From Lachnospiraceae bacterium (GTDB lineage Bacteria; Bacillota; Clostridia; Lachnospirales; Lachnospiraceae): a DNA stretch of 46,643 nt. Within the stretch, counting starts at the first letter, position 1; every line of letters begins with the position of its first letter. The stretch lies in NCBI GenBank assembly GCA_016284175.1, contig JAEEOJ010000121.1:1-46643 (forward strand), read 5' to 3'. Positions 1-46,643 of this stretch are shown here, piece by piece. Under the pieces are notes generated by a model. That model did no database searches. It was not told where the DNA came from and worked only from the letters and a program-made list of their open reading frames with translations. Made by a program: the position numbers and the translations under genes.

Positions 1-594
1 TATGGTCGTAAAATCGTTATGTCCGGGATAAACCTTTGTCTCTTCGGGAAGCTGTAAAAGTCTTTCAACGGATCTTTGCATATCTGCCGCAGAACCGTTT
101 TCAAAATCCGTTCTTCCGTAGGTCTCACAGAAAAGTGTATCTCCGGAGAAAAGAATATTATCGTCTTCAAAATAAAAGCATACTCCGCCGGGTGTATGTC
201 CGGGTGTTGCTATAACTTTACAGGTCATGCCTCCGACAGTAATTTCATCACCGTCAGAAAGTTCGTGATCAAGTTTTATGCTTATCTGCTTATTAACCTT
301 TACGGACTGATTTATCCGGGGATCAAGAAATCCTTCCACGTCATCTTTTCCGCCGTAAATAGGTGCATCACAGAGTTTCTTAATACCTTCCACGCCGAGT
401 ATATGATCGAAATGTGCATGTGTAAGGAAAATGGCTTTTATGGTCAGGCCTTTTTCTCTTAATTTTGTCACAAGCATTTCGCCGTCTCTTGCGGGATCTA
501 TGATAATGCAGTCGTATTCGCCATCCTTATGTAAAAAGTAAGTATTGTTTCCAAGCATGCCAAGGGTGAGGCATCCAACTTTAATCTGGGACAT
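1..594 (-). CDS. MBL-fold hydrolase (glyoxalase II-like), 3' end cut by window edge
   Basis: This is a metallo-beta-lactamase-fold hydrolase of the glyoxalase II/YcbL type, a soluble metal-dependent hydrolase; its substrate cannot be read from sequence. The first 198 codons are visible and open to the window edge. The metal-binding signature THAHFDH is present, followed by the GHTPGG and FSGDTLF motifs that supply further ligands, and PGHND near the edge. The ATG at 592-594 is preceded by AAAGGA. The gene starts 13 bp after the rel stop codon, so the two are probably co-transcribed, an arrangement that is common in Firmicutes. Only the C-terminal end is missing. Confidence 0.85.
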   Translation of the reverse strand, partial: MSQIKVGCLTLGMLGNNTYFLHKDGEYDCIIIDPARDGEMLVTKLREKGLTIKAIFLTHAHFDHILGVEGIKKLCDAPIYGGKDDVEGFLDPRINQSVKVNKQISIKLDHELSDGDEITVGGMTCKVIATPGHTPGGVCFYFEDDNILFSGDTLFCETYGRTDFENGSAADMQRSVERLLQLPEETKVYPGHNDFTTI

Positions 595-607
595 TTTTGT
601 TTTCCTT

Positions 608-2905
608 TTATTTTGTTCTCTCGACTTCTATTACACCGTCAATGCCCGAAAGCTTTGCACAGATCTTGTCGAGTTCTTCCTTGCTTCTGATTCTGAACGA
701 AAGACGCATTGTGGCAACGCCCTTCTTCGAAATATTCGTATGAAGCATATTAATCATCGTATCGTTTTCCGTAAATATCTTGGTGACATCATAAAGGAGT
801 CCGGTACGTTCATTCGCAAATATTGTGATTTCTGCAAGGTAATTGTCAAGTTCACCTTCAATTGCCTCTGCTAACCAGTCAGCTTCGATGATTCTCTGTC
901 TGTCTTCTTCGGCTAATACTTCGGGGCTCATGTTGATACAGTCTTTTCTGTGAATGGTTACACCACGGCCTCTGGTAATAAATCCGATAATATCATCGCC
1001 CGGGATAGGATTACAGCATTTACCGAAACGAACTTCAACATCGTTGGTACCGTTAACGGTAATACCGTTTTTCTGATTGGCTTTAATCTTGTACTGATTG
1101 TTTCTGATGGACTCAAGAACTTCTTCGTTGGTAAATACCTTCGGATGGTCCTTATCGTACATCGCAACTATTCTGTTAATTGCCTGGCCTTCTTTTATGC
1201 CGCCGTGTCCGATGGCTGCAAGAAGCGCATCCCAGTCCTTAAACGAATAATTGTCAAGCAGTCTCTTTTTATAATCATCGTTTAAAATTTCATTTAAATC
1301 GATATTGTTCTGCTTACAGTATTCCTGAATCTTTTCACGGCCTTTGACGATATTCTCATCCTTCTGCTGACGTTTGAACCACTGGTTGATCTTATTCTTC
1401 GCCTGAGTGGATCGAACCTTCTTAAGCCAGTCACGTGAAGGGCCGTTTGAGTTGTTGCTTGTAATGATTTCAACAATATCACCGTTCTTTAAAGCGTAAT
1501 CGTTTCCGACATGAACGTTGTTGACCATAGCTCCGACCATCTTGTTACCGACATCGGTATGAATGGCATATGCAAAGTCAATCGGTGTTGAGCCGCTGGG
1601 AAGTTCGATTGTACGTCCCTTGGGTGATGAACAGTAAATATTTTCGGATAAAATATCAAGGTCGTCATGAATGAGGGATAAGAATTTTTCGTTATCCTCT
1701 TCCTCAAGACACTCTGTAAGGCTTCTAAGCCAGTCGCTCTTTTCAACCTCTTTTGCAGAAACCTTTTTACCGTCTGATTCTTCTTTGTATTTCCAGTGGG
1801 AAGCGATACCGTATTCAGCTTCCTTGTGCATTTCTCTTGTACGAATCTGTATTTCGAAAGGAGCCTTTGCATCGGTTGTATCAAATACCGTGGTATGAAT
1901 AGATTTGTAACCGTTCTCCTTGGGGTTAGCAACATAATCTTTGAAACGGTTGTTCATCGGCTTGAAGTTTTTATGAACGTAACCGAGCACCGTATAAAGA
2001 TCGTCTTCGTCCTCTACGATAATTCTTACCGCAAAAAGATCGTAAATCTGCTCGAGTGTCTTGCCCTGGTTTTTCATCTTTCTGTAAATACTGAAAAGAT
2101 GCTTTACACGGCCGTCGATTTTCGCATGAATATCAGCCTCATCCATAATGTGCTTAACTTTCATAACGATATTGGCAATGTATTCCTCACGCTCCTCTTT
2201 GGAGAAAACCATCTGGTTTACAAGGTCCTGATAAGCTTCGGGCTCAAGATATTTAAAAGATAAATCTTCAAGTTCAACCTTTAATTTACCGATACCGAGT
2301 CTCTGTGCAAAAGGAGCATAAATTTCCATTGTCTCTTTTGCTTTCTCGTACTGCTTGTGAGGAGGCATATGCTCGAGTGTTCTCATGTTATGCAGTCTGT
2401 CCGCAAGTTTTATGATAATAACACGGATATCCTGTGCCATCACGAGGAACATGTTTCTTAAGTTAACTGCCTGCTCTTCTTCCTTGGAAGAATAATTAAA
2501 GTCTTTGGTGACCTTTGTAACGCCTGCTACAAGCTTTGCAACGTCGGCACCGAATTTACTTTCGATATCGGCTACGGTAAGCACCGTATCTTCAACAACG
2601 TCATGCAGAATACCTGCAATGATTGTTTCCTTATCCATCTGAAGATCCGCAAGGATGATTGCTACATAAAGAGGGTGAATGATATAGGGTTCACCGTTTT
2701 TACGAAGCTGATCTTCATGCGCACTGTATGCGAGTTCGTATGCGGCTCTTATGGATGTAAAGTCCTCTGAAGGGTGATATTCACGGATTCTTTTAATCAG
2801 ATCCTGATATAAAACGGCAGGCTCAATGTTCGCACCGATATCCTCGATACGACCGTAGTCAATAATAAAATCGTTTTGAACCAAATCTTTTTTATTAACT
2901 GCCAT
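608..2905 (-). CDS. rel: Bifunctional (p)ppGpp synthetase/hydrolase
   Basis: A long RelA/SpoT homologue of 765 residues that makes and degrades the stringent-response alarmone (p)ppGpp at the ribosome. The N-terminal HD hydrolase domain shows YIIHPLYVA and GILHDVVEDT. The synthetase domain follows with RFKDYVANPKENGYKSIH; its RxKD motif is the version found in bifunctional Rel enzymes. Next are a TGS domain (IELPSGSTPIDFAYAIH), a CC/zinc-finger-like segment (RFGKCCNPIPGD) and a C-terminal ACT domain. I start at the ATG at 2903-2905 because GGAGGGAG lies 5 bases upstream. An in-frame ATG 14 codons earlier has no such site. A TATAAT box lies about 70 bp upstream. Confidence 0.95.
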   Translation of the reverse strand: MAVNKKDLVQNDFIIDYGRIEDIGANIEPAVLYQDLIKRIREYHPSEDFTSIRAAYELAYSAHEDQLRKNGEPYIIHPLYVAIILADLQMDKETIIAGILHDVVEDTVLTVADIESKFGADVAKLVAGVTKVTKDFNYSSKEEEQAVNLRNMFLVMAQDIRVIIIKLADRLHNMRTLEHMPPHKQYEKAKETMEIYAPFAQRLGIGKLKVELEDLSFKYLEPEAYQDLVNQMVFSKEEREEYIANIVMKVKHIMDEADIHAKIDGRVKHLFSIYRKMKNQGKTLEQIYDLFAVRIIVEDEDDLYTVLGYVHKNFKPMNNRFKDYVANPKENGYKSIHTTVFDTTDAKAPFEIQIRTREMHKEAEYGIASHWKYKEESDGKKVSAKEVEKSDWLRSLTECLEEEDNEKFLSLIHDDLDILSENIYCSSPKGRTIELPSGSTPIDFAYAIHTDVGNKMVGAMVNNVHVGNDYALKNGDIVEIITSNNSNGPSRDWLKKVRSTQAKNKINQWFKRQQKDENIVKGREKIQEYCKQNNIDLNEILNDDYKKRLLDNYSFKDWDALLAAIGHGGIKEGQAINRIVAMYDKDHPKVFTNEEVLESIRNNQYKIKANQKNGITVNGTNDVEVRFGKCCNPIPGDDIIGFITRGRGVTIHRKDCINMSPEVLAEEDRQRIIEADWLAEAIEGELDNYLAEITIFANERTGLLYDVTKIFTENDTMINMLHTNISKKGVATMRLSFRIRSKEELDKICAKLSGIDGVIEVERTK

Positions 2906-2974
2906 AATCTCCCTCCTTTCCGGACGAAAAGCCTTATTTACGGGCATTTTTTGCTTTTGAAAAATTTACATAAT

Positions 2975-3003
2975 ATTATATATCATATGTCGTTAAAATG
3001 CCA
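2975..3003 (-). promoter_or_regulatory. Candidate promoter of rel
   Basis: On the minus strand a perfect TATAAT (2975-2980) has a weak -35 candidate TGGCAT (2998-3003) 17 bp upstream. It sits between the terminator of the preceding operon and the rel ribosome binding site. The -35 match is poor, so the exact site is uncertain. Confidence 0.5.
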
Positions 3004-3037
3004 CAAAAAAATCATCTTCAATAATGAAAATGATTTT
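3004..3037 (-). terminator. Rho-independent terminator of the VWA/PurA-like operon
   Basis: On the minus strand AAAATCAT, one mismatch and TTCA pair with their complements around a four-base loop, and a run of seven T follows. This is a classic intrinsic terminator. It lies after the tandem repeat array, so the array should be transcribed as the 3' untranslated region of the upstream operon. Confidence 0.75.
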
Positions 3038-3078
3038 CTATCCATTTTTTCAATAAATATGTGAATATCTTGTAATGT

Positions 3079-3376
3079 TTACTGCCAGATTTCTTTTTTT
3101 CTCATTTAGGCAGTACTTTTATTGGCTTTTATACTGCCTGTATTCATTTTTTCTATTTCGGGCAGTACTTTTATTGGCTTTTGTACTGCCTGCATTCATT
3201 TTTTCTATTTCAGGCAGTACTTTTATTGGCTTTTGTACTGCCTGTATTCATTTTTTCTATTTCGGACAGTACTTTTATTGGCTTTTGTACTGCCTGCATT
3301 TATTTTTTTATATTCTGGCAGTACTTTTATTGACTTTTGTACTGCCTGCATTTATTTTTTTATATTCTGGCAGTAC
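3079..3376. repeat. Tandem array of 52-bp units, each forming a hairpin (about 5.7 copies)
   Basis: Hairpin arms GGCAGTAC start at 3109, 3161, 3213, 3265, 3317 and 3369, exactly 52 bp apart. In each complete unit the complementary arm GTACTGCC follows after a 14-base loop; units 1 and 4 each have one arm mismatch. The units are separated by 22-base T-rich spacers. The left end carries a lone right arm (3079-3086) with a 22-base spacer and the right end a lone left arm (3369-3376). The right two spacers share variants that the left ones lack, which suggests growth by local duplication. No T-run follows the stems on the minus strand, so they are not ordinary terminators. The array fills most of the gene-free stretch 2906-3307 and runs into the 3' end of the PurA-like gene. 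Confidence 0.95.
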
Positions 3377-4612
3377 TTTTTCTGAAAATGGCGAAGCAGA
3401 CAGATAATAATTATCAAATGTTTTCGATATTTCGGATTTTCTCATAAAAGAATCAATATCCAATTCAGTATTGTCGGAAAATAATATCTTATTATCCGTT
3501 TCATTCAGATGTGTTAGAAAGAGTGATTTTTTAATGGAAACATCATCGGAAATCAATCCTTTATCTATTGAATTCAAATCTTTAATAACCGCTTCTAAGA
3601 ATCTGTCCAAGGATTCGTGCGGTGCATATCTGATTATACCCTGCCAGGGGTTTTCGATATTGGTGGCATCAGAAAGATTAAGATTATACTTAGACCACTC
3701 TTCTTCTTTTGGCAGTACTCCTGCACCGTGTCTTGTAACATAGGTTCTGCTTATGTAGCAAATCTCAATGTCTTTAATGCCTATTTCCATGCAGATATCG
3801 ACTGCTGCCTTTGCGCCCGTATGCGATGCACTTATATGCGGAGCAAATTCGGTATTATCGGTATCCAGAAGAAGTCCCTGTGCGCCTTCGAAAATGACTT
3901 CATCAAACTCAGATATAAATGAATGTTCTTTAAGTTCAATAAACTCTGCCCCACGACAAATGCCTTCCGCTGCATTTCTTAAAACATTGTCTTCTTTAAG
4001 TAAATCAAGAAATTCATCAAAATCTTTTGAATAATTAATACAATGTTCCGGTTCTTTAATCGCCCCCAACAGTTCTTTCAGGCGAACGGGATAATACTCT
4101 TCTCTTAATTCTTTTATGAATCCATACAGTTTCTCTGCGGTCATTCCTTTCACATCTTTTATATACAAAGGATGACTTTCCGAACGAACCACGGCTTCGT
4201 AAATTCCCATTCCGCACGACCCGTGACGTTCTTTGCCGCGTGCGGTTTCTGCTGCCATATTGGTAAGTACATCATCTATCGTAACTATGCGGCAGTAGGG
4301 GTGCGCGTATATTTTAGGAGCAAAGCCGGTTAATCCCTTAAATTCATTTAATTCTTCTTCAAGCTTGTAAAGATCCGGCAGAAAATCCTTTGCCCAGTAT
4401 GTATCAACCCTCCTAAAAGACGCGGATGAAAGCTCATGAAAAACAAACCGACCACTTACAGTATCTACCGTGTGGCCGGCTTGTGCTCCGCCGTTGAAAC
4501 GAACTGCTAAAGCCGATTGGTTGTTTTCCTTTGCCAGTCGTGCAAAGCAGTCTGTTGCAAGGCCTTTTCCTTCATCTCCGAAATTTTTGCCGATTACAAT
4601 GTGTGCTTTCAT
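3308..4612 (-). CDS. Divergent adenylosuccinate synthetase-like enzyme (PurA superfamily)
   Basis: A 434-residue member of the adenylosuccinate synthetase fold, which in the normal enzyme couples IMP and aspartate using GTP. Conserved elements are GDEGKG (residues 12-17, with the equivalent of catalytic Asp13), GGAQAGHTV (41-49, with the equivalent of His41), FEGAQGLLLD (about 240) and TRHGAG (about 294-299). Key specificity parts differ. The aspartate-binding TTGRxR loop is replaced by a segment containing NIENPWQGIIRYAP, and the guanine-recognising TKLD motif reads THLN. A different amino acid or nucleotide substrate is therefore likely. The start overlaps the VWA stop codon in TAATG. The last roughly 22 residues are encoded by the 52-bp repeats. 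It is probably a paralogue of housekeeping PurA, since it is the last gene of a VWA/pseudokinase operon. Confidence 0.8.
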   Translation of the reverse strand: MKAHIVIGKNFGDEGKGLATDCFARLAKENNQSALAVRFNGGAQAGHTVDTVSGRFVFHELSSASFRRVDTYWAKDFLPDLYKLEEELNEFKGLTGFAPKIYAHPYCRIVTIDDVLTNMAAETARGKERHGSCGMGIYEAVVRSESHPLYIKDVKGMTAEKLYGFIKELREEYYPVRLKELLGAIKEPEHCINYSKDFDEFLDLLKEDNVLRNAAEGICRGAEFIELKEHSFISEFDEVIFEGAQGLLLDTDNTEFAPHISASHTGAKAAVDICMEIGIKDIEICYISRTYVTRHGAGVLPKEEEWSKYNLNLSDATNIENPWQGIIRYAPHESLDRFLEAVIKDLNSIDKGLISDDVSIKKSLFLTHLNETDNKILFSDNTELDIDSFMRKSEISKTFDNYYLSASPFSEKVLPEYKKINAGSTKVNKSTARI

Positions 4613-5499
4613 TAAAATCTGATTTCTTTAATAGCAGCCCCTACTACAGGACGAATCTTCTCGGGCCACTGACTGAGGATATCGTTTCTGTTTCCCTTGT
4701 TTATTAACTGAAGAATGGATGTAATAACTTCCGAGAGACATCCAATATCGGAAGGATTAATCATAGCTACTCTGCCCTTCATATAGGGAAGAGAGGTCCA
4801 TGACTTCCATGCATTTTCCTGATTGTTTCCCGTGATAATGTGGATGATTTCATATTTTTCGCTTGCCATTTCATATGCTTTGGCAAGAGTGATTTCTTTA
4901 TCCACTTTATCGCCGAACATATCTTTTATCTCTTTCTTGGAAAGAATATGTCGGCCGTCATTGTCTGCAATCTCGTCACCGATACCGATGAGAATACCTT
5001 TTTTATTTCTCTTTTCAAAGGAATCAATTGAAGTATGCTTAGCCGCAAAATACCAGAGCAGCGAATCATAGCTGTACCAGTTTCCGCCGAAGCCAACTCT
5101 TAAGTCAAGGAGCTGTTCAACTACTCTGATGTCTGCTTCAAACTGTGTTACCTGAAGTCCGTCGGGATCTTCTGCCTCTACAAATGCAGCACACATAATA
5201 TGCGGATTGGTAACAGGATTTTTTGCATAGATCTGTGTTACTGTTTCGTTTAATGCATTCTTTGCAATCTCTTCTGCAAGATAGCCCATGGATCCCGTAA
5301 CGTCAAAACCCAAAATAATAGGTGTTGAATTCGGTGAATCCTCCGAGTCTCTTGATTCTCTGACATTGATGAATTTGGGCAAATACTGTTCCTTAGCCTT
5401 TGCTGTCTGAAAAATAGTACTTGCGCTTGAAGAATTTGTAATACCTCTTGACTGTTTTAATTTATTCCAGTCTGATGCACGATAACTGCCCCTTCCCAT
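4612..5499 (-). CDS. VWA-domain protein, paralogue 2
   Basis: A 295-residue cytosolic protein with a von Willebrand factor A fold. After the N-terminal motif MGRGSYRASDW comes the metal-ion-dependent adhesion site strand GFDVTGSMG (DxTxS type), followed by helices and strands typical of VWA and a GIGDE motif. No signal peptide or membrane segment is seen. It is closely related along its whole length to the next gene upstream: both have MGRGSYRASDW, RESRDSEDSP, NPHI, QVTQFEADIR and LLWYFAAKHT. VWA proteins usually bind partner proteins through a metal ion. Its stop codon overlaps the start of the PurA-like gene by one base, so translation is likely coupled. CGGAGG precedes the start. Confidence 0.8.
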   Translation of the reverse strand: MGRGSYRASDWNKLKQSRGITNSSSASTIFQTAKAKEQYLPKFINVRESRDSEDSPNSTPIILGFDVTGSMGYLAEEIAKNALNETVTQIYAKNPVTNPHIMCAAFVEAEDPDGLQVTQFEADIRVVEQLLDLRVGFGGNWYSYDSLLWYFAAKHTSIDSFEKRNKKGILIGIGDEIADNDGRHILSKKEIKDMFGDKVDKEITLAKAYEMASEKYEIIHIITGNNQENAWKSWTSLPYMKGRVAMINPSDIGCLSEVITSILQLINKGNRNDILSQWPEKIRPVVGAAIKEIRF

Positions 5500-5525
5500 A
5501 GTAAACCTCCGTTTATTTATATTTT

Positions 5526-6455
5526 TTAAAATACTATCGAATTAACTTTCTTCGGCACTTCGATATACGCCAAAGATTCTGCTGCCTTTTCTGCCTTATC
5601 CTGATCCATGGATTTTAATGCTTCGTTGGCGCTCTTTCCTTCGGATACGGAAATGATTGCATAGATTATGTCTGCCAGGTAAGATATGTCTCTTTTATTA
5701 ATGACCGTTACTCTGCCCGGCATAAATTCCTGCCATTTTCTGAAAATTGCTTCGCTGTCAGCCTGCTCATTTTCTATCACGATATGGAAGACATTGTAGT
5801 TTTTCTCGGCTTTTCGTAAAAGCTCCTCATCGGATAAAACATACAGAACTTCGTCACCAAACACACGCTTTATTTCAGTGGTGCTGAGACTTCCCAAACT
5901 TGCATCATCCCCTATCGTAAAAAGATATCCTTTCTTCGAGCGTTTCTCAAAGCAGTCGGCCTTTGTATGCTTCGCGGCAAAATACCATAAAAGATTGTAC
6001 GATTCTCCGCCGTTTCCGCCTCCGCCACCTTCAAGGTAAAGTTCCAAGAGCTGCTCAATGATTCTTATATCAGCCTCAAACTGTGTTACCTGCAGAGGAT
6101 ACTTATCCGCTAACGAATCTCCGATAGCCGCGCATAAAATATGCGGATTGGTAATCGGTTTTGCTTTATAAAGATGTTTGATAATTTCATTCATGGAATG
6201 CAAAGCAAGTTCTTTTGCAAGATATCCCATTGAAGCCGTCACATCAAAACCGATGATAACAGGTGTCGATTCAGGCGAATCTTCCGAATCTCTTGATTCG
6301 CGAATCTGCTTGCAACCTTCGGTCATTTTTGAATGAACATCTTTAACCGGCGACTGAAATATTCTGTTTGAATATATTTGTTCGGCGCTTGCAAAATTAC
6401 TTATGCTGCCTCTTAATTTTGCCCAGTCCGAAGCCCTGTAACTTCCTCTTCCCAT
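5526..6455 (-). CDS. VWA-domain protein, paralogue 1
   Basis: A 309-residue paralogue of the downstream VWA protein. It has the same N-terminal MGRGSYRASDW, the MIDAS strand GFDVTASMG, the shared QVTQFEADIR and LLWYFAAKHT segments, and a GDD motif where the other has GDE. It carries a glycine-rich insertion (EGGGGGNGGES) before LLWYF and a longer C-terminal tail. No secretion signal is present. It lies 11 bp after the zinc-ribbon gene and 26 bp before paralogue 2, so all are one operon. Tandem divergent copies suggest a heteromeric VWA complex; this is inference. Function is unknown. Confidence 0.8.
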   Translation of the reverse strand: MGRGSYRASDWAKLRGSISNFASAEQIYSNRIFQSPVKDVHSKMTEGCKQIRESRDSEDSPESTPVIIGFDVTASMGYLAKELALHSMNEIIKHLYKAKPITNPHILCAAIGDSLADKYPLQVTQFEADIRIIEQLLELYLEGGGGGNGGESYNLLWYFAAKHTKADCFEKRSKKGYLFTIGDDASLGSLSTTEIKRVFGDEVLYVLSDEELLRKAEKNYNVFHIVIENEQADSEAIFRKWQEFMPGRVTVINKRDISYLADIIYAIISVSEGKSANEALKSMDQDKAEKAAESLAYIEVPKKVNSIVF

Positions 6456-6466
6456 TTAAGTCTCCG

Positions 6467-7429
6467 TTATTTATAAATTTCACCGTCTTCGGTATCCATG
6501 TTTATAAACTTTCTTTCTCCGAAGGCTTTAATTAACATTTCATCCCAGTACGCAAAATCTTCGTAAGCATTTACCTTGGGCGTTCCGTTTATAAAATCAG
6601 CCAGCGCCTGAGGGATATTTTCACCGTCGGGAATGACTTTTTCGTCAGCCTTAAATCCTAAAAGTTCCTTTGCAATCTTTCTTAAGTTTATAAGATTGTC
6701 CTCAACATCAAGGAATATGCCTCTGGTATGTGTATTGTGCTTTCCTGCGCTCCACCAGTTGCCGTAAAGATAAGCAGTATGATCGTAAGGGTTTATATAA
6801 ACCGAATCGATATTTAAATCTTCATGTGCGAGACCGTTATATTCGAGCACACAGCAGAGGTTTTCAAGACGGCTTATAATCCATGCAACGTGCCTTCCCG
6901 AAAGCGTACCGAACAGTCTTAAAGGATATTCGTCCTCTCCTTTTTTGATAACCAGTAGTCTCTCACCATTTTCAAGTTCAAATCCTCCGCTTATATGAGG
7001 GAAGAAATCACTTAAACTCTTTGTGTCGGCGGAAGGATAATCAAGCATCGAAATCGCTTTTCTGAACTGTTCCACACAGTCTGCGTTTTTCTCTTCAAAA
7101 TGATAAATTATATTTCTTCTGGCTGTGTATGAATCTGCGGCAGTATCCTTAAACGAATAAAGATATTTAACCTCTATTTCTCTGCCGTCCAAGCATTCGA
7201 ATTTCTTGTCTTCTGCAGTCTCCCAGAGTTCGTCGGCTTTTAATCTTCTTTCCTGCTCATCCTTTGAAAGAGTAAAAAAAGAACGCATCCGCTGATAGAA
7301 CTGCTTGTAGTAATCGGTGTCCTCATGGTTTAACACATAAGTTGACCCGCAATACTTACAATGAGCAGTTGTTGCTGACGCGTCCAAAATCATACTTCCG
7401 CCACAGTTTTTACACAGAATATTCTTCAT
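6467..7429 (-). CDS. Zinc-ribbon protein with degenerate protein-kinase-like domain
   Basis: A 320-residue soluble protein. Residues 5-30 form a zinc ribbon (CKNCGG ... CKYCGS). The central and C-terminal part resembles a protein kinase fold without the full catalytic set. AHEDLNIDSVYINP lies where kinases have the HRDxKxxN catalytic loop, keeping His and Asp but with Ser in place of the Asn. Where the DFG motif is expected the sequence reads LYGNWW. I therefore infer a pseudokinase or scaffold. It is the first gene of the operon with two VWA proteins and the PurA-like enzyme. The ribosome binding site GAAAGGA is partly within a small leader hairpin. The kinase assignment comes from motif reading only; structure prediction would decide. 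Confidence 0.6.
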   Translation of the reverse strand: MKNILCKNCGGSMILDASATTAHCKYCGSTYVLNHEDTDYYKQFYQRMRSFFTLSKDEQERRLKADELWETAEDKKFECLDGREIEVKYLYSFKDTAADSYTARRNIIYHFEEKNADCVEQFRKAISMLDYPSADTKSLSDFFPHISGGFELENGERLLVIKKGEDEYPLRLFGTLSGRHVAWIISRLENLCCVLEYNGLAHEDLNIDSVYINPYDHTAYLYGNWWSAGKHNTHTRGIFLDVEDNLINLRKIAKELLGFKADEKVIPDGENIPQALADFINGTPKVNAYEDFAYWDEMLIKAFGERKFINMDTEDGEIYK

Positions 7430-7476
7430 TTCGTCAATCCTTTCAGTTAACTTCTGAAAACATTAATTACTCTGAT

Positions 7477-7505
7477 ATTTTACCATAAAAGGCGGTTTAT
7501 ATAAA
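7477..7505 (-). promoter_or_regulatory. Candidate promoter of the zinc-ribbon/VWA/PurA-like operon
   Basis: On the minus strand TAAAAT (7477-7482) has TTTATA (7500-7505) 17 bp upstream. It lies in the only intergenic gap before the operon, about 48 bp from the first start codon. The -35 box is weak. Confidence 0.4.
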
Positions 7506-7533
7506 GTATTATATTAAGCTGTATTCTTCTGCC

Positions 7534-9477
7534 TTAAGACAGTTTTCCGTCATGATAAGCGGCTAAAAGTTTTTCAAGATCTGCCACTTCTTCCATTATT
7601 CTCCTGCCGTTATCGGTGTCACGTACATACATTCTCTCGTCAAAATCCATGACCTTTAAAGTATCTGATAAAATATCTGTCTCGCCTGCGATTGCTTTGG
7701 CTTTGGATTCAAACTTTTCATGCTGTACAAGCCACATACCGTGTGAGTCAATGGCAAGTGTGTATCCTGACATTCCGGTCTTCTCATGATATGCCTTTGA
7801 GAAGCCGCCGTCTATCATAAGCACCTTTCCGCCGGCTTTAATCGGTGTCTGACCGTTCTTTATTTCGATGGGTACATGTCCGTTTATGATACGCGAGTAT
7901 TTACCTGTCGCACCGAATTCTTTTAAGATGGCATCCGCTACCTCGGCGCTCTCCTCTATAAACGAATAATATGCGTCCTTCTTTTCCTTATGAGTTTCCT
8001 TATCCTCGATAAAGAGTCTCTCAAACGTAGTCATCTTGTCTCGTCCGTATAAAGGTGACTTCGGACCGCACCATAAATACCATAAAATATCTCCGCCCTT
8101 TACCCTGTCGGTTGAACCAATGGGTGAATAATATGCTTTTCTCGCATAATCTTCAAGTAATTCATAAAGGCCTTTTCCGTATGTATCCCTTCCGCAGATA
8201 TCGGAATGTGCAAAGCTTCCGTCCTCATTTAAGAGAACGCAGCCGTGATATAAAAGGTTTCCGTTGTAAACCCTGTACATTGCACCTTTTTTGTAAAGGA
8301 ACTTAATATGCTTCTTTAATTTATCCGAATTCATAAAAGCTTTTACGAGGTGTTTTACGATTAACTCTTCCTCGTCGCTTAATCTGTAAGGATTGTTTTT
8401 GTCAACGGTCGGAAAATCGCATTCAAGCATCGGATATTCTTTGCCGTTTATATCAACCGTTTTCTTTTCAAAATCGATATTATCGAGAAGCAACTGGTCA
8501 TCCATTTTAAAATCAGGGTTTCTCTTAATAACTTCACCCTCGAGTTTAAACTGGATAATCGTAATCGCCTTGTACATTCTGCTCTCGATTTCGGAAGCAT
8601 TTACAAATTCACCGGCGCTTGTTTCTTTTAATCTGAATCTCGAGCAGTCAGTGTGCTTGTAAGTTTCCATTGCGAATGTTGCAAGCGGTAAAAGATTTAT
8701 GCCGTATGCGTCCTCGATGATTGATAAATTGCCGTAACGCGCCGACATTCTGATTACATTTGCAATACACGCGGGATGGCCTGCTGCAGCACCCATCCAT
8801 ACAACATCATGGTTGCCCCATACAAGGTCAACAGAATGGTATGATGAGAGCGTGTCTAATATTTTATGAGGTCCCGGTCCTCTGTCGAAAATATCACCGA
8901 CAATATGAAGGTGATCCACCACCATTCTCTGAATGAGTTCTGCAAGTGCAATTATGATTTCGTCGGCTTCTTCCACTCTCACGATGGTATCTATGATGCT
9001 CTTGTAATACTTTTCTTTGTCGTTAATTTCCTGCTTTTCCGTAATCAGTTCTTCGATAACATATCTGAATTCCTCAGGGATAGCTTTTCTGACTTTAGAT
9101 CTGGTATATTTGCTCGATACACATTTAAGGACATTTACCATATCCATTATTGTCTCTTTGTACCAGTCATTTGTATTAATTCCCTCAGCTTTGATAAGTT
9201 CAAGTTTTTCTTTTGGGTAATACATTATGGTTGCAAGTCTTTTTCTGTATTCCGGGCTTTTATCCCCTAATACCGCATTTATTTTTCTTTTAACCGTACC
9301 CGAACCGTTTTTAAGCACATGCTCAAACTGCTCGTATTCACCGTGCACATCTGTTAAGAAATGTTCGGTTCCTTTAGGCAGGGAAAGAATAGCCTCGAGG
9401 TTAATAATCTCTGTAGCCGCTTCTTCGGGTGTGGGGTACTGTTTTGCAAGAATTTTTAAGTATTTGTTATCTTCCAT
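7534..9477 (-). CDS. fbp: Fructose-1,6-bisphosphatase, class III
   Basis: A 647-residue class III fructose-1,6-bisphosphatase, the gluconeogenic enzyme that converts fructose-1,6-bisphosphate to fructose-6-phosphate and phosphate; this class is typical of Firmicutes. The metallophosphoesterase motifs are visible in order: TDVHGEYEQFEHVL, VGDIFDRGPG and VWGNHDVVWMGAA, then the conserved C-terminal GGDILWYLWCGPKSPL and INGHVPI. The length matches the family. An ATG lies at 9483, but GGAG directly abuts it. The ATG at 9475-9477 lies 6 bases after GGAG and is the better start. The gene stands alone between the tyrS terminator and the zinc-ribbon operon. Confidence 0.95.
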   Translation of the reverse strand: MEDNKYLKILAKQYPTPEEAATEIINLEAILSLPKGTEHFLTDVHGEYEQFEHVLKNGSGTVKRKINAVLGDKSPEYRKRLATIMYYPKEKLELIKAEGINTNDWYKETIMDMVNVLKCVSSKYTRSKVRKAIPEEFRYVIEELITEKQEINDKEKYYKSIIDTIVRVEEADEIIIALAELIQRMVVDHLHIVGDIFDRGPGPHKILDTLSSYHSVDLVWGNHDVVWMGAAAGHPACIANVIRMSARYGNLSIIEDAYGINLLPLATFAMETYKHTDCSRFRLKETSAGEFVNASEIESRMYKAITIIQFKLEGEVIKRNPDFKMDDQLLLDNIDFEKKTVDINGKEYPMLECDFPTVDKNNPYRLSDEEELIVKHLVKAFMNSDKLKKHIKFLYKKGAMYRVYNGNLLYHGCVLLNEDGSFAHSDICGRDTYGKGLYELLEDYARKAYYSPIGSTDRVKGGDILWYLWCGPKSPLYGRDKMTTFERLFIEDKETHKEKKDAYYSFIEESAEVADAILKEFGATGKYSRIINGHVPIEIKNGQTPIKAGGKVLMIDGGFSKAYHEKTGMSGYTLAIDSHGMWLVQHEKFESKAKAIAGETDILSDTLKVMDFDERMYVRDTDNGRRIMEEVADLEKLLAAYHDGKLS

Positions 9478-9511
9478 CTTCATCTCCGGAATTTATTTAA
9501 TCACTTTTATA

Positions 9512-9517
9512 ATTATA
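9512..9517 (-). promoter_or_regulatory. -10 box candidate of fbp
   Basis: A perfect TATAAT on the minus strand, about 35 bp before the fbp start. No good -35 box is seen at the right distance, because that region is the tyrS terminator stem. Confidence 0.4.
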
Positions 9518-9523
9518 CTTTAT

Positions 9524-9560
9524 AAAATAAAAAAAGGACAGAAACTTTATTCTGTCCTTT
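9524..9560 (-). terminator. Rho-independent terminator of the tyrS operon
   Basis: On the minus strand AAAGGACAGA (9551-9560) pairs perfectly with TCTGTCCTTT (9533-9542) around an 8-base loop, and a long T-rich run follows (9524-9535). It lies 10 bp after the tyrS stop codon. Confidence 0.9.
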
Positions 9561-9570
9561 AACTTATTTA

Positions 9571-10794
9571 CTAAACTAAAATCTTGCAGAAGTTCTTCTT
9601 GCCCTTCTTTACGATAAAGTCGCCTGCCGCAATTTCTTCCCTGGTGTAGGCTTTCTTAACGTCGGTAATCTTCTCGTCGTTAACCGTACATCCGCCCTGC
9701 TCGATTGTTCTTCTTCCCTCTGAACGTGTGGGAACAAGCTTTGCTGCAACAAGGATTGAAATTAAATCAGCCTGACCGTCTCTGAAGCAGTCTTCCGTAA
9801 GTGTGCATGAAGGCATATTCTCTAAATTACCGCCTCCTGCGAAAAGTGCCTTGGATGCTTCCTTTGCCTTGTTTGCTTCTTCTTCGCCGTGAACCATCTT
9901 TGTAAGTTCGAATGCAAGAATTTCCTTCGCTTCGTTAAGCTGTGAACCTTCCCATGCATCCATCTTGTCGATTTCTTCGAGAGGAAGGAATGTAAGCATT
10001 CTGATGCACTTAAGGACATCTGAGTCAGCTACGTTTCTCCAGTACTGGAAAAACTCGTAAGGTGATGTCTTTTCGGGATCAAGCCATACAGCTCCCTTTT
10101 CAGTTTTACCCATCTTCTTGCCTTCTGAATTAAGAAGAAGCTGGATTGTCATAGCGTATGCATCTTTGCCGAGCTTTCTTCTGATAAGCTCTGTACCGCC
10201 GAGCATGTTTGACCACTGGTCGTCACCGCCAAACTGCATGTTGCAGCCGTATTTCTGAAAGAGCATATAGAAGTCGTAGCTCTGCATGATCATGTAGTTA
10301 AACTCAAGGAAAGTAAGACCTTTTTCCATTCTCTGCTTGTAGCATTCGGCACGAAGCATGTTGTTAACCGAGAAGCAGGCTCCTACTTCTCTTAAAAGTT
10401 CAATGTAGTTAAGGTTTAAAAGCCAGTCGGCGTTGTTTACCATTATAGCTTTGCCTTCAGAGAAATCGATAAACTTGCTCATCTGCTTTTTAAAGCATTC
10501 GCAGTTGTGATCGATATCTTCCTTGGTAAGCATCTTTCTCATATCAGACTTGCCCGAAGGATCTCCGATATGGCCTGTACCGCCGCCGATAAGTGCGATA
10601 GGCTTGTTGCCCGCCATCTGAAGTCTCTTCATAAGGCAGAGCGCCATAAAGTGACCTACATGAAGACTGTCTGCGGTAGGATCGAAACCGATGTAGAAAA
10701 CTGCTTTTCCGTTATTTACAAGTTCTCTTATTTCATCTTCGTCGGTCAGCTGTGCAAGAAGTCCTCTTGCCTGTAATTCTTCAAATATTCCCAT
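9571..10794 (-). CDS. tyrS: Tyrosyl-tRNA synthetase
   Basis: A 407-residue class I aminoacyl-tRNA synthetase that attaches tyrosine to tRNA-Tyr. The tyrosine/ATP-binding N-terminus reads [15 protein letters not shown], where HVGH is the HIGH motif, followed by [13 protein letters not shown]. The KMSKS loop is [11 protein letters not shown]-terminal S4-type RNA-binding domain ([16 protein letters not shown]) is present. AGGAGAAATACA precedes the start. Unlike many Firmicute tyrS genes it has no T-box leader: only 22 bp separate it from the HAD phosphatase gene, with which it forms an operon headed by the sigma-like gene. Confidence 0.97.
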
Positions 10795-10816
10795 TGTATT
10801 TCTCCTAAAATAATTT

Positions 10817-11470
10817 TTATGATAATAATAATTCTCCGAGTTCTTTTACGGTTTCAACAACATAAGTTGCGCCCGCATCCTTTAACTCGTTTTTATCAAA
10901 AGCAAAGCCGTAATTAACGCCTATGGAATCAAGGTTAAAATACTTCGCACCATTGATATCATAATGTCTGTCACCGATCATTACAACATCTTTGTCGCCG
11001 TTTTTAAGATTAAGTATTTCAAGCGCTTCTTTTATTACGTCTTCTTTTTCGCATTTTTTGCCTGATAAATCTGCAGCACTTATTATATCAAAGTACTGTC
11101 TTAAATCAAACTTATTTAAAATATCCTCTACAAAACCGGTCGGCTTGCTGGATGCGATTACAAGCACCCTGTTATCGTCCTTAAGCTTTTTTAAAAGTTC
11201 GGGAATTCCCTCATAAGGACGATTTTCGAATTTGCCGACCTTCGAATATCGTTCGCGGTAAAGCGCTATTGCTTTTTTAATTGTCTCTTCATCGAAGCCG
11301 CAGTACTCCCTAAATGAATCTTTTAAGGGCGGTCCGATAAAACGTAATTTTATATCTTCCGGAAGGTCTTCGACGCCTAAATTAATTAAGGCATAACTAA
11401 CTGACTTAGTTATGCCTTCTTGAGAATCCGTCAAAGTACCGTCCAGATCAAATAACAGGTATTTGTACAT
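10817..11470 (-). CDS. HAD-family phosphatase (phosphoglycolate phosphatase-like)
   Basis: A 217-residue haloacid dehalogenase-type phosphatase of the Gph/PpaX group. Motif I is [12 protein letters not shown] with the nucleophile and acid aspartates, motif II lies in LVIASSKP, and motif III/IV is [12 protein letters not shown] helical cap lies between motifs I and II, as in subfamily I. Substrates in this group include phosphoglycolate and other small phosphate esters and cannot be decided here. The start overlaps the stop codon of the sigma-like gene in TAATG, which implies translational coupling. tyrS follows 22 bp downstream. Confidence 0.88.
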
Positions 11471-12159
11471 TACTGTAATGCCTCTATAATCTTCTTGTAC
11501 ACTTTATTGGGATGAGGAAGTTCAACCGATTTGAACAGCTGAACATATGCGAGCAGAATCATGTGAGCGTCTACAGTCGCAATTCTTACTTCATGTGATT
11601 TTGCATACTGTTTGCAGAAATCTTCAATCGTAAGAGTGATGTACTTAACTCTCTTGTTTATTCTGTCGTCATCCACCTGTAACAGATTTGCTATCTCGTT
11701 TACAGCCAGTTTATCAAAGAAATATGCTAATGATGTTAACTGATGAATAGGATTAAGCTCATAAATATAATCGATTGCTATAAGAGCTGTCTCCGATTCG
11801 TTATAAAGCTTCTCGCCGTAGAGAACGTCAATGTTGCTTACCGGGTGATCGAATTTACCCTTTGTCTCGGTAACGAGCAGTTCCATATAATGCTTGCCGA
11901 TCCAGTTGTCAAGTTCATGATAAATGATTTCGTTATACCATGAAATAACATTCTCGACCTTGTCAAGTCTGCCGAACTGCATATACATGTCTTTATAAAT
12001 TTTAATGACCATTCTCTCCGCTTCTTCGGGATCTGTTATAACCATGGATACATGGAAATAGACATCATCAGCGGTCATTACAAAAATCTTTTCGAAAGCT
12101 TCCGTTTCGCCTTTTAAAAACTTCTTAACCTGTACGGATAATTCATAAGTATAAATCAT
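11470..12159 (-). CDS. ECF sigma factor-like protein
   Basis: A 229-residue protein with the layout of an extracytoplasmic-function sigma factor. The N-terminal half (KGETEAFEKIF ... ITDPEEAERMVIKIY ... VISWYNEIIYHELDNW) follows the sigma-70 region 2 pattern. After a linker, HQLTSLAYFFDKLAVNEIA begins a region-4-like helix-turn-helix. Sequence identity to textbook sigma factors is low, so it may be a divergent or non-functional member. I start at the ATG at 12157-12159, which has GGAGGAG upstream; the frame stays open for 34 more codons without a site. No anti-sigma gene is adjacent. Its stop overlaps the HAD start. Confidence 0.65.
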   Translation of the reverse strand: MIYTYELSVQVKKFLKGETEAFEKIFVMTADDVYFHVSMVITDPEEAERMVIKIYKDMYMQFGRLDKVENVISWYNEIIYHELDNWIGKHYMELLVTETKGKFDHPVSNIDVLYGEKLYNESETALIAIDYIYELNPIHQLTSLAYFFDKLAVNEIANLLQVDDDRINKRVKYITLTIEDFCKQYAKSHEVRIATVDAHMILLAYVQLFKSVELPHPNKVYKKIIEALQ

Positions 12160-12199
12160 ACCGACTCCTCCAGTAATAATATTGCACCTTCCGAATTTT

Positions 12200-12228
12200 A
12201 TTTTAAAAAATTTCCGATAAAATTGCAA
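12200..12228 (-). promoter_or_regulatory. Promoter of the sigma-like/HAD/tyrS operon
   Basis: On the minus strand TTGCAA (12223-12228) and TAAAAT (12200-12205) are 17 bp apart, a good sigma-A-type promoter about 40 bp before the start codon. Confidence 0.65.
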
Positions 12229-12270
12229 TACCTTCGTGCAAGCAGTCCAATATATTCGCACGAACTAACA

Positions 12271-12291
12271 ATTTAGGGTAATGACCTAAAT
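12271..12291 (-). terminator. Weak hairpin after carB
   Basis: Just after the carB stop codon, ATTTAGG and CCTAAAT pair around a 7-base loop. Only a poor T-rich tract follows on the minus strand, so it may be a weak terminator or an mRNA-end stabiliser. Confidence 0.4.
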
Positions 12292-12294
12292 CAA

Positions 12295-15200
12295 TTAGTT
12301 GTAGCTGATGCCTTTGTGAATATCCTGAAGGCTCTTAACACCGATCTGGCCCTGTTCTTTTAAGGCCTTGATGCCTGCTGCGGATGCCTTTGCTGCTGCC
12401 ATTGTGGTAATGTAAGGAACTCTGTGCTTGATAGCGTTCTTTCTGATGTAGGAATCATCAAAAATCTTGTCCTTACCTGCAGGTGTATTGATAATTAACT
12501 GAATATCTTTATTTGTTATTGCATCGACAATATTGGGTCTGCCTTCCTGCATCTTCTTAATTTTCTCAGCGGGAATTCCGAGAGAAACGATTAAGTCATA
12601 TGTGGTTCCGGTTGCAAGAATCTTGAATCCGCATTCATGGAATGCCTTTGCAACTTCGGGAAGTTCCTTCTTGTCGTTCTTGTTAACCGATATAAGTACG
12701 GTTCCTTCAAGAGGCAGAGGATTCTTTGTAGCTTCCTGAGCCTTGTAATATGCTTCGCCGAAATCGGGAGCGATACCGAGTACTTCACCGGTTGATCTCA
12801 TTTCGGGTCCAAGGAGAGGGTCAACTTCCTGGAACATATTGAACGGGAATACCGCTTCTTTTACGCCGTAGTAATCGTAGTGACTGTCCTTAAGTGCGGG
12901 TACGGGTGAAGGCTTGCCTGTGATTTCGCTTGTAATGATTTCTGTAGCAAGTTTAACCATGTTGATACCGCAGACCTTTGATACAAGGGGAACGGTTCTC
13001 GATGCTCTGGGGTTGGCTTCGATTACATATACCACTCCGTCTTCTATTGCGTACTGCATATTCATAAGACCGCGTACATTCATTTCTACGGCAATCTTCT
13101 TTGTGTAATCCTTGATTGTTGCAAGATTCTCGGGAGAGATATGCATGGAAGGAAGGATACATGCGGAGTCACCTGAGTGAATACCTGCAAGTTCGATATG
13201 CTCCATAACTGCGGGAACAAATGCATGCTCGCCGTCAGAAATGGCATCTGCTTCGCATTCCATAGCATTCTTTAAGAATCTGTCGATAAGGATGGGTCTG
13301 TCAGGTGTAACACCTACAGCTGCTGCCATATAGTCCTTTAAGCTCTCTCTGTCGTATACAACTTCCATTCCACGGCCGCCTAATACGAAGGAAGGACGAA
13401 CCATTACGGGATAACCGATCTTCTCTGCAATTTCGATTGCATCGTCGATTGTAACAGCCATACCTGCTTCGGGCATCGGAATGTCGAGTTTCTTCATCAT
13501 TGCACGGAAGAGATCTCTGTCTTCTGCCATATCGATTACTTCGGGAGGTGTTCCTAAAATCTTAACGCCGTTAGCCTGAAGTGAATCTGCGAGGTTAAGA
13601 GGTGTCTGTCCGCCAAACTGAGCGATAACGCCTACGGGTTTTTCTTTTTCGTATATACTTAATACATCCTCAAGCGTAAGAGGCTCGAAGTAAAGCTTGT
13701 CGGATGTATCGTAGTCTGTAGATACAGTCTCAGGGTTACAGTTAACGATGATGGTCTCAAATCCGAGCTCACGAAGAGCAAATGCAGCATGTACACAGCA
13801 GTAGTCGAATTCGATACCCTGACCGATTCTGTTAGGACCGCCGCCTAAGATCATTACCTTGGGCTTGTCTGTATTGATTGTGCTCTTATCGGGAGCATTG
13901 TATGTTGAATAGTAATAAGCGCTGTTCTCTGTACCTGATACGTGAACGCCTTCCCAGCTTTCAGTTACACCGATTGCCTTTCTTGCGTTTCTGATATCGT
14001 CTTCCTTAACTCCTAAAATCTGGCTTAAGTACTTATCGGAGAAACCGTCTTTCTTAGCCTGTCTTAAGCTCTTCTCATCGGGAACGGAGCCCTTCATGCG
14101 AAGGAGTGCTTCTTCTTCCTCAACGAGTTCCTTCATCTGCTCGATGAAGTAATGTTTAATCTTTGTAAGTTCAAAGAGTTCGTCAACCGTAGCACCTTTT
14201 CTTAATGCTTCGTACATGATGAACTGTCTTTCTGATGTGGGAACTACAAGTCTTGCAAGAAGCTCGCCCTTTGTAAGCTCATTGAAATCCTTTGCAAATC
14301 CGAGACCGTAACGTCCGGTTTCAAGAGATCTGATGGCTTTCTGGAAAGCTTCCTTGTATGTCTTACCGATACTCATTACTTCGCCTACGGCTCTCATCTG
14401 GGTACCGAGTTTGTCTTCTACGCCTTTGAATTTCTCAAATGCCCATCTTGCGAATTTGATAACTACATATTCGCCGTCGGGATAATATTTATCGAGTGTG
14501 CCGTACTTACCGCAGGGGATTTCATCAAGTGTAAGACCTGATGCAAGCATTGCGGATACAAGTGCGATAGGGAAACCTGTTGCTTTTGAAGCAAGAGCCG
14601 AAGAACGTGATGTTCTGGGGTTGATTTCGATAACTACTATTCTTCCGCTTACGGGATCGTGTGCGAACTGTACGTTACATCCGCCGATAACTTCGATTGA
14701 ATCTACAATCTTGTATGCCTGTTCCTGAAGTACTTTCTGAACGTCTTCAGAGATTGTAAGCATGGGAGCCGAGCAGAATGAATCGCCTGTATGAACTCCG
14801 ACGGGGTCGATGTTCTCGATGAAGCAGACGGTAATCATGTTACCCTTTGCATCTCTTACAACTTCAAGTTCGAGTTCTTCCCAGCCTAAGATGGATTCTT
14901 CTACAAGAACCTGTCCTACGAGTGAAGCCTGAAGACCTCTTGCCATTACTGTCTTGAACTCTTCTACGTTATAAACAAGTCCGCCGCCTGCACCGCCCAT
15001 TGTATATGCGGGACGAAGTACTACGGGGAAACCGATTTCTTTTGCTATTTCAAGTCCTTCTTCAACGGAATATGCAACCTGAGAACGGGCCATTTCTATT
15101 CCAAGTGCATTCATTGTGTTCTTAAATTCGATACGGTCTTCACCTTTTTCGATTGCGTCTACCTGAACACCTATAACCTTTACATTGTACTTTTCAAGCA

Positions 15201-15519
15201 CACCTGCTTCGGAAAGTTCGGAACAGAGGTTAAGACCTGACTGACCGCCTAAGTTGGGAAGTAACGCATCGGGGCGTTCCTTTTCGATTATCTGTGTAAC
15301 TCTTTCAAGATTAAGCGGTTCGATATAGGTAACATCAGCCGTGGTAGGGTCGGTCATAATCGTTGCGGGGTTTGAGTTAACCAGCACGATTTCGTAACCG
15401 AGTTTTTTGAGCGCCTTGCACGCCTGGGTTCCCGAATAGTCAAATTCGCATGCCTGACCGATAATAATCGGGCCGGAACCGATAATCAGAACTTTATGAA
15501 TGTCTTCTCTCTTTGCCAT
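12295..15519 (-). CDS. carB: Carbamoyl-phosphate synthase large subunit
   Basis: A 1074-residue large subunit of carbamoyl-phosphate synthase, which makes carbamoyl phosphate from bicarbonate, two ATP and ammonia for pyrimidine and arginine synthesis. Both ATP-grasp halves are present: the first begins KVLIIGSGPIIIGQACEFDY, and the second VMILGGGPNRIGQGIEFDY about 550 residues later. A C-terminal MGS-like allosteric domain follows. The length is standard. GGAGG lies 7 bases before the ATG. The glutaminase subunit gene carA is not adjacent. The gene lies only 21 bp after a PurF-like gene and must share its transcript. Confidence 0.97.
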   Translation of the reverse strand: MAKREDIHKVLIIGSGPIIIGQACEFDYSGTQACKALKKLGYEIVLVNSNPATIMTDPTTADVTYIEPLNLERVTQIIEKERPDALLPNLGGQSGLNLCSELSEAGVLEKYNVKVIGVQVDAIEKGEDRIEFKNTMNALGIEMARSQVAYSVEEGLEIAKEIGFPVVLRPAYTMGGAGGGLVYNVEEFKTVMARGLQASLVGQVLVEESILGWEELELEVVRDAKGNMITVCFIENIDPVGVHTGDSFCSAPMLTISEDVQKVLQEQAYKIVDSIEVIGGCNVQFAHDPVSGRIVVIEINPRTSRSSALASKATGFPIALVSAMLASGLTLDEIPCGKYGTLDKYYPDGEYVVIKFARWAFEKFKGVEDKLGTQMRAVGEVMSIGKTYKEAFQKAIRSLETGRYGLGFAKDFNELTKGELLARLVVPTSERQFIMYEALRKGATVDELFELTKIKHYFIEQMKELVEEEEALLRMKGSVPDEKSLRQAKKDGFSDKYLSQILGVKEDDIRNARKAIGVTESWEGVHVSGTENSAYYYSTYNAPDKSTINTDKPKVMILGGGPNRIGQGIEFDYCCVHAAFALRELGFETIIVNCNPETVSTDYDTSDKLYFEPLTLEDVLSIYEKEKPVGVIAQFGGQTPLNLADSLQANGVKILGTPPEVIDMAEDRDLFRAMMKKLDIPMPEAGMAVTIDDAIEIAEKIGYPVMVRPSFVLGGRGMEVVYDRESLKDYMAAAVGVTPDRPILIDRFLKNAMECEADAISDGEHAFVPAVMEHIELAGIHSGDSACILPSMHISPENLATIKDYTKKIAVEMNVRGLMNMQYAIEDGVVYVIEANPRASRTVPLVSKVCGINMVKLATEIITSEITGKPSPVPALKDSHYDYYGVKEAVFPFNMFQEVDPLLGPEMRSTGEVLGIAPDFGEAYYKAQEATKNPLPLEGTVLISVNKNDKKELPEVAKAFHECGFKILATGTTYDLIVSLGIPAEKIKKMQEGRPNIVDAITNKDIQLIINTPAGKDKIFDDSYIRKNAIKHRVPYITTMAAAKASAAGIKALKEQGQIGVKSLQDIHKGISYN

Positions 15520-15540
15520 AAAGGACCTCCTAAATATATC

Positions 15541-16950
15541 TTACTCCACACCGTCGAAACAGTATGTACAAACATCACACTTGGGCAGACCGATTGCATC
15601 AATCATGTCATCGAGTCTGTTGAATTTAAGAGTTGTGAAATGCATTATCTCACAAATCTTAGCTTCCATCTTTTTATATCTCTCGCTCTCGGGATCGGTA
15701 TATTCCTTTAATACCTCTTCCGTTACATTTCCTTCCTCAAGCTCCCATATAACTCTTCTTGCGATTAAATCCATATCGGAATTGGATCTTGAGAAGTTTA
15801 AGTACTTGCAGCCGTACATAATCGGAGGGCATGCGGGACGAACGTGAACTTCCTTAGCTCCTGCCTGGAAAAGGAAATCTGTTGTTTCGCGAAGCTGTGT
15901 TCCACGTACGATAGAGTCATCTATCATAAGCATTGACTTATCTTTTATGAGGGGTTCTACGGGAATTAACTTCATCTTGGCGATTAAGTTTCTCTGAGAC
16001 TGCTTAACGGGCATAAAGCTTCTGGGCCAGGTAGGTGTGTATTTAATGAAAGGTCTTGAGAAGGGAGAACCTGATTCGTTTGCATAGCCTATTGCATGAG
16101 CCGTACCTGAATCGGGAACACCTGCTACAAGATCGACCTTTGCATTGTCTCTCTTGGCCATATTGGCACCGTTTCTATATCTCATCTCTTCTACGTTAAT
16201 GCCTTCGTAGCATGAAGTGGGGTATCCGTAGTATACCCAGAGGAATGAACAGACTTTTCTTTCCTTGCCTGCTTCTTTCTTTACTTCAAGCTTATCCGGA
16301 GTAATGTATACGATTTCTCCGGGGCCTAAATCTTTTATGTCTTTATATCCTAAATGAAGATATGCGAAATTCTCAAAAGATGCACACTGAGAGCCTGACT
16401 TTCTGCCGATATGAATCGGTGTTCTGCCGTATTTGTCTCTCGATGCGTAGATTCCGTCCTGAGTCATTAAGAGAACCGACATGGAACCGTCAACCAGCTC
16501 CTGGACATAAGATAAGCCCTCCACAATGGAATCTTTCTGATTGATAATGGCTGCCACCAGTTCGGTCTGGTTGATACTGCCGCCACTCATCTCGAGAAAG
16601 TGAGACATTCCGTCATGAAAGAGCTTAGATACAAGTTCATCCGTATTGTTAACTTTTCCTACCGTCGTAATAGAAAAAGTACCAAGATGAGAACGAACAA
16701 TCAGAGGCTGGGGTTCGTTGTCGGAAATACATCCGATGCCGAGAGTTCCTTCCATCTCTTCAAAATCACGTTCAAACTTGGTCCTGAAAGGTGAATTTTC
16801 TATATTATGTATGGCACGATCGAATCCTTTGTTTTCAGAATATAAACACATGCCGCCGCGTCTGGTTCCCAAATGTGAGTGATAGTCCACACCGAAAAAC
16901 AAATCGAAGACACAGTTTGATTTTGATGTTACGCCAAAAAATCCGCCCAT
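15541..16950 (-). CDS. PurF-like amidophosphoribosyltransferase lacking the catalytic N-terminal Cys
   Basis: A 469-residue protein with the architecture of glutamine PRPP amidotransferase: an N-terminal Ntn-type glutaminase domain and a C-terminal phosphoribosyltransferase domain. The PRPP-binding motif MLMIDDSIVRGTQ is intact, and cysteines of a possible iron-sulphur or zinc site remain near the C-terminus (KCDVCTYCFDG). The N-terminus reads MGGFFGV instead of the MCGIFG type, so the nucleophilic Cys that must become residue 1 is a Gly. The glutamine-site HRGQxxAG is RRGGMCL, and the GNL loop is also changed. Glutaminase activity is therefore unlikely; the enzyme may use free ammonia or another amine. 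GAGGTG precedes the ATG. carB follows 21 bp downstream. Confidence 0.85.
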   Translation of the reverse strand: MGGFFGVTSKSNCVFDLFFGVDYHSHLGTRRGGMCLYSENKGFDRAIHNIENSPFRTKFERDFEEMEGTLGIGCISDNEPQPLIVRSHLGTFSITTVGKVNNTDELVSKLFHDGMSHFLEMSGGSINQTELVAAIINQKDSIVEGLSYVQELVDGSMSVLLMTQDGIYASRDKYGRTPIHIGRKSGSQCASFENFAYLHLGYKDIKDLGPGEIVYITPDKLEVKKEAGKERKVCSFLWVYYGYPTSCYEGINVEEMRYRNGANMAKRDNAKVDLVAGVPDSGTAHAIGYANESGSPFSRPFIKYTPTWPRSFMPVKQSQRNLIAKMKLIPVEPLIKDKSMLMIDDSIVRGTQLRETTDFLFQAGAKEVHVRPACPPIMYGCKYLNFSRSNSDMDLIARRVIWELEEGNVTEEVLKEYTDPESERYKKMEAKICEIMHFTTLKFNRLDDMIDAIGLPKCDVCTYCFDGVE

Positions 16951-16982
16951 ATTTCACCTCTTATATCGTTTTATCCCGAAAG

Positions 16983-17012
16983 ATTATACTTATTTTTACT
17001 TATAAATGTCAA
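16983..17012 (-). promoter_or_regulatory. Strong sigma-A promoter of the purF-like/carB operon
   Basis: On the minus strand a perfect TTGACA (17007-17012) and a perfect TATAAT (16983-16988) are 18 bp apart. The transcript would start about 25 bp before the start codon, leaving no room for a purine riboswitch. Confidence 0.85.
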
Positions 17013-17030
17013 TCGGTTTTCGACAAAATT

Positions 17031-17972
17031 TTAAGTTCCCGACAGTATATTTAAGTTACGCAAATCGCCGTCGTTTACATAATCGTTTACCGAATATGCA
17101 TGCTTTTCAAGATCCCCGCAAATGGCACTTGTTATGCCCTGGCTTATCAATTCGCCGATTACCTCTGTGGCGATAAGTTCAATTCTGTCGTATTTTTCGT
17201 TTACATAAGAATCGTCGTTAGGAGCCGTCACCAAAAATTCCAAAGGAAGGGCAAGGTGGGATAAAATATCAAGTTCCTTTAGACCCCTGAACTGCCATTT
17301 GTAATAAGGCATGTATTCGTTATTTAAAAGATAGATTGCCGCTATTGCGTTTTTTACGTATTCGTAAGCACAGACTCCTGCTGCAGGCATATCTTTTCTT
17401 TTTACCATTCTCATAAAATTGTACTGTCCCGCCTGACTCATTAAAAGAAGGTGGCCAGCAAGTCTTTTAAGACGCACATCCCTCGGCATTAAAGCGAGGC
17501 TTTCTCTTATCTTCGTAAAATCTCCGCTTCCGTCAAAGAAAAGCTCTCCCTTTGTCACTTCCAAAAGATACTGTGTGGGAATCTTAAGCCATTCATAAGT
17601 GCTTAAGTTTCCGTCCTTTTTACCGGTCTTCTGAATAAGGAAATCTTCGAGCCTTATAACTCCGTGTCTGGCTCCGCCCACGGGAGAAAGCTTCTGTCTT
17701 TTATAACCCATGAATTCGTCGGGAAGCTTTGCGTAGGCTCTTTCCATCTGAAAAGCGACTTTTCTGTCAATTACATCTTCTCCCGGAAGAAAGATACAAA
17801 AGCCAGGTTCAAAATCATGATCCGTACTTACTTCATCGTCAAATCCGAGCACTTCCGAACCCGAACCGACGAGTCCGACAGAAATAAAAGGAAGATAGTC
17901 CGAAAAACTACCTTCCAGCATTTCTTTTCCGTATGTATCGTAAAACTGTTTTGAAAGTTCCAAACCTTTCAT
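17031..17972 (-). CDS. DUF4037 domain protein (nucleotidyltransferase-like)
   Basis: A 313-residue cytosolic protein. The region around residues 33-62 (VGSGSEVLGFDDEVSTDHDF) has the GS...D.D pattern of the nucleotidyltransferase fold and matches the DUF4037 signature. A helical C-terminal domain follows. The substrate is unknown; similar folds modify nucleotides, antibiotics or proteins. It is the last gene of the TetR-headed operon, 18 bp after the TPR gene, with AAAGGA upstream of the ATG. Pairing with a TPR protein hints that the TPR partner presents the substrate. This is inference. Confidence 0.75.
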   Translation of the reverse strand: MKGLELSKQFYDTYGKEMLEGSFSDYLPFISVGLVGSGSEVLGFDDEVSTDHDFEPGFCIFLPGEDVIDRKVAFQMERAYAKLPDEFMGYKRQKLSPVGGARHGVIRLEDFLIQKTGKKDGNLSTYEWLKIPTQYLLEVTKGELFFDGSGDFTKIRESLALMPRDVRLKRLAGHLLLMSQAGQYNFMRMVKRKDMPAAGVCAYEYVKNAIAAIYLLNNEYMPYYKWQFRGLKELDILSHLALPLEFLVTAPNDDSYVNEKYDRIELIATEVIGELISQGITSAICGDLEKHAYSVNDYVNDGDLRNLNILSGT

Positions 17973-17990
17973 GCTTTATTTCCTTTAAAC

Positions 17991-18785
17991 TTACTGTCTT
18001 CCAATTCTTGTTTTTAATTCAGCGCCCCTTAAGAATTGACCAAAATGGTCATACGCAGGAATACATTTATCAAGAACAAACTCATAATATGCGTTTTTCT
18101 CAACCGATTCATCGGTTAAAAGTTCAAATGCTTTTGTAAGCATTTCATCTGTGAGGCTCTCAGCCTTCTCACTGCCGTCTCTCTTCTCGTAAAGATCTGC
18201 GAGATTAAGATATGTTATGGCACATTCAAGTTTACCGTTTTTAGTCCCCTCCATAATGGCAAGGGCTTTCTTAAATCTCTTTTCAGCCTTATCGTGTTCG
18301 CCTAATTCGGTCAAGGCAGATGCGAAATTGTTGTAAAGACCGCCGAGTCTGGCGTCTTTGTCTTTAAGTTCCGCCTCATATACCTTTTCGGCTCTCTCAT
18401 AACATGCAGCACTCTCTTCGTTTCTTCCTGCGGCTCTGTATACCGTGCCTGCATTAAGAATGGCCGTAGCGCCTGTTATCGTGTCTGAGAAGCCGTACTT
18501 TTCTACTCTGGCTATCGCAGATGCCGCAACGGAAACAGCTTCATCAATCTTACCGTTCTTCCTTAAATGCCCCATCAGTTCTCCGAGCATTGTAAGTTCT
18601 CCGGCTTCATCGCCGCCGGTTTTCGCTTCTTCAAGCCAGTATCTTAAATGGCTCTCGGCTCTCTCGTATGCTTTTTCTTCAATATACGAGTCGTATTTCT
18701 CTATAACCCTGTCTATGGGAATACGGCTCTTTGGATTCATACAAAGGACACACCTGGGTTCTTCATAATCTTCTTTGTTTAACAT
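17991..18785 (-). CDS. Tetratricopeptide-repeat protein
   Basis: A 264-residue all-helical protein with several TPR units, seen as repeated patterns such as AGTVYRAAGRNEESAACYER, NFASALTELGEHDKAEKRF and AITYLNLADLYEKRDGSEKA. TPR arrays mediate protein-protein contacts. The N-terminus carries CVLCMN, half of a possible metal site. It starts directly after the stop codon of the 42-residue membrane protein (TAAATG), and the DUF4037 gene follows 18 bp downstream. The specific partner is unknown; the adjacent DUF4037 protein is the obvious candidate. Confidence 0.85.
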   Translation of the reverse strand: MLNKEDYEEPRCVLCMNPKSRIPIDRVIEKYDSYIEEKAYERAESHLRYWLEEAKTGGDEAGELTMLGELMGHLRKNGKIDEAVSVAASAIARVEKYGFSDTITGATAILNAGTVYRAAGRNEESAACYERAEKVYEAELKDKDARLGGLYNNFASALTELGEHDKAEKRFKKALAIMEGTKNGKLECAITYLNLADLYEKRDGSEKAESLTDEMLTKAFELLTDESVEKNAYYEFVLDKCIPAYDHFGQFLRGAELKTRIGRQ

Positions 18786-18914
18786 TTATTCCTCGTCCTC
18801 TCTTGCACCTGCCACAAAAGCCACAGCAGATATAACGGATGCAATTGCCGCAATAATGGCAACAATAACGGGTATTCCGATTATTCCGAATAAAATTATC
18901 AGTATTCCGCCCAT
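18786..18914 (-). CDS. Small hydrophobic membrane protein (42 residues)
   Basis: This short reading frame encodes 42 residues: a start MGGILIILFGIIG, one or two closely packed hydrophobic segments rich in Ile, Ala and Val up to about residue 35, and a charged C-terminus AREDEE. A strong AAAGGAGGAAG site lies 7 bases before the ATG. It fills exactly the gap between the DUF4317 and TPR genes: its ribosome binding site overlaps the DUF4317 gene end, and its stop codon abuts the TPR start. Position and ribosome binding site make it a likely real gene. Function is unknown; it could anchor the TPR or DUF4037 proteins at the membrane. Confidence 0.7.
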   Translation of the reverse strand: MGGILIILFGIIGIPVIVAIIAAIASVISAVAFVAGAREDEE

Positions 18915-18915
18915 T

Positions 18916-20064
18916 TTATTCTTCCTCCTTTAATTTTTCGGTAATCTTCTTTATTATTCCGTTTACTTCCATATCGGAGTCCATCGGAATAACCAGGCAT
19001 TTTCTGCCGTCAATCATTCTTATTTCAACAAGGGATGAAGCCTCGGGTTTAACGGATATTTTTACATTTTCGCCCTTTACTTCGATTCTGCCTTTTTCTT
19101 TTATCCTGTCAATGTGAAGTTCACCGTCTTCGCCGAGTTCCTTTTCGAATTTCTTCTCAACTATCGGAAGGTGCTCTTCTTTTATGCCCGAATTCTTTAA
19201 AAGCTCAGCCACACCCTTTTTGTCAATTGTGGGCTCCATGGTAAAGACTTTATTCTCAAGCATTTCGTTTATATTGTCCTGAACGTTTCTTACAACCTCG
19301 AATGTATCGTATCCGGGTGCTTCGTTGATTACATCTTCGAGCACGTTCTTAAAGATTCTGTTCTCGACCACGCTGGTCATTTCTTCAACGCATCCGAGGC
19401 AGTCACTTATTATCTCGGGATGAATTAAAAGCGGATCCTTGCAGTAATAAAGAAGTGAGTTTATATCACTGCTTCTGTCATTGAATGCAGGGAATAAAAA
19501 TCCCACATCGGGCATTTCAACAACCCAGTCACGGATTCTGGCTGCAAAATCATTCTCTTCTTCTCTGTATGAAAGCGCACCCTTGTCAAGATTGACCGGA
19601 CAGATGCATGAGAAAAAATATCTGAATACTTCCTCAGACTCACCCTGTGAAAATCCGTCGGTTCCCTCTCTCGGAACATCGTATGCATCGTAAATCGTAA
19701 TTATCAGATAATTGCCGACCGTCGAATATGCATTAATGATTTTTTCGTAATACTTATCCGTTATCGCCTGGTCGGCAAGTTCGCTGTCTCTTAATGATAA
19801 AAGAAACTTCTGTGCATCGTCTCCGTCCATGCTTCTTTCAAACGAAAGATTTAAAAGGTTTCTGTTTAAAACACCTGAAAGACCTTTTTTGAGTATTTCA
19901 ATATACTTGTGTCTCTCACTTTCGTCCAAGTTTGTAAGATATGAATTCATTCTGCTGCGGATTCTTTTTTCGGAACCGATCACATAACAGGTTTCGATCT
20001 TAAAAGAAGCCTCGTCGCTGAATTTAAGTCTCTTTTTTATTTCATGTATTTCGCTGTTGTTCAT
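18916..20064 (-). CDS. DUF4317 domain protein
   Basis: A 382-residue cytosolic protein matching the DUF4317 family, which is common in Lachnospiraceae and has no known function. Features seen are the N-terminal EIHEIKKRLKF, the central ITIYDAYDVP and GFLFPAFNDR segments, and a charged C-terminal part with a short beta-rich end. There is no signal peptide. The ATG abuts the clostripain stop codon (TAAATG), so translation is probably coupled. The gene lies inside the compact TetR-headed operon, between the protease and the 42-residue membrane protein. Confidence 0.75.
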   Translation of the reverse strand: MNNSEIHEIKKRLKFSDEASFKIETCYVIGSEKRIRSRMNSYLTNLDESERHKYIEILKKGLSGVLNRNLLNLSFERSMDGDDAQKFLLSLRDSELADQAITDKYYEKIINAYSTVGNYLIITIYDAYDVPREGTDGFSQGESEEVFRYFFSCICPVNLDKGALSYREEENDFAARIRDWVVEMPDVGFLFPAFNDRSSDINSLLYYCKDPLLIHPEIISDCLGCVEEMTSVVENRIFKNVLEDVINEAPGYDTFEVVRNVQDNINEMLENKVFTMEPTIDKKGVAELLKNSGIKEEHLPIVEKKFEKELGEDGELHIDRIKEKGRIEVKGENVKISVKPEASSLVEIRMIDGRKCLVIPMDSDMEVNGIIKKITEKLKEEE

Positions 20065-21849
20065 TTAATATATCCAGTCCTCGTCCCAGTAATCATAATC
20101 GCGGTCATAACTGTTAAAATCATAACTGTCATAGTAATCGTCATCAAATTCGTAGTACGAATCAAAGTAGCTGTCCCAGTCAAAATCATCCCAGTTATAA
20201 TCGTCCCAGTCATAATACGAATCATCGTATGTATCCCAGCCTTCGAATCCGCTTGAATTCCAGTCATAGCTTGTGATGGAATCATCGGTATCTGCGAACT
20301 TGGCAAGGAATGAAAGATAATTGTTGTCAAATCCGACCTTGGTAAATACGTCTTTTAATTCATCATAAAAGTCGTAATCGCCGTAAGGAAGTGTTACGGA
20401 AAGTCCGGTCATGTACGAATCGCCTGCAGTGGATGAACAGTAAAGAACTGCTGATTTCATTACGGATGCAAGTGCATTTGATTCGTTCGTATTCATTGTG
20501 GAAGCAAGTGCCATTATATCAACCGCATAGCAGTATGTTTCCATGGTATATGAATCGGTTGAAAACCAGTCCCAGATATCCTTCTTGCCGTACTTTACAA
20601 ACATACTTTCCGGAGCACGTTCGGATCTCTGCATACTCATTGTGTAGTCGTATGAAAGAAGCTCGTCTTCGTTAGCATATGCAAAATCGGTCCATGCTGA
20701 ATAAAGGAGTCTTGTGTATCTTAAATCAATCAGTGCAAGAACACCTTCGGATTCTGCAAAAATACTTTCCTGAATAAAATCATTTACAACTACCTTTGCA
20801 ACATCCGTCATGGGTGTGGATGAATTGTATCCGAGTAAACTTAACCAGTTCTGATATTCCCATCCCGAGCCGGATTCGAAATCTTCGGAAACAATTAAGT
20901 AATCGGAATAATCGCAAAGTGCACATGCGGTTTCAAGTCCGCCCATAAGACAGGAATCAAAACCGATCATTTCAAATTTAACACCCGCATCACTTACGGC
21001 TCTCTGGATTTCATCAAGTGTAAGTGCCGCATAAGGATCGTTTAAGTTCTCGTCTACACCGTATCCGTATACAACTCCTCCGCCGTGATCCCAGAAAATA
21101 AGTATATTTCTGTTTGCGGGATAATTGGTTGATGCAAAAACAATAAAATCTCTTAATGTCTGTTCGTCTGTAATATCAAGCTGTCCCAAAGAATCATCTA
21201 TAAGTTCAAGAGCTTTGTCTGTAACAAGAAATCTCTGTGCATGCTTGTTTGATATGCCATCTGTCTTCCACTTTTTGGTACCGCCCGTCTGAATAACGAC
21301 ATTGACGTTATCCGAAAGTGTAGCATTTAACATCTCTCTTAAATCTTCAGTGGCATATCCGTATTCGCTTTCAAGATCGGAACCGTTCATGTAAACCATG
21401 ACCGTAACGGTATCTGTTCCGTCGCCCTTAAGGGTTACAAACGGGTCTCTGATTGCGTTCGAAAAATACTGACTCTGTTCTTCGGTATCCGTATTCTGAT
21501 ATGTTACCGTGGGAGTTGAAATGACAGGATCGGGATTGTTAACGGGATTGTTTACAACTACCTGGTTTGAAGTCGTATCGGGTGTGAAAATCAGTATACC
21601 CATTAAAATACCCGAACTTAAAAGAATACCGCCGAATAATAATGCGGTTACAACAGAAATAACAGATACGAGTGCTATAATCCATCCGAATCTGAACTGC
21701 TTTTTCTTTTTTGCCCCCTTAACGGGTGTTGGGGACTGATTGATATAGACGGTTGTTCCGTCCGCTCTTACAACTGTAAAGCGAAGTCCGCATTTATCGC
21801 AGATAAGCTCGTTTTTATCTATAATATCGCCACATCTGACACAATACAT
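20065..21849 (-). CDS. Membrane-anchored clostripain-family cysteine protease with zinc ribbon and D/Y/W-rich tail
   Basis: A 594-residue peptidase C11 (clostripain) family protein. Residues 1-22 form a zinc ribbon (CVRCGD ... CDKCGL). One membrane segment follows at about 53-85, placing the rest outside the cell. The protease core starts near VTVMVYMNGSDLES; the catalytic His is in FWDHGGG and the catalytic Cys in GFDSCLMGG. The last roughly 65 residues are extremely rich in Asp, Tyr, Trp and Phe (for example YDWDDYNWDDFDWDSY), a low-complexity acidic-aromatic tail. AGGTG precedes the ATG. It is the third gene of the TetR-headed operon, 8 bp after a membrane protein gene. Confidence 0.9.
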   Translation of the reverse strand: MYCVRCGDIIDKNELICDKCGLRFTVVRADGTTVYINQSPTPVKGAKKKKQFRFGWIIALVSVISVVTALLFGGILLSSGILMGILIFTPDTTSNQVVVNNPVNNPDPVISTPTVTYQNTDTEEQSQYFSNAIRDPFVTLKGDGTDTVTVMVYMNGSDLESEYGYATEDLREMLNATLSDNVNVVIQTGGTKKWKTDGISNKHAQRFLVTDKALELIDDSLGQLDITDEQTLRDFIVFASTNYPANRNILIFWDHGGGVVYGYGVDENLNDPYAALTLDEIQRAVSDAGVKFEMIGFDSCLMGGLETACALCDYSDYLIVSEDFESGSGWEYQNWLSLLGYNSSTPMTDVAKVVVNDFIQESIFAESEGVLALIDLRYTRLLYSAWTDFAYANEDELLSYDYTMSMQRSERAPESMFVKYGKKDIWDWFSTDSYTMETYCYAVDIMALASTMNTNESNALASVMKSAVLYCSSTAGDSYMTGLSVTLPYGDYDFYDELKDVFTKVGFDNNYLSFLAKFADTDDSITSYDWNSSGFEGWDTYDDSYYDWDDYNWDDFDWDSYFDSYYEFDDDYYDSYDFNSYDRDYDYWDEDWIY

Positions 21850-21857
21850 ATTTACAC

Positions 21858-22751
21858 CTATTTCTTCTTTTTATTTTTCTTTGTATCCAAAGATTTTATT
21901 TCATAAGTGTCTTCCACTTCATATTCCTCGGGAATTTCGACAGCCTCTTCCCTGGGTTCTTCTTTTATGATTTCTTCCTTAACAGGCTCTGTTTTGACTT
22001 TGGCTTTGCCGCCTTTAGCCTTTTCCTTCTGAGCCTTTTCAAAGTTTTCGAAATCATCGTCCACAGAAACGGTTTTGCCCTTAATCTTTTTGAGTCTTCT
22101 TAAAGCATTTAATTCACTGGCTGCGGGGACAAGATCTGTTAAAAGATAAATAATGCCGATGGCTCCTACTCCGACAAAAATCCATGCCCACCAGCCGCTC
22201 TTTTTGACAACTAAGAATACACCGAAAACCACGAAACTTAAAACTCCTAAAAGAGGTATAAGAGCATTCTCCGCTTTTTCTTTGGCGGCATAATATTTTT
22301 TATCCCATTCCGATGAATCCTCTCCGGGCTTCTTGGCAGGTTCGAATCCGAATGATATAAGTCCCATATAGTAAAGGCCGGTCAAAAGAATAACCACACC
22401 GAAAACCGCAGGAATAACCGGTTCAAAATGCCAGCCGCCGTCAACAATCTTTTTGGGGTCCTTGACGTTATAATATACGTCGAGGTTAAGTGTTTCATCA
22501 TCTATATCGCCGTAGTACGAATGCGTCGCATATACCATATCGTCGCCGACTCTGTAAGCAAGTTCAAGTACAGTGTGAGGATCCTCTTCGGACTCTACCT
22601 TATATTTTGAAACGATAGTAGCATCGACTTTCTGCGCATAGAGATTGACCGAATTGTACAATATGAAAAGTACTATTCCGCCAAGTAAAAAGAGTCCGCC
22701 GAGTATTACGCAAGCCGTTCCGACGTTTTTATTGTTTAGCCTGTTTCCCAT
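21858..22751 (-). CDS. Membrane protein, DUF3592-like
   Basis: A 297-residue integral membrane protein with four predicted segments, near residues 11-32, 110-132, 163-182 and 187-205. The extracellular loop after the first segment contains the VDATIVSKYKV ... YRVGDDMVYATHSYYG pattern seen in DUF3592-type proteins. The C-terminal 80 residues are cytosolic and highly charged, with KEEIIKEEPREEAVEIPEEY and a lysine-rich end. It lies 5 bp after tetR and 8 bp before the clostripain gene. GGGGAA precedes the ATG. Function is unknown; it may be a partner of the protease. Confidence 0.65.
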   Translation of the reverse strand: MGNRLNNKNVGTACVILGGLFLLGGIVLFILYNSVNLYAQKVDATIVSKYKVESEEDPHTVLELAYRVGDDMVYATHSYYGDIDDETLNLDVYYNVKDPKKIVDGGWHFEPVIPAVFGVVILLTGLYYMGLISFGFEPAKKPGEDSSEWDKKYYAAKEKAENALIPLLGVLSFVVFGVFLVVKKSGWWAWIFVGVGAIGIIYLLTDLVPAASELNALRRLKKIKGKTVSVDDDFENFEKAQKEKAKGGKAKVKTEPVKEEIIKEEPREEAVEIPEEYEVEDTYEIKSLDTKKNKKKK

Positions 22752-22756
22752 ATAAT

Positions 22757-23368
22757 TTATTCCCCGTCCACATAAACTGTATTTTTCATCATTTCAAAGT
22801 ATTCTTTAATTTCCGAAAGATATTTGTCGGCATCAAATTCACCCTTTGAATATGCTTTTTCCCTGATTCCCTTAATCGTATATCCGACAGTCATGTCGAG
22901 CATGCTTCTTTTGACATGCTTTGAAAGCTTTCCTTCATCAAATGCGGAAAGTGCTTCATTTACCTTTTCAAGATAGGGCTCGATTTTTGTGCGTGTAACT
23001 TCCGCGATTTCCTCATCGTTCTCGTCTTCCATTGCCTGAATCATCAAAGGTGCATAAGGATAGATTTTGGATATGCCTGCCTTTGTTTCCTCGATGGTAT
23101 AAAGAATGTCAAAATAGTCAGTCTTTGACGAAGAAAGATTGACTGCAAGTTCCATATTCAGATACTTAACACAATAATCGGCCACAAAAGTGTAAAGACC
23201 TGCTTTGTTCACGAAATAATGAAACCAAAGCCCTTTTGATACTCCTGCGACCTTAACCATATCGTCGGTGCTGGCAAGCTTGTAACCTTTTGAAGCAAAA
23301 ACCTGCATTGCACCATTTATCATTTTATCCTGTTTCTCTTTTTTAAGATCAAAAAATTTATCGTTCAT
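22757..23368 (-). CDS. TetR-family transcriptional regulator
   Basis: A 203-residue repressor-type regulator. The N-terminal helix-turn-helix reads GAMQVFASKGYKLASTDDM followed by VAGVSKGLWFHYFVNKAGLY, typical of TetR; the C-terminal helical domain would bind a ligand. It is the first gene of the operon running to 17031 and faces a small plus-strand membrane-protein gene, so it probably controls both directions from the shared 147-bp region. A candidate operator is listed at 23393. The ligand is unknown. Confidence 0.92.
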   Translation of the reverse strand: MNDKFFDLKKEKQDKMINGAMQVFASKGYKLASTDDMVKVAGVSKGLWFHYFVNKAGLYTFVADYCVKYLNMELAVNLSSSKTDYFDILYTIEETKAGISKIYPYAPLMIQAMEDENDEEIAEVTRTKIEPYLEKVNEALSAFDEGKLSKHVKRSMLDMTVGYTIKGIREKAYSKGEFDADKYLSEIKEYFEMMKNTVYVDGE

Positions 23369-23392
23369 GCCGTAGATTTCCCTTGCAAATAA

Positions 23393-23410
23393 TTGACTAA
23401 ATCAGTCGAA
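23393..23410. promoter_or_regulatory. Candidate TetR operator
   Basis: TTGACT, a 5-base spacer and AGTCGA form an inverted repeat with one mismatch, 25 bp upstream of the tetR start in the divergent intergenic region. TetR proteins usually bind such palindromes next to their own gene. Confidence 0.4.
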
Positions 23411-23452
23411 AATATCTTATCATAATTGATATTCAACTTCAATGCTTTTCTA

Positions 23453-23481
23453 TTTACTTTTGCGCGTATTAAGAGTAAAAT
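23453..23481 (+). promoter_or_regulatory. Promoter of the plus-strand small membrane-protein gene
   Basis: TTTACT (23453-23458) and TAAAAT (23476-23481) are 17 bp apart. The predicted transcript starts about 28 bp before the ATG, with AGGAGG at 23501-23506. Confidence 0.65.
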
Positions 23482-23515
23482 ATCCGTATATGTAACACAA
23501 AGGAGGTTATTCAAA

Positions 23516-23866
23516 ATGAAGAAAACTACGAAGGGATTTCTTTTAGGTTTAACAGCCGCAGCAGCATGTGTTGGCGCATATTATGTTTATCAGAACAGAG
23601 ACAAGATTTTTAAAACCGAAGAAATTATAAATGAAGACGGAACAGTAACCAAAAAACGTTCATATGTTGACCTTGACAACATTAAGGAAAAAACAAACGA
23701 AGCTGTATCAAAGACAAAAGAAACTGCTCAGAATACCTGGAAAAAAGCACAGGGTAAAATTGACGAATTAAAGAAGAAAAAAGGCGATGATTCGGTAGCA
23801 GAAGAAGTTGTTGAAGATATCAAGGACGCTGTTGAAGATGCAGTTGAAGAAACTAAAGAAGATTAA
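23516..23866 (+). CDS. Small membrane-anchored protein (YtxH-like layout)
   Basis: A 116-residue protein, the only plus-strand gene. Residues 1-26 contain a hydrophobic segment (GFLLGLTAAAACVGAYYVYQ) that is a signal anchor or signal peptide. It is followed by a charged, helix-forming region rich in Lys, Glu and Asp, with an acidic C-terminal coiled-coil-like stretch (VEDIKDAVEDAVEETKED). The layout resembles small YtxH-type stress proteins, but I do not claim homology. I start at the ATG at 23516 because AGGAGGT lies 9 bases upstream; the frame extends further upstream without such a site. A terminator follows 20 bp after the stop. Confidence 0.75.
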   Translation: MKKTTKGFLLGLTAAAACVGAYYVYQNRDKIFKTEEIINEDGTVTKKRSYVDLDNIKEKTNEAVSKTKETAQNTWKKAQGKIDELKKKKGDDSVAEEVVEDIKDAVEDAVEETKED

Positions 23867-23886
23867 TCACCTTTAAGTTTATATGT

Positions 23887-23919
23887 AAAAAGAGACATCG
23901 TTATGATGTCTCTTTTTTT
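23887..23919. terminator. Bidirectional rho-independent terminator
   Basis: AAAAAGAGACATC and GATGTCTCTTTTT pair around a short loop, with a T-run on the plus strand and a matching A-run on the left. It separates the plus-strand gene from the converging atp operon and can serve both. Confidence 0.9.
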
Positions 23920-23925
23920 ATGTAT

Positions 23926-24336
23926 TTAGGTCTGATTTCTGTTTTTAAGTTTCAGTCTGTTCATTTCTCTGGCAATTCTTAACTGAGCGGATTTGTATTC
24001 CTGAATACTCTGCTTCTGAAGCAATGCCTCTTTGGCCTGTTCTGCTGCAGCCTTTGCCCTGTTCTCATCAATTTCTTCGGGAGTCTCGACCGTATCGACC
24101 AGAACCTTAACATCATTGTCTGCCACAACAAGAATTCCCTGGGAAACGCAGGTGACAACTCTCTCCCCTTCGGGAAGCGTATATTCCATTATGCCCGGAA
24201 CTATGGCTGCAACCATGTTTTTATGATGAGCCATGATACCATATGAGCCGTCCGTAATCGGAACTACGAGACTTAAACAGTCACCCTCGTAAAAATTCCT
24301 CTCTGCGGCAAGAATATGAAGCGAAAAACTGTTCAT
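23926..24336 (-). CDS. atpC: ATP synthase F1 epsilon subunit
   Basis: The 136-residue epsilon subunit of the F-type ATP synthase central stalk, which can inhibit ATP hydrolysis. The N-terminal beta-sandwich (FSLHILAAERNFYEGD, TDGSYGIMAHH) and the C-terminal two-helix region (ENRAKAAAEQAKEALL ... AREMNRLKLK) are both present, at the usual length. CGGAGA precedes the ATG. It is the last gene of the operon, 3 bp after atpD, and a bidirectional terminator follows. Confidence 0.95.
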   Translation of the reverse strand: MNSFSLHILAAERNFYEGDCLSLVVPITDGSYGIMAHHKNMVAAIVPGIMEYTLPEGERVVTCVSQGILVVADNDVKVLVDTVETPEEIDENRAKAAAEQAKEALLQKQSIQEYKSAQLRIAREMNRLKLKNRNQT

Positions 24337-24339
24337 ACT

Positions 24340-25749
<1,410 letters not shown>

Positions 25750-25760
25750 TTATGGAAAAA

Positions 25761-26705
25761 TTACTGCCTTCTTGCCAGTGCTTTTTCCTTCTTTTTCTTT
25801 TTGGCACGCGCACCTGCGGATACCTCGGTTATCTCCTGAGTGATTGCCGCCTGTCTGGTGTGGTTGTACTGAACTGTAAGTTTTTCAATGAGTTCTTCCG
25901 CATTTCTGTTGGCAGATTCCATCGCATTCATACGTGCACTCTGCTCCGAACAGAAACTGTCTACAAGCGCACCGTAAATAATTCCCGTTACATAGCTTGA
26001 AATCATGTTATCCAGCGCTTCTCTCGCATTCGGATAAAACTCTATATCACCCTGAGGCCATACAAAGCCTCTTGTGGATTTCTGCTCTTCCTCGAGCTCT
26101 TTTTTGCTCATCTTAAAATCCGATCTGTTGAAAGGAAGGAGACGCATTACTTTAACCTTGGCTTCCATTCCGGATTCGTAATCGGTAAAGATAATATAAA
26201 TCTTCGAGATTTTTTTATCGTCGTATAAATCAAGCAGAAGATTTGAAATCTCTCTCGCTCTGGCTAATGTAGGATTCTGAGCCGTATAAAGAAATGTCTT
26301 TTCAATGGGAATGTTTTTGGAAGAAAAATATCTTCTTCCGTATTCACCCACAACAAAAAGAAGCTTGTCATGCTTTTTGGTCATCAGTTTACTTGCTTCT
26401 TTTATGACATTCAGATTATAAGCACCCGCAAGACCTTTATCCGCCGTAATAACAAGATATGCATACGTACCCTCTATTTCGTACGTATTGCCGGCAGGAT
26501 AAAAATATTCACTCTGAACGTTTTTAACCGTCTTGAAAATTCGCCTGATACTTAAGGCCACTTCTTCGAAGTACGGTTTGGTCTTGTCGAGTTCTTTTTT
26601 TATCTTTCTCATTTTGTTGGAGGATATAAGGTACATCGCGTTGGTGATTTTCTGAGTATCACGAACACTCTGAATATGACCTTTTATCTCCTTCATATTC
26701 GACAT
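25761..26705 (-). CDS. atpG: ATP synthase F1 gamma subunit with extended basic C-terminus
   Basis: The 314-residue rotor subunit gamma. The conserved N-terminal helix (KEIKGHIQSVRDTQKITNAM) and the C-terminal helix (NAEELIEKLTVQYNHTRQAA, ITQEITEVSAGA) are both recognisable. Gamma normally ends a few residues after this point at about 285 residues. Here a further roughly 15 residues, mostly basic (RAKKKKKEKALARRQ), follow. That end points to the top of the alpha/beta crown, next to where delta sits. AGAGGT precedes the ATG. The gene lies 12 bp after atpA and 23 bp before atpD. Confidence 0.95.
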   Translation of the reverse strand: MSNMKEIKGHIQSVRDTQKITNAMYLISSNKMRKIKKELDKTKPYFEEVALSIRRIFKTVKNVQSEYFYPAGNTYEIEGTYAYLVITADKGLAGAYNLNVIKEASKLMTKKHDKLLFVVGEYGRRYFSSKNIPIEKTFLYTAQNPTLARAREISNLLLDLYDDKKISKIYIIFTDYESGMEAKVKVMRLLPFNRSDFKMSKKELEEEQKSTRGFVWPQGDIEFYPNAREALDNMISSYVTGIIYGALVDSFCSEQSARMNAMESANRNAEELIEKLTVQYNHTRQAAITQEITEVSAGARAKKKKKEKALARRQ

Positions 26706-26717
26706 ATAAAATACCTC

Positions 26718-28463
26718 TTATTCGCGGCCCTGTTCCTTAAACTCTTTGGCGTAATTGATAATCGCCTGTTTGTCGTCATCCTCGATACGACCCGTCGAGT
26801 CAATTCTCGAACAGATATCGGGATGTGAAATTTCAAAGTATTTAAGAAGTTTAACCATTTCATCCTGTATTTCTTTTACGGGAACATCCATAAAATACTT
26901 GTTTAATGCAACCGTTAAAAGAATTACCTGTTCATGCTGTGAATAAGGCTTGTACTGCGGCTGTCTTAAAAGATACATAAGACCGTGGCCGTAAGTAAGC
27001 TGTTTCTGCGTAGCTTCGTCAAGATCGGACGAGAACTGTGTGAACACTTCCATTTCCCTGTACTGTGCCAGATCAAGTCTTAATGAACCCGAAGATTTTT
27101 TCATGGCCTTCGTCTGTGCGTCGCCGCCGACACGCGAAACAGAAAGACCGACATTAACCGCAGGTCTCTGACCTTCAAAGAACAGTTCGCTTTCAAGGAA
27201 AATCTGTCCGTCCGTAATTGAAATAATGTTAGTCGGAATATATGCCGCAACGTCGCCCGCCTGTGTTTCGACGATGGGAAGTGCGGTAATTGAACCTCCG
27301 CCGAGTTCGTCACTTAAATGTGCCGATCTCTCAAGAAGTCTTGAATGCAGATAAAATACGTCTCCGGGATAAGCCTCACGTCCGGGAGATCTGTCAAGCA
27401 AAAGACTAAGTGATCTGTATGCAATAGCATGCTTTGACAAATCATCGTATACGATAAGAACATCCTTACCCTGATGCATAAAATACTCTGCCAGCGAGCA
27501 GCCTGAATAAGGTGCTATATACTGGAAAGGAGCTGCATCTGAAGCGGATGAGTTTACGATGATTGTATAATCCATTGCTCCGTGCTTTTTAAGATTGGTA
27601 ACCATCTGTGAAATAAGGCTGGCTTTCTGTCCTATGGCTACATAGATACAGATAACATCCTTACCCTTCTGGTTAACGATTGTATCAAGTGCAATAGCGG
27701 TTTTACCTGTCTGTCTGTCGCCGATGATAAGCTCTCTCTGACCTCTTCCGATGGGGAACATCGAGTCGATACAGAGGATACCTGTTTCCATGGGTTTGTC
27801 GACAGGCTGTCTTTCAATGATTCCGGGTGCGGGTGATTCGATGGCTCTGTAATCGTCCGCATCGATATCTCCCAAACCGTCAATGGGCATTCCCAAGGGA
27901 TTTATTACTCTTCCCAGAAATGCGTTTCCTACGGGAACACCGGCACTTCTGCCTGTTCTTTTTACCCTGCTGCCCTCACAGATGGAATCGGTATCGTCAA
28001 AAAGAATACAGCCGATTTCATCAGCTCTTAAATCAAGAACCATTCCTCTGATGCCTTCGGAGAATAAAAGAATCTCTCCGTAGGTTGCAGTCTTAAGTCC
28101 CGAAACGGTTGCAATACCGTCACCGATACTTGTAACCACACCGAATTCAACGGGTGCACCGCTCGGTGTCCAGTCTTTTATGTTCTCTTTGATTAGAGGA
28201 ATGATATTCGAATCCGAACTTGCCTTTTTGCCGACATTCTTTATCATTTCCTTGAACTGTTCGAGTCTTCCTGTATTAGTCCAGTCGTATACATCAGTAC
28301 CGACTTCGAGACGGAAACCGTCTGTTACGTTCTCGTCCTCAACCCATTCAATGAAAACTTCTTTATCATATTTTCCGGCAAGGAAACTCTTTAGTTTGTT
28401 TAACTGTGCTTCCGTTGGCTCTTTTGCCGCATAAAGCACACTGAAAACCGAATCGTTATACAT
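26718..28463 (-). CDS. atpA: ATP synthase alpha subunit with fused delta C-terminal domain
   Basis: A 581-residue alpha subunit, about 80 residues longer than usual. Residues 5-77 match the C-terminal domain of subunit delta (AtpH): SVLYAAKEPTEAQLNKL, the KYDKEVFIEW strand, VTDGFRLEVGTDVYD and TGRLEQFKEMI, corresponding to the family pattern GGfri.iG...yDgS..GrLe. A short linker leads to normal alpha, starting near IPLIKENIKDW. The P-loop GDRQTGKT is at 248-255, against 169-176 in E. coli alpha. I start at 28463: AGGA lies upstream and the ATG overlaps the atpF stop by 8 bases. An ATG at 28487 has no ribosome binding site. No separate atpH exists in the operon. Confidence 0.93.
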   Translation of the reverse strand: MYNDSVFSVLYAAKEPTEAQLNKLKSFLAGKYDKEVFIEWVEDENVTDGFRLEVGTDVYDWTNTGRLEQFKEMIKNVGKKASSDSNIIPLIKENIKDWTPSGAPVEFGVVTSIGDGIATVSGLKTATYGEILLFSEGIRGMVLDLRADEIGCILFDDTDSICEGSRVKRTGRSAGVPVGNAFLGRVINPLGMPIDGLGDIDADDYRAIESPAPGIIERQPVDKPMETGILCIDSMFPIGRGQRELIIGDRQTGKTAIALDTIVNQKGKDVICIYVAIGQKASLISQMVTNLKKHGAMDYTIIVNSSASDAAPFQYIAPYSGCSLAEYFMHQGKDVLIVYDDLSKHAIAYRSLSLLLDRSPGREAYPGDVFYLHSRLLERSAHLSDELGGGSITALPIVETQAGDVAAYIPTNIISITDGQIFLESELFFEGQRPAVNVGLSVSRVGGDAQTKAMKKSSGSLRLDLAQYREMEVFTQFSSDLDEATQKQLTYGHGLMYLLRQPQYKPYSQHEQVILLTVALNKYFMDVPVKEIQDEMVKLLKYFEISHPDICSRIDSTGRIEDDDKQAIINYAKEFKEQGRE

Positions 28464-28947
28464 TGCTTTCGTCCTTATTTGCGGCATTTAAAAACTCATC
28501 GTAAGTATCCAGATTTGAATCCAGTACGATTTTTTCGGTAGCCTCATTTACTATCTCAGCGATTTCTTTCTGAGCTTCACTTATAATTCTGTCATGTTCT
28601 GCGTTGGCTTTTTCTCTTGCTTTTTTAAGAATCTTCGCAGCTTCATCATTGGCAGCGGTAATAATCCTTTCCCTGTCGGCAAAGGTTTCTTTTCCGGCTG
28701 CTTCTTTCTGAGCGTTAATCTCGGAGTCGGCATTCTTTAACTTGTTTTCATACTCAACTCTGTTCTTTTCACTCTCTTCGATTTTGCCGTTAGCCTCTTC
28801 TTCGAGTTTCTTAAAATGTTCTTCTCTCTCGTCCATGATCTTTCTGACGGGCTTGTAAAGGATAAAATACAATCCGCCGAAAAGAATCGTGAAATTCAAA
28901 AGATGCAAAAGAATCTGCTGAACATCTATGTTAAGCGGTAATTTCAT
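28456..28947 (-). CDS. atpF: ATP synthase Fo subunit b
   Basis: The 163-residue peripheral-stalk subunit b. An N-terminal membrane helix (about 10-30, LLHLLNFTILFGGLYFILY) is followed by KPVRKIMDER and a long charged coiled coil. Length and layout are normal and no delta domain is fused to it, unlike the b-delta fusion of mycobacteria. The stop codon overlaps the chosen atpA start by 8 bases. AGAGGCAGG precedes the ATG. Confidence 0.95.
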   Translation of the reverse strand: MKLPLNIDVQQILLHLLNFTILFGGLYFILYKPVRKIMDEREEHFKKLEEEANGKIEESEKNRVEYENKLKNADSEINAQKEAAGKETFADRERIITAANDEAAKILKKAREKANAEHDRIISEAQKEIAEIVNEATEKIVLDSNLDTYDEFLNAANKDESNV

Positions 28948-28968
28948 AATTCCTGCCTCTTCTTAAAT

Positions 28969-29331
28969 TTACAAAATGAATACGATGAAAATTGCTACGA
29001 TCAAACCGTAAATAATAGCTGTCTCTATAAATACAAGGCCAAGCATCATCATGGTGAAAAGTCTGCCTGCTACTTCGGGCTGACGTGCTGTTGAATCTGC
29101 TACCTTCATAATTGCAAGACACATTGATACGGCACCCAAACCTGCTACTACAGATACAACAACTGCAGCTGTAACAGCCTTTGCAACTACAACGTCGTTA
29201 TCGTTTGTTTCTGCCTTTACGATAGCTGCATCATCGCTTCCTGCCGCATATACCTTTACGGGTGCAAATGCGATTCCTAAAGATAATGCAAGGAATAATG
29301 TCAAGATAAGAGCCTTAATGGAATTTTTCAT
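28969..29331 (-). CDS. atpE: ATP synthase Fo subunit c with N-terminal leader
   Basis: A 120-residue proteolipid, about 40 residues longer than usual. Residues 1-30 look like a cleavable signal peptide (KALILTLFLALSLGIAFAP, then VYAA). The two c-subunit helices follow at about 47-78 and 90-119, with the polar loop ARQPE (82-86) and the ion-binding Glu at position 103 (FIETA). The helix 1 glycine motif is eroded (GLGAVSMCLA). By alignment with the Ilyobacter c subunit, the Na+-ligand Gln is replaced by Met, so proton use is more likely. CGGAGG precedes the ATG, inside the end of atpB. Confidence 0.9.
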   Translation of the reverse strand: MKNSIKALILTLFLALSLGIAFAPVKVYAAGSDDAAIVKAETNDNDVVVAKAVTAAVVVSVVAGLGAVSMCLAIMKVADSTARQPEVAGRLFTMMMLGLVFIETAIIYGLIVAIFIVFIL

Positions 29332-29333
29332 TG

Positions 29334-30200
29334 TTAAACCTCCGAACTAACTGTTTTCTGTTTTTTAACTTTTATTTTTTTCTCTTTTTCTTTCTTTTCA
29401 GGTTTCTCGGTTACTTCACCGTAGAATATACTTGCAAGCATTGTAAGGACGTATGCCTGAATCAGTGCATGCAGTGCGGTAAAGAGCACACCGACAAATA
29501 CGGGGATAATAAAACTCGTAGCCATGTAGTAATATACGAGTTCGGTAACAAGCGCACCTGATATAAGAGCACCGAACAAACGAAAACTCATCGAGATGGG
29601 AAGCGAGAAATCTTTTAGAGTCTTAAGCGCTCCCATAGGTCCGTTTGTAATAAAGCCGTTAACCAATATGAACAAATATGTCGTACAGCCCATCATTATG
29701 GCACCATTTATATCCGAGAGCGGAGCACCAAGGGTTATCGGCGTTCCGTGAGTGGATATTGCCTGCACACCAATGAGTTCAAACATGGTTCCCGTAAATA
29801 TGTAAGTACCCGCGGCAAACATGTAATATTGCAGGAGCCTGTATTTATGAGGGCTGTTGCTTCTCGCCGTACCGTCGAATATTCCGACTACACTTTCCAC
29901 GGCTATCTGGAACTTGCCGGGGATAAGCTTAAATTTGGGTACTGCAAAGATTCGGATTAATAATGAAACAAAGAGTACAATTCCGGTAGTCCAGAATGCG
30001 GCTATAAGTCCGGGATTTACATCTTTTAGTCCGAATAACGAAACCTTGACGTTTTCGTGAAGAACTGCGTCCTTCATTACTTCCTTGATGGTTTCTTCCT
30101 GTACCCTGTTCGGATCGTTCGTCAGGATTATTCCTGCAATCAGGCAGGCAATCAGCACTACAAATATTGCAGCGGAGATTACTATCCTTTTCTTACTCAT
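29334..30200 (-). CDS. atpB: ATP synthase Fo subunit a
   Basis: The 288-residue subunit a, which forms the proton half-channels against the c ring. Five to six membrane helices are seen; the essential Arg lies in SFRLFGALISGALV and a further conserved segment in LIQAYVLTMLASIFYG. The C-terminus carries an unusually lysine-rich cytosolic tail (EKPEKKEKEKKIKVKKQK). It lies 27 bp after purC with AAGGA upstream and no terminator in between, so purC may be part of the same transcript. Confidence 0.96.
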   Translation of the reverse strand: MSKKRIVISAAIFVVLIACLIAGIILTNDPNRVQEETIKEVMKDAVLHENVKVSLFGLKDVNPGLIAAFWTTGIVLFVSLLIRIFAVPKFKLIPGKFQIAVESVVGIFDGTARSNSPHKYRLLQYYMFAAGTYIFTGTMFELIGVQAISTHGTPITLGAPLSDINGAIMMGCTTYLFILVNGFITNGPMGALKTLKDFSLPISMSFRLFGALISGALVTELVYYYMATSFIIPVFVGVLFTALHALIQAYVLTMLASIFYGEVTEKPEKKEKEKKIKVKKQKTVSSEV

Positions 30201-30227
30201 GAAGTATCCTTCTTTCTGTATGAAAAC

Positions 30228-31094
30228 TTATAATTTCTTACCTGTTAATTTTTCGTATCCTTCAAGATATATAGCGATGGTCTTATCAACTACTTCTTTT
30301 GGAAGTGTCCAGTTGTGACCCTCGTTTGCGGGGTTCTTTAACCAGTCTCTTGCAAACTGCTTGTCGTATGAAGGCTGTGAATGACCGGGTTCATATCCCT
30401 CGAGGGGCCAGAATCTGGATGAATCGGGTGTTAACATTTCATCACCGATTACGATTTCGCCGTTCTCATCGAGACCGAACTCAAATTTGGTATCAGCAAT
30501 AATGATACCTTTTGTAAGTGCATAATCAGCACATTTCTTATATAAAGCAATTGTGAGGTCGCGAAGCTTAGAAGCATATTCTTCTCCTTTTCCGGGGAAG
30601 CGCTTCTCAAGATAAACAACGCTCTGCTCGTAGCTTATATTCTCATCATGATCGCCTATCTCTGCCTTAGTGGAAGGTGTGTAAATAGGCTCAGGGAGTT
30701 TGTCTGATTCTTTTAATCCTTCGGGAAGCTTGATACCGCAAACGGTACCGTCCTTCTGATAACTTGCCCATCCGCTGCCTGTAATGTATCCTCTTACGAT
30801 ACACTCAACGGGAAGCATTGTGAGCTTCTTGCAAAGCATACTGTTGCCGTCAAACTTTTCCTGTCTGAAAAATTCGGGCATATCGTTTACGTCTACGGAA
30901 ATCATGTGATTGGGAACAATGTCCTTTGTCATGTCGAACCAGAACTTGCTCATCTGAGTTAAAACGGTTCCTTTCTTGGTGACAATGTTGTTTAAAATCA
31001 CATCAAAGCAACTGATTCTGTCAGTTGCTACCATGATTAACGTATCGCCGTTGTCATAAATCTCTCTTACTTTTCCTTCTTTTATGGGCTTCAT
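30228..31094 (-). CDS. purC: Phosphoribosylaminoimidazole-succinocarboxamide (SAICAR) synthase
   Basis: A 288-residue SAICAR synthase, which joins CAIR and aspartate with ATP in purine synthesis. Family motifs seen are EGKVREIYD, ATDRISCFDV, VECIVRGYITGSGW, IADTKFEFG and GDEMLTPDSSRFW. Length is typical of the long bacterial form. GGAGG lies 6 bases before the ATG. It has its own promoter and is followed 27 bp later by atpB without a terminator. Confidence 0.97.
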   Translation of the reverse strand: MKPIKEGKVREIYDNGDTLIMVATDRISCFDVILNNIVTKKGTVLTQMSKFWFDMTKDIVPNHMISVDVNDMPEFFRQEKFDGNSMLCKKLTMLPVECIVRGYITGSGWASYQKDGTVCGIKLPEGLKESDKLPEPIYTPSTKAEIGDHDENISYEQSVVYLEKRFPGKGEEYASKLRDLTIALYKKCADYALTKGIIIADTKFEFGLDENGEIVIGDEMLTPDSSRFWPLEGYEPGHSQPSYDKQFARDWLKNPANEGHNWTLPKEVVDKTIAIYLEGYEKLTGKKL

Positions 31095-31129
31095 CTCATC
31101 CTCCTTAGGACAAATTTTTTTCAGATTAC

Positions 31130-31158
31130 ATCATATTCCATTTTAATGTATAAATCAA
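31130..31158 (-). promoter_or_regulatory. Promoter of purC (and possibly the atp operon)
   Basis: On the minus strand TTGATT (31153-31158) and TATGAT (31130-31135) are 17 bp apart. The -35 box overlaps the stop codon of the preceding gene. The next downstream terminator is at 23887, after atpC. Confidence 0.6.
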
Positions 31159-32174
31159 TCATCATTTCTCTTTTTTAACTTCGTTAATTTCGAGATTTCA
31201 TAAAGCAGAAGTCCTATAAAAACCGTGCCTGAAGTTACAAACGAAACAACCTTCACTACAGCCTTAGGAGCAAGGAGGTCTTCCTCGTATCTGGCTATCT
31301 TTTCCCAGTAGGGATAAATGATGTCGTGATTCTGCATTGAACGGTATTTTTTGTTCTTGTAAATCATCCAGAGATTTTCCACACTGTAACGCGAGGAATT
31401 ATCGACTATTTCATATGTGGAACTGTCCATCGTGATCAGATCTGTCATGATATTTGCCGCAAAGTTTTTAATCGGATTGGGCATGCAGACTTCAAGACTT
31501 GTGATGTATAATGGCGCTTCTTCTGAATTGAGGAGTTCAAAAGGCACAAAAATCTCGGGTTTATCCCCTCTGGCGTAATTGTAAATCTTTCCTTCGCTTT
31601 TCTTGTAAACGCCCTTTACATAAAGCACTCTGTCGCCGAAGAGAACTTTCTGTCCTTCCACATTGCTTGAACCGAAAAGCTGCCATGCGGTTTCTTCATC
31701 CAGTATAACGCCGTCCTGCATCAGATCGTTTCCGGAAAAATATGTTCCGGACAAAAGTTTTACAGGATGGAATTTGAAGAAATCACCGCCTACAGCCATA
31801 CAGTTTACACCCATGGTTTTGCAGGGACCTTCAAGCGTTATGGTTGTTTTGGAAACATAACAGTCGATAAATCTTCTTGATTCCTCGCTCTCGGCAAAAA
31901 CAGAATTGAAATCCAGTTTTTCGTTCAACTCATATTCAAATCCGTCGACATCGGTTTTGGTGAAAAAAGCCGTATCTTTTATGAAAACAGATACATGAGA
32001 AGAATTACCGGATTTATCCCATCTCTTCGCAACCGTCTGATCCTGATATTTGTTGGCACCTATGGATATGATAATGCTCATAACGATACCGATTATCAGA
32101 GTGACTAAGGAAATAGCCAGGCAGACCGCTCTGTAATATTTTATTTTGGAAAGAAATCTTTTTATTTTTTCCAT
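31155..32174 (-). CDS. Reduced MacB/FtsX-like membrane protein
   Basis: A 339-residue protein with one N-terminal membrane segment (about 16-38), an extracellular domain of about 260 residues resembling the MacB periplasmic core, and only one C-terminal membrane segment (about 305-325). Seen in the core are GGDFFKFHPVKLLSGTYF and DGVILDEETAWQLFG, typical of ABC permease PCD domains. Classic MacB/FtsX permeases have four membrane segments, so the last two are missing. No frameshift is evident. No ATPase gene is nearby. Its ATG lacks a clear ribosome binding site and follows the HlyD-like stop by 3 bp, suggesting coupled translation. Confidence 0.7.
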   Translation of the reverse strand: MEKIKRFLSKIKYYRAVCLAISLVTLIIGIVMSIIISIGANKYQDQTVAKRWDKSGNSSHVSVFIKDTAFFTKTDVDGFEYELNEKLDFNSVFAESEESRRFIDCYVSKTTITLEGPCKTMGVNCMAVGGDFFKFHPVKLLSGTYFSGNDLMQDGVILDEETAWQLFGSSNVEGQKVLFGDRVLYVKGVYKKSEGKIYNYARGDKPEIFVPFELLNSEEAPLYITSLEVCMPNPIKNFAANIMTDLITMDSSTYEIVDNSSRYSVENLWMIYKNKKYRSMQNHDIIYPYWEKIARYEEDLLAPKAVVKVVSFVTSGTVFIGLLLYEISKLTKLKKRNDD

Positions 32175-32177
32175 AGT

Positions 32178-34220
32178 TTAATCGGCAAGTTTAACCTGAT
32201 CCTTGTTTTCGATATACTTTGAAGAATTTGTAATAACATATTCATAACCGAAAAGCTCAGCATCTACAGCTGTGACTTTATCATCCTGAGCAAGTACGGT
32301 TACATCCACTCTTTTTGCTATGTATCTTGAGCCGAAAGGTGTGCTCTTGGTATCAACAATCAAAACGAAATGACCGCTGTTGTCTTCATGAACTGCGGCA
32401 TTCGGAACTATTAAGTCATAATTGGAACTCTTCTCTCCGACAGAAAGTGTAAGATTCTGTCCGGGATTAACCGATTCGCCGGAAAGTGAAAATACAAGAA
32501 GCTTTCCGTCTCTTGAATTGTTTTTGTCGGGCTGAATGGCAACGAGATTGACATTTAAGTCACCGTAGTACCAGGAGTTTTCAACTGATACGGGATCTCC
32601 GACTTTAACAGCCTTAGCCTGCTTAGCATTGACAGGGAAAGAAAGTTTGTAGCCCTTACCGTCTATCTGAATAACTGCCGCAGTGCTGCCTGCTTCAATC
32701 TTTTCGCCGCCTGAATATGCCAGTGAAGTAATTTCACCGGTAACGGGGCTTTTAATCTCTCCGCCGAGTGCTTTGGCTTCAAGATCCTTAATCTCTTTTT
32801 CCTTCTTAAGAATTTCCTGATATTTTGATTCAAGACCCATCTTGGTCTTTTCTGTTGAAAGGTAATCTGCTCTGGAAGCTTCAAGTTTCTCAATCTTTGA
32901 TTTAAGATCGCCGATTTCAACAGACATATCATATTCCTGTTTCTTGAGGTTCTGATAATTCTGATTATTCTGGTTGTTTGAAGAATTTGCAGAATTCTTT
33001 TTGTTTGTAAGATTTGTATTTGCCTGATTAAGTGCAGCCTGCTTTGCGTTAACATCTGCCTGAGCATTGGAAATCTGCTCATCGGTAGGAGCGTTGGCGG
33101 AAAGTGCGTTTGCTTCGTCCATTGCTGTCTTGGCTGTATTTAAAGCAGCTTCCGCATCCTCTTTGTTTTTCTTGCAGGTATTGTAATTCTTTTCTGCGTC
33201 ATCCTTTGCTGTAAGAGCAGCATCCATTGCATCTTTTGCAGAGTTCATTGCCGTCTCGGCTTTGTTCATTGCTGCCTGAGCATCAATCCATGCCTGTTTT
33301 TTTGCATCATCATTTTGATCTGCATTATATTCATTTTCAGCAGTCTGGTATGCCGTCTTCGCATTGTTATAATCGGTTGTTTTGGTCTGATAATCATTAT
33401 ATTTGTTTGCATAGTCCGACTTCTTGGTTTCATAATCGGCCTCTGCTTCGTCAAATAATGTTTTTACACCCTTCTTGCTGTCTGTTCCGTAGAAATTGTC
33501 TTTCTCAGCGTTGTAATTTGCAAGTGCATCACTCTTTGCCTTTGCAATCTGTACTGCCTGGGATTTTGCTTCGTTTAAACTGTTCAAAATGCTCTTTGCA
33601 CTGTCAAGCGCAGTCTGAGCATCTTCCACAGCCTTTTCCTCTGCGGAATAATCAACTGTTGTCGAAGAACCTGAAGGATCGGTTACAGAAATCTGATGTT
33701 CAACTTCGGAATGCTTCTTTTCTTTTTCTTCAAGCTGGGACTTTAACGAATTGATTTCAGCATCCTTGCTTTCAAGAGTACTTAAAATTGTTCCCGTGGC
33801 ATTCTTAACGCCTGCCTCAACACTTGCAACCTCTGCCTGTGTCAGACCGCTTTCAAGGATAGTAAGTTCATAGTCACCCTTTAAACTATCAAGTTCGTTT
33901 TTCGCCGTGGTAAGTTCTTCACTTGTTTCTCCTAAAAGATAATAAATGATATCGCCTTCCTCAACATGATCTCCCACGCGAACGGGGCAGCTTTTAACTT
34001 TTCTGGTCTCATCGATAATAAGATTGTAAGGATCTTCTGCCTCAACGACACCGTCTCCTCTTACCTGTGTAGTTACCGGTCCGCTTGTTACAGACTGCGT
34101 ACTAACTTCGGGAAGCGTTCTGTTCATAATGGTATTGGAAAAAAATGTGAGAATTAACATTATCACAAGAAAAACAATTGCAATATTTTTAATGATTTCT
34201 CTCTTCTTCAAACTTTTCAT
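32178..34220 (-). CDS. HlyD/membrane-fusion-like adaptor with long coiled coil
   Basis: A 680-residue protein. An N-terminal membrane segment (about 11-31) is followed by half of a lipoyl/barrel-sandwich domain (VKSCPVRVGDHVEEGDIIYY). A coiled coil of about 390 residues rich in Ala, Asn, Asp and Lys comes next, then the second half of the lipoyl domain (EIKSPVTGEITSLAYSGGEK) and beta-barrel domains to the end. This is the order of HlyD/AcrA-type adaptors. The coiled coil is unusually long and of low complexity. It lies between the sugar-type permease genes (15 bp) and the MacB-like gene (3 bp). GGAGG precedes the ATG. Confidence 0.85.
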   Translation of the reverse strand: MKSLKKREIIKNIAIVFLVIMLILTFFSNTIMNRTLPEVSTQSVTSGPVTTQVRGDGVVEAEDPYNLIIDETRKVKSCPVRVGDHVEEGDIIYYLLGETSEELTTAKNELDSLKGDYELTILESGLTQAEVASVEAGVKNATGTILSTLESKDAEINSLKSQLEEKEKKHSEVEHQISVTDPSGSSTTVDYSAEEKAVEDAQTALDSAKSILNSLNEAKSQAVQIAKAKSDALANYNAEKDNFYGTDSKKGVKTLFDEAEADYETKKSDYANKYNDYQTKTTDYNNAKTAYQTAENEYNADQNDDAKKQAWIDAQAAMNKAETAMNSAKDAMDAALTAKDDAEKNYNTCKKNKEDAEAALNTAKTAMDEANALSANAPTDEQISNAQADVNAKQAALNQANTNLTNKKNSANSSNNQNNQNYQNLKKQEYDMSVEIGDLKSKIEKLEASRADYLSTEKTKMGLESKYQEILKKEKEIKDLEAKALGGEIKSPVTGEITSLAYSGGEKIEAGSTAAVIQIDGKGYKLSFPVNAKQAKAVKVGDPVSVENSWYYGDLNVNLVAIQPDKNNSRDGKLLVFSLSGESVNPGQNLTLSVGEKSSNYDLIVPNAAVHEDNSGHFVLIVDTKSTPFGSRYIAKRVDVTVLAQDDKVTAVDAELFGYEYVITNSSKYIENKDQVKLAD

Positions 34221-34235
34221 AAAATCCTCCTTAGC

Positions 34236-35159
34236 CTAACCTTTGACTCCGCCCTGATACGAAATTCCTTCCACGAGATAATCTTCGCCGTACAGGAAAA
34301 TCAAAAGGCTTGGTACCATATATACGCACGCAACCGCGAATGCAAGTCCTATTTCACCCGAGTTAATCTTGCTTAGGAAAATACTTAACGGGTGCAGATA
34401 CTCGTCTGCTAAAAGTATAAGCGGCTGTTCGACCATGTTCCAGAAATCTATAAATATCAGTATTGCTACCGAGTAAATCGCTCCTTTGCAGAGAGGAAGA
34501 CAGATTTTAAGGAATATCTTCCACTCACTCGCACCGTCCACTTTGGCGGCTTCGATGATTGAGGTCGGAATTCTCTTCATGTATTTGGTAAGAAGATAAA
34601 CCGCAAACGGAGAAAACATTCCGGGAAGCCATATTGCCCATCTTGTATCAATTATGTTTAACCACTTTGATACGAGGAAGTTAGGAACCAGTGTAACCTG
34701 ATAAGGCATAAGACATATGATAATGTAAACGAAAAACAGTATTTCCTTTAATCGCCCTTTAAGCCTCATAAAACCGTACGATGCCAGCAGCGCTATGACT
34801 AACTGGAATATCATAATCGGCACCGTATAAATAACCGAGTTCCAGAATTTGTACAGATAATCGGGGCTTTTAAAAAGTACCGACGAATACTGTTCAAAGC
34901 TTACCTTGTTCGGAATAAACTTGATGTAAACCGTATCGCTTACAAAAACTTTTCCGCCTTTTTCCGTCGTCGCGAAAATCTTTCCGTAGTTTGCGTTTAT
35001 TTCCGTTTCGTTCATAAAAGAATTGGTAATCGTCAAAACCGTCGGAAGCAGGAAAATAATTGCAAATCCGAGAGCTATGATGAAAAGAATCAGAGTTCTT
35101 ATAATTCTTTTAAAATGTTTTCTGAAACGTAATCTTTTGTCTCTTTTGTTCTGATCCAT
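34236..35159 (-). CDS. Carbohydrate ABC transporter permease (MalG type)
   Basis: A 307-residue inner-membrane permease with six predicted helices. The EAA loop that contacts the ATPase is well conserved (EAAKVDGASEWKIFLKICLP). It would import sugars or oligosaccharides with a MalF-type partner, an ATPase and a binding protein; the last two are not in this window. A large extracellular loop follows helix 1 (about residues 45-95). GGAGG precedes the ATG. It is 1 bp from the preceding permease gene and followed by the HlyD-like gene. Confidence 0.9.
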   Translation of the reverse strand: MDQNKRDKRLRFRKHFKRIIRTLILFIIALGFAIIFLLPTVLTITNSFMNETEINANYGKIFATTEKGGKVFVSDTVYIKFIPNKVSFEQYSSVLFKSPDYLYKFWNSVIYTVPIMIFQLVIALLASYGFMRLKGRLKEILFFVYIIICLMPYQVTLVPNFLVSKWLNIIDTRWAIWLPGMFSPFAVYLLTKYMKRIPTSIIEAAKVDGASEWKIFLKICLPLCKGAIYSVAILIFIDFWNMVEQPLILLADEYLHPLSIFLSKINSGEIGLAFAVACVYMVPSLLIFLYGEDYLVEGISYQGGVKG

Positions 35160-35160
35160 A

Positions 35161-36084
35161 TTAATCCTCCATATCCTTTCCGAAACGGCTTTCCAGAATA
35201 TAAAGGATTCCGATAATGATAACCATCACGAAGCACATGATGATGGCTCCGGACGAAAGCTTCTGATAATCCAGCGAAGTGAACATATTGTTCATAAAAT
35301 GCTGAAGCGTGTATACAGAATCCGTCGGATAATTGCCTGATAAAAGATATACTTCCCTGAATATCTTAAAAGAGTTGATTAAAGACATAATAGTAACAAA
35401 AAGAATTGTCGGGGAAAGATATCTGATTTTAACTATAAAAAAGAGTTTTAACGAATTGGAAGAATCAAGGTATGCAACTTCCATCATTTCTCTGGGTATT
35501 GTACCGAGTGCCGCCAGGAAAAGAATCATGTTGTATCCTAAATTTTTCCATAAGAAAAGCGCAAGAATAACAAACGGTGCATATATACTTTTTATCCAGT
35601 CTATATTGCTTCCGCCGAAAAACCTGACTATCTCATTTATTGCACCGTTGTAATCAAAGAGCACTCTGAAAACCAGAATGACCGATGCAACGGGAACCAT
35701 CATGGGTGAAAGAAAAATAGTACGAAACTGTGATGCAAGAGGTATGCTCTGATCGAGCAAAACTGCCATGAGTAAAGAAATAACCACAGCAAGAGGCACT
35801 GCCATAAGCGAAAACTTGAATGTATTTGCGGCAGCTGTTTTAAAAGCATCGTTATTTAAAATTCTGACATAATTCTGTATGCCCACATAGTTTAAAGTGA
35901 CGGGGTTATCCACTATGGAATAAAACAGAACAACCGCAAAAGGCACGAGATAAAAGACAGAAACACCTAAAAAAGAGGGCATTAAAAAGAGCGAATCTTT
36001 TCTTCTCTCTTTTCTTGCCATCTTTCGTCCGTAAGCCGAAAGTTTCACTTTCTTAACTTTCTTTTTTTCTTCTTTATTCTTCAT
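35161..36084 (-). CDS. Carbohydrate ABC transporter permease (MalF/UgpA type)
   Basis: A 307-residue permease with six helices and a lysine/arginine-rich N-terminus (KKVKKVKLSAYGRKMARKER). The EAA loop is present but degenerate: EVAYLDSSNSLKLF in place of EAAxxDGA, with YLSP where LP is usual. It pairs with the MalG-type permease that follows after 1 bp. AAGGA precedes the ATG. The changed EAA loop suggests a non-standard ATPase contact, or that the partner ATPase differs; this is inference. Confidence 0.9.
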   Translation of the reverse strand: MKNKEEKKKVKKVKLSAYGRKMARKERRKDSLFLMPSFLGVSVFYLVPFAVVLFYSIVDNPVTLNYVGIQNYVRILNNDAFKTAAANTFKFSLMAVPLAVVISLLMAVLLDQSIPLASQFRTIFLSPMMVPVASVILVFRVLFDYNGAINEIVRFFGGSNIDWIKSIYAPFVILALFLWKNLGYNMILFLAALGTIPREMMEVAYLDSSNSLKLFFIVKIRYLSPTILFVTIMSLINSFKIFREVYLLSGNYPTDSVYTLQHFMNNMFTSLDYQKLSSGAIIMCFVMVIIIGILYILESRFGKDMED

Positions 36085-36101
36085 TTCCTTAATTCTTGTC
36101 T

Positions 36102-36722
36102 CTAATTGACAGCTTCATTCAAAAGTGCAAACTCTTCTTCGTTGCAGCTTCTGCCTTCAGCTTTGCCATAATCCTGATAATGCTTGTAAAGTGCTTCGGC
36201 CGAATCTCCGAATACCGCTACGACATCGGGATAGGTCCTTGCATAAAATTCTGCGTCGAAATTCTCTTCAGCCATTGATGAATTTAAATCGGAATCGCTG
36301 TCATCCTCTTCGGCAACTTCGCCGTCAGTCTCTGAATCTTCTTCAGACTCATCACCTTCTTCGTCTGATACATCATCGCCTTCTGCTTCTGTATCTTCGG
36401 AATCGCCATCCTCTTCTGAAGCAATTTCCGCCTCTTCGTCATTATTTGTATCATCTTCCGTAACAGCTTCCGTGTTTTCAGAAGTTCTTTCTTCTTTCTT
36501 TTCGGAAATCTCTTCTTCGGTATCCTCTGCTGTTCCTGCTGAAGGGTTGTACGCTACTTCTATATAATTTTCGTTTAATTTAACGGGTATTCCCAGATCT
36601 TCTTCGGGATAAATGGCCGCCAGTTCCGCATTAACGTCTGTAACCACGGTCTCACAACCTAAAGTAGCAAAAATCGAAAATGCAAGGGCCACAACCGCTG
36701 TTTTAAAAGCGCAGTTTTTCAT
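36102..36722 (-). CDS. Secreted acidic protein with C-terminal EGR-type surface repeat
   Basis: A 206-residue protein. An N-terminal signal sequence (about 1-22) ends near LGCE, a poor lipobox, so it may be secreted or a lipoprotein. Residues about 65-150 are a disordered stretch of Glu, Asp, Ser and Thr. The C-terminal roughly 45 residues (FDAEFYARTYPDVVAVFGD ... LYKHYQDYGKAEGR) match a short repeat found in cell-surface proteins of Butyrivibrio-like bacteria, usually in several copies. It is the first gene of the operon with the two permeases, 17 bp upstream of them, where a solute-binding protein would be expected, but it has no such fold. AAGGAGA precedes the ATG. Confidence 0.75.
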   Translation of the reverse strand: MKNCAFKTAVVALAFSIFATLGCETVVTDVNAELAAIYPEEDLGIPVKLNENYIEVAYNPSAGTAEDTEEEISEKKEERTSENTEAVTEDDTNNDEEAEIASEEDGDSEDTEAEGDDVSDEEGDESEEDSETDGEVAEEDDSDSDLNSSMAEENFDAEFYARTYPDVVAVFGDSAEALYKHYQDYGKAEGRSCNEEEFALLNEAVN

Positions 36723-36751
36723 ATCCGCTCTCCTTTTCCCAGTCGATTATT

Positions 36752-36780
36752 ATTGTACTATTTTTTGCCGCATTTGGCAC
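36752..36780 (-). promoter_or_regulatory. Promoter of the acidic protein/permease/HlyD operon
   Basis: On the minus strand GTGCCA (36775-36780) and TACAAT (36752-36757) are 17 bp apart, about 30 bp before the start codon. Confidence 0.5.
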
Positions 36781-36813
36781 TATAAATTTAGAAAAATCAC
36801 AATAAATTTGCAT

Positions 36814-36841
36814 AAAAAAGGGGCAGTTAAAAAACCGCCCC
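36814..36841 (-). terminator. Rho-independent terminator of the 221-residue protein gene
   Basis: On the minus strand GGGGCGGTT and AACTGCCCC pair with one mismatch around a 4-base loop, and six T follow. Confidence 0.85.
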
Positions 36842-36877
36842 TGACTTGTTTTACTCTACTTCAAATTGTCGAAAAAA

Positions 36878-37543
36878 TCAAGTATCAAAAAAATTATGTT
36901 CGTAAACAATAATGTGAACTACTTCACTGTCCCAGCCCTCAATTATGTAGGATACGTCGCCTCTTGTATAAGGGTCAATGATTCGACCGTCAACAATAAA
37001 CTCTGTCGCACAGGCACAGGATAAACTGTAAACATTGTTTTCTTCTGTATCTCTGTCCGATTTGATGTCTCCGACGATGCAGGGAATAATAACTCCGTTT
37101 GCAAGCTCAACATCAATATAAGTACCTACCGGTGCATTAAAATAAGTGCCTACCGCTATAAGGTATCTGTCTTCGTAAAGTCTGAATCCGTATTCGTCCG
37201 TATGAGCTACTTCCTGCAGTTTGTACTGTAAGCTCGGACGAGAGGTGATGGCCGAATAGTTCTCGTAAGCCTTTTGTCCGTAATAAGGAGCATACTTGGG
37301 CAAATCGTAAACCGTGTAGTTTACATTGTAAAGTGCGCCCTTCGTCAGGACATCGGATTCCAATCTGTTATCGCTGCCGCCAACTATGATATCCGTGTAT
37401 TTTCTTGAACGCATCTTTTCCATATTAGCATCCGTCTCAAGCGTATTAATCGTAGTACGAAGGACGTAGATGTAGGAAAGAGTAAATACACATATACCAA
37501 GAATCGCAGTGGCCGCTACGAACTTCATGGTCTTCTTGAACAT
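36878..37543 (-). CDS. Secreted or membrane-anchored protein of unknown function
   Basis: A 221-residue protein with one N-terminal membrane segment (about 8-30) and the rest outside. A short coiled stretch follows, then a beta-rich C-terminal domain with YLIAVGTYFNAPVGTYIDVE and IIPCIVGDIKSD. This resembles the extracellular DPBB/3D-like domains of Firmicute cell-wall proteins; I cannot assign it to a family with certainty. It stands alone with its own strong promoter and terminator. AAAGGA precedes the ATG. Confidence 0.7.
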   Translation of the reverse strand: MFKKTMKFVAATAILGICVFTLSYIYVLRTTINTLETDANMEKMRSRKYTDIIVGGSDNRLESDVLTKGALYNVNYTVYDLPKYAPYYGQKAYENYSAITSRPSLQYKLQEVAHTDEYGFRLYEDRYLIAVGTYFNAPVGTYIDVELANGVIIPCIVGDIKSDRDTEENNVYSLSCACATEFIVDGRIIDPYTRGDVSYIIEGWDSEVVHIIVYEHNFFDT

Positions 37544-37612
37544 AAAAATTTTCCTTTAAAATCCCTGAAATGATTATACTTAACACTCCCGCCCTTTCGA
37601 CGGGTAAATGAT

Positions 37613-37642
37613 ATTTTATCACATTATGTTAACTGATGTCAA
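37613..37642 (-). promoter_or_regulatory. Strong promoter of the 221-residue protein gene
   Basis: On the minus strand TTGACA (37637-37642) and TAAAAT (37613-37618) are 18 bp apart. A GC-rich leader hairpin (CCCGTC/GGCGGG) and a second TATAAT at 37573-37578 lie between it and the gene. Confidence 0.7.
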
Positions 37643-37654
37643 ATTTTTGGGCTT

Positions 37655-39460
37655 TTATACGGCTTCGGCCTCGTATCTTGATGCCTGAACATGCCACATT
37701 TCGGCGTATTTTCCGTTCTTTTTTAAGAGTTCGTCATGGGAACCTTCCTCTATTATTCTGCCCTTTTCAAGCATAATAATTCGGTCCGCATCTCTTGTGG
37801 TAGAAAGACGGTGTGATATGTAAAATACGGTCTTGTCTCCCGCTGCTTCATGCATTGCCTTGTTTAAATTGTACTCGGCAATCGGATCGAGTGCACTTGA
37901 AGGCTCATCCATTATAAGAATGTCTGCATCTTTAAAGAATGCTCTCGCAATGGCAACCTTCTGACTTTCACCGCCCGAGAAATCAACTCCGGCCTCATCG
38001 AATTCTGTTGTGACACTTGTTTCAAGTCCGTTCTCAAGAGCATTTAATCTCTCCGAGAAACCGCTTCGCTTAAGCGCCTTCTTTATATTCTCTTTTAATT
38101 CGTCATTGTCTTTTATCTCGATATCGTCAAGGCATACATTTTCTGCCAGAGATGCGCCGTACATATTGAAATCCTGGAATACAACGCCCATTCTGTCGTG
38201 ATACTTGTTTAAGTTGTAATCCTTTATGTCTTTGCCGTCGTAAAGAATAGTACCCTCGCTCGGATCGTAGAGTCTCATTAACAGTTTTATGAGCGTGGTC
38301 TTACCCGAACCGTTGTATCCGACTATCGCTATCTTTTCGCCGGGCTTAACCTTAAGCGAGATATTGTGAAGGATTTCTTCGGACTCGGGTGTATATCTGA
38401 AGGATACGTTTTTAAGTTCGAAACTCTTGCAGCCTTTTTCCACGTCCTCGCCCGTATCTTTTACGATTACGGGTTCATATGCAAGGAACGAACGAATTTT
38501 GTCTATATACATGCTGTTCTCTTTTGCCTTAGCCGGAATATCGGAGATGTATCTCATACTTCTTCTTAAGTCTCCGGTTCTGCCTGCGAGAACGATTGCG
38601 TCGGAGTAGCCAAGCTTATGAAGGATGGCAACCTTGTAAAGAAGGAAAGCCATGTAAATCGTATCCGTAATAAGGGTGTTTAAAACAAATCGTAAAATAA
38701 ACAGTAAAAGAACTCTCGCAAAAGATACCTTTTTCTGGTCTTTTATGATGACATCGTTTGCCTCACAGAATTCTTTTAGGAGCTTATCCTTCATGTCGGG
38801 ATGAAGTCTCAATTCCTTGGCAAAGTCCCTTAAATACATTACTCTCGCAACATAATTTCTCTTTCTCTCAAGCGGATTGACCTTAAGTCTTAAGTTGAAA
38901 TTAAGCTTGTTAAGAAGTTTGTTGAATATCAGCGAGATAAAGAACGATACCGCAACAAACACGATTCCGGTCCAGTCAGTAAGCAGATAAAAGATACCGC
39001 TTGATATTAAAATCGTGAGACCCTGAACGCTGAAATCCAATAGTTCAAGGAATCTGTCCACGGTGCTCTCGCACTCTGCCACCGACAAAACGAATTCGTT
39101 GTAATATTCGGGATTGTCATAGCAGGATAAATCAAGTTCTGCCGCTTTGGCGTACATTTTATCTTTCAGAGCCTTGTACAATCTGGGTTTGAACTTCTGT
39201 ATCCAGCACTGCTGGTAAAATCCGTCGGGCGTAAATGTAATGATGGTCAGTATCAGAATGATTACAACCACAATGAACGCCTTAATAAACGGCTCATTAT
39301 ACTCAGCACAGCGTAAAACGTATCTGATGCCGAGCGTATGCTCAATAAAAATCATAAACTGATATCTGAATGCATTGTAGAGCACATAAATCATATACAC
39401 GGGAGCTTCCTTAAAGAGGACTTTCCAGAGGAAGATGTGGTTAGCTATGGTTCTTTTCAT
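37655..39460 (-). CDS. ABC exporter half-transporter (permease-ATPase), second subunit
   Basis: A 601-residue fused ABC exporter subunit. Six membrane helices occupy about residues 15-310. The nucleotide-binding domain follows with Walker A GYNGSGKTTLIKL, signature FSGGESQKVAIARAF, Walker B DILIMDEPSSALDP and the H-loop FYISHRLS. Its start overlaps the stop of the preceding half-transporter by 4 bases (ATGA), so the two probably form a heterodimer. The substrate is unknown; no peptide precursor or modification gene is nearby. GGAGG precedes the ATG. Confidence 0.93.
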   Translation of the reverse strand: MKRTIANHIFLWKVLFKEAPVYMIYVLYNAFRYQFMIFIEHTLGIRYVLRCAEYNEPFIKAFIVVVIILILTIITFTPDGFYQQCWIQKFKPRLYKALKDKMYAKAAELDLSCYDNPEYYNEFVLSVAECESTVDRFLELLDFSVQGLTILISSGIFYLLTDWTGIVFVAVSFFISLIFNKLLNKLNFNLRLKVNPLERKRNYVARVMYLRDFAKELRLHPDMKDKLLKEFCEANDVIIKDQKKVSFARVLLLFILRFVLNTLITDTIYMAFLLYKVAILHKLGYSDAIVLAGRTGDLRRSMRYISDIPAKAKENSMYIDKIRSFLAYEPVIVKDTGEDVEKGCKSFELKNVSFRYTPESEEILHNISLKVKPGEKIAIVGYNGSGKTTLIKLLMRLYDPSEGTILYDGKDIKDYNLNKYHDRMGVVFQDFNMYGASLAENVCLDDIEIKDNDELKENIKKALKRSGFSERLNALENGLETSVTTEFDEAGVDFSGGESQKVAIARAFFKDADILIMDEPSSALDPIAEYNLNKAMHEAAGDKTVFYISHRLSTTRDADRIIMLEKGRIIEEGSHDELLKKNGKYAEMWHVQASRYEAEAV

Positions 39461-41274
39461 ACCGCTTCCTCCTCTCCCATGCTGATAGCCAGATAGTTCT
39501 CAGCCTGTTTTCTGTACATATTCGCATATTTGCCGTTTAGTTTCATGAGTTCCTCATGAGTACCGGCTTCAAGTATATTTTTATCCGACAGAAGGAATAC
39601 CCTGTCGGCATCCTTGACGGATGAGAGTCTGTGAGAAATGAAAAGCATCGTTTTCTTTTCTTTGTTTCTTATGATGTTGTCGAAAAGCTCATATTCCGCG
39701 ATAGGATCGAGTGCGCTTGAAGGCTCGTCAAATACATTCACCGAAGCATCGGAAGCAAATGCTCTTGCCACAACAATCTTCTGTGACTCGCCGCCGGAAA
39801 GCACGGCTCCGTTTTCGTCGAATTCCTTGGTCATTATCGTCTCAATGCCTTCGGGAAGTTCGGATACTTTATCGTATACACCGGCATTCTTTAAGGCCTT
39901 TATAACCTTTTCGTCATCGTCTTTCGTGCACTCTCTCATAAGCACGTTTTCTTTTATGGAAGCAGAGAAAAGCATATGGTCCTGGAAAGCACACGCAAAG
40001 AGCTTTCTGTATTCTTTTAATTCATATTCTTTTATGTTTCTTCCGTTTAAAAGAATTTCGCCGCTCGTCGGATCATAAAATCGTAAAAGAAGTTTTATGA
40101 GCGTTGATTTGCCGGCACCGTTATAGCCTACGAGAGCATATGTTTTGCTGCCTTCCATCTTAAGCGACAGATTCTCGATAATATTTTCTTTTCCGTCGTA
40201 GGAGAAGCATACGTTTTTAAACTCGATGGACTCGATTTCTTCACCGGGTTTGTCTCCCGCATAATCCTCGGGGATCACTTCTTCGTACTCGAGGAAATTT
40301 CTTAAATTATCCATGTAGAGACCGTTCTGATAGGACTTCATGCAGGAATCGGTAAATTCAATTAAAATCCATGTTGAAGCGACCATCATGCTCGTTATAA
40401 CAGCAAGTTCCGAGGCAATCATGGTTTTGCTTACCAGTGTTCTGTACGAACCGTAAATAAGCATGCCTTCAAAAATAAAGCTGAAGGTAAAGCTGCATCG
40501 TAAAATATGATTAATCGCTCCTCTGCCTTTATACTTTTCAGCTACCTTGCTTATTCCCTGCATGGATTCATTGAATCTTTTCTTCATGAGGTTAAATACA
40601 TTGGTAAGTCTCATTTCCTTTGAGTATTCAGGCATATACATGACTCTGTTTACATATGCGTTTTTACGGTTGTGCAGAGCCATTTCCTTGTTTCTTTCGT
40701 AGTCAATTACGCCGAGTTTTCTGTTGAAAACAAAGTTTCCGATAATCGGGAAGATTACAAAGAGAACCGCAAATTTATCAATCTGGAATAAGAATACGAA
40801 TGATACAATTGCCGCAATGAAACCGAAAATCACACCCCAGAATGTATCTACCGTTTCGATTAATCTCGAATCGGCTTTATCCATTGCAAGAGTGTATTTG
40901 TTATAAAACTCGGTATCCTCAAAACATCTTAATTCAACATTCTGAGCCTTATTAAACAAAAGTTTTCCGAGTGAATTGTTAACCTTATTGATAAATACGG
41001 GATCTACATAACCCTGGTTAATTAAGAAATAAAGTTCGATGGTCATGTAAACCAAAGCACATACACCAAGGTAAATAAGGAAGAAATTATAGGATTTACC
41101 GTTTTCCAGTCCGTATACGATAAATCTCATGTAAAAGCCACTGTAAAAGAGCCATTCAACATAATCCGCCATCTTTACAAAACCCTTGTTTATAACAAGA
41201 GCAGGGCAGATTTTAAAAAGCATCTTCACGGCATATAAATTATTTTTGATAACGTGATTTTTTTCTTTTTTCAT
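39457..41274 (-). CDS. ABC exporter half-transporter (permease-ATPase), first subunit
   Basis: A 605-residue permease-ATPase fusion related to the following gene. The membrane domain covers about residues 10-310. Walker A is GYNGAGKSTLIKL, signature LSGGESQKIVVARAF, Walker B VNVFDEPSSALDP (with VNV in place of the usual hydrophobic ILL), and H-loop LFISHRLS. Both composite ATP sites therefore look intact. AAAAGGTG precedes the ATG. A hairpin lies between it and the xylanase gene upstream. Confidence 0.93.
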   Translation of the reverse strand: MKKEKNHVIKNNLYAVKMLFKICPALVINKGFVKMADYVEWLFYSGFYMRFIVYGLENGKSYNFFLIYLGVCALVYMTIELYFLINQGYVDPVFINKVNNSLGKLLFNKAQNVELRCFEDTEFYNKYTLAMDKADSRLIETVDTFWGVIFGFIAAIVSFVFLFQIDKFAVLFVIFPIIGNFVFNRKLGVIDYERNKEMALHNRKNAYVNRVMYMPEYSKEMRLTNVFNLMKKRFNESMQGISKVAEKYKGRGAINHILRCSFTFSFIFEGMLIYGSYRTLVSKTMIASELAVITSMMVASTWILIEFTDSCMKSYQNGLYMDNLRNFLEYEEVIPEDYAGDKPGEEIESIEFKNVCFSYDGKENIIENLSLKMEGSKTYALVGYNGAGKSTLIKLLLRFYDPTSGEILLNGRNIKEYELKEYRKLFACAFQDHMLFSASIKENVLMRECTKDDDEKVIKALKNAGVYDKVSELPEGIETIMTKEFDENGAVLSGGESQKIVVARAFASDASVNVFDEPSSALDPIAEYELFDNIIRNKEKKTMLFISHRLSSVKDADRVFLLSDKNILEAGTHEELMKLNGKYANMYRKQAENYLAISMGEEEAV

Positions 41275-41300
41275 GTCACACCTTTTAACGTAAAATAATT

Positions 41301-41338
41301 AGACCACGCAAAACATTGTTACATATTCTGCGTGGTCT
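41301..41338 (-). terminator. Terminator hairpin after the xylanase gene
   Basis: AGACCACGCA and TGCGTGGTCT form a perfect 10-bp stem with an 18-base loop, about 40 bp after the xylanase stop. The T-run on the minus strand is weak (AATTATTTTA), so some read-through into the ABC genes is possible. Confidence 0.7.
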
Positions 41339-41379
41339 TTCAATCACCTTTATCGAAATATCAAATAGTTTCTAAATGA

Positions 41380-44300
41380 TTATTCTTCGGGCTTTTCTTC
41401 TTCGGCTTCTTCTTCAGCAGGAGCTTCTTCAACTGCTTCTTCAGCGGGAGCTTCCTCTTCGGCTGCTTCCTCTGCCTCTTCGGCGGGAGCTTCCTCTTCA
41501 GTTGCTTCCTCTGCTTCTTCTGCAGGAGCTTCTTCACTCTTTATTTCGCCTTCATCGAAGTTTTCTCCGGGAGCTTCTGCTTCGCCTGAGTTTTCTTCCT
41601 CTTCGGGCTGCTTCTTAAGAGAGATAAATGCTGCTGCGCCGGCAAGAACAGCTGCTGCTGCGATACCTGCGAACAAGCCTACTTTGCTCTTTGAGTTGCC
41701 GTTGCCTTCATCTGAAGTTTCATTATTTCCGGTGCCTGCACCGATAGTCTGGCCTGAGCCGAGAGAATCTACAAGCATACCTGAACCGAAGCATGCGGGT
41801 GATGACCAGCACTGGTTGGTAATATCGTTCCATGTAACAGTACCGATTCTTACAGCGCTTGAATCTGCATCGTTAATCTGAAGTTCGATGCCGATATAAT
41901 CGCCTGCCTTGGGTGAAATCTCTGTCCACTTGAAAGCACCTTCTACGATGTAACCGTTGTCGGTTGTCTTAGCAAATGTGCTCTCGTTTTCTTCGGTACA
42001 CTTCTCACCGTTAAACGAATGAGCATTTTCATAGTTAATTCTGTACTGCTTTGTAGCATCATTGTATTCTGCAGCCTTTGAGTTGGTTTCATCGATAAAA
42101 ATTTCGAATGAATCCTGCTCATGTACCTGATCAGAATCTTTGTTAAGATCGTCATCAACTACGGTTGCATAAGCATATAAGTACTGCTCGTCCCAGAGAA
42201 GCTTAACTGTTGCAGTTGCCTTGGGATTGTCAGTCTTGTTGCCGAGTTTGACTTCTACTGCATTGTTCCATGCATCTTCCATCTCGCCGTCGATTGTTGC
42301 GGTTCCCTTAGGAATAAACATGAAAGGCTTTAACATACCTTCCGCATAATACTGGCTGGATGTTTCCTGAGACATTGTATTGTCGTTGAAAGCAAATACT
42401 TCATCGCCATCGGTAACAACAATATCAAATCCCACTACTGCATTAGCTTCGGCTGTATCAACCGGAACATTAATTATAACAGTATATTTTCCGTCATCGG
42501 TTGAAGGAACATCTTTTCTGAAGGCTTCAACCATCTTGGTCTTAATGCCTTTGGATTTTGAATTGTATTTATCAACGTAAACCTTTACCGAATCTCTTTC
42601 ATCCTGTTCAACGTCCCAAACATCTACCCTGAACTGAAGCTGACCTTCATTCCAGATAGGATAGAAATCAACGTTTGCTTTCTCTCCCGAGAATGAATTC
42701 TTATTTGCAAGTGCAAAATCATCGACCATAGCCTGTGATACGGATGCGCTCTTGGTCTCGGGTTCAAGTTTCGTAGGATCTACGATTGCCCAGAATGCAG
42801 GCTTAGCCTTTAAGTCATCGTCAAAAAGAAGAGGACACTGAGGGCTGCCATCGGTTACACCGCCGCCTACGCCTGTGTACGCCTGAAGCCATGAGTTGCC
42901 GTCGATAACGCCCCAAACGGTGAAGCCCGTAACATCTGCGAGGCCGTTCTGGTCAACTTTCTTCATTGCATCATAAATTGCTTTGTATCTGTATGCCTGT
43001 CTGCCGTACTCACCCTTAAGTGTAGCAGCCGTGCCGTCATATGCCTTGCTTGACTTAAAGTCAACTTCGGTGAGCATAATCTTGCCAACTACTGCGCCGT
43101 ACTTTGTAGCTGCATCAACAAACTGGTCCGTAGTGGGATATTCGCTGTCGTAATGACCCTGCATACCCATACCGTCGATTCTGGTACCTTCGCCTGCCTT
43201 GACATCTTCAAGGAGTTTTACGATACCTTCAACCTTGCCGGGTGTACAGTCATTGTAATCGTTGTAATAAAGTTCTACATTTGCGGGAGCATACTTGTTC
43301 GCAAACTTAAATGCGTTAACGATGAATTCGTTGCTCTTGTATACTGCCCACCAGCTGGAGCCTTCGGAATCACTTCTGTATGTTCCTGTTCCGTCGGATA
43401 CAGCTTCGTTAACTACGTCCCATCCGTAGAAGAGATCTTTGTATTTGCTGTCTGCACCTACGTAATGTTCAAGAATGCTCTTAATGTACCATTCCTGACG
43501 AAGTGTCATAACTTCGGGAGTTACGTAAGGCTTGCTTGCATCATAATCCTCATGGAAGAACCATTCGGGTGTCTGTGAATGCCATACGAGAACATGTCCT
43601 CTGATTTTAATCTTCTGATCGGGATGTTCTTCGTTCCATGCAAGGAAATAATCGAGATATCTCTCTGCATTGTCATAGCTTAAAACGGGAACTTCGATTG
43701 TCTGTCCGTCGATTGTGGCAGTCTCTGTTCCTCTGATGGAATTGCCTAAATGTGAATCTGGCTTTAACTCGTTGCCGAGTGTAACTGCATTGAAATGCTT
43801 AAGTGCAAGCTGCATAAGTACCTTGTCGTTAATTTCGGAACCGGAAAGTGATGTACCGCAAATCATGTCATCACCGAAGTCCTTGGTAAATGCATCTTTA
43901 AGGTTGGGAATATTTCCCTCTATTTTTTTAGTTGCAAGATTAAGGTTAACAAACTGTACGCCTGTAAGGTAATATCTGCCCTTAACGCAGTCGCCTTCAC
44001 CATAGTTCTCGCCTTGCTCAAGGAATCTTAAAACAACTTTTTCAAGATCGCCTGCAGCGGATACTTTGAATGTACCTTCGAATTTGGTCCAAACATTAGG
44101 CTCAAGCTGCTGGCTTGAAGAACCTGTAATTTCAGGTGAATATGAACCGAGATAACTGGTGCTTCCGCCTGATGTGATATAGGGAGCAAAATCAACCTGA
44201 CGCTGTGTAGCGGGTGCTCCGTTATAATCATCGGTAAGCATTACGTAGAAGCAGTATGCATATGTTGCTCCGTTTTCAACGATATCGGTTACATCGTAAC

Positions 44301-44997
44301 CAAAGCAGTCATAAGGTCTGGTTCTCTCATCGATAACACCGTATGTGGTAATATCGCCAACGATGGGTGTATCGCTTACAGCTGTTGTAATTTTGGCACT
44401 TTCGATTTCAGCGCCCCACATTGATACGTCCGAATCTGCGAAGTTGGGGTTTTTAAGAAGGTTCTCGCCTTCAACGCTGGGTGCTTCGAGTTCTGCGGGC
44501 TCATCCCCGGGAGGATTGCCTTCACCCGATACGGTAAATGTAACTGAAGCAACAGTTGCTTCGGTTGTGCCTGTATTCATAGACATAATTGAAAAATACT
44601 TGCATCCCTTTGTATCGGGAACAATCGTAGGACTGCCGTAAGATACGGGGGTGCCGCCCTTGTTGTCGGAATCGTAATCGGCCTGTGTATGAAGTTTGAA
44701 TGCAAGATCTCCCGCATTACCGCTTGTTACATCAAATACAACCTTGGTGATTGTATCGGGGTCGATATCCGAAGGGATTGCGTAAAACTGAGACTTGTAC
44801 TGATCCTGGAAGGCAATTTCCAGTTCACCGTCTCCGTTAACTTTGGACGTCAATCCATACTCCATTGTGGATTTCAGATCCGAGAAAGTGTACGTCTTTT
44901 CTTCAGGTGCTGCCTTTGCCGTCATCGGTATAAACATTGCGAATGAACCGACAAACAAAAGAGCTGCCATCACAAAAGCCATGATTTTTCTGCTCAT
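41380..44997 (-). CDS. Secreted membrane-anchored multidomain endo-1,4-beta-xylanase (CBM22-GH10-CBM9-like)
   Basis: A 1205-residue surface xylanase. It has a signal peptide (about 1-30, ending TAKA) and a beta-rich N-terminal module (about 35-160). A CBM22-like xylan-binding module (about 178-335, ENLLKNPNFADSDVSMWG) follows, then the GH10 catalytic domain (about 345-715). Acid/base Glu531 lies in WDVVNEAVS and nucleophile Glu644 in MLTEVDF. A CBM9-like segment follows (about 725-880), then a clearer CBM9 module (about 890-1085, GTATIDGEMEDAWNNAVEV). A membrane helix (about 1104-1124) is followed by an acidic tail of EEAPAEEAEEA-type repeats. I start at 44997 because AAGGAGG lies upstream; an ATG 13 codons earlier lacks one. 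Confidence 0.95.
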   Translation of the reverse strand: MSRKIMAFVMAALLFVGSFAMFIPMTAKAAPEEKTYTFSDLKSTMEYGLTSKVNGDGELEIAFQDQYKSQFYAIPSDIDPDTITKVVFDVTSGNAGDLAFKLHTQADYDSDNKGGTPVSYGSPTIVPDTKGCKYFSIMSMNTGTTEATVASVTFTVSGEGNPPGDEPAELEAPSVEGENLLKNPNFADSDVSMWGAEIESAKITTAVSDTPIVGDITTYGVIDERTRPYDCFGYDVTDIVENGATYAYCFYVMLTDDYNGAPATQRQVDFAPYITSGGSTSYLGSYSPEITGSSSQQLEPNVWTKFEGTFKVSAAGDLEKVVLRFLEQGENYGEGDCVKGRYYLTGVQFVNLNLATKKIEGNIPNLKDAFTKDFGDDMICGTSLSGSEINDKVLMQLALKHFNAVTLGNELKPDSHLGNSIRGTETATIDGQTIEVPVLSYDNAERYLDYFLAWNEEHPDQKIKIRGHVLVWHSQTPEWFFHEDYDASKPYVTPEVMTLRQEWYIKSILEHYVGADSKYKDLFYGWDVVNEAVSDGTGTYRSDSEGSSWWAVYKSNEFIVNAFKFANKYAPANVELYYNDYNDCTPGKVEGIVKLLEDVKAGEGTRIDGMGMQGHYDSEYPTTDQFVDAATKYGAVVGKIMLTEVDFKSSKAYDGTAATLKGEYGRQAYRYKAIYDAMKKVDQNGLADVTGFTVWGVIDGNSWLQAYTGVGGGVTDGSPQCPLLFDDDLKAKPAFWAIVDPTKLEPETKSASVSQAMVDDFALANKNSFSGEKANVDFYPIWNEGQLQFRVDVWDVEQDERDSVKVYVDKYNSKSKGIKTKMVEAFRKDVPSTDDGKYTVIINVPVDTAEANAVVGFDIVVTDGDEVFAFNDNTMSQETSSQYYAEGMLKPFMFIPKGTATIDGEMEDAWNNAVEVKLGNKTDNPKATATVKLLWDEQYLYAYATVVDDDLNKDSDQVHEQDSFEIFIDETNSKAAEYNDATKQYRINYENAHSFNGEKCTEENESTFAKTTDNGYIVEGAFKWTEISPKAGDYIGIELQINDADSSAVRIGTVTWNDITNQCWSSPACFGSGMLVDSLGSGQTIGAGTGNNETSDEGNGNSKSKVGLFAGIAAAAVLAGAAAFISLKKQPEEEENSGEAEAPGENFDEGEIKSEEAPAEEAEEATEEEAPAEEAEEAAEEEAPAEEAVEEAPAEEEAEEEKPEE

Positions 44998-45018
44998 TTT
45001 TTTCCTCCTTACTCCCTG

Positions 45019-45036
45019 GTGAAAATATATTTTCAC
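45019..45036. promoter_or_regulatory. Perfect 18-bp palindrome, candidate operator of the xylanase gene
   Basis: GTGAAAATATATTTTCAC is identical to its own reverse complement. It lies 10 bp downstream of the TATAAT box, near +4 to +21 of the predicted transcript. This is a typical position for a repressor site. Confidence 0.6.
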
Positions 45037-45046
45037 ATATAGCAGA

Positions 45047-45076
45047 ATTATATCAAATTTGCCGTTAAAACTTCAA
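45047..45076 (-). promoter_or_regulatory. Promoter of the large xylanase gene
   Basis: On the minus strand TATAAT (45047-45052) is preceded by TGA, giving an extended -10 (TGATATAAT). TTGAAG (45071-45076) lies 18 bp upstream. The transcript would begin about 43 bp before the start codon. Confidence 0.7.
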
Positions 45077-45080
45077 TCAT

Positions 45081-45115
45081 AAAAAAGAAAAAACCTATAT
45101 TTGTCCAGGTTTTTT
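45081..45115 (-). terminator. Second terminator hairpin between the two xylanase genes
   Basis: AAAAAACCT (45088-45096) and AGGTTTTTT (45107-45115) pair around a 10-base loop. On the minus strand a T-rich run follows (TCTTTTTTATG). It lies downstream of the REP-like hairpin, so the two may act in tandem. Confidence 0.7.
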
Positions 45116-45130
45116 CTATATTTTCTCATA

Positions 45131-45204
45131 AAATAAAAAAGAACCATTCGGGGACGGTTCTAAAATGGTCAAAAAAGCCAAAACAGAACCGTCCCCAAAT
45201 GGTT
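45131..45204 (-). repeat. REP-like inverted repeat (GGGGACGGTTC type) also acting as terminator
   Basis: Arms 45142-45161 (AACCATTCGGGGACGGTTCT) and 45185-45204 are inverted copies with 19 of 20 positions matching. On the minus strand the hairpin is followed by TTTTTTATTTT. The GGGGACGGTTC core resembles REP elements mobilised by REP-associated tyrosine transposases in Clostridia; no such transposase gene is in the window. The end of the cytosolic xylanase gene, including part of its stop codon, lies within the right arm. Confidence 0.75.
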
Positions 45205-46456
45205 AAATTGTAATCTGCTCTTCGCCGTCGGCCGTAAATTTAGCCTTAACGCTCTTTCCGTTAGCTTCGATAATGTAATCGCCCTTAAAAGCATCGATTT
45301 TAACAAAACCGTTTTCATCGGTGGTAAGCGTTTCGTCGGTGCTCCAATCTTTTTTGACAAGGTTGTAAAGGGTTTCGTACGCGGGTTTAAGTGAGCCGTC
45401 TTTTCTTAAAAAACCGCTCGGGGCGCCGAGCCATGCGCCGTCCCTGAAGTCCCAGGTTGTGATTGCTTTTACCAGAGGATGTGCAAAAAGGAGGCTGTAC
45501 ATCTCTTTAACTTCATTAGCCTGTCTTTCCTCTCCTTCGGGAGTTGAAGGCCATTCTTCAACCTGCCAGTCGTTTAAGTCCTCGATGTATTCGGGAATAA
45601 GGTCACCGGAAACAAAGGTGTTTTCCGTAAAATGAATGGGCAGTCCGAAATGCGAGAATCGCTCGAGTACTTCTTCAACCTTTTCTTTGCCCCAGTAGCC
45701 CTGATGCTGATGAGACTGAATACCGATGGCTGAGATGGGCACGCCTGCCGATAAGCATCCGTCAATAAGGATTTCGTAGGAAATCGATGTGTTGAAATCG
45801 TTTATAAGGAATGTTGCGTTCGGATTGCAGGAATATGCTTTGTCAAATACTTCTTTTATGAGCCCTACTCTGCCCTTTTCCTTGCAGATACGGGTTATCG
45901 CATTGTCATATTTGTCGAAGATGGGCATGATAACCACTTCGTTTATTACGTCCCACATATCGATGACGCCCTTGAAAGCATTGATTTCTCTCTCAATACG
46001 ATCAAGCTGTTTTTTCATGATTGTGGCATTGTCGTAATCCATAAGCCATGGTGCGCATACCGTGTGCCAGCATAAAGGATGGCCTTTGACCGTTACACCC
46101 TTGCTCTGTAAAAACTTGGCTGCGCTTAAAAGAAGTTCTTCGTCGGTTTTGCCTTCTTCCCTTTCATAATTTCCCCAGTAAAAAGGAAGTGTTCCGTAGT
46201 TGAAAAGGTCAAGCCACTTTTTCATTCCGTCTTCAGCTTTTTCTATCAGTTCGTTATTAAGAAAAATACCCGAAGGGAGTCTTCCTGCAAGAGCAGGATC
46301 TTTTGCCATCATGTAAGGCATGGTATCAAAAGCGCCGCAACCGAAAAGAAACTCATGCTTCTTTAGCGCGATATGAACCTTTTCGTTTTTAAGAGGCTCA
46401 TTGTTCTGATCGGTAATCTTTAATACTTTGCTTACTTTTCTGTGTGAATAATCCAT
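45203..46456 (-). CDS. Cytosolic GH10 endo-1,4-beta-xylanase
   Basis: A 417-residue GH10 xylanase without signal peptide, thus probably acting on imported xylo-oligosaccharides. The TIM-barrel motifs are intact: WGNYE, GHPLCWH, acid/base Glu173 in MWDVINEVV, IGIQSHQHQG, nucleophile Glu278 in HFTENTF, and TTWDFRDGAW near the end. A short N-terminal beta segment (KVLKITDQNNEPLKNEKVHI) and a C-terminal beta-rich add-on of about 45 residues frame the barrel. GAGGAGGG lies just before the ATG. It follows the partial gene at the window edge by 41 bp, with no clear promoter between, so they may be one operon. Confidence 0.95.
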   Translation of the reverse strand: MDYSHRKVSKVLKITDQNNEPLKNEKVHIALKKHEFLFGCGAFDTMPYMMAKDPALAGRLPSGIFLNNELIEKAEDGMKKWLDLFNYGTLPFYWGNYEREEGKTDEELLLSAAKFLQSKGVTVKGHPLCWHTVCAPWLMDYDNATIMKKQLDRIEREINAFKGVIDMWDVINEVVIMPIFDKYDNAITRICKEKGRVGLIKEVFDKAYSCNPNATFLINDFNTSISYEILIDGCLSAGVPISAIGIQSHQHQGYWGKEKVEEVLERFSHFGLPIHFTENTFVSGDLIPEYIEDLNDWQVEEWPSTPEGEERQANEVKEMYSLLFAHPLVKAITTWDFRDGAWLGAPSGFLRKDGSLKPAYETLYNLVKKDWSTDETLTTDENGFVKIDAFKGDYIIEANGKSVKAKFTADGEEQITI

Positions 46457-46497
46457 ACACCCTCCTCAATTATAATTTTCATTTATTCATGCATCGA

Positions 46498-46643
46498 TCA
46501 GTCTTCTGTCAGCTGGCCGATATAATTAAATACCGTCTGAAGTGTTCTGCTCTTTGTCAGATCGTCAAAGAAAATCGCCGTCGAATAATATGAATGCGTA
46601 TTCTTTGAATCAAGAACCTTGTAGAATGTCACAGGCATGTTCA
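46498..46643 (-). CDS. C-terminal end of an unidentified protein, cut by window edge
   Basis: The last 48 codons of a minus-strand frame ending in TGA at 46498-46500. The visible sequence (MPVTFYKVLDSKNTHSYYST, then AIFFDDLTKSRTLQTVFNYI) reads like ordinary protein and codon use is similar to its neighbours. Too little is visible to name a family. It is probably the gene upstream of the cytosolic xylanase in the same operon. Confidence 0.5.
   Translation of the reverse strand, partial: NMPVTFYKVLDSKNTHSYYSTAIFFDDLTKSRTLQTVFNYIGQLTED

Follow-up and report, generated by a model that had tools for sequence, protein, structure and literature searches.

How does an F-type ATPase hold its peripheral stalk when its operon lacks a gene for the delta subunit? 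In known enzymes the N-terminal helix of alpha docks on delta, and one a-subunit per enzyme is the working rule of F-type ATP synthases. The question is raised by an operon of a Lachnospiraceae bacterium, located in the stretch of 46,643 nucleotides that was analysed here as a whole (the window). The operon lies on the minus strand in the order a-c-b-alpha-gamma-beta-epsilon, i.e., the B-E-F-A-G-D-C order that the original prediction had read from it, and all seven subunit families exceeded their Pfam cut-offs: atpB (a subunit, 29334..30200, 288 aa, PF00119), atpE (c subunit, 28969..29331, 120 aa, PF00137 at residues 55-116, after a long N-terminal extension), atpF (b subunit, 28456..28947, 163 aa, with PF00430 as the sole family over the cut-off and no delta fused to it), atpA (alpha, 26718..28487, 589 aa), atpG (gamma, 25761..26705, 314 aa, PF00231), atpD (beta, 24340..25737, 465 aa, PF02874 and PF00006) and atpC (epsilon, 23926..24336, 136 aa, PF02823 and PF00401). 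A separate delta was found in this operon neither in the ORF list nor by Pfam, and the ORF list contains no extra ORF of at least 100 aa between the seven atp genes. Upstream of the operon (30228-34220) are an ORF that by eye resembles SAICAR synthase, an ORF of 339 aa and one of 680 aa with a long charged, coiled-coil-like stretch.

Part of delta is present in the operon, because its C-terminal domain is joined to the N-terminus of alpha, and this is a real fusion. PF00213 (the OSCP/delta family) matched alpha above its cut-off from profile position 102 to 170 of 172, at alpha residues 13-80 (28248..28451, minus strand), followed by PF02874, PF00006 and PF00306 over cut-off, and the fold of this region (AlphaFold/Foldseek) matched the C-terminal domain of delta/OSCP. 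The six-helix N-terminal domain of delta is absent from alpha, the PF00213 matches starting only at profile positions 100-102 (alpha residues 11-13). Behind a short linker the N-terminal helix of alpha itself is still present (residues about 94-106, 28170..28208, minus strand; predicted at residues 87-96 of the modelled fragment) and aligned with the alpha N-terminus of PDB entry 9jc1, although its usual partner, the delta N-terminal domain, is gone. Both halves of the original prediction, that the stalk-binding part of delta is covalently attached to alpha and that the alpha-gripping part has been lost, were thus borne out by the profile match and the fold. The fused domain is also under purifying selection (dN/dS 0.00-0.17 vs 0.04-0.07 in the alpha core, the fused domain diverging more).

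The window comes from a draft genome (148 contigs, 5.11% estimated contamination), and an assembly error, a contamination or a decaying gene might be suspected. Against this, the fused alpha was found in 20 of the 25 genomes of the genus, one of which (G004) has both the fused alpha and a canonical delta on the same contig, so that contamination does not explain the pair; moreover, purifying selection acts on the gene, and the alpha ORF was at least 570 aa long in 77 of the 80 loci retained (out of 165 found) in a set of named loci. We regard an artefact as hardly credible and in our view already refuted. The claim that atpH is missing held for the window operon but not for the genome, in which a complete atpH (183 aa, PF00213) is located on another contig (C72). 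It belongs to a second operon, a canonical one (a-c-b-delta-alpha-gamma-beta-epsilon), and the alpha encoded there shares about 56% identity with that of the window; no second separate delta exceeded the Pfam cut-off in this genome. Across the genus a separate delta occurred in 23 of the 25 genomes (incomplete in one, where the contig ends) and both forms together in 18; since five of the 25 lack the fused alpha, it is not essential there.

Long alphas of this kind also occur among relatives, as shown by a survey of the sort proposed with the original prediction. When 392 genomes drawn from the order were searched with a profile covering the first 100 residues, fused alpha ORFs (at least 570 aa, no stop) were counted in at least 63 among the matches listed, in the families f1, f8 and f17. 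A draw from the class at E 1e-6 yielded fused alphas in 29 of 391 genomes (one cut at 509 aa), 19 of them outside the order. Outside the class, a draw from the phylum gave seven genomes out of 398 with an uninterrupted fused ORF of at least 600 aa and one more that was cut short; in most other matches a stop separated adjoining delta and alpha genes. The fused-alpha loci include Lachnospiraceae, Oscillibacter sp. ER4, Faecalibacterium, Mogibacterium, Christensenellaceae and Eubacterium ruminantium; the stalk-gripping part is borne by alpha in some gut and rumen bacteria.

The window operon is one member of a clade found across the Clostridia in three states: with a separate delta, with a whole delta fused to alpha, and, as in the window, with only the delta C-terminal domain fused to alpha. 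Among 56 of the 63 order genomes, the PF00213 match was mainly limited to the C-terminal domain in 37 (alpha frames of 584-623 aa) and ran from profile positions 5-26 to 167-172 in 19 (671-758 aa), corresponding to a nearly whole delta on alpha. For one long form (L142), six delta N-terminal helices (pLDDT about 85-95), the C-terminal domain and the alpha helix were predicted, and its N-terminal part matched whole delta chains. In the third state the separate delta comprised 167-181 aa and overlapped alpha by 4 bases in 10 of 18 loci. Phylogenetic trees were built on the alpha core and beta, with the fused extension excluded, and the three states formed one clade apart from the canonical F-ATPases (SH-aLRT 100; two trees). 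Truncated and whole fusions were sisters at supported forks (L140/L165, L146/L153, L138/L152), and the supported branches forced at least five changes of the truncated label on one tree and at least six on the other. A single origin of the truncated state (23 truncated rows of 51) was rejected by the AU test with p 8.5e-05, and with p 8.9e-05 when four long-branched rows were dropped from the group, although this test used a quick LG+G4 tree and a group named after the trees had been inspected. Since regain of a lost domain is unlikely, fusion probably came first, followed by repeated loss of the N-terminal domain: an intact delta would initially have been joined to alpha, and several lineages, that of the window among them, would later have trimmed it to its C-terminal domain. 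The basal order of the three states (unfused as ancestral or as re-split) differed between the trees.

Of the seven fusions from outside the class, six were fetched (L217-L222), and all six fell outside the Clostridia clade in a tree without canonical enzymes of their own classes; they may have independent origins. They are truncated delta-alpha fusions, and their delta part resembles the canonical sequence type. One genome (G396) carries three F-type operons (the L178/L179/L162 set: a canonical one, an unfused alternative and a truncated-fusion alternative) and three gammas. In two genomes of different families (G660, L227:4615-6999; G538, L228:4597-6957), a single frame without a stop (794 and 786 aa) spans both gamma and beta, i.e., a rotor and a stator subunit in one ORF, and an internal ATG after an AAGGA-like stretch precedes beta, which may also start separately.

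The co-occurrence of fused alpha and separate delta in 18 of the 25 genus genomes would fit a fused enzyme that borrows the canonical delta from the other operon, but in 31 of 76 genomes selected for a fused-alpha match (15 of 56 from the order and 16 of 20 further ones from the class) no separate delta was found, nor was there one in the genus members G008 and G016, though these are only 83% and 86% complete; we therefore consider borrowing very improbable. The complete atpH on C72 is to the letter what had been named as evidence against the original prediction, but not in its sense, given the 31 genomes in which no separate delta was found. Twenty-three of the 31 have the truncated and eight the whole-delta fusion, so that in 23 genomes nothing delta-like was found besides the truncated fusion; two of these (G681 and G438) consist of a single contig. 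A delta N-terminal domain encoded elsewhere was also considered and rejected: in the 31 genomes Pfam detected this domain only as part of the whole-delta fusions, and a delta N-terminal profile, which covered 13 of the 23 truncated-only genomes (those of the order, the other 10 being left out), recovered its controls (three whole-delta fusions and the canonical delta of G000) and nothing credible besides (best E 0.125 in G325, at chance level). Exactly one gamma was present in 30 of the 31 genomes (none was found in G492), and therefore no second F-ATPase is seen there; in a gamma count over 37 genomes, the other 22 held two or three. An A/V-type ATPase is also present in 26 of the 31; it was not found in G077, G515 and G622 (truncated fusion, 98-99% complete), G361 (whole fusion, 100% complete) and G727 (71% complete). 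The fused enzyme is mostly a second rotary ATPase, but it can apparently stand alone.

On alpha, the delta C-terminal domain would serve as the docking site for the C-termini of the b dimer, and the stator would be anchored covalently through alpha; judged by homology, a stator borne by alpha is very likely. Given that the delta C-terminal domain resides on alpha and the N-terminal half is gone, a different stator geometry, as had been supposed, can be expected. In E. coli the stalk contacts all three alpha N-terminal helices asymmetrically (PMC5214741). The delta N-terminal domain lies on the pseudo-threefold axis and has been argued to restrict the enzyme to one stalk; when it was deleted in Bacillus PS3 and the remainder of delta fused to alpha, enzymes with up to three stalks were obtained (Ueno et al. 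2025, PMC12229609). On gels the engineered enzyme contained 2.2 times the a-subunit and 1.8 times the b-subunit, its H+/ATP ratio was 5.8 vs 3.0, and 15, 51, 26 and 8% of its cryo-EM particles had none, one, two and three stalks (mean 1.26, a low value put down by the authors to loss in grid preparation). In the natural enzyme, where no delta N-terminal domain occupies the middle of the alpha3-beta3 crown, a stalk could bind to every one of the three domains carried by the alphas, and each extra stalk with its own a-subunit would raise the number of ions per ATP and allow work at low ion-motive force. By analogy with the engineered enzyme, the chance that the natural one carries more than one stalk may be put at about even.

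Only one of the three alpha-borne domains might instead bind a b dimer while the others stay idle, the N-terminal domain having become redundant after covalent attachment and the ion stoichiometry being unchanged. This accounts equally well for the repeated domain loss after fusion, it agrees with the 51% of engineered particles that had one stalk (PMC12229609), and the whole-delta fusions also bear three delta copies whose use is not obvious; however, the three sites are almost identical in the engineered enzyme, whose gel stoichiometry and H+/ATP ratio fit about two stalks (PMC12229609), and nothing in our analysis restricts the natural enzyme to one. We give such a single stalk somewhat less than an even chance. 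The stoichiometry puzzle would also be resolved if an internal start or cleavage left the delta domain on just one of the three alpha copies, giving the usual stator with one delta. Four of 60 fused genes contain, near the linker, an in-frame start whose Shine-Dalgarno match comprises at least 5 bases, but the window gene has none and no site was common to more than two of the 60; internal translation was rejected as a solution, and two alpha forms in general appear improbable.

The ion used was judged from the c-ring. At the four positions that we take to be those of the sodium site (Q32, E65, S66 and Y70 of Ilyobacter), the canonical c-subunits read QETY (12 of 16) or EETY (4 of 16), and the 73 of the alternative clade METY (31, the window type), IEAY (39), IEGF (2) or LEAY (1), the first position being neither Q nor E without exception (a c subunit was found in 89 of 95 tree rows). 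These letters suggest that the fused enzyme uses protons and that many of the partner F-ATPases use sodium; the window enzyme, which shares E, T and Y with the sodium type, is probably proton-driven on this call from four letters. Since the other F-ATPase of its genome has sodium-type letters, the two rotary enzymes of the cell may use different ions. A PNAS paper of 2020 reportedly describes two ATP synthases in Pseudobutyrivibrio ruminis, in agreement with a proton and sodium pairing. The c-subunits also differ in length: that of the window is extended at its N-terminus by about 50 residues, which by eye start hydrophobic and signal-like; 31 of 46 truncated-fusion tree rows have c-subunits of at least 109 aa, and the 27 whole-fusion and unfused clade members with c found have 70-83 aa.

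Taken together, we consider it likely that the window operon encodes a complete second F-type ATPase from a Clostridia-wide clade. That the clade includes natural multi-stalk ATPases, in which b dimers and a-subunits would each number up to three, which would have arisen several times by fusion and subsequent domain loss and which would work on protons in low gear alongside either a sodium-type F-ATPase or an A/V-type ATPase, is a reading whose chances fall just short of even. A clade that shows three states, and in which the domain held responsible for the one-stalk limit was repeatedly lost, offers a natural test bed, to which the single-contig genomes with no other delta found add, as do strains not labelled MAG (Lachnospiraceae bacterium G41, Eubacterium ruminantium FB3002, Oscillibacter sp. 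ER4). A gear change by stalk number in natural ATP synthases thereby becomes directly testable, and the multi-stalk layout of the engineers may already be in natural use.

Compared with known systems, the window operon shares with canonical bacterial F-type ATP synthases the families a, c, b, alpha, gamma, beta and epsilon and the common gene order, but differs by having no separate delta and no delta N-terminal domain and by belonging to a distinct alpha-plus-beta clade. Like the mycobacterial b-delta fusion, it joins a delta domain to another stator subunit; the mycobacterial fusion has delta on b and keeps the N-terminal domain. Long b-delta chains appeared among the PDB matches, and such a fusion was rejected for the window, where b is ordinary (163 aa, PF00430 only) and the C-terminal piece is on alpha instead. 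The N-type ATPase, which has the extra genes AtpQ and AtpR, is similarly an extra F-type ATPase with no delta gene (PMC5706428), but there a longer b replaces delta, and its gene order starts with beta-epsilon (PMC5709465); the ordinary b and the order of the window operon, in which beta-epsilon does not precede a-c-b-alpha-gamma, led us to reject this assignment. In Chloroflexus aurantiacus, PDB entries (9itj and related) contain three alpha, two delta, two a and four b chains each (12 delta and 18 alpha in six entries; 36 a and 72 b in 18 entries), which suggests a natural two-stalk enzyme if one entry equals one enzyme; unlike in the window, however, delta (157 aa) forms a chain of its own there. 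The open-access literature search yielded no paper on this ATP synthase.

The fusion principle itself is already known, contrary to the supposition that no alpha-delta fusion had been described: besides the engineered PS3 enzyme, Ueno et al. 2025 (PMC12229609) mention a delta-alpha fusion with no N-terminal domain in Acidaminococcus fermentans, name two UniProt entries (G4Q3K6, A0A1I2C5T3), show that the one-a rule breaks once this domain is deleted and the remainder placed on alpha, and suggest that nature may have done likewise. In the open-access literature (subscription papers lay outside the search) we recognised no description of the Clostridia clade, of the whole delta-alpha fusion or of the repeated loss; in the passages of Niu et al. 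that were covered, a delta domain is not mentioned. The closest counterpart is the engineered PS3 chain, the best PDB sequence match of the natural N-terminal profile A4 (E 1.6e-14), a match that is partly trivial because the chain of 9jc1 contains both domains. Residues 16-125 of the window alpha align with residues 6-116 of 9jc1_I through the linker (110 vs 111 residues), and in both the delta C-terminal domain directly precedes alpha, the N-terminal domain is absent and the linker is of nearly equal length. Unlike the engineered enzyme, the window type is natural, belongs to a clade with unfused and whole-fused members and usually occurs beside another rotary ATPase.
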